Assembly: GCA_947173485.1 (NCBI GenBank)
Contig: CAMWFH010000001.1
Coordinates: forward strand, 248,001-312,000
Direction of reading: 5' to 3'
Length of the DNA: 64,000 nt
Source: an uncultured Clostridia bacterium
GTDB taxonomy: Bacteria > Bacillota > Clostridia > Oscillospirales > Oscillospiraceae
The position numbers were made by a program, and so were the translations under genes. Shown one piece after another: positions 1 through 64,000 of the stretch. Positions within the stretch are counted from its first letter, which is position 1. Every line of letters starts with the position of its first letter. Under the pieces are notes generated by a model, which saw nothing but the letters and a program-made list of their open reading frames with translations, searched no databases and had not been told where the DNA came from.

Positions 1-449
1 TCCACGACCCGGAGGACTCCGAGGAGTGCGTCAACGATGCCTGGCTCCGGGCCTGGAACGCGATCCCGCCCCAAAGGCCCGATAAGCTCCAGCTGTTCTT
101 GGCCAAGATCGTCCGCAACCTGGCCTTCGACCGTTTCCAGGCGCGGCACGCGGAAAAGCGGGGCGGCGGCGAGACCGCCCTGGTGCTGGAGGAGCTGTCG
201 GAGTGCCTGGCCGGCGGGACGGACGCGGAGACCGTCTACGCGGCCCAGGAGCTGGAGCAGTGCGTCCGGCAGTTCGCGGCCTCCCTCCCGGAGCGGACGG
301 CCGGCGTGTTTCTGCGCCGGTACTTTTTCACCGAGCCGGTGGCGGACATCGCCAAGCGCTTCGGCCTGACGGAGGGCCATGTGATGGTGCTCCTGAGCCG
401 GACCCGCAAAAAGCTGCGGGCCCATCTTTTGAAGGAGGGATACCTGTGA
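1..449 (+). CDS. ECF-type RNA polymerase sigma factor (5' end outside window)
   Basis: The reading frame is open from base 3, so the true start lies upstream. The visible part begins in region 2 (HDPEDSEECVNDAWLRAWN, then a KIVRNLAFDRF stretch) and ends with region 4: an LPERTAGVFLRRYF helix followed by the helix-turn-helix around IAKRFGLTEGHVMVLLSRTR. Family knowledge: such factors direct RNA polymerase to a small stress or envelope regulon and are usually held by a co-transcribed membrane protein. The next gene starts at a GTG overlapping this stop codon by 3-4 bases, which implies translational coupling. The target promoter is unknown, and no ECF-like autoregulatory promoter can be seen because the upstream sequence is missing. 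Confidence 0.88.
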   Translation, partial: HDPEDSEECVNDAWLRAWNAIPPQRPDKLQLFLAKIVRNLAFDRFQARHAEKRGGGETALVLEELSECLAGGTDAETVYAAQELEQCVRQFAASLPERTAGVFLRRYFFTEPVADIAKRFGLTEGHVMVLLSRTRKKLRAHLLKEGYL

Positions 450-1873
450 ACAGGAACGATCTGTACCGGGCGTTCAGCGGAGTGGACGATAGCCTCTTAG
501 CCCGCAGCGAAACGCCCCGCCGGCGCTCCTACCGGCGATGGGGGACGCTGGCCGCCTGTCTGGTGCTGATGGCCGGCGTGGCCTTCGGGGCGTTAGCTGC
601 CGAGGCAAAGGAGTACACCGCGGCAGCGGCGTTCTTTGCGGACAACGGCCTGTCTATGGAGGGGCTGAGCCGGGCGGATGTGAAGGCGGTGTACCGGGAC
701 ATCACCACAGAGCGCTTCACCTATGACAAGACAGCGGAGGTCATCCAGCGGGCCGTGCCGGGACTGGAGATCCACCAGCGCCAGCCCACCCCGGAGGAGC
801 TGGCGGCGGCGTGGGACCGGAACGTATGGCTGAACGCCCAGCCGAAAGCGGGAATCAGCTATCAGCTGGACTATCTGGAGAAGCCGGACGAGGCTCTGGG
901 TTTCGATGTGCTGGACAGGAGCATTTTGGAGTGTTACCAAGACGGTGAGCTGCTCTGGACGGCGGAGTTCCCCGGCCTGATGGTGTTTTCGGACGGCGTT
1001 CTTCACACCCCCTCTGGGACAGCGGTCTGGGGGCAGAACGACCGCTGGTCCAGCGAAGAGCCCATGTATTCCAGCGTGGCCCGGTTGGACGAGGACGGGA
1101 ACATCCTGTGGCAGCGCCAGCTGGATCACGGATTCAAAGATGAATATATCTCCCAGGTGGTGGACAATGGGGACGGCACCTGGGCAGTGATCAGCCGGGG
1201 GGACTTCGAGTACCTCTGCCTGAGCCAGTACGACACCGATGGGAACGAGCTGAGCGTCCGCAAGACGGAGGCAGGCAACTTCGGCATCTGGAACGTGGTC
1301 CGCCTGGGGGACGGCTACCTGGCCCAGCTGGGGAGCATCACGGACGGCGAGACCGCACGGCTGGTCAAGCTGGACCGGGAGGGGAACGCCCTGGACACCT
1401 TCACCTATGAGGGGGAGGACTGTGACTACTGCATCCGGGATATGATCGAGTTCGGAGGCCGGGTGTACCTGTCCGCCTACGCCGTGCCCAAGCAGACAGA
1501 TGAGGGCGGGCGGTATGAGATCGCCGGTATCCTGGCCTACCTGTTTGACAACATGGACCGGGTGATCTCCAGTGAGGAGCTGACCCCTATGATCCGGGAC
1601 AACTACACGGCAGTGCTGCTGCTCTGCGATCCCCAAGGCGGCGCGCCGGAGACCTTCTACTCCGTCAAGGGCTCCTTGGGCGCCGGCCTGACCGTGAACG
1701 AGGCCGGGGAACTGGTCTGGGAGGTGGAGAGCGTGGCGAACACCTTCTTCTCCCCCGCCACCAACTCCTTCACCATCGGCGGCACCAGCCAGGTGTTCCG
1801 CTACACCTTCGATGCCGCCGGCGCCCTCCTCTCCCAGGAGGACACTGGAGAGACGGTGCCCTACCGAAGATGA
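446..1873 (+). CDS. Single-pass membrane protein, probable sigma-factor partner with propeller-like exterior
   Basis: The start is GTG at 446, eight bases after a GAAGGAGG ribosome site, giving about 475 residues. A short basic cytoplasmic tail (about 35 residues, rich in Arg) is followed by one membrane helix (LAACLVLMAGVAFGALA). The long exterior part contains recurring units such as ARLDEDGNILWQRQ, YDTDGNELSVRK and KLDREGNALDTFTY, like the blades of a beta-propeller. The position directly after, and overlapping, an ECF sigma gene suggests it restrains or senses for that factor. I see no recognisable zinc anti-sigma motif, so the anti-sigma role is inferred from context only. It ends just before a strong terminator. 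Confidence 0.6.
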   Translation: MNRNDLYRAFSGVDDSLLARSETPRRRSYRRWGTLAACLVLMAGVAFGALAAEAKEYTAAAAFFADNGLSMEGLSRADVKAVYRDITTERFTYDKTAEVIQRAVPGLEIHQRQPTPEELAAAWDRNVWLNAQPKAGISYQLDYLEKPDEALGFDVLDRSILECYQDGELLWTAEFPGLMVFSDGVLHTPSGTAVWGQNDRWSSEEPMYSSVARLDEDGNILWQRQLDHGFKDEYISQVVDNGDGTWAVISRGDFEYLCLSQYDTDGNELSVRKTEAGNFGIWNVVRLGDGYLAQLGSITDGETARLVKLDREGNALDTFTYEGEDCDYCIRDMIEFGGRVYLSAYAVPKQTDEGGRYEIAGILAYLFDNMDRVISSEELTPMIRDNYTAVLLLCDPQGGAPETFYSVKGSLGAGLTVNEAGELVWEVESVANTFFSPATNSFTIGGTSQVFRYTFDAAGALLSQEDTGETVPYRR

Positions 1874-1897
1874 TCCGCCGCTTTTTGTTGCTTTCTT

Positions 1898-1935
1898 GCC
1901 GCCGCTATGGGCCCTCCCATGGCGGCGGCTCTTTT
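1898..1935 (+). terminator. Rho-independent terminator
   Basis: A 14-bp stem (1898-1911 with 1916-1929, one G-T pair) and a 4-base loop, followed by TCTTTT. It closes the sigma-factor operon. Confidence 0.85.
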
Positions 1936-1951
1936 GCGTTTGTCCACGCTC

Positions 1952-1980
1952 TTGCGCCCCGCCCAGATCTCCGCTATAAT
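1952..1980 (+). promoter_or_regulatory. Promoter of the LytTR regulator/GHKL kinase pair
   Basis: A weak -35 (TTGCGC, 1952-1957), a 17-bp spacer and a perfect -10 (TATAAT, 1975-1980) lie 45 bases before the first start codon. The poor -35 is compatible with an activator-dependent promoter. Confidence 0.6.
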
Positions 1981-2024
1981 AGACCATCAGACTTCTCCGG
2001 CCCTGCCGGAGGGGAAGGGATAGG

Positions 2025-2744
2025 GTGGTGGATATGATCAAATTCGCGGTCTGCGACGACGAGCCCCTGATGCTCCGGGAGCTTGCCGGACATCTCACGA
2101 GCTATATGGAGGCCCGGTCTGCCGCCTGCTCCGTCAGCACCTTCTCCAGCGGACAGGCCCTATTGGAGAGCGGCGGCGGCTTTGACGCGGCCTTTCTGGA
2201 TATCCAGATGGCCCAGCCGGACGGGATGTCCACTGCCCGGCTGCTGCGCCAGCAGGGGGAGCGGGGCCTGCTGGTCTTTGTCACGGTCCTCCGGGAGCAG
2301 GTCTTTGACGCCTTCCAGGTGGAGGCCTACGACTACCTGCTCAAGCCCCTGGACCCCAGCCGCTTCCGGCAGACGATGGACCGCCTGCTCCGGTCGCTGG
2401 AGCGGCGGGCCCCCAGGGCCCTCACGGTCCGGCAGGGCGCCGGCTGCGAGATCGTCCCCCTGGCCGATATCGTGTACTGCGAGGTCCTGGGCCGCAAGGT
2501 CTACCTCCACAAGAGCGACGGCACGGTCACTGGCTGCTACGAGAAGCTGGAGGACCTGGAGCGCCGCCTGGACAGCCGTTTCTTCAAATGCCACCGGAGC
2601 TATCTGGTGGATCTCGACTATGTCCGCGGCTATCGGGACGGCCAGGTCCTGCTGCCCCAGGGGGCGGCGATCCCCGTCTCCCGGCTGCGGGAGCGGGAGC
2701 TGCGCCAGGCTCTGCTGCGCCGCATGAAAGAGAGGGAGCTTTGA
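2025..2744 (+). CDS. LytTR-family response regulator (AgrA/VirR type)
   Basis: About 239 residues. The N-terminal receiver domain has acidic residues in FAVCDDEP, a phospho-acceptor Asp in AAFLDIQM and a conserved Lys in YLLKPLD. The C-terminal LytTR DNA-binding domain includes VYCEVLGRKVYLH and FFKCHRSYLVDLDYV. GTG at 2025 suits the GGAGGGG site at 2008-2014; GTG 2028 or ATG 2034 are alternatives. It is followed one base later by its probable kinase. LytTR regulators commonly control peptide-pheromone or cell-wall genes. No AgrB/AgrD-like genes are visible next to it, so the signal and targets are unknown. Confidence 0.88.
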   Translation: MVDMIKFAVCDDEPLMLRELAGHLTSYMEARSAACSVSTFSSGQALLESGGGFDAAFLDIQMAQPDGMSTARLLRQQGERGLLVFVTVLREQVFDAFQVEAYDYLLKPLDPSRFRQTMDRLLRSLERRAPRALTVRQGAGCEIVPLADIVYCEVLGRKVYLHKSDGTVTGCYEKLEDLERRLDSRFFKCHRSYLVDLDYVRGYRDGQVLLPQGAAIPVSRLRERELRQALLRRMKEREL

Positions 2745-2745
2745 T

Positions 2746-4014
2746 ATGGACTGTTTCCCCCTGCTCATAGATGCCCTCTATTTCACAGGGCAAGCCCTGC
2801 TGCAGCTCCTTTTTGCCAGCCGCCTGACCGGGAAGGCCCTGCGGCTCTGGATCCTCCCAGTCTATCTCTCCCTGCTGGGGGCCATCGGGCTCTTCTTCGC
2901 CCGGCTCAGCGTTGGCGGCGTTCTCGCCGCCGGCGCCGGTGTGCTGGTCCTCTACGCCGTGAGCCGCCTGGGCCTGAAGGCACCGCCGCTGGCCGCCTGG
3001 CTGGCCGCGGTCCTGGCCTTTTGCGTCTCCCAGCTCTCCGCCGGCATCGTCAGTGCCCTGGAGGCCGCCCTCTTCCCCCGCTATATCGGCGCTCCCCTGC
3101 TGTATCCCCTGCTCCTGGCGGCCCAGGTCCTCTTCTTCCTCCTGTGCGCCGGCTGCTATGCCGCCATCCTCCGTCTCCTGTCCTGGACCCAGGACAGGCA
3201 GATGCCCTATATCTCCCTGCTGCTGTTCCCTGGCCTGTTCTGCCTTGCCGTTGAGCTCTATATCCTCCAGACCGCCTACAGCTTTTTCGCCCCCTCCTCC
3301 TCTTTGGAGGAGCTCGGGAAGCAAGGCACCCTCCTGCTCCTCCAGGTCTTGGGGCTGGCGGCCCTGCTCTGCGCCCTGTATGCCTACCGCCGCCTCTGCC
3401 AGGGCTTCCAGGCCCAGGCGGCCCTCCAGTCCCTGACTCAGGCCGCCCAGGCCCAGAAGGTCTACCTGGCCGAGGCCCGGCTGCGCTGGGAGCAGACCCG
3501 CGCCTTCCGTCACGACATCAGGAACCACCTGTCCGTGCTGGACGGCCTGCTCCGGGGCGGACGGCTGGAGGAGGGGCGGGCGTACCTGAAAAAGCTGGAG
3601 GCCGTCTCCAGTGCCCTCTCCTTCCCCCACCAGACCGGGGACCCGGTGGTGGATATCCTCCTGGGGGAGAAGCTGGGCCTGGCAAAGGAGATCCAAACGG
3701 AGGTATCCCTGGTCCTGCCCCCCTCCTGGGGGATCGACAGCCTGGACCTGTGCGTGATCTTCGCCAACGCCCTGGACAACGCCATCGCCGCCTGCCGCGC
3801 CGGCGGCGGTCCTCCCTCGATCCGCATCACCGGGCAGCGGCAGGGGGACCTCTACCTGCTGGCCTTTGAGAACACCTGCCCGGCGGGCCCTCTGCCCCCG
3901 GCGGGGACAGGCCTGGCCAATATCCGGGCGGCGGCGGAGAAGTACCAGGGGGCGGTGCTGGCGGAAAAGACGGACCAGCGCTTCTCCCTCCATGTGCTGC
4001 TGCACATCCCCTGA
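2746..4014 (+). CDS. GHKL sensor histidine kinase (AgrC-like)
   Basis: 422 residues. The first about 210 are hydrophobic, with roughly six membrane helices. Next come a dimerisation/phospho-acceptor helix with His in FRHDIRNHLSVLDGLL and an ATP-binding domain with the N-box NALDNAIAAC and a glycine-rich GTGLANIRAA motif. This is the AgrC/VirS layout: a polytopic sensor without a large exterior domain, coupled to a LytTR regulator. It starts one base after the regulator's stop, so the two are one operon. The ligand cannot be predicted from sequence. Confidence 0.87.
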   Translation: MDCFPLLIDALYFTGQALLQLLFASRLTGKALRLWILPVYLSLLGAIGLFFARLSVGGVLAAGAGVLVLYAVSRLGLKAPPLAAWLAAVLAFCVSQLSAGIVSALEAALFPRYIGAPLLYPLLLAAQVLFFLLCAGCYAAILRLLSWTQDRQMPYISLLLFPGLFCLAVELYILQTAYSFFAPSSSLEELGKQGTLLLLQVLGLAALLCALYAYRRLCQGFQAQAALQSLTQAAQAQKVYLAEARLRWEQTRAFRHDIRNHLSVLDGLLRGGRLEEGRAYLKKLEAVSSALSFPHQTGDPVVDILLGEKLGLAKEIQTEVSLVLPPSWGIDSLDLCVIFANALDNAIAACRAGGGPPSIRITGQRQGDLYLLAFENTCPAGPLPPAGTGLANIRAAAEKYQGAVLAEKTDQRFSLHVLLHIP

Positions 4015-4034
4015 CCGCTTTTTTGCGCCATGTC

Positions 4035-4066
4035 TTGAGACTTTTTTGAGGATCAGGTGGTATACT
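4035..4066 (+). promoter_or_regulatory. Promoter with direct-repeat operator, upstream of the OmpR-type regulator
   Basis: Two TTGAG copies (4035-4039 and 4046-4050) are exactly 11 bp apart. They are followed 10 bases later by a TATACT -10 box (4061-4066). No canonical -35 sits 17 bp upstream of the -10, so the repeats probably bind an activator on one face of the DNA. The same layout, base for base in spacing, recurs at 5851-5882. Confidence 0.68.
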
Positions 4067-4091
4067 ATCCTGCCAAAAGGAGGCGAGCAGC

Positions 4092-4763
4092 TTGCGGCCC
4101 ACACTATTGATCGTAGACGACGAACCGGGCATCGTGGACACGATGCGGACCTACTTCTCTCCCCAGTATGAGGTCCTGACGGCCTACAGCGGCCAGGAGG
4201 CGATCCGCAAGGCCCAGCAGCAGCCGGACCTGATCCTGTTGGACATCCAGATGCCGGGGACAGACGGCCTCACCGTCTGCCAGACCATCCGGGACCATAT
4301 CGCCTGCCCGATCCTGTTCCTGACGGCCCGGATCGAGTCCGCCGATCAGATCGCCGGTTTTCAGGCGGGGGCCGACGACTATATCGTAAAGCCCTTCGAC
4401 CTGGACGAGCTGTCCGCCCGGATCGCCGCCCATCTCCGCCGGGAGCGGCGGCGGGCCAGTCCCTCCGTTGTCCGCTTCTTCGGCGAGTGCGCGATCGACT
4501 ACCCCGCCCGGACCGTGACCATCCGCGGGGAGGCCGTGCCCCTCTCCCGGCGGGAATTTGATATCCTGGAGCTGCTCAGCCTCCACCCGGGGCAGGTGTT
4601 CGACCGGGAGCGGATCTATGAGCGGGTCTGGGGGATCGATGGGGCGGGCAGCAGCGATACGGTGATGGAGCATATCCGAAAGATCCGGGCCAAGCTGGCC
4701 CGCCATACGATGCACAGCTATATCGAGACGGTCTGGGGGTGCGGCTACAAGTGGAACGGTTAA
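4092..4763 (+). CDS. OmpR/PhoB-family response regulator
   Basis: 223 residues. The receiver domain has VDDEPG near the start, phospho-acceptor Asp in LILLDIQMPG and the conserved Lys in YIVKPFDLDEL. The winged-helix domain follows (PLSRREFDILELL ... GCGYKW). The start is a TTG with an AAAGGAGG-type site 9 bases upstream. The gene overlaps the next gene (its kinase) by 25 bases. It most likely binds the duplicated TTGAG elements before its own gene and before the ABC transporter (5851), giving autoregulation plus transporter control. That link is inferred from the shared operator. The arrangement resembles antimicrobial-peptide sensing modules (Bce/Van-like). Confidence 0.9.
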   Translation: MRPTLLIVDDEPGIVDTMRTYFSPQYEVLTAYSGQEAIRKAQQQPDLILLDIQMPGTDGLTVCQTIRDHIACPILFLTARIESADQIAGFQAGADDYIVKPFDLDELSARIAAHLRRERRRASPSVVRFFGECAIDYPARTVTIRGEAVPLSRREFDILELLSLHPGQVFDRERIYERVWGIDGAGSSDTVMEHIRKIRAKLARHTMHSYIETVWGCGYKWNG

Positions 4764-5854
4764 AGGATATGCCCCTGCGGCGGGCCTTCTTTCTCCTGAC
4801 CGCCTGCGGCCTGCTGGCAGCCCTGGCCCTGGCGGCGGCGCTTTGGGCCGGCTGCTGGACCCTCTCGTCCCGGTATCCCTCCGGCGGGGTGATCATCGGG
4901 AGCAGCGGCGTGGTCATGTCCCTGCCAGAGCCCACGCCGGAGCAGCTGCGGTCACGGGCAGCGCTGGACCTCATCCCGCTGCTGGGCTTCGTCCTGCTCC
5001 CGGCAGCGGGGCTGGCGGCGGCCGCCGCCCTCTTTTACCGCTGGAAGCTGCGGGAGCCCATCGAGCTGCTGCTGGAGGGGACCCGGCGCATCCGGGCCCA
5101 GGACCTGGACTTCACCCTCCCCGCCCTCTCCGCCGACGAACTGGGGCAGGTCTGCGGGGCCTTCGAGACCATGCGGGCCGAGCTGCTGCGGACCAACCGG
5201 GCCCTGTGGCAGCAGGCCGAGGAGCGCCGGCGGCTCAACGCCGCCTTTGCCCATGACCTGCGCAACCCCATCACCGTCCTGAAGGGCAGCGTCAAGCTCC
5301 TGCGGCAGGACCCCGCCGACCGGCAGGCCCTGGACCGGCTGGAGGGCTACACGGCCAGGATCGAGCAGTATGTAGAGGCCATGAGCTCCATCCAGCGGCT
5401 GGAGCAGCTGCCGGTGCGGGCTGGGCGGGTCTCCTGCGCCGTCCTGGGCCAGGAGCTGGAGGAGACCGCCCGGCTGCTGGCCCCAGCCCTGGCGGTCTCG
5501 GTCGCCCTTCCGGCGGCAGAGGACCTCCGACTCGACCACGGGATCTTCCTCACCGTGGCGGAGAACCTGATCGGCAACGCCGCCCGCTATGCCCGGCGGT
5601 CCCTCCAGATCGGCCTGGCGGTCCAGGGGGATACCCTCGCCCTGACCGTTGCGGACGACGGCCCTGGCTTCCCGGCGGCGCTCCTAAAGGATGGCCCCCA
5701 GCCCTTTGGGAAACGGGAGGCGGACGGAGCGCATTTCGGCATGGGCCTCTACAGCAGCGCCCTTCTGTGCGTCAAGCATGGCGGCTCCCTCCGTCTGGAG
5801 AACGCTGGCGGCGGGTCAGCCACGGCGGTCTTTCATTTGGACGGCCCGTTTTGA
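4739..5854 (+). CDS. Membrane sensor histidine kinase with HAMP domain
   Basis: About 371 residues from GTG 4739 (GTG 4751 and ATG 4769 are alternatives). Membrane helices lie near residues 15-40 and 80-100, flanking a short exterior loop of about 40 residues. A HAMP region follows (FYRWKLREPIELLLEGTRRI), then the HisKA helix with His172 in FAHDLRNPITVL, the N-box ENLIGNAARYA, the G1 box DDGPGF and GMGLYSSALLC. The tiny exterior loop suggests sensing within the membrane or through the adjacent transporter, as in Bce-type modules. It is translationally coupled to the regulator gene. Confidence 0.88.
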   Translation: MRLQVERLKDMPLRRAFFLLTACGLLAALALAAALWAGCWTLSSRYPSGGVIIGSSGVVMSLPEPTPEQLRSRAALDLIPLLGFVLLPAAGLAAAAALFYRWKLREPIELLLEGTRRIRAQDLDFTLPALSADELGQVCGAFETMRAELLRTNRALWQQAEERRRLNAAFAHDLRNPITVLKGSVKLLRQDPADRQALDRLEGYTARIEQYVEAMSSIQRLEQLPVRAGRVSCAVLGQELEETARLLAPALAVSVALPAAEDLRLDHGIFLTVAENLIGNAARYARRSLQIGLAVQGDTLALTVADDGPGFPAALLKDGPQPFGKREADGAHFGMGLYSSALLCVKHGGSLRLENAGGGSATAVFHLDGPF

Positions 5855-5882
5855 GAGATTTTTGAGATATCTCTGCTACACT
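5851..5882 (+). promoter_or_regulatory. Promoter with direct-repeat operator, upstream of the ABC transporter
   Basis: TTGAG at 5851-5855 and 5862-5866 (11 bp apart) and a TACACT -10 at 5877-5882. The spacings match those of 4035-4066 exactly. The first repeat overlaps the end of the kinase gene. The shared design implies control by the upstream OmpR-type regulator. Confidence 0.68.
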
Positions 5883-5912
5883 CTCCTTATACCACATAAG
5901 GAGGGTGTTTTT

Positions 5913-6587
5913 ATGAACATCGAAGCAAACGAGCTGTCCAAGGTCTACGGTGAGGGCGAGAACCGGGTCGTGGCCCTGGACCAGGCCTCCCTGACCATCG
6001 CCCCCGGCGACTTCCTCTCCATCATGGGCCCCTCCGGCAGCGGGAAGAGCACGCTGCTGCACCTGCTGTCCGGCCTGGACCGGCCCACCAGCGGCCGGCT
6101 GACCTATGACGGCAGGGACATCTACGATCTGTCCGACAAGGCCCTCTCTGCCTTCCGCCGCCGGCGGATCGGCTTCATCTTCCAGCAGTTCCACCTGCTC
6201 CCCGTCCTGACGGCCCGGGAGAACATCCTCATGCCCCTGCTGCTGGACAAAAAACAGCCGGATGAGGACTATCTCCAGGAGCTGGTCCAGCTGCTGGGCA
6301 TCGGCGACCGGCTGCACCACCTGCCCCATGAGCTGTCCGGCGGACAGCAGCAGCGGGTGGCCATCGCCCGGGCCCTCATCGCCAAGCCCGATGTGATCTT
6401 TGCCGACGAGCCCACCGGGAACCTGGACAGCCGGAGCGGCGGCGAGGTGATGGACCTGCTGCGGGCGGTCCAGGAGAAGCTGGGGACGGCCCTGGTGGTC
6501 ATCACCCATGACAGCCGCGTGGCGGCCATGGCCCAGCGCCGCCTCACCATCGTGGACGGGGTGCTGTCGGAGGTGGCCGCGGGATGA
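5913..6587 (+). CDS. ABC transporter ATP-binding protein (MacB/LolD/Bce type)
   Basis: 224 residues starting at ATG 5913, preceded by an AAGGAGGG ribosome site. It shows Walker A (GPSGSGKST), the Q-loop (FIFQQFHLLP), the signature LSGGQQQRVAIARAL, Walker B (VIFADEPTGNLD) and the switch His (VITHDSR). The TGNLD variant is typical of ATPases that power FtsX-like permeases. The gene overlaps the permease by four bases (ATGA). With the two-component system just upstream it forms a sensing/export or peptide-detoxification module. The substrate is not evident. Confidence 0.92.
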   Translation: MNIEANELSKVYGEGENRVVALDQASLTIAPGDFLSIMGPSGSGKSTLLHLLSGLDRPTSGRLTYDGRDIYDLSDKALSAFRRRRIGFIFQQFHLLPVLTARENILMPLLLDKKQPDEDYLQELVQLLGIGDRLHHLPHELSGGQQQRVAIARALIAKPDVIFADEPTGNLDSRSGGEVMDLLRAVQEKLGTALVVITHDSRVAAMAQRRLTIVDGVLSEVAAG

Positions 6588-9085
6588 AACGCTATCATAC
6601 ACTGGCTCTGAAGGAGCTGCTGGCCCAGCGGGTCACCTCTGTTCTGATCCTCCTGGCCATCGTCCTCTCCACCATGATGACGGCGGCGATCGGCCAGTCT
6701 ATCGGGGTGCTGTCCGCCATGCGGCAGCAGCAGGCCATCGCCATCGGCGGGGACCGCCACGCCAGCTTTGTCCAGATGGACGCGGAGCAGCTGGAGGCGC
6801 TGCGGAACGATTCCCGGCTGTCCTTCGTGGGCAGCTTCGTGGTGCTGGGCAGCGTCCGGTTGGACAACACCCTGCTCCTGGGCCTCAGCGAGTTCCAGGA
6901 GGACGTGGGCGCCGTCTACCCCTCCATCTCCGCCATCCGTGAGGGCCGCCTGCCGGAGGCCCCTATGGAGATCGCCCTGCCGGAGGACGTGCTGGGGTAT
7001 CTGGGCTTTTCGGGAAAGCTGGGGGACACCCTGACCCTCTCCCTCTCCAAGGCCCTGCGCCACGGGGTGATGACCCAATCCTACGACTTCACCGCCAGCT
7101 TCACCCTAGTGGGCGTCACCGAGAGCAGCTACCTCGCCTACGCCGCCGGCACCGTCAACGGCATCGTAGGACCGGGGACGGCGGAGGCCCTTCTGCCAGC
7201 GGCATACCTCTACTACAACGTGGATATCCGTGTGGCGGACAGGGGGACCTTCCAAGCCACCATGGACGACCTGACGGCGAGCCTGCACGTCCATGAGCTG
7301 GACACTACCTACAACATCCCCTACTTGGAGGCCCTGGGCATCCGGTACAGCAAGGAGGCCGCCGATACGGTGTCCTCCTCCAGCGTGGGCTTCCCCTTTA
7401 TGATGGCGGCGGGCATCCTGGTGGGAGCGCTGCTCCTGCTGGCGGCGGGGCTGACGATCTATAACATCCTGAAGATCGCCGTCTCCCGGCGCGCCACCCA
7501 GTATGGCGTCCTCCGGGCCATGGGTGCGGACAGGGGCCAGCTCTATCTCCTGGTCACCGCCCAGGTCCTTCTGCTGTGCGCCGTGGGCATCCCCGTAGGG
7601 CTGCTGCTGGGGACCCTGTCGGCCAAGGGCATCCTCACCGCCGCCACCGGGCTCCTATCCCCGAAGATCTTCCTGGCCCGGGACACCGGCGAGCTGAGCC
7701 GTATGATCGAGGAGAACAGCGGCGGGAAGGGGCTGTTCCTGCTGGTGAGCGCCGCCGTCACCCTGCTCTTTGCCCTGGCCGCCGCTCTGCCCGCCGCCAG
7801 GTATGCGTCAAGGGTGGCCCCCACCGTGGCGATGGCGGGACAGCCGGTCAAGATCCGGCGCCGGCACCGGAAAGCGCAGAAGATCCGCAGCTTTGAGGCG
7901 TTCTACGCCCGGCTGAATCTAAAGCGCAGCCGGGGCCGCACGGCGATCACCATCGCGTCCCTGGTCATGAGCATCACCGTATTCATCGCCCTGCAAAGCG
8001 CGGTGGGCCTGCTAGACGCCGCCGGAGGCGGCGTGGCCGAACACTACGGGGACTACTCCATCACCAACGAGACCGTGGGCTTCTCCCCGGAGGAGTACCA
8101 GACCATGGCGGAGGACCCCCGAGTGAAGGAGCTGACCGCCATGCAGTTCTCCCGCTATGAGCAGGGGGCGGACGGCTATCCGGCGGGCATCGGCTTCAGT
8201 CTCCGGCTCCAGCCGGCGGAGAGCTTCCAAGTGGTGGGGCTCAACGGGGCCTACTGGGACAAAGCCTTTTCCGCCCTGCCCGCCGAGGTCCTGGCAAAGT
8301 TGAAAGCCGGGGAGGGCTGCATGGTCCGCAACCCCCTGCCCCTGGTCTTTGAGGGGGAGGAGATCCCCCGCACCAGAATCCAGACCGGTGACACCATCAC
8401 CGTGGCGGGCCGAGAACTGACGGTGCTGCATACCCTGGAAGGCTACGACACCTATCTGAGCGTGGGGAACAACGGCTTTATCAACGGGGTGCAGATCGTG
8501 GTGAATGAGGACCTATACGCCGCCCTTACGGGAAAGACGGCCTATAACTGGCTGCTGCCCACCCTGGCAAAGGACGTAGACCGGGCGGACTTTGACGGGA
8601 CCGTGGAGGCCCTGGCGGGCCGGGTCCCCGGCACCCTGTGGCTGTCCTATGAGGACACCGACCGGCAGCTGGCGGAGAGCTTCGCCCAGATCCAGCTCCT
8701 GGCCTGGGGCCTGATTCTGTTCGTGGCCCTGATCGGTCTCTTGAACATCGTCAACACGGTCTATACCAATATCCACACCCGGGTCAAGGAGATCGGTATG
8801 CAGCGGGCCATCGGTATGGATACCGGGAGCCTGTTCCGCGTCTTTCTCTGGGAGGGGGCCTACTACGGCCTGGCCGCGGCGGCGATCGGCAGCGCCGCCG
8901 GGTATCTCTGCACCATCATGATAGAGGCCGCCACGACAGACGCCCTCCAGCTGGTCCCGCTCCCGGTCCTCCCCATGGCGGAGGCCGCGGTGCTGGCGGT
9001 AGCCGCCTGCCTGCTGGCCACCTGCGTCCCTCTGGGAAGGATCGGCAGGATGAGCGTCGTGGACTCCATCGAAGCGGTCGAATAG
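6584..9085 (+). CDS. FtsX-like ABC transporter permease
   Basis: 833 residues. A first membrane helix lies near residues 18-40, followed by an exterior domain of about 200 residues. A three-helix FtsX unit (PFMMAAGILVGALLLLAAGL ...) comes next, then a second exterior segment and a C-terminal FtsX unit (LLAWGLILFVALIGLLNIVN ... CLLATCVPLGRIGRM). It is longer than Bce-type permeases (about 650) and carries two FtsX units, like YxdM/MacB-related proteins. It is translated from an ATG overlapping the ATPase stop. It probably moves or removes a peptide or lipid-linked compound at the membrane. The operon ends at a strong terminator. Confidence 0.88.
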   Translation: MKRYHTLALKELLAQRVTSVLILLAIVLSTMMTAAIGQSIGVLSAMRQQQAIAIGGDRHASFVQMDAEQLEALRNDSRLSFVGSFVVLGSVRLDNTLLLGLSEFQEDVGAVYPSISAIREGRLPEAPMEIALPEDVLGYLGFSGKLGDTLTLSLSKALRHGVMTQSYDFTASFTLVGVTESSYLAYAAGTVNGIVGPGTAEALLPAAYLYYNVDIRVADRGTFQATMDDLTASLHVHELDTTYNIPYLEALGIRYSKEAADTVSSSSVGFPFMMAAGILVGALLLLAAGLTIYNILKIAVSRRATQYGVLRAMGADRGQLYLLVTAQVLLLCAVGIPVGLLLGTLSAKGILTAATGLLSPKIFLARDTGELSRMIEENSGGKGLFLLVSAAVTLLFALAAALPAARYASRVAPTVAMAGQPVKIRRRHRKAQKIRSFEAFYARLNLKRSRGRTAITIASLVMSITVFIALQSAVGLLDAAGGGVAEHYGDYSITNETVGFSPEEYQTMAEDPRVKELTAMQFSRYEQGADGYPAGIGFSLRLQPAESFQVVGLNGAYWDKAFSALPAEVLAKLKAGEGCMVRNPLPLVFEGEEIPRTRIQTGDTITVAGRELTVLHTLEGYDTYLSVGNNGFINGVQIVVNEDLYAALTGKTAYNWLLPTLAKDVDRADFDGTVEALAGRVPGTLWLSYEDTDRQLAESFAQIQLLAWGLILFVALIGLLNIVNTVYTNIHTRVKEIGMQRAIGMDTGSLFRVFLWEGAYYGLAAAAIGSAAGYLCTIMIEAATTDALQLVPLPVLPMAEAAVLAVAACLLATCVPLGRIGRMSVVDSIEAVE

Positions 9086-9100
9086 TGGTCGAATAAAAGA

Positions 9101-9135
9101 GCGCCCCCATGCTCCTTTGCGGAACATGGGGGCGC
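9101..9135. terminator. Terminator between convergent genes
   Basis: A perfect 11-bp GC-rich stem (9101-9111 with 9125-9135). It serves the permease on the plus strand and probably also rubrerythrin on the minus strand, because AT-rich tails lie on both sides. Confidence 0.85.
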
Positions 9136-9148
9136 CTTTGGCGTTTCT

Positions 9149-9685
9149 TTAATAATTTTCAGCGTGGACCTCGAAATACGCCTGGGGGTGGGCGCAGACA
9201 GGGCAGATCTCCGGGGCCTTCGTCCCCACTACGATGTGCCCGCAGTTGCGGCACTCCCACACCTTGACCTCGCTCTTGGCAAAGACCGCCGCCGTCTCCA
9301 CGTTTTTCAGCAGCGCCCGGTAGCGCTCCTCGTGCTGCTTCTCGATGGCCGCCACCATACGGAACTTCGCCGCCAGCTCCGGGAAGCCCTCCTCCTCGGC
9401 GGTCTTGGCGAAGCCCTCATACATATCCGTCCACTCGTAGTTCTCCCCGTCGGCGGCGGCGCCCAGGTTCTCAGCGGTGGTGCCGATGCCCTCCAGCTCT
9501 TTGAACCACAGCTTGGCGTGTTCCTTCTCGTTGTCCGCGGTCTTGAGGAACAGGGCCGCGATCTGCTCAAAGCCCTCCTTCTTGGCCTTGGAAGCAAAGT
9601 ATGTATACTTGTTCCTCGCCTGGGACTCTCCGGCAAAGGCTGCCTCCAGGTTCTTTTCGGTCTGTGTGCCTGCGTACTTGCTCAT
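9149..9685 (-). CDS. rbr: Rubrerythrin
   Basis: 178 residues. The N-terminal four-helix ferritin-like domain carries the di-iron ligands: Glu in [12 protein letters not shown], ExxH in NEKEHAKL and ExxH in [10 protein letters not shown]-terminal rubredoxin-like domain has two CxxC knuckles (ECRNCGHI and CPVCAHPQ). Rubrerythrin reduces hydrogen peroxide to water in anaerobes using electrons from rubredoxin or NADH-linked proteins in the cytoplasm. ATG 9685 has an AGGAGGAG ribosome site. A TTAGAA half-site, as in the Per box at 10184, lies upstream at 9715-9720. Together with the neighbouring Fur/PerR-type gene this suggests peroxide-responsive control. Confidence 0.96.
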
Positions 9686-9772
9686 AACGATCTCCTCCTG
9701 ATCTGCTGATAGATTTAGAACGCATTTTTATGCGTGTCCTACATAGACAGTGCGCTTCCTAGCCGCGCCCTT

Positions 9773-10153
9773 TTATGTGACGTCTGGATGGTCCTCCCGC
9801 TCCCGGCAATCGGGGCACAGGTAAAAGACTTTCAGGTCATACGAGAGGAAGTCCTCGCCTAATTGCCTGCGCAGCGAGGCCGTCAGGTCCTCAAACGAGA
9901 TATCCGCTAACCGGCCGCACTTCTGGCAGACCAAGTGGTCGTGCTTGACCAAACGGTCGTATCTGTCCGGCATATTTTCAACGGAGACCCTGCGGATCGA
10001 TCCGGCCCTCCACAGCTTGTTCACATTGTTATACACTGTAGCCAATACGATCTTTGGATACCGGCTCTTCATCTTCGCATATATTTGCTCTACCGTCAGG
10101 TGCTCCACGGAGTGGATGATGATATCGCGTATCTCACGTTCATATGTCATCAT
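9773..10153 (-). CDS. perR: Fur-family regulator, PerR-like
   Basis: 126 residues. The winged helix (LTVEQIYAKMKSRYPK ... LATVYNNVNKLWRAG) carries the Fur-family TVYNN motif. The metal/dimer domain has His-rich HDHLVCQKCG and a second CxxC in YLCPDC, which form the structural zinc site. PerR proteins use iron or manganese to sense hydrogen peroxide and repress defence genes. The nearest target is rubrerythrin, 88 bases downstream on the same strand. A perfect Per-box palindrome lies 30 bases before the start, consistent with autoregulation. Fur or Zur is less likely given the operator and the neighbour. Confidence 0.85.
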   Translation of the reverse strand: MMTYEREIRDIIIHSVEHLTVEQIYAKMKSRYPKIVLATVYNNVNKLWRAGSIRRVSVENMPDRYDRLVKHDHLVCQKCGRLADISFEDLTASLRRQLGEDFLSYDLKVFYLCPDCREREDHPDVT

Positions 10154-10177
10154 ATGACCACCATCCCGTCCCTAGAT

Positions 10178-10205
10178 TTAGAATTAGAATAATTCTAAAT
10201 TCTGA
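10178..10205 (-). promoter_or_regulatory. Per box (PerR operator)
   Basis: 10184-10198 reads TTAGAATAATTCTAA, a perfect 7-1-7 inverted repeat close to the PerR consensus TTATAATNATTATAA. An extra TTAGAAT at 10178-10184 and an ATTCTGA at 10199-10205 flank it, so two overlapping sites may exist. It sits just upstream of the perR-like gene. Confidence 0.8.
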
Positions 10206-10415
10206 AAGTATCTTAGCACACATTTTCCCATTTGTCAAGCATTCATGGGAAACGATTTGAAAGATCCCGATCATACTGTAGGATAGTGTTCTGTGCGATT
10301 GGTCACCAAGAGGTGACTAAGCAACAAAAAAGTGCGTACTTGTTTTTCGTACAAGGATACAGTAGGATAAAAATGCGGACCGGGAAACAGGTCCGACGAA
10401 TATCACTGGAGGTAC

Positions 10416-10580
10416 ATGATGATGGCGCTTTCTGATCTGTCCGGCTGGACCGCTTCTTCCTGCGGCGCATCCGACAAGCCTACTGCCTGCGGCGCTGCTG
10501 ACAAGCCGGAGGGTACGCCCGGCAAGCCCGAGGAGAAGCCTACCGCTTGCGGCTCTGCCTGCGGTGCCGGCGACAAGTGA
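10416..10580 (+). CDS. Cys-rich 'ACG'-repeat peptide, probable RiPP precursor
   Basis: 54 residues, starting at one of three consecutive ATG codons after a GGAGG site (10408-10412). After a short leader (MALSDLSGW) the peptide repeats units such as SSCGASDKP, TACGAADKP and TACGSACGAGDK. It holds four Cys, each followed by Gly and spaced by Asp-Lys-Pro. Short Cys-repeat peptides of this kind, encoded directly before a radical-SAM gene, belong to the CXXX/ACGX-repeat class of presumed radical-SAM-modified peptides (family names from memory). Here the gene is followed by a hairpin and by what looks like only the first codons of such an enzyme. The repeat pattern argues against a chance reading frame. 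Confidence 0.72.
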   Translation: MMMALSDLSGWTASSCGASDKPTACGAADKPEGTPGKPEEKPTACGSACGAGDK

Positions 10581-10586
10581 GGCCGG

Positions 10587-10615
10587 CCCCCGGCAAGGGC
10601 TGGCTCTGCCGGGGG
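10587..10615 (+). promoter_or_regulatory. Stem-loop between precursor peptide and downstream genes
   Basis: A perfect 9-bp GC stem (CCCCCGGCA, 10587-10595, with 10607-10615) and an 11-base loop start seven bases after the peptide's stop codon. No T-tract follows, so it is more likely a processing or attenuation hairpin, as is common between RiPP precursor genes and their enzymes, than a full terminator. Confidence 0.6.
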
Positions 10616-10672
10616 ATCTTCCAAATGGGACCGGCGCCTGCTGGTCTTTACATAAAACAAGAGGATCACGAT

Positions 10673-10792
10673 ATGAAACAGTATTTTTCCTTCCAATGGC
10701 ACATCACGGACGAGTGTGACCAGCGATCCTGCACCGCCGGTCCATCCGGCGGTTTGCGGAAAAGCAGATCGAGGAGAAAGACTTGCAGCTGA
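10673..10792 (+). pseudogene. 5' remnant of a radical-SAM peptide maturase gene
   Basis: ATG 10673 opens MKQYFSFQWHITDECDQR. This matches the way radical-SAM peptide maturases begin, where the next residues would be the iron-sulfur ligands CKHCY. Instead, after codon 18 (about 10726) the sequence switches to the interior of a nitroreductase read in another frame. The product would be a meaningless 39-residue peptide ending at 10792. I read this as a deletion that removed nearly all of the maturase, including all three cluster cysteines, plus the first codons of the nitroreductase. The identification rests on the short N-terminal match and on the neighbouring Cys-repeat peptide. Confidence 0.65.
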
Positions 10793-11292
10793 TCTTGCAG
10801 GCGGGGCTGTATGCGCCCAGCGCGGGCGGACGGCAGGGCGTCCTGTTCGCTGTCTGCCAGGACAAAGAGGTCAACGAGCGCCTGGGCCGCATCAAGCGGG
10901 CCAACTCCCGGCCCAGGATGGCGACCGCCACCAGCTATGTGTCCAGAGAGCAGCCCAGCATCGCGGACGACCCCAATTTGAAGAGCGCCTTCTATGGCGC
11001 GCCTACGGTCATCACCCTGTTCGCGCCCAAAAACTTTCTGTTCGCGGCGGAGGATTGCGCGGCCGCCGCAGAAAATATGATGCTGGCCGCGGATTCCCTT
11101 GGCATCGGGTCCTGCTATATCGGCCAGGGCTGGACCGCCTTCGCGGACCCTTACGGACAGAAGATCTTGCGGGACTGGGATATCCACGTTGGCTGCTATG
11201 CGGTCATGCAGCTCCTGCTGGGCTATCCCAGAGAGGGGGACAGCCACCCTGCGCCAAAGCCCCGGCAGGGGGATCGGGTGCTGCGTTTTTGA
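10783..11292 (+). CDS. Nitroreductase-family flavoprotein, N-terminally truncated
   Basis: The nitroreductase frame is recognisable from about 10726 (ILHRRSIRRF, the usual FMN-phosphate-binding start of the family). It has no ATG there because the deletion at about 10726 removed it. The best remaining start is TTG 10783, with AGGAG at 10772-10776, giving 169 residues that lack the RRSIRRF segment. The rest is intact: APSAGGRQ, AAAAENMMLAADSLGIGSCYIG and LLLGYP. Nitroreductases reduce nitro or enone groups or quinones with NAD(P)H. The truncated product may be inactive. It is followed 15 bases later by a PNPOx/ferredoxin protein. Confidence 0.75.
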   Translation: MQLILQAGLYAPSAGGRQGVLFAVCQDKEVNERLGRIKRANSRPRMATATSYVSREQPSIADDPNLKSAFYGAPTVITLFAPKNFLFAAEDCAAAAENMMLAADSLGIGSCYIGQGWTAFADPYGQKILRDWDIHVGCYAVMQLLLGYPREGDSHPAPKPRQGDRVLRF

Positions 11293-11307
11293 GAGAGGAG
11301 CGATACG

Positions 11308-11925
11308 ATGGACGCAAAGACCTGTTTGCAAAAGCTTCGATATGTGGGCGTGCTGGCCTTTGCCACAGTGGACGGGCAGGGCGCGCCCCAGATCCGCAAC
11401 ATCAGCGCCATCCACTACGAACCAGAGGCCATGTACTTTTTTACGGCCAAGGGCAAGGACTTCTGCCGCCAGCTGTTGGCTGACGGGCGGGTGCAGATCC
11501 TCGGCTACACAAAATATAAAGAGATGATCCGGCTGTCCGCCAGGGCCAGGCCGGCCTGGGAAGGGGACCAGCAGAAATGGATCGATACGATATTCGAAGA
11601 GCAGCCCTACCTGTCCAATGCGTACCCAGGCGACACCCGGAGGCTGGCCGGCATCGTGTTTGCGATCACGGACGGGGAGATCGAGTATTTCGATCTGGGC
11701 GTCCACCCGATCTTCCGGGAGCGCTACACCATCGGCAGCGGGTCCATCACCGAAAAGGGCTATCAGATCACAGATGCCTGCATCGGCTGCGGGACCTGCG
11801 CCGTGCACTGCCCTCAACAGTGCATCGAGGCGGGGACGCCCTATCAGATCCAGCAGGCGCATTGCCTGCACTGCGGCAACTGCCACGCGGTCTGCCCTGT
11901 CCAGGCGGTCAGACAGCGGGGATAA
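11308..11925 (+). CDS. PNPOx-like flavin-binding protein fused to 2[4Fe-4S] ferredoxin
   Basis: 205 residues from ATG 11308 (GAGAGGAG site). Residues 1-140 match the pyridoxamine-phosphate-oxidase-like split barrel: VGVLAFATVDGQGAPQIRNI, then MYFFTAKGKDF and VQILGY. Residues 145-205 hold two four-cysteine clusters, CIGCGTCAVHCP and CLHCGNCHAVCP, as in bacterial ferredoxins. Such fusions pass electrons between ferredoxin-level donors and flavin. With the neighbouring nitroreductase it would form a small cytoplasmic redox pair. The substrate is unknown. Its end lies six bases from the convergent recombinase gene. Confidence 0.88.
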   Translation: MDAKTCLQKLRYVGVLAFATVDGQGAPQIRNISAIHYEPEAMYFFTAKGKDFCRQLLADGRVQILGYTKYKEMIRLSARARPAWEGDQQKWIDTIFEEQPYLSNAYPGDTRRLAGIVFAITDGEIEYFDLGVHPIFRERYTIGSGSITEKGYQITDACIGCGTCAVHCPQQCIEAGTPYQIQQAHCLHCGNCHAVCPVQAVRQRG

Positions 11926-11931
11926 CGGGCC

Positions 11932-12552
11932 CTACCTTCGGCTGAGCCCCCGTCCGGCGCCCCACTCCTCGGCCCTGCGGGTGAAGGTAGACCGGGAGAT
12001 GCCCAGCTCACGCCCCGCCTGGACGGCGGAGATCCGCCCGGACCACCACTCCTCCGCCAAGCCCTCGAACCGCTCCGACATGGAGAGACGCTTCGGGCCG
12101 AACCGCACGCCCCGGGCCTTCGCCGCCGCGATGCCCTCCGCCTGCCGCTGGCGGTTGAACTCCCGTTCCGTCTGTGCCACATAGCTGAGCAGCTGGAGGA
12201 CGATATCCGATATCAAGGTCCCTGTCAGGTCGCGGTCCGCGCGGGTGTCCAGCAGGGGCATATCCAACACCACGATGGCCACCTTCTTCTCCTTCGTCAG
12301 GCTGGCCCACTGCTCCAGTATCTCCTCGTAATTGCGCCCCAGGCGGTCGATGCTCTTGATGACCAGCACGTCGCCGGGCTGGAAGAGCTGCACCAGCTGC
12401 CGGTACAAGGGCCGGTCGAAATCCTTCCCGGACTGCTTCTCTATCGTGATATGGTCCCGTTCCACACCAAAGCCCTGCAAAGCCGCCAGCTGCCGGTCCT
12501 CTCTCTGCCCCTTCGTCGATACGCGGACATAGCCGTAGGTCTCTCCTGACAT
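11932..12552 (-). CDS. Serine recombinase (resolvase/invertase family)
   Basis: 206 residues. The N-terminal catalytic domain has the nucleophile Ser in YGYVRVSTKGQREDRQ and the Arg-containing GDVLVIKSIDRLGRNY. A long helix (YVAQTEREFNRQRQAEGIAA) and a C-terminal helix-turn-helix (AVQAGRELGISRSTFTRR) follow. The size fits Tn3-type resolvases and Hin-type invertases rather than large phage integrases. No transposase, terminal repeats or obvious res/inversion sites are seen beside it, so it is either a lone remnant of a mobile element or acts elsewhere. Its position beside the deleted RiPP locus suggests this stretch has been rearranged. Confidence 0.88.
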   Translation of the reverse strand: MSGETYGYVRVSTKGQREDRQLAALQGFGVERDHITIEKQSGKDFDRPLYRQLVQLFQPGDVLVIKSIDRLGRNYEEILEQWASLTKEKKVAIVVLDMPLLDTRADRDLTGTLISDIVLQLLSYVAQTEREFNRQRQAEGIAAAKARGVRFGPKRLSMSERFEGLAEEWWSGRISAVQAGRELGISRSTFTRRAEEWGAGRGLSRR

Positions 12553-12641
12553 TTCGCTTCTCCTCCTTAAGAATAAGATAAAATGCCAGTCTATTTTAGC
12601 GAAAAATATCCGGGCCGTATATCGGCTGACAGCAAAAGATC

Positions 12642-12681
12642 AAAGCAACTCGTTGGGACGACCGCCCAACGAGTTGCTTTT
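12642..12681. terminator. Terminator of the SLH protein gene
   Basis: A perfect 16-bp stem (12642-12657 with 12665-12680) and a 7-base loop, with A-rich and T-rich flanks. It lies 29 bases beyond the stop codon of the minus-strand SLH gene. Confidence 0.88.
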
Positions 12682-12709
12682 GTGTGTATAGCAGGCCATA
12701 CTGCCGCGT

Positions 12710-15700
12710 TTATTTGACCATCAGCTTGACCAGCCGCTGCATGATGGCCGCCACTTCGGCCCGGGTGGCGCTGCCGGCGGGGTCCAGGACACTGCCGCCC
12801 TTGCCGCCGATCAGGCCGGCGCCCACTGCCCAGGTCATGGCCTCCTTGGCCCAGCTGGAGGTCTCGCGGCTGTCACTGAATTTGTCCAGGCTGCCGCTCA
12901 CCTTGGTGTCCAGGCCAACGCTCTGGGCATACCGGTAGAGCATCGCCGCCAGCTGCTCCCTTGTCACGCCCCCGGCGGGGTCGAACCCGTCGCCGGTGCC
13001 TTTGACGATACCGTTCTCACTGGCCCAGGCCACGGCATCGCTGTACCAGGTCCCGGCGGGGACATCGGTGAAGTTGGCCGTACCATGGGCCTTGGCGTCC
13101 TCCAGGCGGTACAGCACCGTAGCCACCATGGCCCGGTCCATCTTGCCGTCTGGGGCAAAGTTCCCGCCGCCTACGCCGCCGAACAGCTCATGGCTGCTGG
13201 CAAAGGCGATGGCCTCCTTGGCCCAGTGGCCGTTGGCGTCAGCAAAGGTCTTGGCCTTGTCCACCACCTTCACGGTGCAGCTGCCGTCCACCAGGCCGGT
13301 GACGGCCTTGCCGTCCAGGACCGACTTCTTGATGATGGTCTCTCTGCCCTCCGTGTCCACCAGCACCAGCACACTGCCCGGCTCTGCCTCGGCGGGGATG
13401 CTCACGGCGATGCCGCCGGTCAGGGCGTCCACCGTCTTCCCGTCTATGGCCACCTCTATCCTCGTGCCGTCCTCCGTCTTTCCAGCGGATATGGTGACCG
13501 TCCGTCCGCTCTTCTCCGACAGCTCCCGCAGGCCGCCGGCGGGGATGGTCACATCGGCGATGGCGGTCTTGACCGTCAGGTCCGCACCGGTGTCCTTCAC
13601 CACATCGCCTATACTGCTCTTGGGAAGCGCCACATCGACTGTATCGGCCTCGCCCCGCACCTGGGGAGCGATCACCAGGGCCCCGGCCCCATCCTTCTTG
13701 GTCTGGGCGATGGCGGCCTCCATTTGGTCTGCCGTGATGGAAACACTGGCTTGGCCCTTCTTGTCCGCCGTGACAGGGGGCGCGATCTCCACCGGCGGCG
13801 GGACGGTCTCGCCGGTGCTGCCGCCGGCGTTCCCGCCGGTCCCGGAGCCGGAGGGCGTCACGTCCTCCGCCTCCTGCCACTTGTTCGTATCGTCCGTACT
13901 GTCGGTATGGTCGTCCACATAGCGCCAAATGATGGCGTCGCCGTCCTTCGGCCAGTAGTACCGCAGGCTCACGCCGGGATAGCTCCCGTTGACCAGGTAT
14001 TTCCAGCCGCTGTAGGGCCCGTTGTCGAACTCCCGGAGCCAGTAGCCGCCCAGGACGGAGGGGGCCCGGATGCCACTGATATAGCCGGTCTGGTTCTCCT
14101 CAAAGGGCAGGCCGTGCTCCTCCAGGGCCGCCTGGAAGACATCGTAGACCGTACCGCCCTTCTGAATGGTGACGGACATAGTGCGGATCCAGGTAACATA
14201 TGTCTCATGGTCCGCTACGCTGTCGTGCTTGGTATCGCCTATCAGGCGGAAGGTGACGGTCATGGTATCCTGGGGCGTGCCTGGGGCATCGCCGCCGGAG
14301 GCGATCTTCTTCAGCCCCGTCAGGGCGGCGGCCAGGGCGGCGTCTGCCTCCTGCAATGCTGCCTCGCTGGCGGCCTCGCTGTCCAAAACGCTCTGGGCGT
14401 TCTTGACAGCCGTCTGTAGGACCGCCCAGGTCTCCGGGGTATAGGCGGCCTCCCGAAGCGCCGCCGCCTCCGCCAGGCGCTGGGCCAGCACGGAGCGGAT
14501 ATCCGCCGCGTCGGTCAGGTCATACAGGCGGGCCGCGCCTGCCGTAAAGCGGCGGTACGCCTCAAAGGCCATCAGGACCTGGGTAGTGCTCATGGGCTGG
14601 GCGCCCTGGTCGTTGGCGTAGTGCTTGTAGCCGCCGCCGGCATGGGCGAAGCTGGTGAGGTTCGTCAGCAGGTTCACCGCTACGTTGCGGACAAAGCCGT
14701 TCTTGCTGTCCACCGGGTCCAGGTCCAGGGCGATCAGCGCCAGCACCACCTGGGCGGTGGATTCGGCGTTGCCGTCAAAGCCGCAGTTGGAGCTCATCCT
14801 GCCCCGCAGCCAGGAGAGAGCCTTGTCCACCGATTCCTTCACATCCTGGCGGGCGGCGCAGTAGGGGGCCAGGGCCTGGACAGCCATGGCGGTCATATCC
14901 ACGCTGGCGGTGCGGGCATCGTTGAGGCCAAAGCCGCCCTCGTCGTTCTGATAGCCCACGATCAGCTCCGTGATCAGCTTGTCACGGGTCCAAGGCGCGT
15001 TGGCCGGCACGGTGTATCCCCGGCTGTCCAGCGCGATCAGGGCCCACATGGGCTCGTTGCCGCCCTCGCCGATGCGGGTGCTGGTATAGAGCATCTCCAC
15101 GAAGTTCAATCCCCGGAAGTCCGCCGCGTTCATGCCCAGGGCCCCTAAGGTGAAGGCCACCCGGGCGATGGTGGTGGGCTTCATAGCGGTCTCGTTGGGG
15201 TCGTTCTTGTAGGTGTCCTCCACCGAGCGCAAGTAGGCATCGATCTTGTCCTGGCCGATGGTCTGGCCGGAGCGGCGCAGGCTGAAGATCTCCCACTCGC
15301 TCCCATAGACGTAATTGGAGGCGATGCCGGTCAGATAGCCCTGGCCATTGGCGATGCCCGCCGCCGTCAGGGCGGCGTTGTCAGCGGGGGCCAGCGCCGC
15401 CCCCTGCTCCACCGTGACGGTGAAGGTGACCGGCTGCGCGCCGCCGGTCTGGTCCTGGGGGGTACCGGTGACGGTAACGGTCCCAGCTGTCACGCCGTTC
15501 AGCCGGTACCGGGGGTTGGCGACACAGGGCTTGCTCCCCTGGCCGTCCTCCTCCCAGACGCCCAGGGCGCCGTCCCGGACGATCTCCACCTCGCCGCCGT
15601 TGGCGCTGGCGAAGGTCCAGTCCATGGCCGGTTCGGTGACGGCCCCGCTCTTAGTCCCGGTAAAGGTGATGGGCAGGGAGATATCCTCGTTCTCCTTCAC

Positions 15701-18382
15701 CGTGAGTGCCGCCGGGGAGACGCTCACCGACTGCACCGGGTTCTGGTACTCGATGGCGATCGTGCTGGTCCCCTCTACCCGGGGCTGCTGGCCATCGGCC
15801 GCCACGACGGCGGTCAGGGTGACGGTCCCGGCCTTGTAGGGCCGTACGGCCCGGAGCATACTGGACACATACTCCGCCACGGCAGGATCGCTGGAGGTCA
15901 TGGTCCACTTATCCCGATAGCTGGCGTTATCGGGAAGCACCACGACATTGCCCGCCCCATGGGAGAGGGTCAGATCCAGGAACTGGCCCATGTTCTCGCT
16001 GTTGGGGTTGTGCTGATGGACGGCATAGGTCCCGTGGGGAGCAGGTGTGATGCTGGTCACCGGCACGAAGACAGAGGTGATCTGGACCGTGACGGTCTGG
16101 TCCATATACTGGGCGGCCAGGGTCATGGTCCCCGGCTCCTCGGCGTAGAAAGTGCCGTCCACCCGGTGGAGACTGCCGGTATGGCTGAAGCGTACCTGGT
16201 TGGCCGCGACCGCAGTCCAAGTCCCGTCCCGCAGGATCTGAGGCGTCAGGGTCACCCTCTCGCTGCCCTGGACCGTCAGGGCGCTGCCTACGTCCTGCCC
16301 GTCCCTCGCCAGGCGGAAGCCCTCCACCGCGCCGCCCTGGACCACCGTCACAGTGGACCGGGCCAGCTCCTTGGAGCCGTCCTCCTCGGAGCTGATGGCC
16401 ACCACCTCCGCGCTGCCGGCCTTGTAGATGCTCAGTGTGCCGTCCTCGTTGACCAGCAGGATATCCTTGTTGCCAGCGATGGTATCCTGCCAGCGGGCCG
16501 CGCCGTCCATGGAGAACGTGCCTACCTTGTAGCGCTGGCTGCCCTCGGCGATGGCGTCCTGGAGGCTGACGGTCAGGCCCTCGTCGCTCTTGAAGGTGAC
16601 GGCCCTGCCGTCATGATAGGTGAAGGTGATGGTCACGGCCTCCGGCGGGGTGTAGCTCCCCGCCTCGCCCAGGTGGGGATAGCCCTCGCTGGAGAGGGTC
16701 CACTCTTTGCCGTATGTACCCCGCTCCTGGTTCAGCTGGGCGATAAAGGCGTCACTGTAGAGGTCCGCCCGGGTCTTGACTGCGCAGCCGGAGACTGTGC
16801 CCGCGCCTGTGCCCTTGAAGTTGTCCGTCAGGCCGTAGCCGTACTGTATGAGACTGTTGGCCTCGGTGTTGCCCGCCAGGACACCGGCGCTGCCGTTGGC
16901 GTTGCTGCCGTTGGCCACCACATTGCCTATGACATAGCTGTTGACGATCGCGCCGCCGGACTGCAACTCGCCTACCAGACCGCCGGTGTGCTTCTGGTTG
17001 TTGTTCTGTCCAGTGGTGATCACATCCGCCTGGGACCAGCAGTTGACGATCAGCCCCTGGCTGGACTGGGCGATGGCACCGGCGTTATTGGGGGAGGACA
17101 CGGCGCCTTTAATGCCCAGGTTCTGGACCACAGCATCGGGGCCAAGGGATCTCCACAGATAGTTGTTATTGCTCAATGTGATGGTGTGCCCATTGCCGTC
17201 AAAATAGGCATTAAAAGCAGCAGGAAAATACCAATCATCTGTTTTTATTGTTAAATCTGCATCTAGGCGGTAGTATTTCCCCAGCTGGATCGCTTCCAAA
17301 CCACTCACAGTGGTAATGGAAGCAACTTCCTGTCCCGAAAGATCCACCGCCGCCAGGGACCGCTCGACCAGACCGGCTATCGCCGCTGTTAGGCGGGTCG
17401 TGGCGTTGGTCACCGCCGCCTGCATAGGAGGCTGCGCCGCCAGTGCGTTGTTGGCGCTGGTCAAAGCGGAGGTAAAGCTCTCATAGCTCTCCGCCGTGTA
17501 AAGCTTGGTCATGTCGACCGTCTTTGCACTTTCAATGGCGGCGTTCAGAGCAGAGAGCTCTTCCTCTGTCGCCTCGACGGCTACCGTCCGCTTTAGGGAG
17601 AGCTTGCCATCTTTGATCTCCCACTCCAAATCGTCAGCGTTACGGTTAGTATTGAGTCCCTCTAAATAGTCTGCGGGTATAAAATCATTAGCATCGGTGA
17701 TTAAGATATTGGTGCCTTGGTCAAGCATAATAGGCTCACTAAACATATTTTCTTTGTAGCCAATTTGCTCTACTCCTACCCCAATGCTATTTGTTATACT
17801 AGCATCAATAAAATCCGCAATATTTGCCAATGACCCCCACGCATTTGCATTCCCTTGTGTTAATGTACCAGCATATACACAATTATTTATACTTCCATTA
17901 CTTCCACTTGAAGAAGAAAATCGTGCAATCAAGCCCGCTACATACTTATAATTACTATTCGTTCCTGTCTCGCCAGTATATGTCACATCCACATAGGAAA
18001 CGCAGTTGCGAATAGTCCCTCTGCCGCCTGTGGCCAGGGATGCAATATTGCTGTCGCTGGTAACTTGTCCATCTAAGATCAAGTTGGAAACTGTACAGCT
18101 GCCCATATTCCCAAACAATGGAGCGCCGTTCAAGGTGATAGTATACCCATTGCCGTCCAATACAAGATCTTCGTAGAAAGGCTCGACTGGCGTCCAGTCC
18201 TCCGGCAGTGTGATATCCGCCGTCAGGACAAAGCTGCTGCCTCTGGCAGCGTTTGCCAGCTGCTTCAACCCCTCCGCCGTGGAGATCGCCACGGCGTCCG
18301 CACTGACGGCCAGGGCCTGGATGGGGAGCATCCCCATAAGCATCACCAGGACCAACAGCAAGCTCAGCGATCGTTTTTTCAT
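12710..18382 (-). CDS. Giant SLH-anchored surface protein with transcobalamin-like domain pair
   Basis: 1,890 residues. A signal peptide (MKKRSLSLLLVLVMLMGM) leads to GLUG-like repeats (GLIARFSSSSGSNGSINNC, GGLVGELQSGGAIVNSY). A FIVAR-like helical segment follows (about 270-345), then Ig-like modules (about 770-1010). Residues about 1020-1290 are an alpha/alpha-toroid with YQNDEGGFGLNDARTASVDM and AESTAQVVLALIALDLDP. A second FIVAR-like stretch leads to a DUF4430 domain (about 1373-1493: GGTVYDVFQAALEEHG, GWKYLVNGSYPG). Three SLH repeats (about 1710-1890) attach it to the cell wall. A toroid followed by DUF4430 is the domain order of transcobalamin and intrinsic factor. With the upstream cobalamin riboswitch, the likely role is capture of cobalamin or another corrinoid at the surface. 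Binding itself is inferred. Confidence 0.82.
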   Translation of the reverse strand: MKKRSLSLLLVLVMLMGMLPIQALAVSADAVAISTAEGLKQLANAARGSSFVLTADITLPEDWTPVEPFYEDLVLDGNGYTITLNGAPLFGNMGSCTVSNLILDGQVTSDSNIASLATGGRGTIRNCVSYVDVTYTGETGTNSNYKYVAGLIARFSSSSGSNGSINNCVYAGTLTQGNANAWGSLANIADFIDASITNSIGVGVEQIGYKENMFSEPIMLDQGTNILITDANDFIPADYLEGLNTNRNADDLEWEIKDGKLSLKRTVAVEATEEELSALNAAIESAKTVDMTKLYTAESYESFTSALTSANNALAAQPPMQAAVTNATTRLTAAIAGLVERSLAAVDLSGQEVASITTVSGLEAIQLGKYYRLDADLTIKTDDWYFPAAFNAYFDGNGHTITLSNNNYLWRSLGPDAVVQNLGIKGAVSSPNNAGAIAQSSQGLIVNCWSQADVITTGQNNNQKHTGGLVGELQSGGAIVNSYVIGNVVANGSNANGSAGVLAGNTEANSLIQYGYGLTDNFKGTGAGTVSGCAVKTRADLYSDAFIAQLNQERGTYGKEWTLSSEGYPHLGEAGSYTPPEAVTITFTYHDGRAVTFKSDEGLTVSLQDAIAEGSQRYKVGTFSMDGAARWQDTIAGNKDILLVNEDGTLSIYKAGSAEVVAISSEEDGSKELARSTVTVVQGGAVEGFRLARDGQDVGSALTVQGSERVTLTPQILRDGTWTAVAANQVRFSHTGSLHRVDGTFYAEEPGTMTLAAQYMDQTVTVQITSVFVPVTSITPAPHGTYAVHQHNPNSENMGQFLDLTLSHGAGNVVVLPDNASYRDKWTMTSSDPAVAEYVSSMLRAVRPYKAGTVTLTAVVAADGQQPRVEGTSTIAIEYQNPVQSVSVSPAALTVKENEDISLPITFTGTKSGAVTEPAMDWTFASANGGEVEIVRDGALGVWEEDGQGSKPCVANPRYRLNGVTAGTVTVTGTPQDQTGGAQPVTFTVTVEQGAALAPADNAALTAAGIANGQGYLTGIASNYVYGSEWEIFSLRRSGQTIGQDKIDAYLRSVEDTYKNDPNETAMKPTTIARVAFTLGALGMNAADFRGLNFVEMLYTSTRIGEGGNEPMWALIALDSRGYTVPANAPWTRDKLITELIVGYQNDEGGFGLNDARTASVDMTAMAVQALAPYCAARQDVKESVDKALSWLRGRMSSNCGFDGNAESTAQVVLALIALDLDPVDSKNGFVRNVAVNLLTNLTSFAHAGGGYKHYANDQGAQPMSTTQVLMAFEAYRRFTAGAARLYDLTDAADIRSVLAQRLAEAAALREAAYTPETWAVLQTAVKNAQSVLDSEAASEAALQEADAALAAALTGLKKIASGGDAPGTPQDTMTVTFRLIGDTKHDSVADHETYVTWIRTMSVTIQKGGTVYDVFQAALEEHGLPFEENQTGYISGIRAPSVLGGYWLREFDNGPYSGWKYLVNGSYPGVSLRYYWPKDGDAIIWRYVDDHTDSTDDTNKWQEAEDVTPSGSGTGGNAGGSTGETVPPPVEIAPPVTADKKGQASVSITADQMEAAIAQTKKDGAGALVIAPQVRGEADTVDVALPKSSIGDVVKDTGADLTVKTAIADVTIPAGGLRELSEKSGRTVTISAGKTEDGTRIEVAIDGKTVDALTGGIAVSIPAEAEPGSVLVLVDTEGRETIIKKSVLDGKAVTGLVDGSCTVKVVDKAKTFADANGHWAKEAIAFASSHELFGGVGGGNFAPDGKMDRAMVATVLYRLEDAKAHGTANFTDVPAGTWYSDAVAWASENGIVKGTGDGFDPAGGVTREQLAAMLYRYAQSVGLDTKVSGSLDKFSDSRETSSWAKEAMTWAVGAGLIGGKGGSVLDPAGSATRAEVAAIMQRLVKLMVK

Positions 18383-18442
18383 TGGTACAGACCTCCTAAG
18401 AATGATACTACTATGTAAAACCCGCGCTGCGGGGAATGTTCA

Positions 18443-18477
18443 CAAAACAAACCGTCCCAAGCCGTTGGCTTGGGACG
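18443..18477 (-). terminator. Riboswitch-associated terminator in the SLH gene leader
   Basis: On the minus strand an 11-bp stem (18477-18467 with 18463-18453), a 3-base loop and a GTTTGTTTT tail form an intrinsic terminator about 60 bases before the start codon. A second perfect 13-bp hairpin (18481-18493 with 18498-18510) and an overlapping alternative pairing (CCGGAAT/ATTCCGG, 18507-18525) lie just upstream. These are suitable for terminator/antiterminator switching. Confidence 0.75.
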
Positions 18478-18526
18478 TGACCGGTCCTGCCGCAGACGCG
18501 GCAGGACCGGAATCGGCAATTCCGGC

Positions 18527-18660
18527 CTCGGCAGAACGCTGTCCAACCGCCATGTATCTGACTCATCCTCTTTATCAACAAGAGGCATCACAGTGACCGA
18601 CTCGCGGGGACTCTCACCCCATTCCATGGGCCGCGCAAAAGCGGCTGCGGCGGACGCAGT
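18527..18660 (-). promoter_or_regulatory. Cobalamin riboswitch
   Basis: Read on the minus strand, the leader contains GGAATGGGGTGAGAGTCCCC (18625-18606), TCGGTCACTGTGATG (18600-18586) and AGTCAGATACATGGCGG (18562-18546). These match, in order, the GGUGAAAAUCC, CACUGUGA and B12-box AGUCAGGAUACCUGCC elements of cobalamin aptamers. A promoter lies immediately upstream and a terminator downstream, as expected for a switch that stops transcription when cobalamin is bound. It precedes only the giant SLH protein gene. The match is by eye against remembered consensus sequences; a covariance-model search would be decisive. Confidence 0.82.
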
Positions 18661-18683
18661 ATGCAGTTTTCTTGTACACTCGT

Positions 18684-18712
18684 ACTATATACGAGTTGGA
18701 AGCATTTGTCAA
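18684..18712 (-). promoter_or_regulatory. Promoter of the riboswitch/SLH transcript, with palindrome
   Basis: On the minus strand, TTGACA (18712-18707), a 17-bp spacer and TATAGT (18689-18684) form a near-consensus sigma-A promoter. A perfect 7-5-7 inverted repeat (ACTCGTA/TACGAGT, 18678-18696) overlaps the -10 region and could be a repressor site. Transcription would begin just before the aptamer. Confidence 0.82.
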
Positions 18713-18733
18713 GGGGGCCGCCAAAAATTTTGG

Positions 18734-19090
18734 CTATCCCCTGTCCTTCTCTCTGGCCGCCCCGGTAACGATATCCTGAATCCTGCGGCGCATCTGCGTA
18801 CTCAGCCCAAGGAACTTGATGCCATACCGGCAGGCCTTTTCAGAATACTGCTTGCGCCACATCACCATGCCGACCACCGGGCGGAAGCCCTCTTCCATAA
18901 GATCCTGATAGGTGAACGCGATCGGCTGGTCCTCCTGGAAGCACGCGGCGCATTGGATGCAGGCCCCGCCCTCGCTGATATCAACGATCAGGCAGTCCTG
19001 CGAATCGACCGGAAGGGCCCCCTCGTCAAAATCACACAGCCACACGCGCTTGTTTATGATGACCCGGCCATACTGCCTGCGTTCATTCAT
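18734..19090 (-). CDS. PilZ-domain protein (probable c-di-GMP receptor)
   Basis: 118 residues, essentially one PilZ domain. The N-terminal arginine motif ERRQYGR and the DISEGGACIQ motif (consensus D/NxSxxG) are the c-di-GMP-binding elements. A beta-barrel follows, with FRPVVGMVMWRKQ and CRYGIKFLGL. PilZ proteins bind the second messenger c-di-GMP and alter a partner controlling motility, adhesion or matrix. No partner is evident here. The gene lies between the SLH protein and a multi-component signalling operon that runs divergently from it. Its leader contains an 8-bp perfect hairpin at 19125-19144. Confidence 0.85.
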   Translation of the reverse strand: MNERRQYGRVIINKRVWLCDFDEGALPVDSQDCLIVDISEGGACIQCAACFQEDQPIAFTYQDLMEEGFRPVVGMVMWRKQYSEKACRYGIKFLGLSTQMRRRIQDIVTGAAREKDRG

Positions 19091-19157
19091 CTGCCATACA
19101 TCTCCTATCCGCAGCGGTCAAGATCGCAGATCCCTCGATCTGCGTATGTCATTGATC

Positions 19158-19187
19158 ATTATATATTGGCGGCAGGCAGGGTGTCAA
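19158..19187 (-). promoter_or_regulatory. Promoter of the PilZ gene
   Basis: On the minus strand, TTGACA (19187-19182), an 18-bp spacer and TATAAT (19163-19158), about 68 bases before the start codon. Confidence 0.75.
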
Positions 19188-19261
19188 CCGGGAACTTTCG
19201 ACCGGCCCATAGGGCGGGAAGGAAAACACACGATACTTGGCAGCCGTATTCGCTGTATTTC

Positions 19262-19290
19262 TTGACAATAGAGGAAAGATGTACTATTCT
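19262..19290 (+). promoter_or_regulatory. Promoter of the hybrid-kinase operon
   Basis: TTGACA (19262-19267), a 17-bp spacer and TATTCT (19285-19290), 72 bases before the kinase start. It is divergent from the PilZ promoter. Confidence 0.75.
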
Positions 19291-19361
19291 TATATGTGTA
19301 AACTGGGTCCGGTTCACCCAGCCGGGCTATAAAACGTGAAATAGGGGCGGGTAACTGAGAA

Positions 19362-22211
19362 ATGGTAAATTTTGTGATAGCCTTGGAGTTCTTCGCTATA
19401 TGCCTGACCTTCGTCGCCCTGCTCCTCCTGCTCAATGGGGACGGCGCCCGGGAGCAGAAGCTGCTGATCTTCATCATGTGCGGTTCGCTGGTGCAGAACG
19501 TGGGCTACCTGCTGGAGCTGACCGCCCCCACCATGGAGGCCGCCGTGGCGGCGGTGACGGTGGAGAACCTGGGCTCCGCCTTCGTCCCCCTGTGCTACTG
19601 CTGGTTCACCTACACCTACTGCTACGCGCCTCCGCCGAAAAGGCTGCTGACCGCTCTGGGCATCATCAATTTCTTCGTGTTGCCTACGGTGTTCTTTAAT
19701 TGGAACGGCCTCTTCTACCAGGACTTCCAGTGGCTGTCCACCCCGGACGGGTCCCATTACATCAGCATCTCCTACGGCCCTCTGTACTCCCTTTTCATGG
19801 TCACCCGAGTCGCGATCCCCTATATCCTCTCGATCTATACCCTGGTGCGGGCGGTCCGCCTCCGGTCGGACCAGCAGGTCAGTCGCCAGTATTGGACCAT
19901 CCTAGGCATCTCCTCCCTGCCCATCGTGGTGCTCATCCTCTATGTGTGCAAGCTCATCCAGGTGTTCGATCTCACCCCCTTGACCCTGGCCATCGCCATG
20001 TCCATGGTGGTGATCGTGGTCTGGAGCCGCCGCAACTACGATTTCCGCCACCTGGCGGCGGAGAAGGTGCTGGAGAGCCTGGGCGACGGCGTGATCGCCC
20101 TGGACGACCACGACCGGCTCATCAGCTACAACCGGGCCGCCTCCTATATCTTCACCAGCCTGCCCCACCATAAGATGGGGGAGAACGTCCGGGTCCTGGA
20201 GGAATTTCGGGAGGAGATGCTCAACGAGAACATCCCCTGGAGCTTCTCCATCAACGGGCAGCACTACGAGTGCCACAGCAAGCAGATCACGGATGAAAAC
20301 GGCCGGAAGCAGGGCTGCGTCATCCTGGTCCTGGATATGACGGATATCAAGGCCTACATCAACGAGATCAAGCGGGTGCGGCAGCAGGCGGAGAAGGCGA
20401 ACGTGGCCAAGAGCGAGTTCCTGGCCAATATGTCCCACGAGATCCGCACCCCTATGAACGCCATCATCGGATTGAACGATATCATCATGGAGGAGTGCCA
20501 GGACCCCCAGATCTACGGTCACGCCAAGGATGTGCAGTCCGCCGCCAAGAACCTGCTGGCGATCATCAACGACATCCTAGATCTGTCCAAGGTGGAGGCC
20601 GGCAAGATGGAGCTGGTGTACACGGACTACCACCTAAAGACCGTGGTGGACGAGGTGGTGGGCATGATGGACATGGCCGCCTCCAAGCGCGGGCTGATCC
20701 TGAAATACGAGTGCGACAGCTCCCTCCCCTGCCGCTACAACGGCGACGAGGGGCGGATCAAGCAGATCCTTATCAATATCCTCAACAACGCCATCAAATT
20801 CACCAAGGAGGGCTATGTGCGGGCCTATGTCACCGGTGAGCCCGGCGAGGATGAGGACCAGGAGCTGCTCACCTTCCGGGTGGAGGACACGGGCTGCGGC
20901 ATCCGGGAGGAGGACCTGAACAAGATCTTCGAGGATTTCCGCCAGGTGGACTCCAAGCGGAACCGGAGCGTGGAGGGCACCGGCCTGGGGCTGGCCATCG
21001 TGAAGCACCTGGTGGAGCTGATGGGCGGGACCATCCGGGTGGAGAGCGTCTACGGCGAGGGGACCACCGTCTCCATCGTGATCCCCCAGAAGATCACGGA
21101 CCGGCGCCCCATCGCGGAGGTGCCGGAGCTGCCCCAGACGGAGCTGGAGCGCGCCGAGGCGTTCACCGCCCCCGATGTGAAGGTACTGATCGTGGACGAC
21201 AACCTCATCAACCGCAAGGTGGCCCGGGGGTTCCTCAAGTGCTACGCCCTCGACCTCACAGAGGCCGACAGCGGGCCGGAGGCTATCGAGCTGGTACGGA
21301 AAAACCGGTATGACATCATCTTCATGGACCATATGATGCCGGTGATGGATGGCATCGAGGCGGCGGAGATCATCCGCAGGGACTGCGGCGAGAACGGGAC
21401 CGCCCCGGCGATCATCGCCCTGACCGCCAACGCCATGGAGGGGATGCAGGAGCAGTTCCTGCGCCGGGGCTTCCAGGACTTCATCGCCAAGCCCCTGGAC
21501 CGGCGGGAGCTGGGCAAGCTGCTGGCGCGCTGGATCCCGGAGGACCGCCGGCAGGCGGGGGAGGTCTCCGGCGAGCAGGTGGACCTGAGCGCCTTCCAGA
21601 TCGAGGGGATCGACACGGCCGCCGCCGCCCGCTATTACTCCGGCGACGAGGCTGGCTTCGCGGACCTGCTGGAGCTCTACTACTTGGACGGCCAGCGGAA
21701 GGGGGCGCTCCTGCGGGAGCTCTCCGGCTCTGATATCTCCCGCTACTGCGTGGAGGTCCACGGTCTGAAGAGCGCCTCTGCCAACATCGGGGCGATGGAG
21801 GTCTCCAAGCGGGCGCGGGCCCAGGAGCACGCCGCTGACCAAGGGGACACGGAGCGGATCGCCCGGGAGTTCCCCGCGCTGCTGGATGCCTATGAGACGC
21901 TCCTGACGAACATCGGCCTGTTCCTGGAGCGGCGGCGTCAGACCGGCCCCCAGGAGGAGCTGCTCCCCGCCCTGCCCCTGCCGGCGCTGCGGGAGCAGGT
22001 GGGCGCGGCGTTGGAGGCGCTGGAGGATTTCCGGTCCCGGGAGTGCGCGGACAAGGTGGAAGATATCCTGCGGCATGAGCTGCCCCAGGACACTGGGGAC
22101 AGTCTCAGAGAGATCCAGGAGCAGCTGATGCTGTACGAGGATGACCACGCGGAGGAGCTTCTGCGGCAGCTTTTGAAGGAACTTGAAAAGGAGGACGAGA
22201 TCAATGCATAA
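19362..22211 (+). CDS. Hybrid sensor histidine kinase (7TM-PAS-HisKA-HATPase-REC-Hpt)
   Basis: 949 residues. Seven predicted membrane helices occupy residues 1-225. A PAS domain follows (VIALDDHDRLISYNRAA), then HisKA with His359 in SHEIRTPMNAIIG and the ATPase core (NILNNAIKF, DTGCGI, GTGLGLAIVKHL). A receiver has VLIVDDN and phospho-acceptor Asp near 656 in IIFMDHMMPVMDG, and a C-terminal Hpt domain has His near 799 in VHGLKSASANIG. This is a complete phosphorelay in one chain. The 7TM sensor class is typical of Firmicutes, and its ligand is unknown. The following genes (REC, CheX-like, CheY-like) are tightly packed, so they probably receive or remove phosphate. Confidence 0.92.
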   Translation: MVNFVIALEFFAICLTFVALLLLLNGDGAREQKLLIFIMCGSLVQNVGYLLELTAPTMEAAVAAVTVENLGSAFVPLCYCWFTYTYCYAPPPKRLLTALGIINFFVLPTVFFNWNGLFYQDFQWLSTPDGSHYISISYGPLYSLFMVTRVAIPYILSIYTLVRAVRLRSDQQVSRQYWTILGISSLPIVVLILYVCKLIQVFDLTPLTLAIAMSMVVIVVWSRRNYDFRHLAAEKVLESLGDGVIALDDHDRLISYNRAASYIFTSLPHHKMGENVRVLEEFREEMLNENIPWSFSINGQHYECHSKQITDENGRKQGCVILVLDMTDIKAYINEIKRVRQQAEKANVAKSEFLANMSHEIRTPMNAIIGLNDIIMEECQDPQIYGHAKDVQSAAKNLLAIINDILDLSKVEAGKMELVYTDYHLKTVVDEVVGMMDMAASKRGLILKYECDSSLPCRYNGDEGRIKQILINILNNAIKFTKEGYVRAYVTGEPGEDEDQELLTFRVEDTGCGIREEDLNKIFEDFRQVDSKRNRSVEGTGLGLAIVKHLVELMGGTIRVESVYGEGTTVSIVIPQKITDRRPIAEVPELPQTELERAEAFTAPDVKVLIVDDNLINRKVARGFLKCYALDLTEADSGPEAIELVRKNRYDIIFMDHMMPVMDGIEAAEIIRRDCGENGTAPAIIALTANAMEGMQEQFLRRGFQDFIAKPLDRRELGKLLARWIPEDRRQAGEVSGEQVDLSAFQIEGIDTAAAARYYSGDEAGFADLLELYYLDGQRKGALLRELSGSDISRYCVEVHGLKSASANIGAMEVSKRARAQEHAADQGDTERIAREFPALLDAYETLLTNIGLFLERRRQTGPQEELLPALPLPALREQVGAALEALEDFRSRECADKVEDILRHELPQDTGDSLREIQEQLMLYEDDHAEELLRQLLKELEKEDEINA

Positions 22212-22611
22212 AACGGAAAAGGGCGCGCCCCGGAAGCGTATCCTGGCGGTGGACGACGCGGTGATCATCCTGCGGAGGATCACAGGCGCCTTGGATGAAT
22301 ATTACGATGTCATCACGGCGACCTCCGGTACGAGGGCCTTAAAATATCTGGAGCGGGAAAAGCCGGACCTGATCCTGCTGGACATCCGCATGATGCCCAA
22401 GGACGGCTTCGAGACCCTACAGGACATCCGCGCAATGGAGGACCGGGCCGATATCCCGGTCATCATGCTCACGGGCGTGGAGGACAAGGAGTATGTCATC
22501 GAGGGGATCAAGCTGGGGATCAACGACTACATCCTGAAGCCCTTCTTCCCAGACGACCTGCTGGCGCGCATCCAGCGGGTGCTGGAGGACCAGGGCTCCG
22601 AACAGGTATAG
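22204..22611 (+). CDS. Single-domain response regulator
   Basis: 135 residues from ATG 22204, with an AAAGGAGG site inside the preceding gene; the two genes overlap by eight bases. It is a receiver domain only: acidic pocket in LAVDDAVII, phospho-acceptor Asp in LILLDIRMMPKDG, Thr in VIMLTGVEDKEY and Lys in YILKPFFPDD. No output domain is present, so it works through protein contacts, most simply as a relay partner of the Hpt domain of the kinase before it. Confidence 0.88.
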   Translation: MHKTEKGAPRKRILAVDDAVIILRRITGALDEYYDVITATSGTRALKYLEREKPDLILLDIRMMPKDGFETLQDIRAMEDRADIPVIMLTGVEDKEYVIEGIKLGINDYILKPFFPDDLLARIQRVLEDQGSEQV

Positions 22612-22623
22612 GGGGCCGCTTTT

Positions 22624-23151
22624 ATGAATACGGTCATGACCAAGGAGGAGCTGGCGCGGATCCTGGACCAGGCGCTCCAGGACATAACGGAGCAGACCGC
22701 CGGGGTACGCCTGCACCAGGGAGGTCAGCCGCTGGGGGAGGACCTGTGTACGGTCCACATCACCTTTGACAAGGGGTTCAGCACCAGCCTCACCCTCTGC
22801 GCTGACACCAGTCTGCTCGCCCGTATGGCCTGCAACTCCTTCCACGAGGAGGCGGTAACGCCGGAGGACCTGGAGGAGTTCAGCAAGGAGTATTTCAATG
22901 TGCTCTGCGGAAAGGTCACGGGGGCCATGTTCCAGGCGACCCAGATCCCGGCCCACTTCGGACAGCCTGTGTTTTACCGCGGGCGCTACGAGCCGGAGGA
23001 GCAGGAGGTACAGTTCATCCTCACCTATTCCGATGAACACAGCGAGGGGGCACAGCTCATCCACCATGTGCCCTGCGCCCATGATGATGAGAGCAGCGAG
23101 AGCAGGGCCATCCCGGCAGCAGACGGGACAGAAGGGAGTATAGCGGAATGA
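22624..23151 (+). CDS. CheX-like CheY-P phosphatase
   Basis: 175 residues. It resembles the CheC/CheX fold, with the catalytic ExxN signature in LEEFSKEYFNVLCGKVTGA (Glu and Asn separated by two residues) in the central helix. The last about 25 residues are acidic, Ser-rich and probably disordered. CheX removes phosphate from CheY-type regulators. Its placement between two receiver-only proteins and four bases into the next gene suggests it resets one or both of them. No other chemotaxis genes are near, so this looks like a dedicated signalling relay rather than a flagellar one. Confidence 0.75.
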   Translation: MNTVMTKEELARILDQALQDITEQTAGVRLHQGGQPLGEDLCTVHITFDKGFSTSLTLCADTSLLARMACNSFHEEAVTPEDLEEFSKEYFNVLCGKVTGAMFQATQIPAHFGQPVFYRGRYEPEEQEVQFILTYSDEHSEGAQLIHHVPCAHDDESSESRAIPAADGTEGSIAE

Positions 23152-23510
23152 ACAAGCGGATCATGGTAGTGGACGATTCCCGGCTGGTCAAGGTCCAGAT
23201 GGAGGATGTCCTGAAAGGCACGGACTATGAGATCGCGGCCCACTGCCGCAGCGGCGAGGACGCCATCGAGCAATACGCTGCGGTGCAGCCCGACCTGGTG
23301 ACCATGGATATCATCATGCAGGGGATGGATGGGCTGGATGCCGCGGAGATCATCCTAAGGGACCACCCAGACGCACGGATCGTGATGATCTCCTCCCTGG
23401 CCTATAAGGATACGTTTGAACGGGCCACGGCCATCGGTGCCAGAGGCTTTGTGGATAAGCCGTTCCATCAGGAGCAGCTGCTGAAGGTGTTTGAACAGGC
23501 GCTGCGGTAG
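23148..23510 (+). CDS. CheY-like response regulator
   Basis: 120 residues. It is a stand-alone receiver with MVVDDSRLVKVQ, phospho-acceptor Asp in LVTMDIIMQGMDG, Ser in IVMISSLAYKD and Lys in FVDKPFHQEQ. The MVVDDS and 'MDIxMxxMDG' forms are those of CheY proteins. It overlaps the CheX-like gene by four bases (ATGA). It is the last gene of the four-gene operon, before a terminator. Its binding partner is not visible. Confidence 0.9.
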   Translation: MNKRIMVVDDSRLVKVQMEDVLKGTDYEIAAHCRSGEDAIEQYAAVQPDLVTMDIIMQGMDGLDAAEIILRDHPDARIVMISSLAYKDTFERATAIGARGFVDKPFHQEQLLKVFEQALR

Positions 23511-23567
23511 CATCGCAAAACAGCCCTTCAGCTGGTGGGGCTCTTTGGTCCTAAAAGTGAACAGTCC

Positions 23568-23615
23568 AAGCGCTGGTCAGGCGGCAGAGAGCTGTCATCT
23601 GACCAGCGCTTTTAT
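23568..23615 (+). terminator. Terminator of the kinase/CheX/CheY operon
   Basis: A perfect 13-bp stem (23568-23580 with 23599-23611) and an 18-base loop, ending in TTTTAT. Confidence 0.82.
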
Positions 23616-23782
23616 GCACAGGTACGATCTTTCTAAACACGGCCTGCCGTCTCCTCAGAGATGGAAGATTCGTCGAAAAAACGAGTTGTATGACAAATTG
23701 CGTTTTTCAACAGGATCAGGCAAGATAACGGTAATTGCGCTGTAGCACAACGACGAAATTATTGAAAATATACAATAATCTG

Positions 23783-23811
23783 TTGACAATAGGGAAAAGT
23801 GATAGTAATAT
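23783..23811 (+). promoter_or_regulatory. Promoter of the purine-type cluster
   Basis: TTGACA (23783-23788), a 17-bp spacer and TAATAT (23806-23811), 46 bases before the deaminase start. Apart from this and the preceding terminator, the 23511-23857 gap holds nothing I recognise. I looked for a purine riboswitch and found none. Confidence 0.75.
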
Positions 23812-23857
23812 ACACCCAACTTTTAAGACAGTCCCCCAGGGAAATGGGAGGGTGGAT

Positions 23858-25165
23858 ATGGAAGGATCATTTGCAGTCAAAGGCACGATCGCCTTTACAG
23901 CGCAGCGGGACAAATTCACGATCGTTGAAAATGCCTATCTGGTCTGCCAGGGCCAAAGGGTAGCAGGCGTTTACCAGACACTTCCAGCAGCATGTCAAAA
24001 GATCCCGGTGCTGGACATGGGAGCGCGCTTCGTACTGCCGGGCACCTGCGATCTGCATGTCCACGCATCCCAGTTTGCCTTTCAAGGGATGGGACAGAAT
24101 ATTGAAAACGGCAAGTGGAACACTTGGTTCGATAGATACGCTTTTCCAGATGAGAGCCGGTTCCAGAATCACGCCTACGCCGAAAGGACCTATACCGACT
24201 TTGCCAAAGCTCTGTTGAAAACACCTACCACCCGGCTGTGTGCCTATGCAACGACAGACCGGGTGGCTACAGAGATACTGATGCACATTTTGGCAGGATA
24301 TGGCTTTGCCGGCTATGTGGGCAAAGTCAACATGGACCGCAATTGCGGCGACGGTCTGCTGGAGACCACCCAGGAAACGTTGGAAGAGACCCGGCGCTGG
24401 TTGGACCAGGGCGCCGTTGGCGGCATAGAGCCGATCATCACCCCTCGTTATTTCCCCAGCTGCACGACCGAAGCGTTGGCTGGCCTGGGCCGGCTGGCGG
24501 AGGAATATCGGACTCCAGTACAGTCCCATCTATCGGAAGGCCTAGACGAGATCGAATGGGTCAAGGAGTTGGACCCCACCCTGGACTGCTATATCCAAGC
24601 CTATGACCGGGCAGGGCTCCTTTCTCCAGTCCACCCAGTCATCATGGCGCATTGTGTATTCCCTACACCGGAGGAATTTTCTCTCCTGCGGAGTCGGAAC
24701 GTGATCGTGGCCCATTGCCCACAGTCTAACCTAAACAGCTCCGGCAGAGCCGCGCCAGTGATAGACTATTTGGACGCAGGCATCGCGGTCGGTCTGGGGA
24801 CCGATGTGGGTGGCGGCAACACGCTGCATATGTTCCGCACGATCTTTGAGGCGATCTTAGCCTCTAAGGTCCGCTGGGCTTATACCACAGACCATCCCGA
24901 ACAGATCTCTGACCGCCAAGTGCTGACCCTTCCTGGCGCATTCTACTTGGCTACCAAGGGCGGCGGCGCTCTGTGGCACACTGGAAGCTTTGAGCCAGGC
25001 TATTGCTTTGACGCGGTGGTGCTGGATGACAGCCGTTTTTGTCAAAGGGCGGACCGCACCCCCTATGAACGGTTGGAACGGCTGATCACCATGTCAGATG
25101 ACCGGGATATCGTAGCAAAATACATCAACGGGAGCTGTGTGTATATGCGGGAAGGAGAAAAATGA
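23858..25165 (+). CDS. guaD: Guanine deaminase-like amidohydrolase
   Basis: 435 residues from ATG 23858 (GGGAGGG site). It has the amidohydrolase-fold metal ligands: HxH in PGTCDLHVHASQFAFQG, His in VQSHLSEG, His in VIMAHCVFPTPEE and Asp in GTDVGGGNTLHMF. These motifs are those of guanine deaminases, which convert guanine to xanthine and ammonia using zinc in the cytoplasm. The downstream genes encode a nucleoside-type importer and VOC proteins, so the enzyme probably acts on an imported purine or analogue. Guanine is the best guess but not proven. It overlaps the next gene by four bases. Confidence 0.85.
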   Translation: MEGSFAVKGTIAFTAQRDKFTIVENAYLVCQGQRVAGVYQTLPAACQKIPVLDMGARFVLPGTCDLHVHASQFAFQGMGQNIENGKWNTWFDRYAFPDESRFQNHAYAERTYTDFAKALLKTPTTRLCAYATTDRVATEILMHILAGYGFAGYVGKVNMDRNCGDGLLETTQETLEETRRWLDQGAVGGIEPIITPRYFPSCTTEALAGLGRLAEEYRTPVQSHLSEGLDEIEWVKELDPTLDCYIQAYDRAGLLSPVHPVIMAHCVFPTPEEFSLLRSRNVIVAHCPQSNLNSSGRAAPVIDYLDAGIAVGLGTDVGGGNTLHMFRTIFEAILASKVRWAYTTDHPEQISDRQVLTLPGAFYLATKGGGALWHTGSFEPGYCFDAVVLDDSRFCQRADRTPYERLERLITMSDDRDIVAKYINGSCVYMREGEK

Positions 25166-25554
25166 TGGGAGCATTTACTGGAGATATCCAGATCCTACTG
25201 TATGTAGAGCCGGAGAGCTTCGCTCCGTGCAGCGCGTTTTACCAAGCCCTGCTGGAACGACCGCCCTACTATACCTGGGAAGAGGAGGACAGCGACCGGG
25301 GCGCGAAATTCCATGCCGGCGGCGGTACGATCTGTGTACTGTGCCAAGACCATCTGTCAGAGATCGGGCCATCCACGATCTCGTTGGAAACGGCCGATGT
25401 GGACAGAGTCTATGAAAAAGCACAGCGCCTGCCAGGGGTACGCATCCTTACGGCTCCTATGACCAGGCCCTATGGGACCCGTTGCTTTCAGATGCAGGAC
25501 CCTGTGAGGAATATCCTTAATGTTTACTGCCTTGGGCAGGATCAGAGCATATGA
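25162..25554 (+). CDS. VOC-superfamily (glyoxalase-like) protein, single module
   Basis: 130 residues, one VOC domain: QILLYVEPESFAPCSAFYQ, DRGAKFHAGG and RPYGTRCFQMQDPVRN. The same DRGxxF and RPYGxRxF landmarks occur in both halves of the double-VOC protein at 26390, so the three modules are paralogues. VOC proteins bind a metal between two half-modules and catalyse isomerisation, dioxygenation or sequestration. No conserved glyoxalase I quartet is obvious. The gene is coupled to the deaminase (ATGA) and its end overlaps the convergent GntR gene by 13 bases. Function unknown. Confidence 0.8.
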   Translation: MMGAFTGDIQILLYVEPESFAPCSAFYQALLERPPYYTWEEEDSDRGAKFHAGGGTICVLCQDHLSEIGPSTISLETADVDRVYEKAQRLPGVRILTAPMTRPYGTRCFQMQDPVRNILNVYCLGQDQSI

Positions 25555-26279
25555 CGGTTCAGCTTGTATTTGATATAGTTCGTGTTGGAATAGATCTGTG
25601 CGCAGGTGAAAGGCCGGTTCTCTTTATCTAAGCAAACACTGTTGATAAACAACAGAGGGAGCTCCTCCCCGCCCAGCAGCTCGGCCAGATAGGGATAGTC
25701 GGCCGGTGTTACGACCGAAAGGGTGGTCTCGTCTCGATAGGTAGTCCGTCCAGTGGCATTGAAGAGGAACAGACGCAGATCGGTGTTCTCCGACCGGAGC
25801 AGCTGGTTGTATTGTCCAGTGGTGATCAGATTCAGAGGAAAGCTGTCCTCCGCCAACACAGCGAAACACCCGTCAGCCAAATAGAGGCACCGGCGTGTGA
25901 TGACCCGGTCAGTAGGATCGATACCGAAATTGCGGGAAAAAAATGTACCAGCAGGCTGGAGGATAAAGCCCAGTTGTTGGCTGGAGGGGCAGTAGCCCTC
26001 CTTGGCGATCAGAGTGGGAAAGTCCACAAAATGAATCAGATTCTCTTGCGGCACCAGCGGCGGAGCATTGACAAAGGTCCCACTGCCCTGCCGGCGGGTC
26101 ACAAACCCCTCCGCGGCCAGCTGGCCCATCACATCCCGGACGGTAGAACGGCTGACGCCATACTTCTGAGCCAACACAGGCTCAGACGGCAGCTTTGTCC
26201 CTGGCCGAAGGGAGCGCAACAGCAGCTCCAGTTGGGGCCGGAGCTTAGAGCGTTGGTTTTCCGCAGTAAATCGAAGCAT
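25542..26279 (-). CDS. GntR-family regulator with UTRA-type effector domain
   Basis: 245 residues. The N-terminal winged helix has LPSEPVLAQKYGVSRSTVRD and GFVTRRQGSGTFV, the GntR/HutC pattern. The C-terminal half (VITRRCLYLADGCFAVLAED ... LPLLFINSVCLDKENRPF) resembles UTRA ligand-binding domains. It is embedded in the purine-type cluster on the opposite strand, so it is the obvious local regulator, probably released by the transported compound. Its own promoter faces that of the double-VOC gene across 110 bases, which allows control of both. I could not identify a convincing operator. Confidence 0.87.
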   Translation of the reverse strand: MLRFTAENQRSKLRPQLELLLRSLRPGTKLPSEPVLAQKYGVSRSTVRDVMGQLAAEGFVTRRQGSGTFVNAPPLVPQENLIHFVDFPTLIAKEGYCPSSQQLGFILQPAGTFFSRNFGIDPTDRVITRRCLYLADGCFAVLAEDSFPLNLITTGQYNQLLRSENTDLRLFLFNATGRTTYRDETTLSVVTPADYPYLAELLGGEELPLLFINSVCLDKENRPFTCAQIYSNTNYIKYKLNRHML

Positions 26280-26311
26280 CAGTCATTCCACCATTTTGAA
26301 GATCTTTTCCT

Positions 26312-26339
26312 ATTATAGCACCATATGCTCATTTTACAA
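26312..26339 (-). promoter_or_regulatory. Promoter of the GntR gene
   Basis: On the minus strand, TTGTAA (26339-26334), a 16-bp spacer and TATAAT (26317-26312). Confidence 0.65.
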
Positions 26340-26389
26340 GCCGCAACACAAAATATACGCCCTAATAAAGGGAGATAAGGAGGGCCAGC

Positions 26390-27187
26390 ATGGGAGATCT
26401 TTTTCGCCGAAACGTTCGTACTGTCCTGTATGTAAAGGACCTGGAGCGCAGTGCCGCTTTCTATCAAGATCTGTTGGAAATGCCTGTTTTATACAGCTGG
26501 GACGAGGGCGCGGCAGACCGGGGGATCCATTTCCAGGCCGCCAGCGGCTGCATCGAGATATTGAATCGACAGCCGCCTTTAGAGCAAGGCCCTACCACCA
26601 TCATGCTGGAGGCTGACAATGTGGATGACTGCTACCGGCAGATCATAGAGAAAGGAACGGCCCGCTTTTTTGAACACATCGCCGACCGGCCCTATGGCAT
26701 CCGTATGTTTCAGCTGATCGACCCAGATGAAAATGTGATCGTGATCTTCTCCTGGACCAGAGATGTGATGGAATACCGCCTAGGTTGGACGCCCAGGGTA
26801 AAAGGCTTTTTCCTGGGCGAGTACCGGGCAGTGGCCTATGTAGAGCAGGACAACTATGAGGCGTGTTTGACCTTTTATCGGGACATCCTGCGTATGCAGG
26901 CGTGTTACACCTGGGACTATGGTCCCGGAGACCGAGGGCATAAGTTCGTTATCGGCAAAGGTCTATGTACGCTGGAGGTACTTTGCCGGAAGGACCCAAT
27001 GCCCCAGGGGGCGCAGACCCTGATGCTTGAAGCAGAGGATGTGGATGTATGCTTTGCCTCCATCATGCGGAAGGCCGGTCCCGATCTCACCGTGCTGGAG
27101 GCGCCGACAGACCGGCCTTATGGTATCCGGGTGTTCCGTCTGCTGGACCCAGATCAGAACGATATCGTGATCTACCAGGACCTGTAA
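26390..27187 (+). CDS. Double-module VOC protein
   Basis: 265 residues, two VOC domains joined by a short linker (about 1-125 and 140-265). The halves share VLYVKDLERSAAFYQDLL / VAYVEQDNYEACLTFYRDIL, ADRGIHF / GDRGHKF and DRPYGIRMFQLIDP / DRPYGIRVFRLLDP, so one arose by duplication, and both resemble the single-module protein at 25162. The AAGGAGGG site precedes ATG 26390. It begins the second half of the cluster, 26 bases before the transporter ATPase. The fold is confident; the reaction is not known. It may bind or open a ring of the imported compound. Confidence 0.8.
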   Translation: MGDLFRRNVRTVLYVKDLERSAAFYQDLLEMPVLYSWDEGAADRGIHFQAASGCIEILNRQPPLEQGPTTIMLEADNVDDCYRQIIEKGTARFFEHIADRPYGIRMFQLIDPDENVIVIFSWTRDVMEYRLGWTPRVKGFFLGEYRAVAYVEQDNYEACLTFYRDILRMQACYTWDYGPGDRGHKFVIGKGLCTLEVLCRKDPMPQGAQTLMLEAEDVDVCFASIMRKAGPDLTVLEAPTDRPYGIRVFRLLDPDQNDIVIYQDL

Positions 27188-27213
27188 ACAAAGTGGAAAG
27201 GGGGCGTTGCGCT

Positions 27214-28743
27214 GTGGAGCCGATCTTGCGTGCCCAAGGCTTGACAAAACGTTTTGGAACGTTGTGGGCCAACAAAGAGATCGATATCGAGATCTTCGCT
27301 GGTGAGATACATGCTATCGCCGGAGAGAATGGTGCCGGCAAGAGCACTCTGATGAAGATGCTCTATGGCGTGTATCGACCCACCAGCGGCACGATCATGG
27401 TAGACGGGACAGTGATGGAGCGCTGGGATGCGGCTTTAGCCCGGGAAAAGGGCATCGGGATGGTATTCCAAGATCTCCGTTTGGTGCCAGCATTCACTGT
27501 TTTAGAGAACGTATTCCTCTCCTTGCGGCAGGCTGGCTGGAAAATCGACCGCCAGCAGCTACGGCAGCAGATCTTGAAAAGAGCTGCTGAATACCGCCTG
27601 TCTGTGGACCCGGATGTGGAGGTGTGGAAGCTAGACCTGGGCCAGCGCCAGCATGTAGAGATCTTGAAGATCTTGCTGGATGACCAGACTCGCATCATGA
27701 TCTTCGATGAGCCGACCAGTGTGCTGGCCCCCCATGAGATCGCCTCCTTTTTGGATATGCTCTCAGCTTTCCGTCAAAAGGGCTATGGTATCTTCCTGAT
27801 CACCCACAAGATCAACGAGATCTTGGCGGTGGCGGACCGCATCACGGTCCTGCGGCAAGGAGAGAAAGTCCGAGAGTTCGTCAAGGGCGAGGACTTCGGT
27901 GAGATGGATATCGTTAAAGCGATGATCGGTGAGGCCGAAGTGCGGTTCGACCTGGAGCGTCCCCTACCGGAGGCGTGCAGCCGCAGCGGCGCACTGGGGG
28001 TGGAGCTGCGGGGCGTTTCCGTCAAGGATGACCACGACCGGGTGATCTTACGGGATGTGAACGTAACGATCGAGCCAGGGGAGATCTTGGGCATCGCCGG
28101 TATCTCTGGCAATGGGCAGAAAGAGCTGGCAGAGGTGCTTTACGGTGCCCGCAGGTCCTGCGGCGGCAGCCTCTTTGCCGGCGGAGAGGATATCACCAAC
28201 GCCTCCATCGCCCGGCGGATCCAGCTTGGGATGCGGGTGGTGACGGAGGACCCTGTGCGGGACAACGTGATCCCGACCTTCTCTATTTTGGAGAACATGG
28301 CCCTGGTAGGTTTGGAGATGCAGTGCCGGCGGGGCGATGTGGACTGGAACGCTATGGAGGAGCAGCTGGCAGGCCACCGGGAGATAGAGGACCTGGGCGT
28401 TCCGGCACCGGAGCGCATAGCGGGCACATTATCCGGCGGCAATCTGCAGAGGATGGCGTTTGCCCGGGCCGTCATCTCCCACCCCCGTTTCCTGATCGCC
28501 AGCTACCCCAGCCGGGGGCTGGATGTGGCAACGGTCAACGCCGTTCACCAGACATTATTTCGCCTGAAACGGATGGGCGTTACCATCGTCCTGATCTCCG
28601 AAGATCTGTCGGAGCTGTTTTCCATGGCAGACCGCTTGCTGGTGTTGGCTGGGCACACCGCATCGGGCCCCTATCCGGTGGAGACGTGTGAGCAGAATGA
28701 GATCGGGAAGATCATGTTACAGGGGGATACCGGGTATGAATAA
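27214..28743 (+). CDS. ABC transporter ATPase of nucleoside/BMP type (two NBDs)
   Basis: 509 residues from GTG 27214 (GGAAAGGGGG site). Two ABC cassettes in one chain: the first has Walker A GENGAGKSTLM and Walker B IMIFDEPTSVL. The second has a degenerate Walker A (GISGNGQKE) and the signature LSGGNLQRMAFARA. This double-cassette form with one degenerate half is that of the RbsA/NupO/YufO families. The first half's signature segment (KLDLGQRQHVEILKIL) is LGQRQ rather than LSGGQ, also typical. Together with two permeases and a BMP lipoprotein it imports a nucleoside or related base. Confidence 0.92.
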   Translation: MEPILRAQGLTKRFGTLWANKEIDIEIFAGEIHAIAGENGAGKSTLMKMLYGVYRPTSGTIMVDGTVMERWDAALAREKGIGMVFQDLRLVPAFTVLENVFLSLRQAGWKIDRQQLRQQILKRAAEYRLSVDPDVEVWKLDLGQRQHVEILKILLDDQTRIMIFDEPTSVLAPHEIASFLDMLSAFRQKGYGIFLITHKINEILAVADRITVLRQGEKVREFVKGEDFGEMDIVKAMIGEAEVRFDLERPLPEACSRSGALGVELRGVSVKDDHDRVILRDVNVTIEPGEILGIAGISGNGQKELAEVLYGARRSCGGSLFAGGEDITNASIARRIQLGMRVVTEDPVRDNVIPTFSILENMALVGLEMQCRRGDVDWNAMEEQLAGHREIEDLGVPAPERIAGTLSGGNLQRMAFARAVISHPRFLIASYPSRGLDVATVNAVHQTLFRLKRMGVTIVLISEDLSELFSMADRLLVLAGHTASGPYPVETCEQNEIGKIMLQGDTGYE

Positions 28744-29761
28744 GGAACGATCCGCTTATCAAGACTTCCTGCTCAGGGCGCTGATCTGCTGTTGCGCGCC
28801 GTTGCTGCTGTTCGCGGTCCTTCTGCTGAGCCAGGGCAAGTCGCCTATCGCTGCCTATCGGACCATCCTCACCGCTATTTTTGGCTCAGCCTATGGATTT
28901 GGCGAGGTGGTGGTCCGCGCTACTTATCTGATCTTGACCGGTCTGGCTGCCAGCGTACCTGCCCGAGTAGGACTGGCCAATGCTGGCGGTGAGGGGCAGA
29001 TGGCCATGGCCGCACTGGGAACGGCAGTTGCCGGCAGCACTATTTTGGCCTCCCTCCCTGGCTGGATAGGCATCCCGCTGATGCTCTTATGTGGTATGCT
29101 CTGCGGCGCGGCCTATGCTGGAGTGGGCGTGTTCTGTAAGCTGAAGCTGGGGATGAACGAGATCCTCACCACCATTTTGATGAACTATATCGCCACCTAT
29201 CTCATCTCCTCCCTGCTCTTCGGTATACTGCGTGACCCAAAAGGGTGGAACTATCCCCAGACGGTAGAGGTGGCGCCTCAGCTGCGGCTGAAGAGCTTTT
29301 TCGGCACACGGATGAACGCAGGCATCTTTATCGCTGTTGGCGCATCGCTTTTGATCTGGCTGTTTATCAATCGGACTCGAATCGGGTTCACGATCCGCAC
29401 CATTGGCGGCAACCAGACGGCGGCGGTGTATGCGGGCATCCCAGTGAAGCGCTACCAGACAGGGATGTTCCTATTGGCGGGCGCACTGGCAGGACTGGCA
29501 GGCGCTATCATGGTGATCGGTGTAGAGGGGAGGATGCGCATCGGCGCTGGGGAGACCATGGGCTTTATGGGCTTTCTGGCAGCAGGCATGGTGGGCAGCC
29601 ATCCACTGCTATTGATCCTCTCCGCCTTTCTTATCGGCGGGCTGACAGTGGCTGGCAACGGCATGGAGATCAATACCGGCCTGCCGGCAGCAACGATGCA
29701 GATTTTGATCATGCTGGTATTGCTGACGATCATGGCCGTAGGTGGAGGCAAGAAAAAATGA
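28736..29761 (+). CDS. ABC transporter permease, nucleoside type (first)
   Basis: 341 residues from ATG 28736, overlapping the ATPase gene by eight bases. It has eight to ten hydrophobic helices and the BPD_transp_2 hallmarks GLANAGGEGQMAMAALGTA and GMNEILTTILMNYIATYL. The NEILTTILMNYIA motif is characteristic of the larger permease (NupP/YufP-like) of nucleoside importers. It pairs with the next gene to form the membrane channel. Confidence 0.9.
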   Translation: MNKERSAYQDFLLRALICCCAPLLLFAVLLLSQGKSPIAAYRTILTAIFGSAYGFGEVVVRATYLILTGLAASVPARVGLANAGGEGQMAMAALGTAVAGSTILASLPGWIGIPLMLLCGMLCGAAYAGVGVFCKLKLGMNEILTTILMNYIATYLISSLLFGILRDPKGWNYPQTVEVAPQLRLKSFFGTRMNAGIFIAVGASLLIWLFINRTRIGFTIRTIGGNQTAAVYAGIPVKRYQTGMFLLAGALAGLAGAIMVIGVEGRMRIGAGETMGFMGFLAAGMVGSHPLLLILSAFLIGGLTVAGNGMEINTGLPAATMQILIMLVLLTIMAVGGGKKK

Positions 29762-30657
29762 GTGAATTGACCACGATCCTCATCTGTATGATCAGCGCCG
29801 GCACTCCTATCATCTATGCCTTAACGGGAGATCTGATCGGGCAGCGGGCGGGAATCATCAGCCTGAGCGTAGAGGGGAGTATGCTCTGCGGCGCCTGTGT
29901 GGGATTTATGCTGGCTTCGTCCACAGGGAGCTTACTGCTGGCGGTACTGGGAGCGGCAGCGGCGGGCGGCGCTATCGGCTCGATGCAGGCATTCCTCTCT
30001 ATCTCCCGAAAAAGCAATATGATGACCACCGGTTTCATCCTTATCTTTTTCGCCCAGGGCCTGACCACCTTCTTTGGACGAGGCCAGCTGGGGACCAGTT
30101 TAGGCAAGTCCTTTTCTCTGGCTATCCCCGGCCTCTCTAAACTGCCTATCTTGGGGCCAGTGCTTTTCTCGCAGGATATACTGACCTATTTCTCTTATTT
30201 GCTCCCTGTCGCCGCATGGTGGGCCTTGACCAGGACACGGCTGGGATTGCTGATCTGCTCTGTCGGAGAGCGGCCGGAGGTGACGGAGGCCTATGGCTAT
30301 CATCCTAAACGGCTCCAATATGGCGCAGTGATCTTAGCCGGGGTGCTGGCAGGCATCGGCGGAGCCCATATGAGCGTGATCTATGCCATGAGCTGGGCCA
30401 ATAATATGATCAACGGGCGGGGCATCATCGCCTCTTCCCTGGTGATCCTCTGTTCCTGGAAGCCGCAGCGGGCTTATATGGCGGCCTATCTCTTCGGCCT
30501 GGCCCAGGCGCTGCAGATCTTCTTCCAGATCCACGAGGTGCCGGTCTCCATGTATGTGACACTGATGATGCCGTATCTCTTCACGCTGATCGCCCTAGCG
30601 GTGATCTCCACGTCAAAAAAGCCATCCATGCCGGAAAAGCTGAAGATCGTGACCTGA
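29758..30657 (+). CDS. ABC transporter permease, nucleoside type (second)
   Basis: 299 residues. It starts at ATG 29758, overlapping the first permease by four bases. Multiple membrane helices and the motif GIISLSVEGSMLCGACVGF match the smaller permease (NupQ/YufQ-like) of BMP-dependent importers. The usual 'GxxNxGxEG' element is present as ISLSVEG. With the first permease it forms a heterodimer. Confidence 0.9.
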   Translation: MSELTTILICMISAGTPIIYALTGDLIGQRAGIISLSVEGSMLCGACVGFMLASSTGSLLLAVLGAAAAGGAIGSMQAFLSISRKSNMMTTGFILIFFAQGLTTFFGRGQLGTSLGKSFSLAIPGLSKLPILGPVLFSQDILTYFSYLLPVAAWWALTRTRLGLLICSVGERPEVTEAYGYHPKRLQYGAVILAGVLAGIGGAHMSVIYAMSWANNMINGRGIIASSLVILCSWKPQRAYMAAYLFGLAQALQIFFQIHEVPVSMYVTLMMPYLFTLIALAVISTSKKPSMPEKLKIVT

Positions 30658-30701
30658 CAAAGGCGGGTCCAAATATAATTTGAAAAACGGAGGAAACTGA
30701 C

Positions 30702-31853
30702 ATGAAGAAACGACTGCTCTCCTTGTTCCTTGCGGCGGTGCTGCTGCTGGCATTGGCCGCCTGTAATGGGGACACGAACAAGACTCCTGACAACAGCAGC
30801 GACCAGCCTGGAAATTCTGGCAGCCAGGATACACAAGGAAGCGCGAAGCCAGGCGCCGGCGCAAAAAAGATGGGCATCATCCTAGGGGGTACCAAGGATG
30901 ACTACGGGTTCAACCTCAACTTCGTGCAGCTGGCGGAGCAGGCCGAGGCGGAGCTGGGGATCGAGGTGGTCCTTAAGGAAAATGTCCCAATGACCTCTGA
31001 TTGTGAGGGCGTGATGGAAGAGCTGATCGCCCAGGGGTGTACGATCCTATTCCCCTCTCAGTTCGGTTATATGGAGTATTCTAAGAATGTGGCGGACCGC
31101 CATCCTGAGGTAGCCTTCTTTTCCTTCCCCATCACCGACTATGTGGGCGATAACTTCTCTGTGATCCACGGCGAGGTGCAGGATGTCTGGTATCTCAACG
31201 GTGTTCTGGCGGCAGAGTGTTCTACCACGGATAAGATCGGCTTTATCGGCTCCCTCCCCATCCCCGATGTGATCGTAGCTATCGATGCCTTCGCCTTGGG
31301 CGCCCAGTCTGTGAAACCTGACATCAAAGTGACGGCGGTGTTCACCGGCTCCTGGTCTGATGTGGGTCTCCAGACCACCTCTGTCAACCAGCTGATCGAC
31401 AGCGGCTGTGACATTATCGCTCCCTTCCAGGACTCCATCAAGACCATCATGGAGATCTGCCGCAGCCGTGGTGTACGCTGCTTTGGCTGCAACGCCGACG
31501 CCTATGAGCTGGCACCGGATACTTGGCTCTCTGCCTGTATCACGGATTGGAGCGGCTATCTGCCCTATCTGAAGCAGACCATCGATGGCAATTATGAGAC
31601 TGTGAACATCAGCGGCGGTATGGAATTGAATCTCATCACCCAGGCCACCTACGGCGACAGCGTCCCTACGGAGACTATCAAAAAGCTGGACGCAGTGCGG
31701 GAACAGCTCATCAACAAGGAGATCGCTGTTTTTGAAGGTCCCATCTATGCCCAGGATGGATCTGTGATGTTTGAGGAAGGTTACCGTCCTACCATCGAGG
31801 AGATCAATGTGATCGACAGCTTGGTCCAAGGCGTGGACGGAAGCTTGAACTGA
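30702..31853 (+). CDS. BMP-family substrate-binding lipoprotein
   Basis: 383 residues. A lipoprotein signal peptide with lipobox LAAC (Cys near residue 21) is followed by a Ser/Pro/Gly-rich linker. The BMP/PnrA-like fold has MGIILGGTKDDYGFNLNFVQ, HPEVAFFSFPITDY, IGFIGSLPIPDVI and SGCDIIAPFQD. BMP proteins capture nucleosides outside the membrane for the ABC importer encoded just before. The ligand here may be a purine nucleoside, a base or a modified analogue, given the neighbouring deaminase. It is coupled to an amidohydrolase 17 bases downstream. Confidence 0.92.
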   Translation: MKKRLLSLFLAAVLLLALAACNGDTNKTPDNSSDQPGNSGSQDTQGSAKPGAGAKKMGIILGGTKDDYGFNLNFVQLAEQAEAELGIEVVLKENVPMTSDCEGVMEELIAQGCTILFPSQFGYMEYSKNVADRHPEVAFFSFPITDYVGDNFSVIHGEVQDVWYLNGVLAAECSTTDKIGFIGSLPIPDVIVAIDAFALGAQSVKPDIKVTAVFTGSWSDVGLQTTSVNQLIDSGCDIIAPFQDSIKTIMEICRSRGVRCFGCNADAYELAPDTWLSACITDWSGYLPYLKQTIDGNYETVNISGGMELNLITQATYGDSVPTETIKKLDAVREQLINKEIAVFEGPIYAQDGSVMFEEGYRPTIEEINVIDSLVQGVDGSLN

Positions 31854-31870
31854 TCAAGGGGGCAGCACGA

Positions 31871-32800
31871 ATGCTGATCGACGGACATGTACACATTTTC
31901 CCGGAGATCGATGGCTATGGCCCCAAAGGCCGGACCCGCAGCGCTGGCTATGGGCAGGTGCGCTTAGGAGACGGCAGTTTGTCCCAAGTGCTGCCGGCCA
32001 TCAATGAAAAGACCAGCCACACCCTACCCATGCTGCTGCACGAGATGGACCAATGCGGAGTAGACAAGGCAGTACTGCTCCTGTGCCCCTGCTATGGGGA
32101 CTGGAGCGGATATGTGATGGATGCCTGCCAGACTTATCCAGACCGTTTTGTGGCTTCCGCCTTCTTTGATCCCTGGCAGGCCGATGCCCAGACCTATTTC
32201 AAGGAGGAACTGCAAGGGCAGGCCTGGAAAAATATCAAGATCGAATTCTCCTGGGAGGGCGGGTTATGTGGTGTCTATCCTGGGGCGGACTTAGACACGG
32301 AGGAGCTCCGCTGGATGTGGAGGGCTATGGAGAAGAGCGGCAAGACCGTTTCTTTCGATTTGGGCAGGCCTGGGGAGCCATCCTACCAGACAGCACAGAT
32401 CGAGGCTATCGCCCGGCGGCATCCCGGACTGAAGATCGTGTTGTGCCATATAGGCCAGCCTTCCCGGAGAATCGAAAGGGATCCGGATCTATGGAGCCAC
32501 TGGCTGGAGCAGATTCGTTTAGGCCGCCTTGCCAATGTGTGGTTCGATATATCGGCCATGCCCTTCCATGTACGGGAGGAGGGATATCCCTTTCCCAGCA
32601 CAAAACGCTACTTTGATCTGGCACTGTCTATCGTTGGGGCAGAGAAGCTGATCTGGGGAACAGACATCCCGTGGCTTTTGGGCGCAGCATCCTATGAACA
32701 GCTGGTAGCTCATGGACGCTGGCTGGTGGATGAGCTCTCCTCCGATGAACAGCAGATGATTCTTGCAAAAAACGCCTTGACAGTCTATTGGAACTCGTGA
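31871..32800 (+). CDS. Metal-dependent amidohydrolase (amidohydrolase_2 family)
   Basis: 309 residues. A TIM-barrel hydrolase with HxH in MLIDGHVHIFPEI, a histidine in IVLCHIGQPSRR and a final Asp in EKLIWGTDIPWLL. This is the pattern of the PF04909 family (decarboxylases, lactonases and hydrolases of small ring compounds). It is the last gene of the purine-type cluster, before a terminator. A role in opening or trimming the ring produced by the deaminase/VOC enzymes is inferred from position only. Confidence 0.82.
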   Translation: MLIDGHVHIFPEIDGYGPKGRTRSAGYGQVRLGDGSLSQVLPAINEKTSHTLPMLLHEMDQCGVDKAVLLLCPCYGDWSGYVMDACQTYPDRFVASAFFDPWQADAQTYFKEELQGQAWKNIKIEFSWEGGLCGVYPGADLDTEELRWMWRAMEKSGKTVSFDLGRPGEPSYQTAQIEAIARRHPGLKIVLCHIGQPSRRIERDPDLWSHWLEQIRLGRLANVWFDISAMPFHVREEGYPFPSTKRYFDLALSIVGAEKLIWGTDIPWLLGAASYEQLVAHGRWLVDELSSDEQQMILAKNALTVYWNS

Positions 32801-32816
32801 AATGGATAGAAAACAG

Positions 32817-32866
32817 CAAGCAGGGTCACCGTTGTCTAAGGGTGATCCTGCTGGCCGTTTTGGTCT
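32817..32866. terminator. Terminator between convergent clusters
   Basis: A 12-bp stem (32819-32830 with 32841-32852, one G-T pair) and a 10-base loop followed by a short T-run (CCGTTTTGG). It separates the amidohydrolase from the convergent HAD gene. Confidence 0.7.
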
Positions 32867-32887
32867 ACATAGCCGTTTTGGTCCATA

Positions 32888-33637
32888 TCATGAATTCCCC
32901 GCCTCCTCCAGCACCGTCTCCAGCACAAAGTCCGGGAAGCGCCGCCCTGCCGGGCAGGTCCGGCGGCCCGGTCCTGTCCCCAGCAGCTCCTCTCCTGGAA
33001 GGATGGCCACATCGGCGGCCAGGAGCATGGGGATGTCGATCACGCTGTCCCCGGCGCAGATCGTCCTTGTAGGCGCGAACCGGGCCCGGAGCCGTTCCAA
33101 GGCCGCGCCCTTGTGGATGCCTGGCGGGAAGAAGTACACCTTCCGCCCGGAGACTGCCGTCTCCAGCCCGGTGCTGCCCACAAAAAAAGCGCCCACTGCC
33201 GCCGCGTCCTCCGGCGTGTCGCAGGCCGCGAAGAGATAGGTCCCGTCTACGATCCGCCCCCGCTTTGGGACCGGTACCTCCGGCAAACGCCGCTCCAGCT
33301 CCAGGAGCGCCGGCTGCCAGGGGGCTGTCAGGGCCGCCGTCTCCGCCTGCCAGACCGGGTCCGGTATCCCATCGACCAGCAGCGTCCCACCGTTGGTGGT
33401 CACCGCGTACCGGGGCGGCTGGGGCCAGCGGATGCGGCGGTACTGCTGGATAGACCGGGTGGTGACGGGGACGAACAGCAGCCCCCTCTCCCCGATCGTC
33501 TCCAGCAGCCGGAGGGACCGCTGGGTACAGAACCCCTGCTCCCGCCCCTCCAGATGCTCCACACACTGGTCCGTCTCCTGCCGGTAACGGTGGGAGAACA
33601 GGATCGTATTGTCCAGGTCGCTGGCAAACAGCACCAT
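32888..33637 (-). CDS. HAD-family phosphatase of the Ter biosynthetic module
   Basis: 249 residues from ATG 33637 (GGAGG site ten bases away; GTG 33643 is an alternative). HAD motif I is FASDLDNTILF (nucleophile Asp in DLDNT), motif II is VTTRS and the C-terminal acidic motif is CAGDSVIDIPML. The DLDNT/GDS.ID pattern fits sucrose-phosphate/Cof-like HADs. In published analyses of Ter-linked operons (Anantharaman, Iyer and Aravind) a HAD enzyme accompanies PRTase and PELOTA proteins in the proposed synthesis of a nucleoside-like metabolite. Here it starts two bases after the PELOTA protein, the same order. Confidence 0.82.
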   Translation of the reverse strand: MVLFASDLDNTILFSHRYRQETDQCVEHLEGREQGFCTQRSLRLLETIGERGLLFVPVTTRSIQQYRRIRWPQPPRYAVTTNGGTLLVDGIPDPVWQAETAALTAPWQPALLELERRLPEVPVPKRGRIVDGTYLFAACDTPEDAAAVGAFFVGSTGLETAVSGRKVYFFPPGIHKGAALERLRARFAPTRTICAGDSVIDIPMLLAADVAILPGEELLGTGPGRRTCPAGRRFPDFVLETVLEEAGNS

Positions 33638-33639
33638 GG

Positions 33640-34683
33640 TCACATATCCTCCAGGGACCGGATCAGGCCGCAGGCCCGGTAACGCACCAGCGGATACACC
33701 AGCAGCTCCACGCCCTTCTCCCGCGCCAGCTGGTAGAGATGGCCCAGGTGGGCCTCGTCGTCCAGACTGCGCACCAGCACCTTCCAGGGCAGCCGCCGCA
33801 GCAGTACACGGGTGGCCTCCCCGATGCCGGGCTTGATCAGGTTCCGGTCCCGGATGCCGAACCGGGCGGCGATCTCCTCCACCTCCTCCAGGGCGGACTT
33901 GGCGCAGGGCCCCACCTCCGGGGCCGGACTGTCTGTCGAGAAGCAGGCGGCCACCGTGTCGATGAACTCGTAGGTCCGGTCCTGGTCCATCAGCTCCCGG
34001 TAGAAGGCCGCCCCGTGGAAGTCATTGGGGCCGATGATGTCCCCGCGGCAGAAGGTCCGGCTCAGCAGGCCGGACACCGTGGCGTTCAGGCAGGAGCTGG
34101 CGATCAGGAAGTCGTCCCCGGTCCCCCGCTTCTCCGCCAAGCCGCCGGGGTCCGACAGCACCGCCAGACCCGGATGGACGCCGGGATAGTCCGCCATGGC
34201 CTGCCGCAGCTCCCGCTGGATGGCCCCCTTCCCGGTCCAGCCGTCCACGAACTGGAGGCTCTCCGCCGGGTGGCGGGAGAGGATATAGTCCATGGCGTTG
34301 CGGTCGATGCCCCGGCCCCGGATGATGGAGATCGTGTAGTGGGGCAGCTCCAGGCCCCAGGTCTCCAGCAGATACCGCCGGATCAGGATCCCGATGGGCG
34401 TCCCCGCCCGGGCCAGGGAGACCAGCACGCCCCGGCCATCCCGCCGGATCTGGTCCGCCACTGCGGCCACCGCCGCCGCGGTCATGCCGGCATAGCGGGC
34501 CAGTGCGTTTTGATAGGCCGCCAGATAGGCATCGGAGGGGGCGTACTCGATGGGCAGCATCTCCGAGTAGTGGACGCCGCTCTGGATATACCGCTCCCGC
34601 TCCTTCGTCCCCAAGGGGACCACCAGGCCGGTGATATCCTTCAGCAGGATGGTGACATCCTGCTCTTTATATGTACCAAACAT
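33640..34683 (-). CDS. StiP/PRTase-fold protein with C-terminal PELOTA RNA-binding-like domain
   Basis: 347 residues from ATG 34683, overlapping the preceding gene by 17 bases. The N-terminal about 270 residues (LLKDITGLVVPLGTKERE ... VLVSLARAGTPIGILIRR, FVDGWTGKGAI) are the PRTase-like domain also called StiP. FVDGWTGKG occupies the place of the phosphoribosyl-binding loop. The C-terminal about 85 residues (LIKPGIGEATRVLLRRL, VELLVYPLVRYRACGLIRSL) match the PELOTA-type domain, thought to bind RNA or nucleotides. It is part of the Ter biosynthetic module. The substrate is unknown. Confidence 0.8.
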   Translation of the reverse strand: MFGTYKEQDVTILLKDITGLVVPLGTKERERYIQSGVHYSEMLPIEYAPSDAYLAAYQNALARYAGMTAAAVAAVADQIRRDGRGVLVSLARAGTPIGILIRRYLLETWGLELPHYTISIIRGRGIDRNAMDYILSRHPAESLQFVDGWTGKGAIQRELRQAMADYPGVHPGLAVLSDPGGLAEKRGTGDDFLIASSCLNATVSGLLSRTFCRGDIIGPNDFHGAAFYRELMDQDRTYEFIDTVAACFSTDSPAPEVGPCAKSALEEVEEIAARFGIRDRNLIKPGIGEATRVLLRRLPWKVLVRSLDDEAHLGHLYQLAREKGVELLVYPLVRYRACGLIRSLEDM

Positions 34684-35794
34684 CCCGGCCTCCCTGCATA
34701 TAGAAGAGCTTTTTCCAGCCGTCCCGGCCCCAGAGGGCGGCGATATCCGCCAAGGGGCCCTTGTCCTGGGACAGGGTATCCGACACCACCACCAGGGCGT
34801 CACAGGGGGCCATATCGTAGAGATAGGTCTCCCGGCCCGGCTGGTAGAAGCTGCGGATCTTCCCGCCGGCGGTAATGGGGTAGTCCGGGGCGTCACAGAT
34901 CCCGATGGGGCTCCGGGTGGTGGCGTGGCACCGGACCCGGTGCCCCCGCTCCTCCAGGAGACGCCCCAGGACCAGAGCGGGGTACATACACTCCTCCGTG
35001 CCCAGCACCACCAGGTCCCGGCACCCCTCCAGGGGCGCGCTCTCCATAAAGGCCAGGGCCGATGCCCGGCAGGCCGCCAGATAGTCCCGAATGGGGAGGC
35101 CCCGGCGGGGGTCCGGCAGGCCGGCACCGGGGAGGGCCATATGGGCCAGGGGCAGGGGCTCGCCGGTCACGGCGGGGGCCTCCGTGATGGACAGGGGGGC
35201 CACGGCGGCGGTGTAGTCCACCATGGGGAGCTTCACCAGGTGCTCCCGCCCCACGCCCGCCGCCTCCAGCCGCGCCTCGTTCTCCGGGGAGAGCCGGTCC
35301 AGCAGGGACGCCGCCACCAGCTCCTTCCCCGCCAGGGCCGGGCAGCGGGCGCGGAGCTGACGGACCATATTGAGGAGGGTCTTGCCGGTGGTGATCTCAT
35401 CGTCCACCAGCACGATGGTCTCCGCCGCCTCGATTCGCTCCGCCAGGCCGCCGCCCCAGAGCTTCTGCTCCACCGCGTGGCTATGTTCCTCCAGGAAGGT
35501 CACCCAGTCCCCTGCCCCCTCCTCCCGGGTGGTGGGGAGATAGACGCAGTCTGGGAAGAGGCTGGCCGCCGCCGCCCCCACCGCCGTGGCAGTCTCGGCA
35601 AAGGCGATGACCAGGCCCGTTTTCGGGTACCGCTCCCGCAGCCGCGCCCCCAGGGCCGCCATCATCTCCAGAGCCTCCGTGGGGCTGACGGGGATGTGCT
35701 TGGCCTGGAGGGGATCGACCAGGAGATAGGTCCGCTTGGTGTTATGGAAGCGTTTGGCGATCCGCAGCATATTTTCTTGAGAATAGATCGGCAT
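34667..35794 (-). CDS. Phosphoribosyltransferase-fold protein with TRSP domain
   Basis: 375 residues. The PRPP-binding motif is TIVLVDDEITTGKTLLNM, and an earlier loop FAETATAVGAAAA contacts the base side. The C-terminal about 150 residues (DLVVLGTEECMYPALVLGRL ... FYQPGRETYLYDMA) form the TRSP region that follows PRTase_2 domains. In Ter clusters this enzyme and the StiP/PELOTA protein are always paired, as here. The proposed role is transfer of a ribosyl phosphate group in making a nucleoside-like stress metabolite. That is a literature hypothesis. Confidence 0.82.
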   Translation of the reverse strand: MPIYSQENMLRIAKRFHNTKRTYLLVDPLQAKHIPVSPTEALEMMAALGARLRERYPKTGLVIAFAETATAVGAAAASLFPDCVYLPTTREEGAGDWVTFLEEHSHAVEQKLWGGGLAERIEAAETIVLVDDEITTGKTLLNMVRQLRARCPALAGKELVAASLLDRLSPENEARLEAAGVGREHLVKLPMVDYTAAVAPLSITEAPAVTGEPLPLAHMALPGAGLPDPRRGLPIRDYLAACRASALAFMESAPLEGCRDLVVLGTEECMYPALVLGRLLEERGHRVRCHATTRSPIGICDAPDYPITAGGKIRSFYQPGRETYLYDMAPCDALVVVSDTLSQDKGPLADIAALWGRDGWKKLFYMQGGRDVWYI

Positions 35795-35810
35795 ATGGGA
35801 TAGTCCTTTC

Positions 35811-36389
35811 TTAATACTGGCTCCGGGGGAGGCGGTCCTTCGCCACTCCGAAGCCGAAGGCGGTGCCGCAGGCCCCGCCTACGATGTGCATGAAGTTGGC
35901 CACGCTGTCCTTGACGAAGAGGATGGAGTAGACCTCCTGGCCCAGGTATAAGATCGCCACCAGCACCAGCGTCAGGGGGATCTTGCCGTCCTTCATGCCC
36001 GACAGGGACGCCAGCATGATCAGCATGAACACGATGCCGCTGGCCCCCAGCAGCGCCGCGTGGGGGAAGCAGATGAACTGGAGGAGGCCGGAGACCAGGG
36101 CCGTGAGGAGGATGCCTGTCAGCAGGGTGGCGCTGCCGTACTTCTCCTCCAGGGGCGGGCCCACTACCAGCAGCAGGAGCATGTTCCCCAGGAAGTGGTC
36201 CAGGTCGGCGTGGCCCAGGATATGTCCAAAAAAGCGCACATAGGTGAAGATATCCGTCAGCGGCGCCCGGTAGACGGAAAAGAAGGTCCAGGTGGTCCAC
36301 TTCTCCGTCACGGCCCCCAGCCCCAGCGCCACCAGGGACAGGAGGAAAAAGCTGAGGATCACCGGCGAGTTGTATTGCAGCTTCTTCAT
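35811..36389 (-). CDS. Rhomboid-family intramembrane serine protease
   Basis: 192 residues from ATG 36389. About six membrane helices. The HADLDHFLGNMLLLL motif supplies the HxxxxHxxxN element, the catalytic Ser is in LLGASGIVFML (GxSG) and a His lies in FMHIVGGACG. Rhomboids cut membrane helices of substrate proteins. The gene lies in the Ter cluster, 16 bases before the PRTase gene and after a hairpin that ends the P-type ATPase transcript, so it may head the second Ter transcript. A rhomboid is not a standard Ter component. Confidence 0.85.
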   Translation of the reverse strand: MKKLQYNSPVILSFFLLSLVALGLGAVTEKWTTWTFFSVYRAPLTDIFTYVRFFGHILGHADLDHFLGNMLLLLVVGPPLEEKYGSATLLTGILLTALVSGLLQFICFPHAALLGASGIVFMLIMLASLSGMKDGKIPLTLVLVAILYLGQEVYSILFVKDSVANFMHIVGGACGTAFGFGVAKDRLPRSQY

Positions 36390-36412
36390 GGTCGTTTCTC
36401 TCCCTTGCATAG

Positions 36413-36443
36413 AAAGGGGGCTCCCCTGCCGGGGAAGCCCCCT
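36413..36443 (-). terminator. Hairpin after the P-type ATPase gene
   Basis: An 8-bp plus 4-bp stem (36415-36422 with 36436-36443; 36423-36426 with 36431-36434, one bulged A) followed on the minus strand by TTTCT. It probably terminates or attenuates ATPase transcription before the rhomboid gene. Confidence 0.65.
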
Positions 36444-36448
36444 CTCCG

Positions 36449-39097
36449 TCAATTTTTCTTTGTGACTGCCTTTCGGATCAGGTCCACCGGGATCATGCTG
36501 GCGGCCAGGACCACCACCACGCACCAGCCCAGCACCGGGAAGGGCACACAGCTGAACATGTTCCCGATCCAGCCGAACACAGCCAGGGGGATCGCGCCGG
36601 CGTTGACGATCAGCGCCTGGACCAGGACGATGGTGACGAACACCTTCATAAAGCCGGTGTTCTCGTTCAGGCCCCGGAAGATGGCGAAGCCCTCGTCCCG
36701 GACGTTGAAGCCGTTGAACAGGGCGCTCCAGATGAACAGCACGAAGTAGGCGGAGAGCTTCTGCCCGACGGTGGGGAAGATCTGATCGAAGAGGGGCGCC
36801 TTCAGGAACACAAAGCTGAGGATCGTGAGCCATACGCCCATGGTGAGGATCTGCACCATCATGCTGCGGCTGACGATGCTCTCATCCCGCCGCCGGGGCT
36901 TCTCGGACATATACCGCTCCTTGGCCGGCTCGTTGCCCAGCATGATGGCCCCCAGGCCGTCCATGACCAGGTTGACGAAGAGCAGGTGGGTCACCTTCAG
37001 GGGCTCCTCCACCCCAAAGAAGGGGGCGATGGCGCTGACCACCACGGCGGCCACATTGATCACCAGCTGGAACTTGCAGAATTTCAGGATGTTGTGGTAA
37101 ATGGTCCGGCCATACCAGATGGCGTCCTTGATGGACTTGAAGTTGTCGTCCAGGATGACGATCTTCCCGGCCTCCTTGGCCGCCTCGGTGCCGCTGCCCA
37201 TGGCGAAGCCCACGTCGGCCCGCTTCAGAGCGGGGGAGTCGTTGACGCCGTCGCCGGTCATGCCCACCACCAGGTTCATCTCCTGGCACAGGCGCACCAT
37301 CCGGGACTTGTCCGTAGGCAGGGCCCGGGCGATGACCCGGATCTTGGGGATCACCGCCTTGACCTCCTCGTCGCTCATCTTGCTCAGCTGGCCGGAGGTC
37401 AGAGCCACGTCCTCCTCCGTCCGCAGCAGCCCGGCGTCCTTGGCGATGGCTACGGCGGTCTCCAGCCGGTCGCCGGTGATCATGACCACCTGGATGCCGG
37501 CGTTCTGGACCGCGGCGATGGCCTCCCGGGCCTCGGGCCGCACGTCGTCCCGGATGCCGAAGAAGCCGATGATGGTGGTGCCCTCCTGGATCTTGTTCTC
37601 CGTCATGGTCCCCTCGGCGTAGCCGAAGGCCAGGATCCGCATGGACTTGGCCGCCAGAGCGTCGATCTTCTCCGTGAGGGGGGCGGGATCGATGGCGTGG
37701 GCCGCCCCGTCCAGCCCCAGGTACTGCTTGGACACCGCCAGCAGCCGCTCCGGCGCGCCCTTATAGAAGGTCCGCCCCAGCTGGCCCAGGTAGGCCTGGC
37801 TGAACTTGTTGGCGGAGTTGAACCCCTGGGCCTGGGTGACGGTGTAGGCCCCCTCCAGCCGGTGGAACTCCTCCGCTCCCAGGAACTTCAGCAGCGCCTG
37901 GTCCGTGGCGTTGCCGCCGATGACCCGGCCCTCGCCGTCGAACATGGACTGGGTGTTCTTGCCGATCGCCAGGGAGAGCAGCTCCCGGATCTCCTTGTGC
38001 TGGGACAGCTCGCTGAGAGGGATGGACTTGCCGTCGGCAGTGAAGAACTCCACCACCTCCAGGCTGCCCTTGGTGATGGTGCCGGTCTTGTCGCTGAAGA
38101 GGATGTTCAGAGAGCCGGCGGTCTCGATGCCCTCGGCCTTCCGCACCAGGACGTTGTGGTCCAGCATCTTGCTGGTGTTCTGCATCAGCACCAAAGAGAT
38201 CATCAGCGGCAGCCCCTCGGGCACGGCGCAGACGATGATCACGATCGCCAGGGAGACCGCCTCCACGATGTCCTTGATGACCTCTGTGGCCCCGGTGGCG
38301 AAGTAGGCGCTAAAGCCGCCGGCGCTCACCACGAAGTAGCCAAAGTACAGCACGGCGATCACCACCGCGCCGATATACCCGAAGGTGGAGATCATATCCG
38401 CCAGCTTGGCCAGCTTGACCTTCAGAGGGGAATCCGGCTCCTCGCCCTGCATCTCCTCGGCCATCCGGCCCATCATGGTGGAAAGGCCCACCTTCTGCAC
38501 GTCCAGCACGCCCTCGCCGTCAAAGAGCACCGCTCCCCGGAAGAGGGAGTGGGCGTCCACGAAGGTATCGCCGGTGATCTCCTCCGGCAGGACGGCCCCC
38601 TCCGACGGGCTCTTGGGGCACTCCTCCGCCTCGCCGTTGAGGGCGGAGTTGTCCACCTTCAGCTCGCCATAGACCAGGACGCCGTCCGCCGGCACCTTGT
38701 CGCCGGACTGGAGGAGGACCTTGTCCCCCACCACCACGTCGTCCACGTCGATGACCGTCACCTGGCCGTTGCGGTAGGCCTTGCACTGGTCCTTCTTGGT
38801 GCTGTCCTTCAGCTCCCGGTACTTGGTGTCGCTGGCCACGCCGGTCTTGGCGGAGACGAAGGCCACGATCAGCACCGCCACGATGGTGCCCACCGGCTCA
38901 TAGATATCCGCGTAGCCGAAGAGCCACATCACGATCATCAGCGCCGCGATGGCCAGGAGGATCCGGATCATGGGGTCGCTGAAGGTCTCCTTGAATTCCG
39001 CCCAGAAGGTGGTCGGTTCGGAATCCGGGATCAGGTTGCTGCCGTATTTTTCTCTAGCGGCAGCTGCTTCTTTATCAGTCAGTCCTTTAAAGTGCAT
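36449..39097 (-). CDS. Calcium-type P-type ATPase
   Basis: 882 residues. Phosphorylation Asp336 in LFSDKTGTITKG; the actuator segment carries NGEAEECPK in place of the usual TGES, while TGDGVND and the membrane motif CAVPEGLPLMISL are present. The order of ten helices and PEGLP fit plasma-membrane/ER-type Ca2+ ATPases of bacteria, which expel calcium (or manganese) from the cytoplasm. It lies inside the Ter cluster between a TerD gene and the rhomboid gene, bounded by hairpins on both sides. It may therefore be expressed separately. TerD proteins bind calcium, which makes the pairing meaningful. Confidence 0.9.
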   Translation of the reverse strand: MHFKGLTDKEAAAAREKYGSNLIPDSEPTTFWAEFKETFSDPMIRILLAIAALMIVMWLFGYADIYEPVGTIVAVLIVAFVSAKTGVASDTKYRELKDSTKKDQCKAYRNGQVTVIDVDDVVVGDKVLLQSGDKVPADGVLVYGELKVDNSALNGEAEECPKSPSEGAVLPEEITGDTFVDAHSLFRGAVLFDGEGVLDVQKVGLSTMMGRMAEEMQGEEPDSPLKVKLAKLADMISTFGYIGAVVIAVLYFGYFVVSAGGFSAYFATGATEVIKDIVEAVSLAIVIIVCAVPEGLPLMISLVLMQNTSKMLDHNVLVRKAEGIETAGSLNILFSDKTGTITKGSLEVVEFFTADGKSIPLSELSQHKEIRELLSLAIGKNTQSMFDGEGRVIGGNATDQALLKFLGAEEFHRLEGAYTVTQAQGFNSANKFSQAYLGQLGRTFYKGAPERLLAVSKQYLGLDGAAHAIDPAPLTEKIDALAAKSMRILAFGYAEGTMTENKIQEGTTIIGFFGIRDDVRPEAREAIAAVQNAGIQVVMITGDRLETAVAIAKDAGLLRTEEDVALTSGQLSKMSDEEVKAVIPKIRVIARALPTDKSRMVRLCQEMNLVVGMTGDGVNDSPALKRADVGFAMGSGTEAAKEAGKIVILDDNFKSIKDAIWYGRTIYHNILKFCKFQLVINVAAVVVSAIAPFFGVEEPLKVTHLLFVNLVMDGLGAIMLGNEPAKERYMSEKPRRRDESIVSRSMMVQILTMGVWLTILSFVFLKAPLFDQIFPTVGQKLSAYFVLFIWSALFNGFNVRDEGFAIFRGLNENTGFMKVFVTIVLVQALIVNAGAIPLAVFGWIGNMFSCVPFPVLGWCVVVVLAASMIPVDLIRKAVTKKN

Positions 39098-39125
39098 GTT
39101 GGTCTTTCTCCTTGCTGCAAGTCAG

Positions 39126-39153
39126 AAAAGAGAGGAGGCCCCTCCTCTCTTTT
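39126..39153 (-). terminator. Terminator between TerD and the P-type ATPase
   Basis: A perfect 12-bp palindrome (AAAAGAGAGGAG, 39126-39137, with 39142-39153) and a 4-base loop. The symmetric A/T ends allow termination in either direction. Confidence 0.78.
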
Positions 39154-39212
39154 CCGCTGTCATAGGCGGCCGTCCAGACCGCCGGTCTCTATCGTCTATA
39201 GGCGGAAGGGTC

Positions 39213-39815
39213 TTACATATACCGGCCGACCAGCTCCCCGATCCCCGGGTCCGTGGTGCCCTGGCCGATGGCGTTGAACTTCCACTCCCCGTTGTGCCGG
39301 TAGACCTCGCCGAAGATCATGGCGGTCATGCCGTTGTAGTTCTCGGACAGGTTGTACCTGCACAGCTCCTGGTTGGTCCGGGCGTCTACGATGCGGATGA
39401 AAGCGTTCTGGATCATGCCGAAGTTCTGGTGGCGCTGGACAGCCTGGTAGATGGTCACCACCAGCACGATGCGGTCGTACTCTGCCGGGACCCGGGCCAA
39501 GTCGATGACGATCTGCTCATCGTCCCCCTCCCCGGTGCCGGTGAGGTTGTCGCCCATGTGGCGGACGGTGCCGGTGGAGTGGGTCAGGTTGTTGAAAAAG
39601 ACCACATCGCCCCGGTCCACCAGCTTCCCGCCCCGGAGCATGATTGCGGAGGCATCGCAGTCGATATCCTGGGTATTGCCGCCCCCCAGCAGGCCCCCAA
39701 AGAGTCCGCCCTTCTTCTGGACCTCGTCCCAGCCCAGGCCCACCACCACGGTGCTGAGGCCCGCGTTGTCCTTGGTCAGGCTGACCTTCTGGCCCTTTTG
39801 CAAACTAACAGACAT
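39213..39815 (-). CDS. TerD-family protein (divergent, with Gly-rich insert)
   Basis: 200 residues. The TerD fold is shown by [45 protein letters not shown] and [11 protein letters not shown]. It differs from the two orthodox copies: a Gly-rich insert (GGLFGGLLGGG) follows the first strand, and the calcium-site motif DLDAAA is replaced by DIDCDASA. TerD proteins bind calcium and associate with the membrane in tellurite, phage and stress resistance. This is the fourth of four Ter-family genes in a row. Confidence 0.88.
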   Translation of the reverse strand: MSVSLQKGQKVSLTKDNAGLSTVVVGLGWDEVQKKGGLFGGLLGGGNTQDIDCDASAIMLRGGKLVDRGDVVFFNNLTHSTGTVRHMGDNLTGTGEGDDEQIVIDLARVPAEYDRIVLVVTIYQAVQRHQNFGMIQNAFIRIVDARTNQELCRYNLSENYNGMTAMIFGEVYRHNGEWKFNAIGQGTTDPGIGELVGRYM

Positions 39816-39825
39816 ATCTCTCTCC

Positions 39826-40422
39826 TCACTTTCTGCCGGCCTGCCAGCGCAGGCCCCAATGGAAGGCGGCGTCCAGGGCCGGGTGGCCGGTGTAGAACTG
39901 GACGATCTTCTCCACGCTGAAGGTCTCGTCGTTGAGGTTCTCCAGCAGGACCAGGCCGCACATCCTGTCGTTGGAGTTGTAGGAATCCATCTTCACGATC
40001 AGGTCCTCCGCCCCGGGGTACTTGATGGTCACGGTGGCGTCGGCCTGCCGCCAGTTGGCCACGCCCTCATAGATGAAGGTGTACACCAGGATGCGCTTGA
40101 AGGTCCCGATCTTATTGCCGTCGATCCGCAGGTTCTCCCCCGCCGCCACCGCGCCGGTGCGGTCGTCGCCGTCCAGGGAGATATAGGGCGGCTGGGTCAG
40201 GGACCCGAAGGCGTTGCCCAGGGCCTGGACCACGCCCTTCCTGCCGTCCTTCAGCTCAAAGAGGCACCCTAAGTCCAGGTCGATGCCCTGGCCGCCGAAG
40301 ATGCCGCCCAGCAGCCCCTTGGGCTTGGCGTTCCAGTTCAGGTTGACCAGGATCTCGCCCAGGCCGGTCTGTCCGCCCTTTTTCAGGCTGACCTTCTTTC
40401 CTTTTTCCAGACTGATCGCCAT
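39826..40422 (-). CDS. TerA-like TerD-family protein
   Basis: 198 residues from ATG 40422. It begins like TerD (MAISLEKGKKVSLKKG) but has the TerA/TerF-type features DLDLGCLFELKDG and PPYISLDGDDRTG, the latter expected to bind calcium. A Gly-rich loop (GLLGGIFGGQG) resembles that of the neighbouring divergent TerD. The C-terminus departs from TerD. It sits five bases after one TerD gene and ten before the next, so it is clearly co-expressed. A structural or scaffold role in the membrane-bound Ter complex is known only in outline. Confidence 0.82.
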   Translation of the reverse strand: MAISLEKGKKVSLKKGGQTGLGEILVNLNWNAKPKGLLGGIFGGQGIDLDLGCLFELKDGRKGVVQALGNAFGSLTQPPYISLDGDDRTGAVAAGENLRIDGNKIGTFKRILVYTFIYEGVANWRQADATVTIKYPGAEDLIVKMDSYNSNDRMCGLVLLENLNDETFSVEKIVQFYTGHPALDAAFHWGLRWQAGRK

Positions 40423-40427
40423 GGCGC

Positions 40428-41009
40428 TCACCCCACTTCCACGCCGTAATTGGCGCACAGCGCCGCCAGGCCGCCCTGGTAGCCGCTGCCGATGGCGTTG
40501 AACTTCCACTCGCCGTTGTTCCTGTAGAGCTCGCCAAAGACCACGGCGGTCTCGATGGAGAAGTCCTCCCCCAAATCGTAGCGGAGGATCTCCTCGCCGG
40601 TGGCCTCGTTGACGATGCGGATGAAGGCGTTGGAGACCATGCCGAAGTTCTGCCGCCGCTCCTCTGCCTCATAGATGGTGACGGTGAAAGCGATCCGGGT
40701 GACGGTGTCGGGCACCTTGCTCAGGTCCACCTTGATCTGCTCATCGTCGCCATCGCCAACGCCGGTAAGGTTGTCGCCCAGATGCTCCACGCCGCCGGAG
40801 GCGTGCTTCAGGTTGCCGTAGAACACGAAGTCGCCGGAGCTGGACGCCCGGCCGCTGTCCCCCAGCAGGAAGGCAGCGGCGTCCAGGTCGAAGTCCCCGC
40901 CAGTGTCGAAGCTGTTCCGGTCCCAGCCCAAGCCCACCACCACTTTGGTCAGTCCAGGGTTATCCTTGGTCAGACTGACTTTCTGACCCTTTTTCAGATT
41001 GACAGGCAT
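40428..41009 (-). CDS. terD: TerD-family protein
   Basis: 193 residues. Orthodox Ter[32 protein letters not shown], calcium-site [28 protein letters not shown] and [12 protein letters not shown]. It is highly similar to the copy at 41027, which implies recent duplication. Calcium binding and membrane-linked stress resistance are family knowledge. The operon order (TelA, TerD, TerD, TerA-like, TerD) matches the Bacillus yce stress operon in spirit. Confidence 0.92.
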
Positions 41010-41026
41010 TGTTTTTCCTCCTTACT

Positions 41027-41608
41027 TTACGCAACGTCGATTCCGTAGTGGCCGCACAGCGCCGCCAGGCCCCCCTGGAAGCCGCTGCCCACGGCGTTGA
41101 ACTTCCACTCGCCGTTGTGGCGGTACAGCTCGCCCACCACGATAGCAGTCTCGATGGAGAAGTCCTCCCCCAGGTCGTAGCGGATCAGGTCCGTGCCGGT
41201 GACCATATCCTGGATGTGGATATAGGCGTTGGAGACCTGGCCGAAGTTCTGCCGCCGGGTCTCGGCGTCATAGATGGTGACGGTGAAGGCGATGCGCTCC
41301 ACGTTGGCGGGGATCTTAGAGAGCTCCACCACGATCTGCTCGTCGTCTCCGTCCCCCTCGCCGGTGAGGTTGTCGCCCATGTGCTTCACCGACTCGGTGG
41401 GGTGGACCAGGTTGCCATAGAAGATGAACTCCTTCTCCGTGGGGCACTTGCCGGAGCTGCCGACCATGAAGGCGGCGGCGTCCAGGTCGAAGGCCGCGCC
41501 GGAGTCGAAGGCGTTGACATCCCAGCCCAGGCCCACCACGATCTTGCTCAGCGACGCGTTCCCCTTGGTCAGGTCTACCTTTTGCCCCTTGGTCAGATTG
41601 ATCGCCAT
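41027..41608 (-). CDS. terD: TerD-family protein
   Basis: 193 residues from ATG 41608, chosen because GGAGG lies 8 bases upstream; a GTG/ATG-containing extension of five codons (MEETA) would bury that site. Orthodox motifs: [39 protein letters not shown] and [17 protein letters not shown]. It is a near copy of the next TerD gene. It follows TelA by 32 bases. Confidence 0.92.
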
Positions 41609-41640
41609 AGCTGTTTCCTCCATTTTGATTTAGTTGGGGT

Positions 41641-42774
41641 TTAGTTGGTGTCTGGCATATGATACCTTTTATTGAAGTCCGCCTTGATCGCTTCCAACCG
41701 CTTCTGGTCGTCCGCTCTCTGCTTGCGGGCATTCTCCTGGATACGGCGGGTCTCGTCGATACCGCTGACGATGGTCTGCCAGGTCTTCTCCAAGGTCTCG
41801 GTCTTGATGGAGCTGCCGGAGGCCAGCCGGGCGGTCATCTTGGACTGCTCCACGGTGTTCTGGGCGTTGCGCAGAAGCATCTCATTGGTCTTCTCGTCCA
41901 GGGCGGACATGGCCTCCGCCTGGATGCGCTGGCGCTTGAGCATGATCGCCTGGGTCAGGGCCTGCTTGAACACCGGCAGGGTGATGATGAAAGCGGAGTT
42001 GATCTTCCGCACCAGGTTCATATTGCTGAACTGCATGGTCTTGATCATGGGGATGGACTGCATGGCCACGTTCTCGGCGGTCCGCAGGTCCTGGGTCCGC
42101 TGCTCCAGCATCATCAGGGCCTGATTCAGGGTGGTCAGCTCGAACTGGATGGAGTTGTCCCCCGTGGCCTCCATGTCCCGCTGCCGCTGGGCTATATACG
42201 CCTCGATCTCCCGGCAGCCCTGCTCCCCGGCCAGGATATACTTCACCAGCTCGTGGTAGTAGCCCACGTTGGCCTGGAACATCTCCTCCAGCTTCCGGTT
42301 GGACTGCTTGATCTCGCTCTCGTACTGCTTCAGCTGCACATAGATCTTGTCCACCTCCTCGCCCATGGTGTGGTACTTGGCGAGGATCTTATCCAGCTGC
42401 CGGCGGAGGTTGCCGAAGAGCTTGCCCAGAAGGCCCGGCTCGTCCCGGATCTCATCCAGGTCGAACTTGTCCATGATCTTGGCCAGGGAGGTGAGCATGG
42501 CGCTGGAGTCGTCCAGCTGGGACATGTTCATGCTGTTCAGGACCGTGTCCGAGCACCTGGAGATCGCCTCCGCCGCGCCGGCGCCGAAGGTGACGATGGT
42601 CTCCAGGTCGTACACGTCCATCTGGCTGGCCAGGGCGTCCACCTCCGGGGAGTTGACCAGGGCCTTTGTCATCTGCTGCCGGTCGTCCACAACGTCATAT
42701 TGGGGGTAGTCCTCCTGCGCCGGCGCCAGGGTCAGCTCCGGCGTTGGGTCGGGTCTGCTGAGATCGATGCCCAT
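41641..42774 (-). CDS. telA: TelA-family toxic-anion resistance protein
   Basis: 377 residues from ATG 42774 (GGAAGGAG site 9 bases upstream), two bases after the preceding stop. It is helical throughout, with coiled-coil-prone stretches such as YVQLKQYESEIKQSNRKLEE and the TelA/KlaA-family core IPMIKTMQFSNMNLVRKINS. TelA (B. subtilis YceH) is linked to tellurite and cell-envelope stress resistance and usually accompanies YceG and TerD proteins, as here. Its biochemical role is unknown. No membrane segment is evident, so it is probably a cytoplasmic partner. Confidence 0.9.
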   Translation of the reverse strand: MGIDLSRPDPTPELTLAPAQEDYPQYDVVDDRQQMTKALVNSPEVDALASQMDVYDLETIVTFGAGAAEAISRCSDTVLNSMNMSQLDDSSAMLTSLAKIMDKFDLDEIRDEPGLLGKLFGNLRRQLDKILAKYHTMGEEVDKIYVQLKQYESEIKQSNRKLEEMFQANVGYYHELVKYILAGEQGCREIEAYIAQRQRDMEATGDNSIQFELTTLNQALMMLEQRTQDLRTAENVAMQSIPMIKTMQFSNMNLVRKINSAFIITLPVFKQALTQAIMLKRQRIQAEAMSALDEKTNEMLLRNAQNTVEQSKMTARLASGSSIKTETLEKTWQTIVSGIDETRRIQENARKQRADDQKRLEAIKADFNKRYHMPDTN

Positions 42775-42776
42775 AG

Positions 42777-45050
42777 TCAATGGCTCCTTCCGATTCCAAA
42801 TATCCGTCTGATAGGGTTCCGCTCCCGGTCCGGGAGCGCCGCGAAATTGGGGGGACGCAGGTCATACAGGTACTCGCCGATCTGCTGCTCGTTGGCGAAG
42901 GGGTGCTGGAAATGCCGCTCGATGCACTGGTAGCCCGTGGGCACGAAGAACAGGATATCGAAGCCCACCAGATTCAGGAACGCGAAGAGGATGCTGTCCT
43001 CCAGGGACAGTACCGCCTCTGTGGTACACAGCACCACCAGCTTGGGATTCTTCTTGGTGAAGTCGAACCTCTGGATCAGCCGCAGCAGCTCCTTATTGAG
43101 GTGGAGGGTGAGGACGGTGGAGATGATGGTATACTCCGTGCCGTTCTGATAGGTACCGGCGATGAGCCGCCGGTCCAGCAGCAGCTGGAGCTTATCCAGA
43201 AGGTGGTCCTGCATCTCCGGCCGCAGGATGCCGAAGGGGTAGTCCTTATGATTTTTGATCCGGTCCTTCAAAAGCCGCCCGTCCCGGAGGAACTGGGTGG
43301 CGCAGGCTCTCATCGGGTCAGGGGGACGGCGGGGATCCAGCCAGGGCAGGCTGTAGAGCAGGAGCGTATCCGGCGTCAGGAGCTTTTTGATGTCCAGCCA
43401 GTAGCGCTGGACGTCCCCGTCCTTCACGCCGCAGACCTTCTCCAGCAGCACCGGGACGGTCACCACGCCGTCCACCACCTGGAAGGTGGGCCGGTACTTC
43501 ACCTCCTGGTCCCAGAGGAGGGCGATCTCCTCATACATGGACCGGAGGGTGACGGTCTCGGCCTTGGCGTACTGCTGGCTGCGGTAGAGGCCCGTGTCCT
43601 GATACAGCGTGCCGTCCAGGTCCCGCTCCGCCTGGTAGGCGGCGGTGCTGACCCGGATCTGCCCCGCCTCCACCGGGAAGGCGTCCAGGGACAGCGATTC
43701 CTCCCGCCGCAGCTCCAGGAGGCTGGCATCTTGCAGGCAGCTCCCCCCGTTCAGGTCCGGCTGGAGCACCGCCACATCCACCGGCAGCCGGGCCAGCAGC
43801 CGCAGGAACCGGGCCTCATGGACGGTGGCGCAGGCGCCGAAATAGAGGAACACGCCGGTCTCCGGCATCTTCCACCGGTCGAACAGCTCCTTCTGATACC
43901 GCCGCAGCCAGCAGAGCAGGTAGACCGCGGCGTTGGTCATCCGGGGCAGGGTCTCCCGGCCGGCCTCCTCCAGCACGATATCCAGGAAGGCCCGGACCAT
44001 CAGCCGCTGGAGCTCCCCGCCGCCGGTGGCCTGGATATTCTTGGCCAACTCGCCGGCCAGCTGCTCCGGATCCCGGTAGGTCTGGCGGCGGATGGCGGCG
44101 ATCTCGTCCGGCGCGGGGAGGGGCAGGGGGGCGCTGGCCACGCAGATCCGCCGCTTCTCCGCCTTCAGGCGGCTGTAGAGGGCAAAGAGGCTGCCGGCAT
44201 AGGTCAGCTTATCCTCCACGCCGTACTGGGCGATAAAGGCGTTGTAAAAGAGGCCCGCCCCGTTCCCACGGGCCTGGACCGGGACCAGCAGCGACTCCAG
44301 GGAGGGCTTTTGCATCCAGGCGTTGGTACAGGGGGACACGCTGGGGGGCGCACCGTACAGCTGCTGCCGGTGCAGGTCCCGTCCGATCTCGCTCTGGATC
44401 TGCTTCAGGCTGAACTCCGGCGGGAAGGGCGTCAGCCCCTCGGCGGCATACAGCCGGGAACAGGCGGATGCGGGGTCCAGCTTGTCGTAGCCGCCGGTCC
44501 GGTCCAGCAGCAGGATATCGGCCCCGGCCTTGGACAGCAGGGTCAAAAATTGCAGCGCGTACTGGCTCAGGGCCCCGTCGTACAGGATCTTTGGGACCTC
44601 CTCCGCCCCCAGCCGGTTGACCATGCGCTCAAAACGGTAGTAGAGCCAGCACATATATTTCGTATAGGCGTTGCGCAGCATCCCCTCGTTCTTCCCCTGC
44701 CGGCCAAGCTCCGCCAGCAGGCCGGCCATGGCCTCGGCCACCGCCTCCCGCTGGGACACCGACATACGGGGCAGCCACCGCGCCAGCTGGGCAGAAAGAA
44801 AGGCCCGGTCCTGCCGGAACGCCGTCCCCATCATCTCGGAGAAGTAGCCCAGCTGGCGGGTGTCCGGGTTTTGGAGCTGCCCGTCGAGGACGACGCCGGT
44901 CTGCCGGGCCGCCTCGTAGTAGCGCTTGAGGAACGCCGTCACCTGGGGGGAGACGCCGGTCAGGCGGTAAAAGTAGACGCACCTGCCGGGCCTGCCGGAA
45001 AGGGGGACAAAATATCCGTCCAGTTTTTCCAATACCGCCTGTTGAAACAT
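42777..45050 (-). CDS. yceG: YceG-family protein of the Ter module (internally duplicated)
   Basis: 757 residues, larger than B. subtilis YceG (about 540). Conserved landmarks: NAYTKYMCWLYYRFERMV and LQFLTLLSKAGADILLLD (residues 124-185). The same pattern repeats at about 369-432 (AAVYLLCWLRRYQKELFDRW, FLRLLARLPVDVAVLQPD). Near the C-terminus are KKNPKLVVLCTTEAVLSLED and GFDILFFVPTGYQCIERH. The family is assigned to the Ter biosynthetic module and its activity is unknown. It is the first gene of the leftward operon, under the promoter at 45101-45129. A third copy of the repeated unit is found in the divergent protein at 46323. Confidence 0.82.
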   Translation of the reverse strand: MFQQAVLEKLDGYFVPLSGRPGRCVYFYRLTGVSPQVTAFLKRYYEAARQTGVVLDGQLQNPDTRQLGYFSEMMGTAFRQDRAFLSAQLARWLPRMSVSQREAVAEAMAGLLAELGRQGKNEGMLRNAYTKYMCWLYYRFERMVNRLGAEEVPKILYDGALSQYALQFLTLLSKAGADILLLDRTGGYDKLDPASACSRLYAAEGLTPFPPEFSLKQIQSEIGRDLHRQQLYGAPPSVSPCTNAWMQKPSLESLLVPVQARGNGAGLFYNAFIAQYGVEDKLTYAGSLFALYSRLKAEKRRICVASAPLPLPAPDEIAAIRRQTYRDPEQLAGELAKNIQATGGGELQRLMVRAFLDIVLEEAGRETLPRMTNAAVYLLCWLRRYQKELFDRWKMPETGVFLYFGACATVHEARFLRLLARLPVDVAVLQPDLNGGSCLQDASLLELRREESLSLDAFPVEAGQIRVSTAAYQAERDLDGTLYQDTGLYRSQQYAKAETVTLRSMYEEIALLWDQEVKYRPTFQVVDGVVTVPVLLEKVCGVKDGDVQRYWLDIKKLLTPDTLLLYSLPWLDPRRPPDPMRACATQFLRDGRLLKDRIKNHKDYPFGILRPEMQDHLLDKLQLLLDRRLIAGTYQNGTEYTIISTVLTLHLNKELLRLIQRFDFTKKNPKLVVLCTTEAVLSLEDSILFAFLNLVGFDILFFVPTGYQCIERHFQHPFANEQQIGEYLYDLRPPNFAALPDRERNPIRRIFGIGRSH

Positions 45051-45100
45051 CGTTCTTTGTATCTTTCCTCATCACAATATATCGATGGACCGCTTCTTCC

Positions 45101-45129
45101 ATTATAATACACCGCCTACGGGTTTTCAA
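45101..45129 (-). promoter_or_regulatory. Promoter of the leftward Ter operon
   Basis: On the minus strand, TTGAAA (45129-45124), a 17-bp spacer and TATAAT (45106-45101), 50 bases before the YceG start. It should drive yceG-telA-terD-terD-terA-like-terD. Confidence 0.82.
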
Positions 45130-45211
45130 GTCCCAATTACAGTGCCTGACCGGAAGGGTGTAAACAAATTGTGAACAGCGGCTCTTTTGAGAGATCCTGT
45201 AAGATCCCCTG

Positions 45212-45240
45212 TTCCCAAAGCGGCGGCTTTGTGCTATAAT
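45212..45240 (+). promoter_or_regulatory. Promoter of the rightward Ter genes
   Basis: A perfect TATAAT (45235-45240) with only a poor -35 (TTCCCA, 45212-45217) at 17 bp, 56 bases before the lyase start. It may need an activator. Confidence 0.55.
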
Positions 45241-45296
45241 AGCGCCGGTGCGGCCTGCCGCGCCTCCCTGATGACTTATGAAAGGGGTCCTCCCAT

Positions 45297-46304
45297 ATGG
45301 ATCAGACCATCACCGGCTATGACGTCGGCCCCCTGCTCTACTGCCCCGCCAACGCCCACTGCAACATCGTGGACTGGCTCCGCGCCGGCCGCGTTGCCCC
45401 TCCCTTCTCCCTGGCCTTCTGTCTGGAGGACACCGTGGAGGAGGGCGCCGTCGCCGAGGCGGAGCAGACTCTGTTTCGTACTTTGACACGTCTGAAGGAC
45501 GCCTCCGCCCAAGAGGCGTTCTATATGCCCCCGGTCTTTATCCGCGTCCGCTCTCCCCGGCAGCTGCGCGCCCTGGCCTCCGCCTGCGCCGCCGCCTTCC
45601 CCGGTCTGGTGACGGGGTTCATCCTTCCAAAGTTCTTCGTCGCGAACGCCGGCGGCTATATCGCGGCCATCCAGGCCGTCCGGGAGGAGGCCGGCCGCTT
45701 CTATTATATGCCCATCCTGGAGGACCCAGCCATGATCGACCTCCGGTACCGGCACCGCCGCCTCTACCAGCTCCGGGACGCCCTGGAGGCCGTGTCGGAC
45801 CGCATCCTGAACATCCGCACCGGCGGGAACGACCTCTCCAACGCCTTCGGCCTGCGGCGGCAGGTCCACGACACCATCTACGACCTCCGTCCGGTGGCGG
45901 ATCTGCTGGCGGATATCGCCGCCGTCTTTGCCGGGCAGTATACCGTCTCCGGTCCGGTGTGGGAGTATTACGCCGGCAGCGGCTGGGAGGAGGGGCTCCG
46001 GCGAGAGACGGCGCTGGACGCGCTGTGCGGCTTCACCGGGAAGACCGTCATCCACCCCAACCAGATCCCGGTGGTCAACGACTGCCTCCGGGTCTCCGCC
46101 GCCGACTACCAGGACGCCCGCCGCATCCTGGACTGGGCCCCCGGCAGTCCCTGCCTGGTGGCCGCCAGCGCGGAGGGCACGCGTATGAACGAATACAACA
46201 CCCACCTCCGCTGGGCGGGCCGGACCCTCCGTCTGGCCCAGGTCTACGGCGTGAGGGACAGCGCCGGCCCCGCTGGACGCCAGCAGCCGTGCCGGCAGTC
46301 TTGA
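45297..46304 (+). CDS. HpcH/HpaI-like C-C bond lyase of the Ter module
   Basis: 335 residues. A TIM-barrel of the CitE/HpcH superfamily: LLYCPANAHCNIVDWL, acidic LAFCLEDTVEEGAV, FILPKFF (metal/CoA-side Lys), YMPILEDPAMIDLR, RTGGNDLSNAFGL and GKTVIHPNQIPVVND. The IHPNQI element is diagnostic of CitE-like lyases. In Ter operons a C-C bond lyase belongs to the biosynthetic module with the PRTases and the HAD. It starts the rightward transcript, divergent from YceG. Substrate unknown. Confidence 0.85.
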   Translation: MDQTITGYDVGPLLYCPANAHCNIVDWLRAGRVAPPFSLAFCLEDTVEEGAVAEAEQTLFRTLTRLKDASAQEAFYMPPVFIRVRSPRQLRALASACAAAFPGLVTGFILPKFFVANAGGYIAAIQAVREEAGRFYYMPILEDPAMIDLRYRHRRLYQLRDALEAVSDRILNIRTGGNDLSNAFGLRRQVHDTIYDLRPVADLLADIAAVFAGQYTVSGPVWEYYAGSGWEEGLRRETALDALCGFTGKTVIHPNQIPVVNDCLRVSAADYQDARRILDWAPGSPCLVAASAEGTRMNEYNTHLRWAGRTLRLAQVYGVRDSAGPAGRQQPCRQS

Positions 46305-46322
46305 GCAGGGAGGGTCATCCGA

Positions 46323-47768
46323 ATGAACGAGCAGCGCTTTCAAACCGCCCTCAAAGTCCCCTCCGGCAACGCGCTGGAGGACCTGATGCTCCGCAGCGGC
46401 CCCTATACCGGTCCTGTCAAGGAGACCTTCTTCATCCGCTATCCCGCCGGCCCCAGCCTCCAGCAAGACCATGCCGCCCTCCGGGCCTGGCAGGGGCCGG
46501 GGCGCGTCTTCGTGCCGGCGCTGAAGGGCCTGTCCCCCGGGGAGGCCGAGCGCTACATTGCCCTTTACGGCAGCGGCCAGCTCCCCTTCCGCTTCGCCAA
46601 CGCCCTCTGGCAGGAGGCCCTCACGGACGCCTATGCCGCCGTGATAGAGCAATTCAAAAAGAGCCGGGGCCGCAGCGAGGAGGCCATCGTCCGCAACTTC
46701 TCCGTGAAGATGCTCTGCTGGATCGACGCCTATCTCCCCCAGCTGTTCCCGGAGACCGGGAAGCCGGCCCAGTTCCCCAAGTTCCTCTGCGGCGGCGGTG
46801 TCCGGCTGGCGGAGTATCTGTTCTTATACCTGCTGTTCCGCTTAGGCTGTGACGTGCTGTACATAAGCGACGGCAGGGAGCCCCAGGACCCGGCCCTGCT
46901 GGCGCTGTCCACACCGGTGACCGCCCAGCCGCTCCCCTATCCGCCGGAGGCCCCCTCTGCCGTCCCCAGGGCGCCCCGGCAGGCCCAGCCCGCCCCGGCG
47001 GGCGCGGACAGCCGGGTGGTGATCTCCATGGACCGCCTCCGGCGGCCGGAGCGCCATGTCCCGCCGCCTGCCCCGGCCAGCCCGCCGGCCCGGCCGGCGG
47101 CTACCGTCCGGCCCCCGGTACAGTCCCCCCGGACGCCGCCGGTCTCAAGGGCGCCGGTGGTCTCCGCCGCCCATCCGGGCCGGACGGGCCAGCGGCGGAC
47201 GCTGGAGTTCGAGGAGCTGGCCCGGTTCGCCTCCTCCGTGGTGATGCTGAAGGTGTTCGACCAGAACGACCAGTGCTTCAAGTCCGGCTCCGGCGTCATC
47301 ATCAACGAGCGGGGCTATGTGCTCACCAACCTCCATGTGGTCAACGGAGGCCGGTACTACGGCATCCTGCTGGAGGAGGAGACCAGCGTCTTTTACACCG
47401 ACGAGCTGATCAAGTACCACCAGGACTACGACCTGGCTGTCCTTCGGATGGACAAGCGCCGCCAGCCGATCCCCCTCTCCATTGGGGGCCAGAAGCTGGT
47501 CCGGGGGCAGAAGGTGGTGGCCATCGGCAGCCCCCTGGGGCTGTTCAACACCGTCTCCGACGGCATCATCTCCGGCTTCCGGCAAATGGAGAAGGTCTCC
47601 ATGATCCAGTTCACCGCCCCTGTCTCCCACGGCAGCAGCGGCGGCGCCCTTCTGGATATGCACGGGGAGCTGATCGGTCTGATCACCGCCGGCTACGACG
47701 ACGGGCAGAACCTGAACCTGGCAGTGGACCGGGAGAGCATCCTCCGCTTCGTCCGGGGACTGCTGTGA
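46323..47768 (+). CDS. YceG-like module fused to trypsin-like serine protease
   Basis: 481 residues. Residues 121-182 (NFSVKMLCWIDAYLPQLF, KFLCGGGVRLAEYLFLYLLF, LGCDVLYIS) reproduce the repeated unit of the YceG-like protein at 42777. A long Pro-rich linker (about 200-285) leads to a DegP/trypsin-like protease domain (about 295-481) with the catalytic triad His338 (VLTNLHVVNGG), Asp370 (YDLAVL) and Ser439 (HGSSGGALLD). No signal peptide or membrane helix is seen and no PDZ domain follows, so this looks like a cytoplasmic protease tethered to the Ter complex. The fusion strongly implies a physical role in that complex. Confidence 0.85.
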   Translation: MNEQRFQTALKVPSGNALEDLMLRSGPYTGPVKETFFIRYPAGPSLQQDHAALRAWQGPGRVFVPALKGLSPGEAERYIALYGSGQLPFRFANALWQEALTDAYAAVIEQFKKSRGRSEEAIVRNFSVKMLCWIDAYLPQLFPETGKPAQFPKFLCGGGVRLAEYLFLYLLFRLGCDVLYISDGREPQDPALLALSTPVTAQPLPYPPEAPSAVPRAPRQAQPAPAGADSRVVISMDRLRRPERHVPPPAPASPPARPAATVRPPVQSPRTPPVSRAPVVSAAHPGRTGQRRTLEFEELARFASSVVMLKVFDQNDQCFKSGSGVIINERGYVLTNLHVVNGGRYYGILLEEETSVFYTDELIKYHQDYDLAVLRMDKRRQPIPLSIGGQKLVRGQKVVAIGSPLGLFNTVSDGIISGFRQMEKVSMIQFTAPVSHGSSGGALLDMHGELIGLITAGYDDGQNLNLAVDRESILRFVRGLL

Positions 47769-47824
47769 CCGCCGGCCCCGCCGCATCGTATGATATCCCG
47801 TGGGCGGCTCGATACAGAGGCCAA

Positions 47825-47853
47825 AGGGCGGCTCTGCCAGGTAGGGCCGCCCT
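47825..47853 (+). terminator. Possible terminator after the YceG-protease gene
   Basis: An 8-bp GC stem (AGGGCGGC, 47825-47832, with 47846-47853) and a 13-base loop. The tail is T-poor (GCTCTTG), so termination may be partial. Confidence 0.45.
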
Positions 47854-47857
47854 GCTC

Positions 47858-47885
47858 TTGACATTCTGCCTGCTTTGAGTAAAAT
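47858..47885 (+). promoter_or_regulatory. Promoter of the binding-protein/hybrid-kinase operon
   Basis: TTGACA (47858-47863), a 16-bp spacer and TAAAAT (47880-47885), 61 bases before the lipoprotein start. Confidence 0.72.
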
Positions 47886-47946
47886 GATATTCGTAAGTTT
47901 ATCGTTTTCCAATAGATACCAGACCGCAAGAGAGGAGATATGCTCT

Positions 47947-49722
47947 ATGTCTACAAAGCTCTCACGTCTTCTGCTGAGTCTATCTATCGCGGCGGCGCTG
48001 CTGTCCGCCTGTGCGGCTCCCCAGGGCGGGGCGGACGATCCAGGCCCCCTGACCTGGACCACCTGGAGCGGCTATGAGGGGTTTTGGGATCTGCTGGAGG
48101 AGTCCTATCCAGATATCGATATCGAGTTCGTCCCCTACGATGGGGCCAACCGCACCGGCTACAGCTGGGCCCAGCTGCGCGCGGACGACATTTCAGACAT
48201 CTTCATCACATCCCAGATCGTGGATAAGGAGGCGGCCCGGGAGCATCTGGTGGACCTGTCCGGCTATGACTTCATCAACAGCTTCTCCACCTCCGTCCTG
48301 GACCAGGTGTCCATCGATGGCGGGATCTATCTCCTGCCGGTCAACTACGGTATGTATGGCATCCTCTACAACAAGACCCTGCTGGAGGAACACGGCTGGA
48401 CGCTCCCGGAGGACTTCGCCCAGCTGGAGGCGCTGTGCGGCGAGATCCGGGCGGCGGGCCTGATCCCCGGGGTGCTGGGCACCCAGCTCACCGGCAACAC
48501 CTTCTCCACCGTGTTCAATCTGGCCAAGACCGGCTGGCTCACCACCCCGAAGGGCATCGTCTGGGAGCGGGACTTCCTGGCCGGAAAGGCCACGGCGGCG
48601 GGGATGTGGGAGGATACCATGGACTATGTCCAGCGGTATATCGACCTCGGCATGTTCACCACCGACCCGGAGGACCTGAGCAACCCCAAGATGGTGCTGG
48701 GCTACCTGGGCGGCCGGCGGGCCGTCTTCTGTACCGCCGTCCTCACCCTCAACATCACCGAGCTGCCCGACACCGGCGATGAGCTGGGCATGATGCCCTT
48801 TATCAGCGAGGACGGGAGCAAGAACATCTATATGTACAGCCCCACCAGCTATGTGGGTCTCAGCCAGCGGCTGACGGAGCCGGGGAACGAGAAAAAGCTG
48901 GAGGACGCCCTCCGCATCCTGTCCCTGCTCTACTCCCCGGAGGGGCAGGCCGCCTTCATCACGGACCAGACGCCCTGTCTCCTCAGCGCCCTCAACAGCA
49001 CGGTCCTGCCGGAGGACTCCCTGATCTACGATGCCCAGCAGGCCCTGCGGGAGGGCCGGGCCTTCCCCATGACCTACGCCAACTGGGACGGCGTGCTGGC
49101 CGACATGGGCCAGGCCTTCAAGGAGTGGTTCCGGGGGGAGGATGGCATGGACGGCCCCGCCTGCATCGCCCGGATGGACGCGCTCCAGCAGAGCTATCTC
49201 GACCGCTCCGACCAGCTCTTCTTCTGCGAGAGCACGGCGGACTTCACCCTGGAGGAGACGGCGGCGCTCCTGGGCAAGGCCCTGGGCAGCGCCGTGGGCG
49301 CGGACGCGGCTATGGTCCCCGTGGGCACCTTCTACAGGGAGGGCAGCGGACTGAAAGCCTGCGCCACCGGGCGGCTCTACCAGGAAAAGATCAATTCGGA
49401 CATCGCCTCGACGATCACCCCCTCCTTTGATGGGGAGTACGCCCTGCTGACCATGACCGGCGCCCAGGCCAAGGAGCTGGCCCAGGCGGGTTTCGACCAG
49501 GCCGGGGACGGGGAGAGCTTCCCCTATGTCCTGACGGTCAAAGGCGGCGGGGAGCTGGAGGACGGCAGGACCTACCGGGTGGCCTTCCCCATGCACAGCT
49601 ACACCGAGGAGGTAGGCTCAGCCTACGGCGCCCAGGTGGAGAAGGGCTCCCTGCGGACCTATCTGCGGGAGTGGCTGGAGGCCCAAGGGACCGTCTCCCC
49701 CGATGGAGCCCCCTGGAACTGA
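47947..49722 (+). CDS. Solute-binding lipoprotein with 5'-nucleotidase-C-like domain
   Basis: 591 residues from ATG 47947 (AGGAGATA site). The lipobox is LLSAC (Cys near residue 21). Residues about 30-420 resemble family-1 sugar-binding proteins: LTWTTWSGYEGFWDLL, LPVNYGMYGILYNKTLLEE, LGYLGGRRAVFC. Residues about 430-590 resemble the C-terminal domain of 5'-nucleotidases (FTLEETAALLGKALGSAVGA, YALLTMTGAQAKELAQAGFD, YRVAFPMHSY). No permease or ATPase gene follows; instead a hybrid kinase does, 26 bases on. The protein is therefore probably a sensor co-receptor rather than a transport component. The fusion is unusual. Confidence 0.75.
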   Translation: MSTKLSRLLLSLSIAAALLSACAAPQGGADDPGPLTWTTWSGYEGFWDLLEESYPDIDIEFVPYDGANRTGYSWAQLRADDISDIFITSQIVDKEAAREHLVDLSGYDFINSFSTSVLDQVSIDGGIYLLPVNYGMYGILYNKTLLEEHGWTLPEDFAQLEALCGEIRAAGLIPGVLGTQLTGNTFSTVFNLAKTGWLTTPKGIVWERDFLAGKATAAGMWEDTMDYVQRYIDLGMFTTDPEDLSNPKMVLGYLGGRRAVFCTAVLTLNITELPDTGDELGMMPFISEDGSKNIYMYSPTSYVGLSQRLTEPGNEKKLEDALRILSLLYSPEGQAAFITDQTPCLLSALNSTVLPEDSLIYDAQQALREGRAFPMTYANWDGVLADMGQAFKEWFRGEDGMDGPACIARMDALQQSYLDRSDQLFFCESTADFTLEETAALLGKALGSAVGADAAMVPVGTFYREGSGLKACATGRLYQEKINSDIASTITPSFDGEYALLTMTGAQAKELAQAGFDQAGDGESFPYVLTVKGGGELEDGRTYRVAFPMHSYTEEVGSAYGAQVEKGSLRTYLREWLEAQGTVSPDGAPWN

Positions 49723-49748
49723 AGCGAACAACGGGAGAGGGGACTCGT

Positions 49749-52403
49749 ATGGACCATATCAAGAAAAACATCATACTCCCTGCGGCACTGACGGGCTGTC
49801 TCCTGCTGTCTCTGCTGGTCGGCGGGTCCTTTTTCATGAGATATCTGCGGGCACAGATCGCGGAGGAGCGCACCACCCAGCTCCTGGAGATCACCGCCCA
49901 GGTCCGGGTCAACCTGGACAACGCCTTGGACGCCCATTGGAACTACCTGACCGCCGCCGTCAACACCCTGCGCCAGCAGACCTTCGCCACGGCGGGGGAC
50001 GCGGTGGCCTACATCGGCACGCTGGAGGCGCTGCTGGAGACGGAGCGGTACAGCTCCATGCTCATGCTCTTAGACAGCCGGGGGAACTGCTATGACGCCA
50101 ACGGACGCCACGGCGTCTGGTCCGATATCGGCCTGATCTCCACCGGGGAGGCCCAGTACACCTTCATCACCGACAGCTACGTCTACCAGGGCAGCTACTG
50201 GGCCTTCGTCAGGAAGCTGGATGCCCCTTTGGAGACGGCGGACGGGGGCACGGTGTTCACCCACGCGGTGCTGCTGAAGGACGTGCAGACTCTGACGGAA
50301 TACTACGCCAGCGCCGCCTACGGCAGCCAGAACGAGACCTATATCCTAAAGAGCGACGGCACCCGGATGCACGATGACACCACCCAGCACAAGACCATCC
50401 ACGCCTACAACGTCCTCAAGGTCTTAGAGGAGATGGAGGGGCAGACGATCTCCGACCTCCGGGCGGCCCTGGAGGAGGCGGACCTCCTTTGCGGCAACTT
50501 CTCCGACAACAGCACAGAGTACTACTACTGCCTCTCCTCCCTGAAAGCGTATGACACCCTGCTCCTCTTCCTGATCCCGGCGGAGTTCGTGGCCGCCGGC
50601 ACCGTGGAGATGGTGGGGACCACCATTCGGACGCTGCTGTTCCTGGCGGTGGGGCTGGTGGCGCTGCTGGTGCTGGCCATCGCGGCCATCCTGCGGCAGC
50701 AGAGCGGCGAGCGTCTGTTCCGGCAGGAACAGGAGAACCTGCGCCGGCAGGAGGAGCTGAACCAGCAGCTGGGGGAGAGCAACGCCATGCTGGCCCAGTC
50801 CAAGGAGGCGGCGGAGCAGGCCTTCCAGATCGCGGAGGGCGCCAACCAGGCCAAGAGCGCCTTCCTCTCCAATATGAGCCACGATATCCGCACGCCCATG
50901 AACGCCGTCGTCGGCTTCGCCACCCTCCTGTCCAGAGACGCGGAGGACCCAGAGAAGGTCCGGGAGTACACCAAGAAGATCGCCGCCTCCAGCCAGCACC
51001 TGCTGGGGCTCATCAACGATATCTTAGATATCAGCAAGATCGAGGCGGGCAAGACGGTCCTGAACCTGTCGGACGAGAGCATCGTGGGCCTGATCGAGAA
51101 CATCGACTCCATCATCCGGCCCCAGATGCGGGCGAAGGGGCACCAGTTCGAGGTCTACAGCACCGATGTCCAGCATGAGCACGTCATCATGGATAAGCTG
51201 CGGCTGAACCAGATCCTGCTGAACCTGCTGTCCAACGCGGTCAAATATACGCCGGACGGCGGCCACGTCACCCTGACCATCCAGGAGCTTCCCTCGGGCG
51301 TCAAGAAGATGGCCCACTACCGGTTCATCGTGGCGGACGATGGCTACGGCATGAGCCCGGAGTATGTCCAGAAGATCTTCAGCGCTTTCACCCGGGAGGA
51401 GGACAGCGTCATCAACAAGATCCAGGGGACCGGGCTGGGCATGGCCATCACCAAGAACCTGCTGGACCTGATGGACGGGAAGATCTTGGTGGAGAGTGAG
51501 AAGGGGAAGGGCTCCACCTTTACGGTGGACCTGGACCTGCCCATCAGCGAGCAGGCGGTGGACCACCATTTCTGGCAGAAGAACGGGATCACCCGGCTCC
51601 TGACCATAGACGACGAGGAGGTCATCTGCCAGAACGTCCAGATGGCCATGCGGGACACCGGGGTCACGGTGGACTACGCCCTGAACGGGAACGCGGGGCT
51701 GGATATGCTCCGGCGCGCCGGGGAGGAGGGCCGGCCCTACCACATCGTGCTGCTGGACTGGAAGATGACGGGGATCGACGGCGTGGAGACCGCCAAGCGC
51801 ATCCGGCAGAGGGCAGCGGACAGGCCGCTCCTGGTCCTGACCAGCTACGACCTGCCGGAGATTGAGGTAGCGGCGGCCGAGGCGGGCGTCGACGCCTTCC
51901 TGCCCAAGCCCTTCTTCCTTACCAGCTTCCGCCAGAAGGTGGAGCAGATCCTGGAGCGGGCCGCCGGACCGGAAACGGCAGAGGAGGCGCCCGCCGATGA
52001 GGGCAGCCTCCTTCAGGGGATGCACATCCTGGTGGCGGAGGACAACGCGATCAACGCGGAGATCCTCAGCGAGCTGCTGGATATCGTGGGGGCCACCTGC
52101 GATGTCTGCGAGAACGGGAAGATTGCGGCGGACACCTTCGCAGAGTCTGTCCCCGGGCAGTACCAGCTGATCCTGATGGATGTCCAGATGCCGGTGATGA
52201 ACGGCTATGAGGCGACCAGGACGATCCGCGGCCTCTCCCACCCCCTGGCCCGGAGCATCCCCATCATCGCCATGACGGCCAACGCTTTCGCGGAGGACAT
52301 CCGGGACGCCCTGGAGGCCGGCATGAACGGCCATGTCGCGAAGCCCGTGGATATGGCGGTGCTGGAGCAGACCGTGCGGGAGGTGCTGGAGGCGATGCGG
52401 TAG
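49749..52403 (+). CDS. Hybrid sensor histidine kinase with two receiver domains
   Basis: 884 residues from ATG 49749. A membrane helix near residues 10-30, an exterior Cache-like domain (about 35-285, with MLMLLDSRGNCYDANGR and ETYILKSDGTRMH), and a second helix (TLLFLAVGLVALLVLAIAAI). HisKA with His378 in SHDIRTPMNAVVG and the ATPase core (NLLSNAVKYTPDGGH, GTGLGMAITKNLLDL) follow. Receiver 1 has phospho-acceptor Asp in IVLLDWKMTGIDG and receiver 2 has it in LILMDVQMPVMNGYEA. The exterior domain and the preceding lipoprotein suggest sensing of an external solute. No separate response regulator with a DNA-binding domain is encoded next to it. Confidence 0.9.
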   Translation: MDHIKKNIILPAALTGCLLLSLLVGGSFFMRYLRAQIAEERTTQLLEITAQVRVNLDNALDAHWNYLTAAVNTLRQQTFATAGDAVAYIGTLEALLETERYSSMLMLLDSRGNCYDANGRHGVWSDIGLISTGEAQYTFITDSYVYQGSYWAFVRKLDAPLETADGGTVFTHAVLLKDVQTLTEYYASAAYGSQNETYILKSDGTRMHDDTTQHKTIHAYNVLKVLEEMEGQTISDLRAALEEADLLCGNFSDNSTEYYYCLSSLKAYDTLLLFLIPAEFVAAGTVEMVGTTIRTLLFLAVGLVALLVLAIAAILRQQSGERLFRQEQENLRRQEELNQQLGESNAMLAQSKEAAEQAFQIAEGANQAKSAFLSNMSHDIRTPMNAVVGFATLLSRDAEDPEKVREYTKKIAASSQHLLGLINDILDISKIEAGKTVLNLSDESIVGLIENIDSIIRPQMRAKGHQFEVYSTDVQHEHVIMDKLRLNQILLNLLSNAVKYTPDGGHVTLTIQELPSGVKKMAHYRFIVADDGYGMSPEYVQKIFSAFTREEDSVINKIQGTGLGMAITKNLLDLMDGKILVESEKGKGSTFTVDLDLPISEQAVDHHFWQKNGITRLLTIDDEEVICQNVQMAMRDTGVTVDYALNGNAGLDMLRRAGEEGRPYHIVLLDWKMTGIDGVETAKRIRQRAADRPLLVLTSYDLPEIEVAAAEAGVDAFLPKPFFLTSFRQKVEQILERAAGPETAEEAPADEGSLLQGMHILVAEDNAINAEILSELLDIVGATCDVCENGKIAADTFAESVPGQYQLILMDVQMPVMNGYEATRTIRGLSHPLARSIPIIAMTANAFAEDIRDALEAGMNGHVAKPVDMAVLEQTVREVLEAMR

Positions 52404-52433
52404 GGAGAGCCTATCAAACCAGTTGATATGCGC

Positions 52434-52469
52434 AAAAAAAGCGATGGGCCGTGGGCTCATCGCTTTTTT
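52434..52469. terminator. Bidirectional terminator
   Basis: A 12-bp stem (52434-52446 with 52458-52469) with A7 and T6 ends. It serves the kinase on the plus strand and overlaps the stop codon of the minus-strand yaaA gene. Confidence 0.88.
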
Positions 52470-53214
52470 ACGATATCCAATACAGCACGGTGTGCGTCCC
52501 CTCGGAGACGGACCGCCAGAAGCGGTAACCCAGCTGGCCGAAGGCCGGGAGATCCGACAGGTCCGTGATGCCGTTCTCCGCCAGCCAGCGGACCATCTGC
52601 CCACGGGCCATCTTGCACAGGGTCCCCTTCTCCACGACCTTGCCGTCGGCCAGTTCCCCAAAGACGCAGGCGGCTGTTCGGACGCTCCCCGGCAGATGGG
52701 GCATCACTGCCCTGCTGTACTCCTTGGAGGCCAGGTCCAGCACCAGGTCTGTCTCCCCGGCCAGCTGCCGGGCCAGATGGTCTCCCCAAAACTGATACAG
52801 GTCCTGGCAGCCGTCCACGGACAGCTTGGCCTGCATCTCCAGCCGGTAGGGGACCACCCCGTCAAAGGGCCGCAGGAGCCCGTAGAAGCCGGAGAGGATG
52901 CGCAGATGTTCCCGGAGGTAGTCCAGATGGGCCGTCTCCATCACGCTGGGGGCCATGTAGCGGTACTGGATGCCCTCATAGGCGAGGATGGCCGGCGTGA
53001 GACAGCGGTCCAGGTCCATCTGGTCCAGCCGCTCGATATTCAGCTGGGCGATAGCGTCGTTGCACTTCCAGAGCCCTTGCAGCGCCTGGGGAGACATAGC
53101 CTGGAGGGCCGCTTTCAGCCGCCGGGCCTGCTCCAGGAACAGCGGCAGGCCGTCTACCGCAAAGCTGTCGGTATCCACCACCATCTTCTTGGCCGGGGCG
53201 ATGATGATTCGCAT
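52468..53214 (-). CDS. yaaA: YaaA-family peroxide-stress protein
   Basis: 248 residues from ATG 53214 (AGGAGGG site). Family motifs: MRIIIAPAKKMV, LLPF-like GFYGLLRPFDGVVPYRLEM, LVLDLASKEYSRAV and ARGQMVRWLAENG. E. coli YaaA limits free iron and protects DNA during hydrogen-peroxide stress and has a DNA-binding fold of its own type. Single gene here, convergent with the hybrid kinase. No Per box is seen upstream. Confidence 0.92.
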   Translation of the reverse strand: MRIIIAPAKKMVVDTDSFAVDGLPLFLEQARRLKAALQAMSPQALQGLWKCNDAIAQLNIERLDQMDLDRCLTPAILAYEGIQYRYMAPSVMETAHLDYLREHLRILSGFYGLLRPFDGVVPYRLEMQAKLSVDGCQDLYQFWGDHLARQLAGETDLVLDLASKEYSRAVMPHLPGSVRTAACVFGELADGKVVEKGTLCKMARGQMVRWLAENGITDLSDLPAFGQLGYRFWRSVSEGTHTVLYWIS

Positions 53215-53345
53215 GGGCGCAGCCCTCCTTGGCAGATAGATAGCCGAAGCGTCAAACGGCCGGGCAGATCGGACTTCCCGTCTGCCGTCTATTATACACA
53301 TATCCGGCAGGAAAGGCAAGGCGTCCTTTCCTCTGATGGCAGGCC

Positions 53346-54218
53346 TTAAAAACGCGCCTTCATCTCCTCCAGCAGCACCTCCGCCGCCGGGGTGAACACC
53401 GCATACTTTTTCCAGGCCAGGAACAGCTTGGAATAGAGCGGCGGCGTCAGGGGCCGAAAGCATAGAGGGCTGTCCGGTCCGGTGTCTGCCAGCTTGTCAA
53501 AGGAGAGCAGGCAGCCCAGACCCTCCCGGGCCATGACCCCGCCGTTGTACACCAGATTGCAGGTCGCCACGATGTTGAGCCGGTCCACCTTCTCCCGGAA
53601 CCAGTTTGAAAGCTCCTTTTGCAGGCCCTGCCGGGGACAGATCAGCGGGACCTCCAGCAGGTCCTCCGGGGCGACCGCCTCTTTTTCCGCCAGCGGGTGA
53701 TCCTTCCGCAGGATGACGCCCCAGGAGTCCATACCAGGCAGGGGGATGTGATCATATTTGGGCAGGTCGTTGGACTCCACCAGCACAGCGAAATCCAGCA
53801 GGCCCTGCTCCAGCCGCTCCGCCAGGTCGCTCCGGTCGCCGCTGTACAGATGCACCCGGATACGGGGGTATCGGGCCTGCACCGACTTGACGCACCGGGC
53901 CAGGTGCCGGATCCCGTCCGACTCCGCGCAGCCGATGTGGATATCCCCGCCGGCGATCTCCCCCAGGGCCTGGAACTCCGCCGCCGTCTTGTCCACCATG
54001 TCCAGGATGTCCTCCGCCCGCCGGCGCAGGAGCATCCCCTCGTCCGTCAGCCGGACATTGCAGCTGCCCCGGACGAAGAGCTTTTTGCCCAGCTCCGCCT
54101 CCAGGTCCTTCAGCTGCTTAGACAGAGTGGGCTGGGAGATATGTAGCCGCTTTGCCGCCCGGGTGATGCTGCCCTCCCGGGCCGCCTCCAGAAAATAGCG
54201 CAGTACGCGGATCTCCAT
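53346..54218 (-). CDS. LysR-family transcriptional regulator
   Basis: 290 residues. The N-terminal helix-turn-helix is MEIRVLRYFLEAAREGSITR with AKRLHISQPTLSKQLKDLE. The C-terminal periplasmic-binding-like effector domain includes HIGCAESDGIRHLARCV and LLCFRPL-type loops. LysR proteins usually control the divergently transcribed gene, here a hydrolase followed by a secreted flavodoxin. A palindrome at 54256-54270 lies in the shared 141-base gap. The effector is unknown. Confidence 0.93.
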   Translation of the reverse strand: MEIRVLRYFLEAAREGSITRAAKRLHISQPTLSKQLKDLEAELGKKLFVRGSCNVRLTDEGMLLRRRAEDILDMVDKTAAEFQALGEIAGGDIHIGCAESDGIRHLARCVKSVQARYPRIRVHLYSGDRSDLAERLEQGLLDFAVLVESNDLPKYDHIPLPGMDSWGVILRKDHPLAEKEAVAPEDLLEVPLICPRQGLQKELSNWFREKVDRLNIVATCNLVYNGGVMAREGLGCLLSFDKLADTGPDSPLCFRPLTPPLYSKLFLAWKKYAVFTPAAEVLLEEMKARF

Positions 54219-54255
54219 CCGATCACCTCCTGGGGACAGTATAGCAGGTCATGAT

Positions 54256-54270
54256 ATTCTTTACAAGAAT
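54256..54270. promoter_or_regulatory. Probable LysR operator
   Basis: ATTCTTTACAAGAAT is a perfect 6-3-6 inverted repeat, framed by CATGAT on both sides (54250-54255 and 54273-54278). It sits between the LysR gene and the divergent hydrolase, about 25 bp upstream of the hydrolase -35. Confidence 0.62.
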
Positions 54271-54293
54271 AACATGATATAGAAACAAAGTAT

Positions 54294-54322
54294 TTGCTAT
54301 CTTATCCTCCGAGGCGTATGAT
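54294..54322 (+). promoter_or_regulatory. Promoter of the hydrolase/flavodoxin pair
   Basis: TTGCTA (54294-54299), a 17-bp spacer and TATGAT (54317-54322), 37 bases before the hydrolase start. It lies just downstream of the palindrome, a position suited to activation by LysR. Confidence 0.68.
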
Positions 54323-54359
54323 AGCGGTATGAACAAAGCGAACAGGAGGACCGTCTATC

Positions 54360-55334
54360 ATGGAAGAACAGCTGGTATTGACCCAGGCATGGGACAAGAC
54401 CTTCCCCAAGAGCGAGCAGGTGGACCACAGCAAGGTGACCTTCCCCAACCGCTACGGCATCACCCTGGCCGCCGACCTGTATATCCCCAAGGGCGCCGCC
54501 GGGAAGCTCTCTGCCATCGCCGTCTGCGGGCCCTTCGGCGCGGTGAAGGAGCAGGCAGCCGGGCTATACGCCCAAACGATGGCGGAGCGGGGCTTCCTGA
54601 CGATCGCTTTCGACCCGTCCTTCACCGGCGAGAGCGGCGGCACGCCCCGCTATGTGGCCTCCCCGGACATCAACACCGAGGACTTCCAGGCGGCGGTGGA
54701 CTATCTTTCCCTGCGCCACGACGTGGACCCTGAGAAGATCGGCATCATCGGCATCTGCGGCTGGGGCGGCCTGGCGCTGAACGCGGCGGCGCTGGATACA
54801 CGAATCAAGGCGACGGTAGCCTCCACCATGTACGACATGGCCCGGGTGAACGCCAACGGCTACTTTGACGCCGAGGACAGCGAGGCGGCCCGATACGAGA
54901 AGAAGAGGGCCCTGAACGCCCAGCGGCTCACCGACCGCCGGAACGGTGCCTACGCCCTGGGGGGCGGCGTGGCGGACCCCCTGCCGGAGGACGCCCCCTT
55001 CTTCGTCAAGGACTACTACGACTACTACAAGACCCGGCGGGGCTACCACCCCCGGTCCCTCAACTCCAACGGCGGCTGGAACGTCACCGGCTGTATGTCC
55101 TTCCTCAACCAGCCCCTCCTGGCCTACGCCGGGGAAATCCGCTCCGCCGTCCTGGTCATGCACGGCGAAAAGGCCCACTCCTGCTACTTCAGCCGGGACG
55201 CCTTCGCCAAGCTGACCGGGGACAACAAGGAGCTGCTCCTTATCCCGGATGCCGTCCACACCGACCTCTACGACCGGACGGACATCATCCCCTTTGAGAA
55301 GCTGGCGCGCTTCTTCCGGGAAAATCTACAGTGA
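54360..55334 (+). CDS. Alpha/beta hydrolase, dienelactone-hydrolase type with Cys nucleophile
   Basis: 324 residues from ATG 54360 (AGGAGGA site). The nucleophile elbow is GIIGICGWGGLALN, with Cys where serine hydrolases have Ser, as in dienelactone hydrolases. An Asp occurs in TIAFDPSFTGESGG and the catalytic His is probably that of IPDAVHTDLYDR. The CGPFG loop near residue 58 supplies the oxyanion hole. The closest general class is the YcjY/YghX-like hydrolases. Its substrate is not known. It overlaps functionally with the next gene, a secreted SLH-flavodoxin 12 bases downstream. Confidence 0.85.
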   Translation: MEEQLVLTQAWDKTFPKSEQVDHSKVTFPNRYGITLAADLYIPKGAAGKLSAIAVCGPFGAVKEQAAGLYAQTMAERGFLTIAFDPSFTGESGGTPRYVASPDINTEDFQAAVDYLSLRHDVDPEKIGIIGICGWGGLALNAAALDTRIKATVASTMYDMARVNANGYFDAEDSEAARYEKKRALNAQRLTDRRNGAYALGGGVADPLPEDAPFFVKDYYDYYKTRRGYHPRSLNSNGGWNVTGCMSFLNQPLLAYAGEIRSAVLVMHGEKAHSCYFSRDAFAKLTGDNKELLLIPDAVHTDLYDRTDIIPFEKLARFFRENLQ

Positions 55335-55346
55335 GGTGATACTGCG

Positions 55347-56402
55347 ATGAGAAACAAACTTTTGGCTGCCCTGCTCTCCCTCTGCCTGCTCTTTGCGGCG
55401 CCGGCCTGCGCGGCGGATATGGACCGCCCCGCAGAGCAGGAGGCGGAAAAGCTGTCCGAGCAGAGCGAGCGCTTTACAGATGTCCCCGCCGGTGCCTGGT
55501 ATGCCGGGGCGGTCGGCTACTGCTGCCAGCAAGGCATCATGAACGGGACCACCGCCTCCACCTTTGCGCCAGAGGAGACCCTGACCCGGGCCATGCTGGT
55601 CACCATCCTGTGGCGGCAGGCACAAAAGCCGGCGGTGGACTACCTGATGCAGTTCTCCGATGTCCCAGAGGACCAGTGGTACAGTGAGGCCGTCCGCTGG
55701 GCCGCCAGCGAGAAGTTGGTGAGCGGCTATGGCGATGGCCGATTCGGCACCCATGATCCTATCGCCCAGGAACACTTGGATCTGATCTTCCGGCGGTACA
55801 CCGAGCAGCCGGTCACCAGCGGCATCCCCGGCTTTGACGGCAGCTCCCGGCCCGCCACACGGGCCCAGGCCGCAGCAGCGGTCATGAACTACGCCCAGCT
55901 CCCCCAGCAGGGGATAGCAGGATCTAAGATCCTGGTGGCCTATTTCTCCGCCACCGGAAATACCCGCCCAGTGGCGGAAAAGGTGGCGGAGGCGGCAGGC
56001 GGCGACCTCTTCGAGATCGTCCCCGCTCAGCCCTACACCGATGCCGACCTGAACTACAGCACCGACTGCCGGGCCAATGCCGAGCAGAACGACCCCGATG
56101 CCCGGCCTGCCATCGCCGGCACTGTGGAGGATATGGACCAGTATGAGGTGGTGCTCATCGGCTATCCCATCTGGTGGGGCCGTGCGCCTAAGATCATCCA
56201 CACCTTCCTGGAGGCCTACGACCTCAGCGGCAAGACCGTCGCCACCTTCTGCACCTCCGGGGGCAGCGGCCACGAGGACGCCACCCTTCGGGGATACGAG
56301 CCGGACGCCGTCTGGCTGGAGGGCCGGCGGTTCTCCGGCACGTCCCAGGTGGAGAGCTGGGTAGACAGCCTGGACCTGCCCGAGGCGCGCAGCGACTCTT
56401 GA
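55347..56402 (+). CDS. Secreted protein with SLH repeats and flavodoxin domain
   Basis: 351 residues. A signal peptide (MRNKLLAALLSLCLLFAAPA) precedes two to three SLH repeats (FTDVPAGAWYAGAVGYCCQQ, FSDVPEDQWYSEAVRWAA). From about residue 190 a flavodoxin-like domain follows: ILVAYFSATGNTRPVAEKVA (FMN-phosphate loop SATGNT), VLIGYPIWWGRAP and ATFCTSGGSGHED. The flavodoxin half matches the class used as NAD(P)H-quinone or flavin reductases in Firmicutes. A wall-attached flavodoxin is unusual because such proteins are normally cytoplasmic. It is co-transcribed with the hydrolase under probable LysR control. Confidence 0.82.
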   Translation: MRNKLLAALLSLCLLFAAPACAADMDRPAEQEAEKLSEQSERFTDVPAGAWYAGAVGYCCQQGIMNGTTASTFAPEETLTRAMLVTILWRQAQKPAVDYLMQFSDVPEDQWYSEAVRWAASEKLVSGYGDGRFGTHDPIAQEHLDLIFRRYTEQPVTSGIPGFDGSSRPATRAQAAAAVMNYAQLPQQGIAGSKILVAYFSATGNTRPVAEKVAEAAGGDLFEIVPAQPYTDADLNYSTDCRANAEQNDPDARPAIAGTVEDMDQYEVVLIGYPIWWGRAPKIIHTFLEAYDLSGKTVATFCTSGGSGHEDATLRGYEPDAVWLEGRRFSGTSQVESWVDSLDLPEARSDS

Positions 56403-56438
56403 ACCTAGGCGCGCCGCCCCGGCGGCGGATACAGAAAG

Positions 56439-56477
56439 AGCGGGATGCCCCCCTAGATCCGGGGCATCCCGCTTTTA
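56439..56477 (+). terminator. Terminator after the SLH-flavodoxin gene
   Basis: A perfect 13-bp stem (56439-56451 with 56461-56473) and a 9-base loop followed by TTTTACTG. Confidence 0.88.
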
Positions 56478-56497
56478 CTGTGCTATTTTTGGCACTG

Positions 56498-57763
56498 TCA
56501 GCTCCCCACGATCTTCGGCAGGGTAGAGCCGCCGTAGGGCATGGCCAGGACGGTGGCCGCCGGGCCCAGCTTCTCAAAAGCCCGGTCCAGGGCGGTCTGC
56601 ACGTCCGGCTGGGGCGTCAGGAAGATGGAGCGGACGAAGCTCTCCTCCAGCTCCGAGACCAGCCAGACCTCCGCCTTCTCCAAGGTCATGGCGATGGCGG
56701 CGGCCTTGTGGCCCCCCAGCTGGAAGTCCCGCCCGATCCGTTCGATCATAGCCTGGGGAGAGGGGGAGGTGGTCATCCACTCCTCAAAGACCCGCTCCCC
56801 CAGGCCCTCCCGGCAGGAGCCGATCAGGACGATCACACCGCCGGGCTTCACCGCGTGGCGGGCGTTGTCCAGGGCCTTCTGGGTCTGGTACAGGTTCAGG
56901 TCCTTCGGCGCGCCTCCCTGGCTCACCAGGACGATATCCGCCGGCTGGGACAGCTCCTTCCGATAGAGCCGGTCCAAGAAGGCGCAGCCCGCCCGGTGGG
57001 CCTGGACCGGGTGGCCCGCCACGGCCCGGAGGATCTCCTTGTGTTCGCTGAGGACCACGTTCAGGATAAAGTCGATGCCGCAGATCGCCCCGGCCTCCTC
57101 GATATCCATGCGGATGGGGTTCCCCTCCAGGGCCCCGGCACGGGCCTCAGGCCGGACCATCATGGAGTGGTTGCACTGGATGGCCTGCCGGGTGGAGATG
57201 CCGGGCATGATGGCCTTGGCCCCGCCGGAATAGCCGGCGAAGTAGTGGTACTCGATGTTGCCCAGGCAGATTCGCCGGTCCGCCTCCGCCACGACCCGGG
57301 TGATATCCACCGGGGTACCGGCAGCGGTAACGCCCAGATGGACGCAGTCCGCCGGGTCACTGTCCACGCAGGCGATCTCGTTCCAGGCCCGCTCACCGGC
57401 CAGGCGGCGCATCTCCTCCTGGGTGTGGGGGCGGTGACTGCCCAGAGCAAAGACCAGGGTGATATCCCCGGCCCGGACGCCGGCGGCGTACAGCTCCTCC
57501 AGCAGGGCTGGCATAACGGTCCAGGTGGGCATAGGGCGGGTGATGTCGCTGGTGATGATGGCGATCCGCTCCCCAGGCCGGACGATCTCCCCCAGCCGGG
57601 GGGAGCCGATCGGCTCTGCCAGGGCCCGGCGGACCTCCGCCTCCCCAGTCAGGCCGGCGGGGACCTCATTAGCGCGGAGCACGTCCAGCAGGTCCTCTTT
57701 AGGGACCCGCGCCTCCTGGACGCCGGTCCCCAGGCCAAAGGCCAGCTTGACAAACTCGCCCAT
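56498..57763 (-). CDS. larA: LarA-family nickel-pincer racemase/epimerase
   Basis: 421 residues from ATG 57763. Motifs: AIITSDITRPMP, FALGSHRPHTQEEM (nickel-pincer-side histidines), NIEYHYFAGYSGGAKAIMPG (catalytic His and Lys), NHSMMVRPEARAGALEGNP. LarA racemises lactate or related 2-hydroxy acids with a nickel-pincer nucleotide made by LarB, LarC and LarE. None of those genes is in this window, so they must lie elsewhere or the enzyme may use another substrate. It is the last gene of an operon with a transporter two bases before it and an esterase, which suggests uptake and use of a hydroxy acid. Confidence 0.88.
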   Translation of the reverse strand: MGEFVKLAFGLGTGVQEARVPKEDLLDVLRANEVPAGLTGEAEVRRALAEPIGSPRLGEIVRPGERIAIITSDITRPMPTWTVMPALLEELYAAGVRAGDITLVFALGSHRPHTQEEMRRLAGERAWNEIACVDSDPADCVHLGVTAAGTPVDITRVVAEADRRICLGNIEYHYFAGYSGGAKAIMPGISTRQAIQCNHSMMVRPEARAGALEGNPIRMDIEEAGAICGIDFILNVVLSEHKEILRAVAGHPVQAHRAGCAFLDRLYRKELSQPADIVLVSQGGAPKDLNLYQTQKALDNARHAVKPGGVIVLIGSCREGLGERVFEEWMTTSPSPQAMIERIGRDFQLGGHKAAAIAMTLEKAEVWLVSELEESFVRSIFLTPQPDVQTALDRAFEKLGPAATVLAMPYGGSTLPKIVGS

Positions 57764-57765
57764 GA

Positions 57766-59151
57766 TCAGACCCCCGTCCAGCCCATCAGGTTCAGCACGA
57801 AGATACACACGGCGGAGAAGCCGATCAGGCACAGGGCGTAGGGCACCGCGTACCGCAGCCATTTGGAGTACTTGGTATTGGACAGGATCAGGCCGGTGGC
57901 CAAAACGGAGGAGACCGGGGTCAGGAAGTTGGTCAGGCCGTCGCCCAGCTGGTAGCAGGTGCAGAGGATCTGGCGGGTGATGCCCAGGATGTCGGCCACA
58001 GGCATGAACAGGGGCATCAGCAGGGGCACCTTGGCCGGACCGGAGGGCATCATCAGATTGAAGATGGTGGTGAAGAGGAACATCCCGATGGCGGAGAAGC
58101 CGGCGCCCAGGCTCTGGATGAGGGTCAGGGCGGCGTGGGCGATGGTGTTGATGATCTGCCCGTCGGCCAGGACCACGCTGATGAGCTTGGAGAAGCCGAT
58201 CAGCAGGCACACCGGGCCCATGTCCGCCGCGCCCTTGCAGAAGCGCTTGGACCAGTCGTTAGGGGTGAAGCGGAAGATGATGCCCAGGAGGATCGCGTCC
58301 ACGAAGCCCAGACCGATGAGCCACTCAAAGCCCCAGCCGTACTTGGCGGACCCCACGGCGTAGATGACGAAGGGGACCAGCATCATGACCATGCCGATGA
58401 CGGAGGAGGTCTGGAGCAGGACAGGCTGGGAGATATCCACCGCCTGGCCGTCCTCCAGGGTCAGGATCTCGCCGTCGATGCTCCGGGAAGGGTCGTGGGC
58501 CACCCGGAGGGCATAGCGGGTGTTGTACCAGGCGGTAAAGATGGTGAACACGATCCAGATGAAGATGCGCACGCTGAGGCCGGAGACCGCCGGGATGCCG
58601 CACATCTCCTGGCACATCAGGATCATCAGCACCGTGGGCCCGATGGCCTGGGCGGTGATGTAGGGCAGGTAGAAGATGGCCATGGCAGCGATCCGGTCCA
58701 GCTTGGTCCGCCGGGCCAGCAACATCCCGCAGGCCACGAAGGTGATCAGGGAATCCTGCCCCGCCAGGCCCCCCAGCAGGGACATGATCACCGTGATCAG
58801 GGGGATCAGGATCTTCAGGCTCTTGTCCTGGAACTTGTGGAGGGACCAGTCCACGATGTTCTCCACCGCGCCGGAGGAGATCAGCACCGTGATCATGCCG
58901 CCGATGATGAACAGCAGGGCGAAGGTGGTGCCCATGGAGGCGATGGCCCCGGTGAGCTTCACCACGGCGCTCCAGGGGCTCACCGGGGTGTTCTCCACAT
59001 AGTGGAAGGAGTCGGCGATGACGTAGCCCTTCTCGTCATACTCATACTGTCCCGCCGGGATGATGTAGCTGAGGAGGCACGCCAGCAGCACCAGCGCGAT
59101 CAGCAGCACCATCACATGGGGGAACGCCAGCTTGGTCTGTTTCTTTTCCAT
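57766..59151 (-). CDS. YfcC/DcuC-type carboxylate or amino-acid transporter
   Basis: 461 residues, about twelve membrane helices. Signature stretches: LLACLLSYIIPAGQYEYDEK at the N-terminus, LLGGLAGQDSLITFVACGML and FNLMMPSGPAKVPLLMPLFM. This is the YfcC family (C4-dicarboxylate anaerobic carrier / arginine-ornithine antiporter-like). The PSGPAK motif lies in the conserved re-entrant segment. Paired here with a LarA-type racemase, the substrate may be a 2-hydroxy acid rather than an amino acid. That is inferred from the operon. Confidence 0.88.
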   Translation of the reverse strand: MEKKQTKLAFPHVMVLLIALVLLACLLSYIIPAGQYEYDEKGYVIADSFHYVENTPVSPWSAVVKLTGAIASMGTTFALLFIIGGMITVLISSGAVENIVDWSLHKFQDKSLKILIPLITVIMSLLGGLAGQDSLITFVACGMLLARRTKLDRIAAMAIFYLPYITAQAIGPTVLMILMCQEMCGIPAVSGLSVRIFIWIVFTIFTAWYNTRYALRVAHDPSRSIDGEILTLEDGQAVDISQPVLLQTSSVIGMVMMLVPFVIYAVGSAKYGWGFEWLIGLGFVDAILLGIIFRFTPNDWSKRFCKGAADMGPVCLLIGFSKLISVVLADGQIINTIAHAALTLIQSLGAGFSAIGMFLFTTIFNLMMPSGPAKVPLLMPLFMPVADILGITRQILCTCYQLGDGLTNFLTPVSSVLATGLILSNTKYSKWLRYAVPYALCLIGFSAVCIFVLNLMGWTGV

Positions 59152-59195
59152 CGTATTTTCTCCCTTCTAACATACACGGCATATGAGCCGCTGGT

Positions 59196-60542
59196 CTATA
59201 CTTTATAGGACGGCTCCGTGCCCACCGGGTCGCTCTGGCCGTCGAAGTGCTTGATCTGCCGCTCCTGCACCGTGTACTGCGGCCAGTCCGCCGGGCTCTC
59301 CCCCCGGAAGAACCGGCCCCAGGCGTCCTGGAGCGTGGCGGTGAGCCGCTCTGCCTCCTCCCGGCCGGTACCGGCCAGGAAGGGGGCGTCCCAGGCATCC
59401 AGCGTGCCGAACAGGAAGGGCAGCTCCAGACAGTGGCAGGCATCGTAGATGGACTGGGGCGCGGCCCAGTCGAACTGGTACTTCCACACCGGACAGCCCC
59501 CCTCCGCCGCCGCCTGGGCAAAGATGCCGCCGGGGATCTCATAGCGCAGGTGCTGCCCCCGCTCCAGCGCCCCCAGGGACTCCGGGTCCCGGGCAGTGGA
59601 AAAGGCGTGGGTCTCGTCCCGGGTGAAGCCGGTCATCACCCGGATGTGCCGCTTGGCGGCCATCTCCGCCGCCCGGCGGGCGGTCTGCTCCGGGGTGTGC
59701 CAGGCGTCCATCACCGGCTTGAAGTACATCCCCTGGTGCTTGGCCTTGATGGCCTCGGGGACCTCTCGGGCGGCCCGGAGCAGCTCCTGGGTGGAGCGGC
59801 TCTGGAGCTGGGCCAGCACATCGGGGCTCTCGGGGGTGATATCCAAGTTCGCCAGCACCGCCCGGCCCACCTCATAGGCGTCCGCCAGTAGGTGGTTCCC
59901 CCGGCCCAGGGAGGCGCTCTGCAAAACGATCTGGCTAAAAAGGCCCTCGCTATCCTCTCTGGAGAGGATATGGGCGATGGCGTTGCCCCCCGCCGACTGA
60001 CCAAAGACCGTGACCCGGCCGGGGTCGCCGCCGAACTGCCGGATGTTCTCCTGGACCCACCGGAGGGCCAGCATCTGGTCCTCGATGGAGAGGGCCCGGT
60101 CCGCCACGCCCCCGGCGCAGAGGAACCCAAAGACCCCCAGGCGGAAGTTGACATTGACCTCCACCACGTTCTGGCTCCGGGCCAGGGAGGCCCCGTCGTA
60201 CCAGGGCAGGTCCCCGCCGCAGTAGCAGTTGGCCCCCCCGTGGAGCCAGACCGCCACCGGCAGCGCCCCCTCCAGGGAAGGGGTGCTGACCGCCAGGGTC
60301 AGGCAGTCCTCGCTCTGGGGCAGGGTCACCGGACCCATGGGCTTATCCAAGTCAGAGGTGTCCTGAGGGGCCACAAAGCCCCGCTGCGTGGCGTCCAGCA
60401 CCCCCTCCCAGGGCTCCGGCCGCTCCGGCGGGCAGAACCGCAGCTGGCCCACCGGGGGCTTGGCGTAGGGGATGCCATGGAACTTGAGGACGCCGTCCTC
60501 CTCATAGCCCCGGACCCATCCTGTCGCTGTCTGTACCTGCAT
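59196..60542 (-). CDS. Type-B carboxylesterase
   Basis: 448 residues without a signal peptide. The oxyanion loop is VAVWLHGGANCYCGG, the nucleophile elbow VTVFGQSAGGNAIAH (Ser in GQSAGG), an acid residue in ALSIEDQMLALRWVQ and the probable catalytic His in HCLELPFLFG. The family hydrolyses esters of aliphatic or aromatic alcohols. It heads the operon with the YfcC transporter and LarA, so it may release a hydroxy acid from an ester. It is divergent from the FadR-type regulator. Confidence 0.9.
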   Translation of the reverse strand: MQVQTATGWVRGYEEDGVLKFHGIPYAKPPVGQLRFCPPERPEPWEGVLDATQRGFVAPQDTSDLDKPMGPVTLPQSEDCLTLAVSTPSLEGALPVAVWLHGGANCYCGGDLPWYDGASLARSQNVVEVNVNFRLGVFGFLCAGGVADRALSIEDQMLALRWVQENIRQFGGDPGRVTVFGQSAGGNAIAHILSREDSEGLFSQIVLQSASLGRGNHLLADAYEVGRAVLANLDITPESPDVLAQLQSRSTQELLRAAREVPEAIKAKHQGMYFKPVMDAWHTPEQTARRAAEMAAKRHIRVMTGFTRDETHAFSTARDPESLGALERGQHLRYEIPGGIFAQAAAEGGCPVWKYQFDWAAPQSIYDACHCLELPFLFGTLDAWDAPFLAGTGREEAERLTATLQDAWGRFFRGESPADWPQYTVQERQIKHFDGQSDPVGTEPSYKV

Positions 60543-60594
60543 GATCGATACCGCTCCTTTCCAAAATGGTTCATCCTTTCGTTTTTTCGCTCAT

Positions 60595-60623
60595 AGTATA
60601 CGACAGGCCCAGGGGCGAGTCAA
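60595..60623 (-). promoter_or_regulatory. Promoter of the esterase operon
   Basis: On the minus strand, TTGACT (60623-60618), a 17-bp spacer and TATACT (60600-60595). It is back-to-back with the regulator promoter. Confidence 0.78.
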
Positions 60624-60681
60624 GAAATATCTGGCCTTCCGGTCTTATTTCTCCGTTTTTGCCAATTCTCCCGCCGTCCTC

Positions 60682-60710
60682 TTGACTATTCTGACACTTT
60701 CCTTTACACT
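60682..60710 (+). promoter_or_regulatory. Promoter of the FadR-type regulator
   Basis: TTGACT (60682-60687), a 17-bp spacer and TACACT (60705-60710), 28 bases before the ATG. The two promoters are about 60 bp apart, so one operator could control both. Confidence 0.75.
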
Positions 60711-60738
60711 GGGAGCAGAAGGACAGGAGGGGAGCGCC

Positions 60739-61467
60739 ATGGCAGTGCAGCATAAAATCAAAAAGGTGTCCGCCACGGACCAGGTATATGACCAGCTGCG
60801 GCAGCTGATCGGCGACGGGACCTGGAAGCCCGGAGAGAAGATCCCCACCGAGGGCCAGCTGGCGGAGGACTTCGCGGTCAACCGGCTGACGGTGCGGGTG
60901 GCCCTCCAGCGGCTCCAGGCCATCGGGCTGCTGGATATCCGGGTGGGCAGCGGCACCTATGTGAAGGAATTCGATATGTGCGGCAATATCCAGGAGCTCT
61001 CCGCCTTCTATACCGATGCCACCTCCCCCCAGGACGCCCTGGAGTACCGGGACATCATCGAGACCGAGTGCGTCCGGCTGGCGGTGGAGCGGCGGACAGA
61101 GGAGGAGCTGGCGGCCTTCTGGCAGCAGTATGAGCGGATGGAGGGCCATGCGCGCCGCTACTTCCAGGAGGAGGACCCGGCGGCGGACCAGGCGTTCACG
61201 CTCCAGGCGGATATGAGCTTGGAGATCCACACCATCCTCTGCGCCATGGCCCACAACTCCCTACTGAATTACGCCTTCGCGATAACGAAGGCGCCCCTCC
61301 GCCAGCTGATGCTCCAGAACGTCACGAGGCGGATGCGGACGCTGGAGACATCTCTCCTCTGGCTCCGCCGCTACGCCCAGCTCCACGACCATATCCGGGA
61401 CCGGGACTTGGAGGGGAGCTTGACCTGCCTGAAGGGGCTGATGAACAGCCAGCTGGATCAGGGGTAG
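60739..61467 (+). CDS. FadR/GntR-family regulator (FCD domain)
   Basis: 242 residues from ATG 60739 (AGGAGGGG site). The N-terminal winged helix is VYDQLRQLIGDGTWKPGEKI, IPTEGQLAEDFAVNRLTVRV and LLDIRVGSGTYV. The C-terminal helical FCD domain has the acidic/His cluster in YRDIIETECVRLAVERR, SLEIHTILCAMAHN and LHDHIRDRD, which in this family binds a metal and a carboxylic-acid effector. The effector class suits the divergent racemase/transporter operon. It probably represses that operon until the acid is present. Confidence 0.9.
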   Translation: MAVQHKIKKVSATDQVYDQLRQLIGDGTWKPGEKIPTEGQLAEDFAVNRLTVRVALQRLQAIGLLDIRVGSGTYVKEFDMCGNIQELSAFYTDATSPQDALEYRDIIETECVRLAVERRTEEELAAFWQQYERMEGHARRYFQEEDPAADQAFTLQADMSLEIHTILCAMAHNSLLNYAFAITKAPLRQLMLQNVTRRMRTLETSLLWLRRYAQLHDHIRDRDLEGSLTCLKGLMNSQLDQG

Positions 61468-61478
61468 CTAGAAGGATA

Positions 61479-61519
61479 AAGGGCCGGCCGGCGGAGCGCA
61501 CCGCCGGCCGGCCCTTCTT
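61479..61519 (+). terminator. Terminator after the FadR-type gene
   Basis: A perfect 16-bp GC stem (61479-61494 with 61501-61516) and a 6-base loop followed by CTTAT. Confidence 0.85.
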
Positions 61520-61606
61520 ATCTCACTTTTCTCACTTTATCGCCAGTGACAGATACAGCATACACCGTACTCCACAGCGGGGCTTGCCCCCTATGTATCC
61601 AGCCTT

Positions 61607-62600
61607 TTAAGTCCCCGCCAGGGCAGCCCCTATAGCCTGCAGCAGACTCTTGCTCCTATCGCTGGTATCCTGAGTCGGCTCCCAGATCATGATGCCGCCC
61701 AGCTCCTCCTTAGCATATCGGGCTTTCTCCGTGATAGTATCTATACCATTATAGTAGACATCCATCCCATTGTAGGAGACATGGTCCTTGCTGTAGGCAT
61801 CCGGCACACTGGCCAGGATCGTCCCATAGTCCGCCCAGCTGGGCCGGGCGTAAAAGGGCACGCCCAACACGACCTTATAAGCCGGCAGGCCCCGAGTCTC
61901 CTTCCAGTATCGCCCGCAGTCTACCGCGAAGTGTCTCCGCCGTCTCAGGGGACTCCAGATCCCGCAGGCTCCCGTCCGACGTGGGGATAGCAAAGGCGTA
62001 GCAGAGATGGGTCAAGATGCCAAAGTCCACTGTGTACAGCTTGTCCGGCTTCCAGCTGGGGTAGTAGCCCACCACCTTACAGCTGGTCAGATCCGTATCC
62101 CGTGGCACCGCGGCGTCGATGGGCACATTGTCCACCCCCGCCGGCTGGACCGGGCTGCCGTCCACGATGCCCAGATCCTCCCATACATCGCTGCTGTCCG
62201 GCGTCTCGCCCTGGGTCCACCATTTCGCGCGGTACCGGCGCCCCTGGTAGCTGACTGTGTCGCCGCCTGTGTAGACCGCGGCGCTCTCCCAAGTATCCGT
62301 ATCCTGGGGCGGCACCGGTGCTGGGACAGGCGCGGCGCCGTCTGTACCATCTTCGGCAGGCCCGGCAGCGGGCGGAGGTGCCTCTCCGTTCGGACCGGCT
62401 GGCTCATCAGCAGGCGGAGATTCCCCCTCCGCCGGACCGGCTGGCTCAACAGCGGACGGAGCCCCTTCCCCAGCCGGACCGGCCGGCTCTGTCGCAGGCG
62501 AAGCAGGACGCAGATCGACCCACATCCACACCAGGGCGGTCAGCAGGACACCCAGGCAAAATCCGCCCAGCCCATACCAAACAGGCTTTTTCGTTTTCAT
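61607..62600 (-). pseudogene. Glycoside hydrolase family 18 protein, internally deleted and frameshifted
   Basis: Reading from ATG 62600: a membrane anchor (VWYGLGGFCLGVLLTALVWM), Pro/Ala-rich repeats (EPAGPAGEG-type), a chitin-binding CBM5/12-like unit (WESAAVYTGGDTVSYQGRRY, WWTQGETPDSSDVW), and the GH18 start (CKVVGYYPSWKPDKLY, HLCYAFAIPTSDG). After ETAETLR (near 61930) the sequence jumps into a different frame that ends a GH18 barrel (LPAYKVVLGVPFYARP, GGIMIWEPTQDTSDRS). The middle, including the catalytic DxxDxDxE motif, is absent. I read this as a large deletion plus frameshift, leaving an inactive gene. The first part alone could still produce a secreted binding protein ending at 61875. 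Confidence 0.78.
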
Positions 62601-62663
62601 AGGCACCCCCTTTTATGTTTCATGGAGTGCCTCTATCATACTATATCCGTGGCCTTTTCGCAA

Positions 62664-63245
62664 TCAGTACCGTGATATCGGCCTACACAAAAAGAGTGGG
62701 AACTGGCCGGCACGTTCTATCCCGGCCGCCTTTCTGGCCGCGCAGACGCTCTCCATCAGATCTTCCTCGGATGTCGTCAAATTATTGAGTTCCGCCAAGG
62801 ACAGTCCAAAGGCCGCGGCGATATATAGCAGCTTGCTCACGGTCATATTGGCATATCCCTGTTCGATGCCCCGCAGGCAGGCAACGCTCATATGGGAACG
62901 GCGGGCCAGCTCCCGCTGAGTCCAGCCCATCATTTTCCGCAGTAAAAGGATATTCCCGCAGATCTGCAGCGGTCCGCCCTCCCGCACCGGCAGCCGGGGC
63001 GCCTGGCGGAACTCGGTGATGATCGCGTCATCTGTCCGGGTAAAGATCCCAAATACCCGCGAATCGATCCCAAATGTTCCCGCCACCCGTATCAAGGTGT
63101 CTACTGTCGTATTCTGACAGCCATGTTCGATCGCTTGCAAGCGGTTCACGCTCAGTTGTGACCGGTACGCGACCTCCTCCTGTGTCAGTTCCTGGACGTT
63201 CCGCAGCAGGACGATATTCCGTCCGATCTCGGCCAGATCCGTCAT
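62664..63245 (-). CDS. Protein with two tandem XRE-type helix-turn-helix domains
   Basis: 193 residues. HTH 1 (about 8-60): LTQEEVAYRSQLSVNRLQAI and TVDTLIRVAGTFGI. HTH 2 (about 93-150): WTQRELARRSHMSVACLRGI and TVSKLLYIAAAFGLSL. The halves are parallel and separated by a linker of about 30 residues. One chain with two XRE domains could bind both halves of an operator as a monomer, or be an adaptor. ATG 63245 has a GGAGGGA site. The gene is isolated between the GH18 pseudogene and tRNA-Val, and its target is unknown. Confidence 0.82.
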   Translation of the reverse strand: MTDLAEIGRNIVLLRNVQELTQEEVAYRSQLSVNRLQAIEHGCQNTTVDTLIRVAGTFGIDSRVFGIFTRTDDAIITEFRQAPRLPVREGGPLQICGNILLLRKMMGWTQRELARRSHMSVACLRGIEQGYANMTVSKLLYIAAAFGLSLAELNNLTTSEEDLMESVCAARKAAGIERAGQFPLFLCRPISRY

Positions 63246-63507
63246 AAAGATCCCTCCCCCTCATGTAGCGTAGGAAAGATCTTCGCAGAAGTCCACCCAT
63301 TATATTATTATTTTTGGGACGTATATTGCTAAATTTGATAGAATATCGGGGTCAAATAGGCGAATCGTTGATACAGCAGGAAAATTATTCGCATTTTTGA
63401 AACTGGTACAGCAGGACGCAGGGTTGATTCGGCCGCCGGTATCTGGTATCATGATGGAAACACAAGGGGCCTCCAGATAGGGCCGGCCCCGTCCCCTGAT
63501 CCATAAA
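63246..63507. other. Intergenic stretch
   Basis: Gap between the tandem-HTH gene and the tRNA-Val terminator. A TATAAT-like sequence for the minus strand lies near 63299-63304 with no good -35. Otherwise it holds AT-rich sequence with no gene, repeat or recognisable RNA. Confidence 0.5.
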
Positions 63508-63549
63508 ACAAAAAAGAAAACCCGCCAGATCCAACGGACCTAACGGGCT
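63508..63549 (-). terminator. Terminator of the tRNA-Val gene
   Basis: On the minus strand a 12-bp stem with G-T pairs (63549-63538 with 63530-63519) followed by TTTTCTTTTTTG. Confidence 0.78.
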
Positions 63550-63550
63550 T

Positions 63551-63627
63551 TGGTGGACGCTAACGGACTTGAACCGCTGACCCCCTGCACGTCAAGCAGG
63601 TGCTCTAGCCAGCTGAGCTAAGCGTCC
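63551..63627 (-). tRNA. tRNA-Val (GAC)
   Basis: A 77-base cloverleaf with CCA encoded. Acceptor GGACGCT pairs with AGCGTCC, and the D arm is AGCTCAGCTGGCTAGAGC. The anticodon stem is CCTGC/GCAGG with loop TTGACGT, so the anticodon is GAC (reads GUC/GUU valine codons). The T arm is GCGGTTCAAGTCCGT. Confidence 0.95.
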
Positions 63628-63736
63628 GAACAGGCTATATAATAGCCTATCTTTTGAAATTTGTCAACCACTATATTTGAAATTTTCAAATTTTTTTGCC
63701 ATACTGCTGGCAAGATATGATCGGAGGACTCACACT

Positions 63737-64000
63737 ATGAGGAAGATCGCATTCATCACCGGGGCCTCCCGGGGCATCGGGCGGGCCATCGCCATCCGTC
63801 TGGCGGCGGAGGGCTGGTCGGTGGGCATCGGCTGCCTCCACCGTATGGACTTAGCCCAGGCCCTGGCGGAGGAACTGCGGAGCCGGGGCCAGGACGCGGT
63901 GGCCGTCCAGGCGGACGTGGCGGACCGGGCCGCCATCACTGGTGCGATCCGCCAGGCGGAGGACGCCCTGGGCGGACCGGTCGCCCTGCTGGTGAACAAC
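63737..64000 (+). CDS. Short-chain dehydrogenase/reductase (3' end outside window)
   Basis: The first 88 residues of an SDR. MRKIAFITGASRGIGRAIAI carries the nucleotide-binding TGxxxGIG motif, QADVADRAA marks the adenine-side Asp, and ALLVNN begins the NNAG motif at the window edge. ATG 63737 has GGAGG ten bases upstream. The pattern resembles FabG-type 3-oxoacyl-ACP reductases, but the catalytic YxxxK lies outside the window, so substrate and family remain open. Confidence 0.88.
   Translation, partial: MRKIAFITGASRGIGRAIAIRLAAEGWSVGIGCLHRMDLAQALAEELRSRGQDAVAVQADVADRAAITGAIRQAEDALGGPVALLVNN

Follow-up and report, generated by a model that had tools for sequence, protein, structure and literature searches.

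A very likely recently inactivated ACGX-type radical-SAM RiPP operon in an uncultured Clostridia bacterium

The ACGX operon and its relatives

The ACGX operon is already catalogued and is common in related Clostridia. NCBIfam describes its precursor peptide as target_ACGX (TIGR04341) and its maturase as rSAM_ACGX (TIGR04340); among the papers searched, none named the system by these terms. In the intact operon the maturase probably modifies cysteine (by a thioether or otherwise), the flavoenzyme oxidises, and the PNPOx-ferredoxin gives electrons.

We compared the window, a 64,000-nt stretch of an uncultured, gut-type Clostridia bacterium, with 30 loci from its GTDB family sampled by maturase and 80 loci from GTDB species genomes sampled by nitroreductase. 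The usual order in these loci was peptide, a spacer of 50-135 nt, a maturase of about 343-350 aa, a nitroreductase whose start lies roughly 1-40 nt beyond the stop of the maturase, and mostly a PNPOx-ferredoxin gene. At least 95 maturases among the relatives were full-length. The order peptide, maturase, nitroreductase, PNPOx-ferredoxin, which the original prediction had proposed as ancestral and expected in related genomes, was therefore common in intact form. The ancestor of the window locus would have carried a promoter, the ACGX peptide, a hairpin spacer, a radical-SAM/SPASM maturase (about 345 aa), a nitroreductase, and the PNPOx-ferredoxin.

The nitroreductase slot was variable among the relatives. 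Two types alternated in the same position (for example L038 versus L098), one with about 80% and the other with about 41-46% identity to that of the window, and the PNPOx-ferredoxin genes beside both types were closely related. Some relatives had no nitroreductase detected in the slot. In L047 (G015:C34) the 5' part of the nitroreductase was present in frame-shifted form beside an intact maturase, which indicates that nitroreductase loss also happens separately. The maturase ORF of L114 (2837-3955; G400:C49, MAG BH.6_1) contained two similar 45-nt in-frame inserts, of the AGENVPRTFSLHAKA and DENVHWTFPLHAEA type, carrying the inverted repeat GAAAACGTCC-ACT-GGACGTTT; a pattern search of the genome of L114 found the insert pattern only at those two places.

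The window locus resembles the ACGX system in having a peptide above the family cut-off, a stub matching the maturase N-terminus, and the same gene order on one strand. Unlike that system, its maturase is reduced to 18 codons and its nitroreductase has no start, so that it is not a working system. Taken together, the sequence evidence makes it very likely that one deletion of about 1.0-1.1 kb recently inactivated this ACGX-type radical-SAM RiPP operon.

Precursor peptide, spacer and maturase stub

The peptide ORF (10416..10580, + strand) encodes 54 aa, MMMALSDLSGWTASSCGASDKPTACGAADKPEGTPGKPEEKPTACGSACGAGDK. It scored 59.3 bits against TIGR04341 (curated cut-off 28; E = 4.4e-16) and covered profile positions 1-65 of 65, so the Cys-Gly repeat peptide that had been predicted is real and lies far above the cut-off. 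The peptides of relatives begin at MALS and follow the pattern MALSNLSGW-(ACGS ACGA xDKP)n; the true start is therefore probably the third ATG, at 10422 (MALSDLSGW...). The ORF, the promoter region and the spacer all looked undamaged, in agreement with the earlier view of an intact peptide gene. After the deletion, the peptide would still be transcribed but would stay unmodified.

The spacer between peptide and stub is 92 nt long. Folding placed a strong intercistronic hairpin at 10588..10614 (+), where one had been predicted, with a spacer MFE of −39.5 kcal/mol and a z-score of −2.0 against dinucleotide shuffles. A second, smaller hairpin (10627..10648, +) is followed by TTT, and many relatives have a similar one. 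The spacers of relatives (60-140 nt) folded with z < −2 against mononucleotide shuffles in 69 of 80 cases, and a spacer hairpin is a general feature of ACGX loci. The hairpins fit attenuation or mRNA processing, which would give much peptide and little enzyme.

The 39-codon remnant ORF (10673..10792, +) begins with MKQYFSFQWHITDECDQR and continues with 21 unrelated residues: codons 1-18 are those of rSAM_ACGX, and the rest is nitroreductase DNA read out of frame to a TGA. The stub matched TIGR04340 at positions 1-17 only (24.1 bits, E = 1.9e-5), far from the > 400 bits expected of a full-length member. Its DNA was 91% identical to G015 over 53 nt (E = 8.7e-14), and all 18 residues were identical in 35 of the 95 intact maturases. 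The ORF is thus the start of a radical-SAM peptide maturase, as had been proposed.

All 95 intact maturases share the CX3CX2C motif, as CDQRCKHC or CDQRCRHC, and the SPASM cysteines without exception. The earlier claim that the cluster cysteines had been removed was right for C19 and C22, which are deleted, and for all SPASM cysteines, whose region is deleted in the window, but C15 survives in the stub.

The predicted jump at codon 18 into another frame was also seen; the ILHRRSIRRF frame of the nitroreductase opens at ATC 10726. The overlap of the two frames, together with the natural fusion in L062 (G215:C41), where a single uninterrupted reading frame spans maturase and nitroreductase, could suggest that the 39-codon ORF is a genuine small gene or a leader, or that a programmed frameshift yields a maturase-nitroreductase fusion. 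We regard this as extremely improbable, as the ORF past codon 18 consists of nitroreductase DNA read in the wrong frame, the sequence read by eye shows no slippery heptamer before RRSIRRF, the 39-aa ORF has no homologue in the loci searched, and the L062 fusion retains a complete maturase. Homologues of the ORF standing without a radical-SAM gene, which would have spoken against a maturase remnant, were found in none of about 110 loci. The sole other match ending at the maturase start, in G012, lies at a contig end.

Deletion junction, nitroreductase and flanking genes

The junction lies at 10724..10726 (+), the left arm matching relatives up to 10725 and the right arm from 10724. On the left, the DNA of G283 (L038/L178), a relative from the same GTDB family with an intact operon, was colinear with the window through promoter, peptide, spacer and stub (10295-10725, 74%), left it there, and resumed from 11309 (82%). 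Unlike the window, G283 has a full 344-aa maturase and a nitroreductase of the different type, about 41% identical. On the right, the DNA of L098, an uncultured Eubacteriales MAG and the closest nitroreductase relative (87% identical), was colinear with 10724-11909 (85%). In contrast to the window, its nitroreductase has a start (MNEVMKTILHRRSIRRF) and follows a maturase C-terminus, the contig beginning inside the maturase. Matches to G086, G015, L099 and L127 broke at the same point, and the DNA missing from the window amounted to 1005-1081 nt. As both arms match relatives to and from one point, these results bear out the single deletion proposed to have fused the two genes.

This deletion would have placed nitroreductase sequence from about codon 9 directly after maturase codon 18, removing the maturase from codon 19 to its stop, the spacer, and the nitroreductase start with about seven codons. 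What remains would lack the radical-SAM cluster and the SPASM domain as well as a start for the nitroreductase. L098 has ATGAACGAAGTAATGAAAACG before ATTCTGCACCGC, hence the dinucleotide CG is common to both sides. Judged from relatives rather than from the window's own ancestral allele, this appears to be a 2-nt microhomology, and the deletion possibly occurred via it. The exact junction was sought in viral contigs, and phages were searched, with nothing found.

The genome is a MAG of 47 contigs, 96% complete with 2% contamination, and collapse of short reads could in principle produce such a junction: an assembler skipping about 1 kb, or a binning error, would then hide an intact maturase in the real genome. 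We consider such an error, the main doubt about the deletion, unlikely. The junction is 258 kb into a contig of 710 kb and away from any long repeat, assemblies do not typically collapse at 2 nt of homology, the rest of the genome contains no maturase fragment, and similar damage was present in the isolate genomes L148, L157 and L171. The E-values of the peptide, stub and nitroreductase matches (4.4e-16; 1.9e-5 and 8.7e-14; 1e-24) exclude a chance origin.

The truncated nitroreductase (PF00881, E = 1e-24) occupies 10726..11292 (+); it lacks a start codon and about seven N-terminal residues, and its frame is otherwise open. An in-frame stop, TGA 10717-10719, sits just 5' of the join, and the earliest in-frame start, TTG 10783, lies 3' of RRSIRRF. 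RRSIRRF is an Arg-rich segment that contacts the FMN phosphate in the nitroreductase family. With the original start lost and the next one downstream, this segment cannot be made, and the frame has neither the start codon nor the translatable RRSIRRF of a functional PF00881 protein. Both the maturase stub, for its lost C19, C22 and SPASM cysteines, and the nitroreductase, for its lost start ahead of RRSIRRF, are expected to be inactive.

Compared with L098, the nitroreductase showed a dN of 0.065 and a dS of 0.50, with four private amino-acid changes in the window versus three in L098. These values point to ordinary constraint with no relaxation yet. The open frame and this normal constraint indicate a recent deletion; by these sequence measures, decay started long after the window lineage split from relatives such as L098.

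The next gene (11308..11925, +) encodes a PNPOx-like protein with a C-terminal 2x[4Fe-4S] ferredoxin domain. It is apparently intact, keeps its own ribosome-binding site, and shows 85% amino-acid identity to both G283 and L098. A convergent gene for a serine resolvase-like recombinase (11932-12552, −) ends 7 nt past the PNPOx-ferredoxin stop and is not a conserved neighbour of ACGX operons. The upstream Fur-like regulator and rubrerythrin were likewise beside the ACGX operon in none of 80 relatives, nor in G283. A conserved neighbourhood including these two genes was therefore rejected, and they are chance neighbours in the window.

Rescue in trans and recurrent maturase loss

A search of the window's own genome for a full-length ACGX maturase, one of the checks proposed with the original prediction, found no match over the rSAM_ACGX cut-off, and the reading of maturase loss stands. 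Two other radical-SAM proteins matched TIGR04340 weakly. For the better of these, C1:702180, the models of heme b synthase, NirJ and PqqE gave higher scores, and it comes after a 374-aa protein whose tail is rich in Cys-Gly. The other, C26:18230, is similar to MoaA and tungsten-cofactor maturases and adjoins a glycosyltransferase-like gene. Both were rejected as trans-acting maturases, since models of other families fit them better and their gene neighbours differ; the suggestion that an enzyme encoded elsewhere modifies the peptide is thus unsupported.

These weak matches and the undamaged look of the peptide gene, its promoter region and spacer are what would favour a peptide that still functions, either because a different radical-SAM enzyme modifies it or because it is used without modification, with the deletion tolerated. 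This is very improbable, because the two proteins fit heme/PQQ-type and MoaA/W-cofactor-type models better beside other genes, and because among 400 genomes of the window's GTDB family, 34 of which have the peptide, a peptide without maturase occurred only in the window genome and at contig ends. With the maturase cluster region and the nitroreductase start gone and no second maturase in the genome, the operon is, to judge by its genes, dead for ACGX chemistry.

As a separate observation, locus L034 (32-2520; G000:C1, about 700.7-703.2 kb of the window genome) encodes a 455-aa radical SAM/SPASM protein directly 3' of the 374-aa protein, which ends GGPTGCGIGGSFCGCGSGR and has no NCBIfam match. 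The two may form a further modified-peptide or maturation pair.

Seven damaged maturases besides that of the window were present among about 93 distinct evaluable ACGX loci, a rate that is only indicative since loci were sampled partly by an intact nitroreductase. L142 and L148 had lost the N-terminal 300 residues, L146 and L171 had in-frame internal deletions, and L155 had a frameshift; L157 had lost the start region and gained a stop, and in L160 the N-terminus was replaced. The same gene was broken independently in all of them, with breakpoints that differ from that of the window. The peptide was kept in L146, L155 and L171; no ACGX peptide was found in the flanks of L142, L148, L157 and L160. 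Three of these loci come from isolate genomes (L148, Mediterraneibacter catenae; L157, F. prausnitzii; L171, Ruminococcus turbiniformis), so the damaged maturases are not all MAG errors. Maturase loss thus recurs, and the window provides one example.

The repeated loss of maturases, with the peptide or the redox partners persisting for a while, might make the modified peptide a conditional trait that varies between strains, or might point to a use for the Cys-rich peptide in its unmodified form; we hold this as a speculative idea with a small chance of being right. As a system the locus is ordinary; its modest use is as a well-bracketed example of RiPP operon death. It offers a natural genotype lacking both maturase and nitroreductase for a common, uncharacterised gut system, and warns genome miners not to infer a product from an ACGX peptide alone. 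The broken maturases in about 7 of 93 loci, the two interchangeable nitroreductase types and the conserved hairpin spacer are a starting point for characterisation of the ACGX system.

Follow-up and report, generated by a model that had tools for sequence, protein, structure and literature searches.

Ter systems, the long-enigmatic tellurite-resistance machinery, have been described from biosynthetic and chemical-stress neighbourhoods that encode TerD, TelA, YceG, a C-C lyase, PRTase_2-TRSP, StiP-PELOTA and a HAD protein. The description of Ter components in the available portion of PMC7824862 makes no mention of proteases. The system has been tied to stress: deletion of yceGH was reported to cause sensitivity to reactive oxygen species (PMC6813211, available excerpt), and C. 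difficile makes more TerD when exposed to metronidazole (PMC6262375, available excerpt).

Coupling of a Ter protein to a protease is not unprecedented, because a TerD-trypsin fusion of Pseudomonas syringae (YP_273108.1) was listed in 2008, in the accessible part of PMC2605481. Going by its description there, that protein resembles the one treated here in that a Ter-system domain lies N-terminal to a trypsin-like protease, but it carries TerD, not YceG, and only one such protein was listed. Trypsin-like effectors of conflict systems (VMAP systems, RT-Protease and LmuA) also join a peptidase to sensing or adaptor domains, as the excerpted part of PMC7159879 has it; their partner domains are unrelated to YceG, and the likeness is confined to the protease.

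The window analysed here, that is, the whole stretch of 64,000 nucleotides, has all the Ter components named above in common with the described neighbourhoods, and adds to them a YceG-protease fusion, a rhomboid and a P-type cation ATPase. The original prediction placed such a protease outside the usual description of Ter systems. This stands for the pairing of YceG with an S1C protease, which we did not find as a conserved Ter component in the open-access literature (most subscription papers lie outside it), and needs qualifying for Ter-linked proteases at large in view of the protein listed in 2008. The parts are familiar; their conserved combination has, as far as we have seen, not been described. 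The same domain pair recurs in many Firmicutes, so proteolysis appears to be a regular component of Ter systems that has received little description.

The Ter locus and the fusion gene

On the minus strand, the genes run in the order YceG, TelA, four TerD-type genes, P-type ATPase, rhomboid, PRTase_2-TRSP, StiP-PELOTA and HAD. The multi-domain YceG (42777-45050) matches PF14266 in three stretches (E 6.8e-95) and is followed by TelA (41641-42780; PF05816, E 1.2e-103). Among the TerD-type genes, those at 41027-41623 and 39213-39815 match PF02342, the one at 40428-41009 clusters with TerD and is also recognised by HMM, and the TerD-like gene at 39826-40431 matches PF02342 when read as the longer frame 39826-40509 (E 1.1e-07). 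Further along are the P-type cation (Ca2+-like) ATPase (36449-39097; PF00122, PF00689 and PF00690), the PRTase_2-TRSP gene (34667-35770) and the StiP-PELOTA_1 gene (33640-34683), the last two assigned by domain matches, and the HAD hydrolase (32888-33643; PF08282, E 2.8e-06). Pfam thus bears out the earlier reading of the neighbours as Ter-cluster YceG, TelA and TerD, and extends it to the C-C lyase, PRTase_2-TRSP, StiP-PELOTA and HAD genes.

Divergent from YceG, the plus strand carries the C-C_Bond_Lyase gene (45297-46304; PF15617, E 6.5e-86) and, after a gap of 18 bases, the fusion gene (46323-47768), whose ATG is preceded by the ribosome-site-like AGGGAGG. The space between YceG and the lyase holds promoter-like sites in both directions, which are consensus matches only: a sigma-70-like site before the lyase-protease pair (45212-45240, plus strand, 10/12) and a divergent one before YceG (45101-45129, minus strand, 11/12). 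Since the two plus-strand genes are 18 bases apart on the same strand and a promoter-like site stands before the lyase, they are probably co-transcribed.

Domain architecture and the YceG domain

The fusion gene is a single open frame that encodes 481 amino acids before its stop codon. Pfam finds YceG_bac (PF14266) at residues 93-181 (E 1.7e-12, 48 bits against a curated cut-off of 25) and Trypsin_2 at residues 322-453 (E 9.3e-25, also above its curated cut-off). Profile-profile alignment by hhalign matches residues 17-186 to positions 9-186 of the YceG encoded nearby (E 5.6e-11); by this homology the N-terminal part, about 200 residues long, is a complete YceG domain of the first-domain type. 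The original prediction had seen the YceG homology correctly and its extent too narrowly, having placed the core at residues 121-182, where the whole domain spans residues 1-200 (46323-46922, plus strand).

AlphaFold2, run on the full protein with 74 aligned sequences, predicts confident domains at residues 1-200 and 293-481, with a disordered stretch at about 201-291 between them; the YceG domain folded alone reaches a pLDDT of 93.7 and a pTM of 0.92. The linker (residues 201-292; 46923-47198) is rich in Pro, Ala, Ser, Gln and Thr, poorly conserved, and has a pLDDT below 50 at 206-249 and 251-287. Across the 91 rows of the fusion family, defined below, its length, taken as the gap between HMM envelopes, is 25-158 residues with a median of 79.

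The fusion has a single YceG domain plus the protease, whereas YceG itself (PF14266, the partner of TelA) has several YceG domains, and it is with the first of these that the N-terminal domain aligns. Seventeen positions are kept by 85% or more of the fusion YceG domains, and 12 of the 17 hold the majority residue of YceG domain 1, F37, R39, N125, K129, W133, K153, E164, L171, G175 and D177 among them. Because of this agreement the domain looks functional, not a relic, and it probably does what the corresponding domain of YceG does.

Comparison of folds gave the YceG domain no confident relative. With Foldseek, no PDB chain came within E 0.001 of its predicted structure; a second comparison listed ATPase chains, AAA+ and ABC among them, at Z of 6.9 or less, which is the range of a common arrangement, so we make no claim of nucleotide binding.

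The protease domain and its cellular location

The S1C (HtrA/DegS-type) serine protease domain occupies residues 293-481 (47199-47765, plus strand). Its catalytic residues, His338 (47334-47336), Asp370 (47430-47432) and Ser439 in the motif GSSGG (47637-47639), do not vary in any of the 74 aligned members, as the earlier assignment of a serine protease with this triad, now backed by the Trypsin_2 match, would lead one to expect. Two relatives (L102 and L119) have DLS instead of DLA as the Asp motif and retain the Asp. By Foldseek the domain matches Deg1 (3qo6; E 2.8e-17, and E 3.4e-22 by sequence), the S1C domain of RsgI9 (7sjy; E 2.6e-16) and DegS delta-PDZ (2rce; TM-score 0.81 on the target).

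The protease fold and triad are thus held in common with HtrA/Deg proteins such as DegS, DegP/DegQ, Deg1 and the RsgI9 S1C domain. PDZ domains are docking modules in other HtrA proteins. Unlike these, the fusion has no PDZ, export signal or membrane anchor, carries a YceG domain at its N-terminus, and falls below every NCBIfam HtrA cut-off (it scores 113.5 bits with the Do family, where 416.2 are required). Pfam gives no PDZ up to E 1, and in the AlphaFold2 model the protease domain ends the chain.

On a simple hydropathy scale, the highest 15-residue value within the first 60 residues is 0.51, and the other 90 rows of the family stay at or below 1.67, so that no export signal or membrane anchor is seen by this measure. 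Among the 20 nearest proteases examined from outside the family, 18 have a signal- or membrane-like segment (hydropathy above 2.2) before the protease; the exceptions are L009, with no such segment, and L017 (1.26). Because it is without a hydrophobic signal or membrane segment, the enzyme is most simply taken to be cytosolic. The original prediction that signal peptide, membrane helix and PDZ are all missing agrees with both the hydropathy and the Pfam results.

Distribution of the fusion

In a sample of 400 genomes of the same family, YceG is encoded in 17, and 11 of these, the window's genome included, also have the fusion; none of the 383 genomes lacking YceG has it (Fisher test, 1.4e-17, ignoring kinship between genomes). 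The six YceG-bearing genomes without the fusion are G030, G050, G056, G313, G321 and G392, although G050, G056 and G313 are fragmented or less than 95% complete. Since 6 of 17 do without it, the Ter system can run without the fusion. In an order-level sample of 394 genomes, which overlaps with the family sample, 13 match the YceG-domain profile, 10 of them through the fusion and three through YceG alone. At the level of the phylum, 18 of 398 genomes match at E 1e-40; only three of these matches, that of the window's own genome included, are full-length, and the other 15 cover the protease region only.

Ten family relatives carry the fusion, and in most of them the gene follows HAD at the end of the Ter operon; the window differs from them in that its fusion gene follows the C-C lyase. 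Genes in the family loci were called by a codon-usage score, as the longest frames are misleading where G+C-rich DNA holds long antisense frames, and those of the A+T-rich locus L064 were read by HMM instead.

The wider distribution was followed by a pattern scan of the genomes of 84,980 species, which gave 346 stretches and 284 relatives, of which the best 80 were examined. Both domains and the triad are present in 80 of these best 80, a count that is partly built in, as the peptide patterns used for the scan lie in the protease. For this reason, searches with the YceG domain only, in the 400 and 394 genomes, serve as the independent test: all their matches are either YceG itself or the fusion, and every match that is not YceG is joined to the protease. 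Together, the window, the 10 family loci and the best 80 of the 284 relatives make up 91 rows, or 85 distinct loci after six duplicated contigs are allowed for. Recurrence of the two-domain architecture in 85 distinct loci is far above chance. The predicted fusion is therefore real: it is a single frame, both of its domains exceed the Pfam cut-offs, and it recurs across these loci.

By their labels, the relatives include Oscillospiraceae, Lachnospiraceae, Peptococcaceae, Desulforamulus, Desulfosporosinus, Lysinibacillus, Cytobacillus and Metasolibacillus; some are from metagenome-assembled genomes labelled Fusobacteriaceae and Aeromonadales, labels that may be wrong. It had been suggested that the fusion be sought near the Ter genes of other Clostridia, and far from being absent from all related Ter loci, it recurs in many. 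At least one of TerD, TelA, YceG, C-C lyase, PRTase_2 and StiP flanks it in 66 of the best 80 of 284 relatives. Within 2.5 kb, the commonest neighbour in this set is a C-C lyase upstream in opposite orientation (33/80); downstream on the same strand, YceG and a rhomboid are found 17 times each among the 80. These counts hinge on contig ends, and with many loci cut, absence of a gene is weak evidence.

The other 14 of the best 80 have no Ter gene in the flank and are mostly from Bacilli and the Desulfo- genera; a separate YceG is encoded elsewhere in 13 of the 14 genomes, the exception being L137. In Lysinibacillus, Cytobacillus and Desulforamulus the fusion gene stands alone, YceG being in most cases encoded at another place in the genome, and no conserved neighbours surround it among ten such loci compared. 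Operon linkage of the fusion to Ter genes is thus not universal. Nine solitary loci from Bacilli, Desulfo- genera or related taxa (L097, L105, L111, L117, L118, L129, L134, L140 and L145) are separated from YceG by tens of kb or lie on another contig.

Selection and comparison with conflict-system effectors

Ten close pairs give dN/dS values of 0.09-0.22 for the whole gene, 0-0.08 for the protease and 0.09-0.25 for the YceG domain. The distance matrices of the two domains correlate with r 0.83, a value reached in 0 of 2000 permutations. Both domains are under purifying selection and evolve jointly, and because their distances correlate so closely, the data fit one old fusion whose domains appear to have been kept together since.

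The solitary copies in Bacilli and the Desulfo- genera would suit a housekeeping intracellular protease that hitchhikes beside Ter genes, with the YceG domain as a neutral relic. We consider this very improbable, as the fusion never occurs without YceG in the 400-genome family sample, the conserved residues of its YceG domain agree with YceG domain 1, and purifying selection acts on that domain.

We give more weight, while still finding it doubtful, to a signal-gated effector, in which the YceG domain would sense a nucleoside-like Ter product and free the protease to act on essential proteins, halting a cell attacked by phage or toxin. Trypsin-like peptidases are effectors in conflict systems, where TerD has been proposed as a sensor of nucleotide derivatives (PMC7159879, in the portion available), and the Ter biosynthetic enzymes are said to make a threat signal (PMC7824862, likewise in part). 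The TerD-trypsin fusion offers a precedent, and the top PADLOC matches are RT-Protease_XI (E 5.7e-16) and LmuA (2.9e-06). Both cover the protease part only; in this comparison no known effector family is matched over the full length. Pairwise identity also speaks against an effector: the protease is the most conserved part of the protein (mean 0.637, against 0.292 for the YceG domain and 0.157 for the linker), unlike typical effectors, which are exchangeable, and the output domain is never exchanged in the fusions found. Moreover, the gene is retained on its own in Bacilli, and of the 882 plasmid and 18 phage records with a match none covers 80% of the fusion; among the matches listed it is only the protease part that is covered.

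Proposed mechanism

The reading that we prefer, at a probability of about 45%, is an intracellular HtrA-like protease in which the YceG domain has replaced PDZ, docks the enzyme to the Ter machinery and lets it cut stress-damaged or Ter-associated proteins. It builds on the architecture, the triad, the lack of an export signal, the linkage and the selection, all of which are observed. What we infer about recruitment, activity and substrate runs as follows. The YceG domain, in the place of PDZ, would dock the enzyme onto the membrane Ter complex through the partner or ligand of YceG itself, and the long flexible linker would give the protease reach to clients near that complex. Under chemical or oxidative stress, the protease might then cut damaged or adducted proteins, or Ter components, which would serve quality control or reset the complex. 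By analogy with other HtrA enzymes, docking or a Ter metabolite may flip the enzyme from a resting to an active state.

An HtrA-type protease of this kind points to an intracellular enzyme with PDZ swapped for another docking domain. It also provides a handle on Ter protection, as the enzyme joined to the YceG domain is conserved and of a recognisable type whose activity can be assayed: a catalytically dead Ser-to-Ala form could be used to trap substrates, and the YceG domain to fish for the ligand or partner that it binds.

The rhomboid and accessory genes of the locus

The rhomboid intramembrane protease gene (35811-36389, minus strand; PF01694, E 1.2e-16) lies between the P-type ATPase and PRTase_2-TRSP, within the Ter operon. 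Twelve listed copies, read by eye, retain GASG and a later His-containing motif. A search of the open-access literature for "TerD" and "rhomboid" together returned no paper, and we found no description of a Ter rhomboid there. Among loci with fusion, TerD, TelA and YceG, 21 of 43 have the rhomboid.

These observations raise the idea of a membrane relay, in which the operon's rhomboid would release or trim a membrane protein and the YceG-protease would complete the cut or degrade the product, as a signalling or turnover branch of Ter. Its presence in the window's own operon and in about half of the 43 loci speaks for such a relay, as does the finding that in 17 of the best 80 of 284 relatives it is the nearest scored downstream gene on that strand. 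Yet it is not seen in the other 22 of the 43, and L064 has the fusion without the rhomboid while L070 and L071 have the rhomboid without the fusion; since each of these loci has one only, the two genes are separable. We regard the relay as unlikely, less so than mere hitchhiking.

Returning to the Ter-docked HtrA-like protease, its tentative extension is that Firmicutes Ter systems possess a dedicated proteolytic arm, made up of the YceG-addressed HtrA-like enzyme and often a rhomboid, which the Ter complex or its metabolite would activate. We think this possible rather than probable; if it were true, turnover of proteins at the membrane would be a main output of the tellurite-resistance machinery.

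Two further features of these loci were noted. Another Ter variant, with a tandem-TerD-like protein and one of about 290 amino acids whose family is unassigned (clusters c10 and c11) and without the fusion, is found in four genomes of the family, at L066, L067, L068 and L069. The P-type cation ATPase is matched by HMM in the flanking DNA of 46 of the best 80 of 284 relatives.
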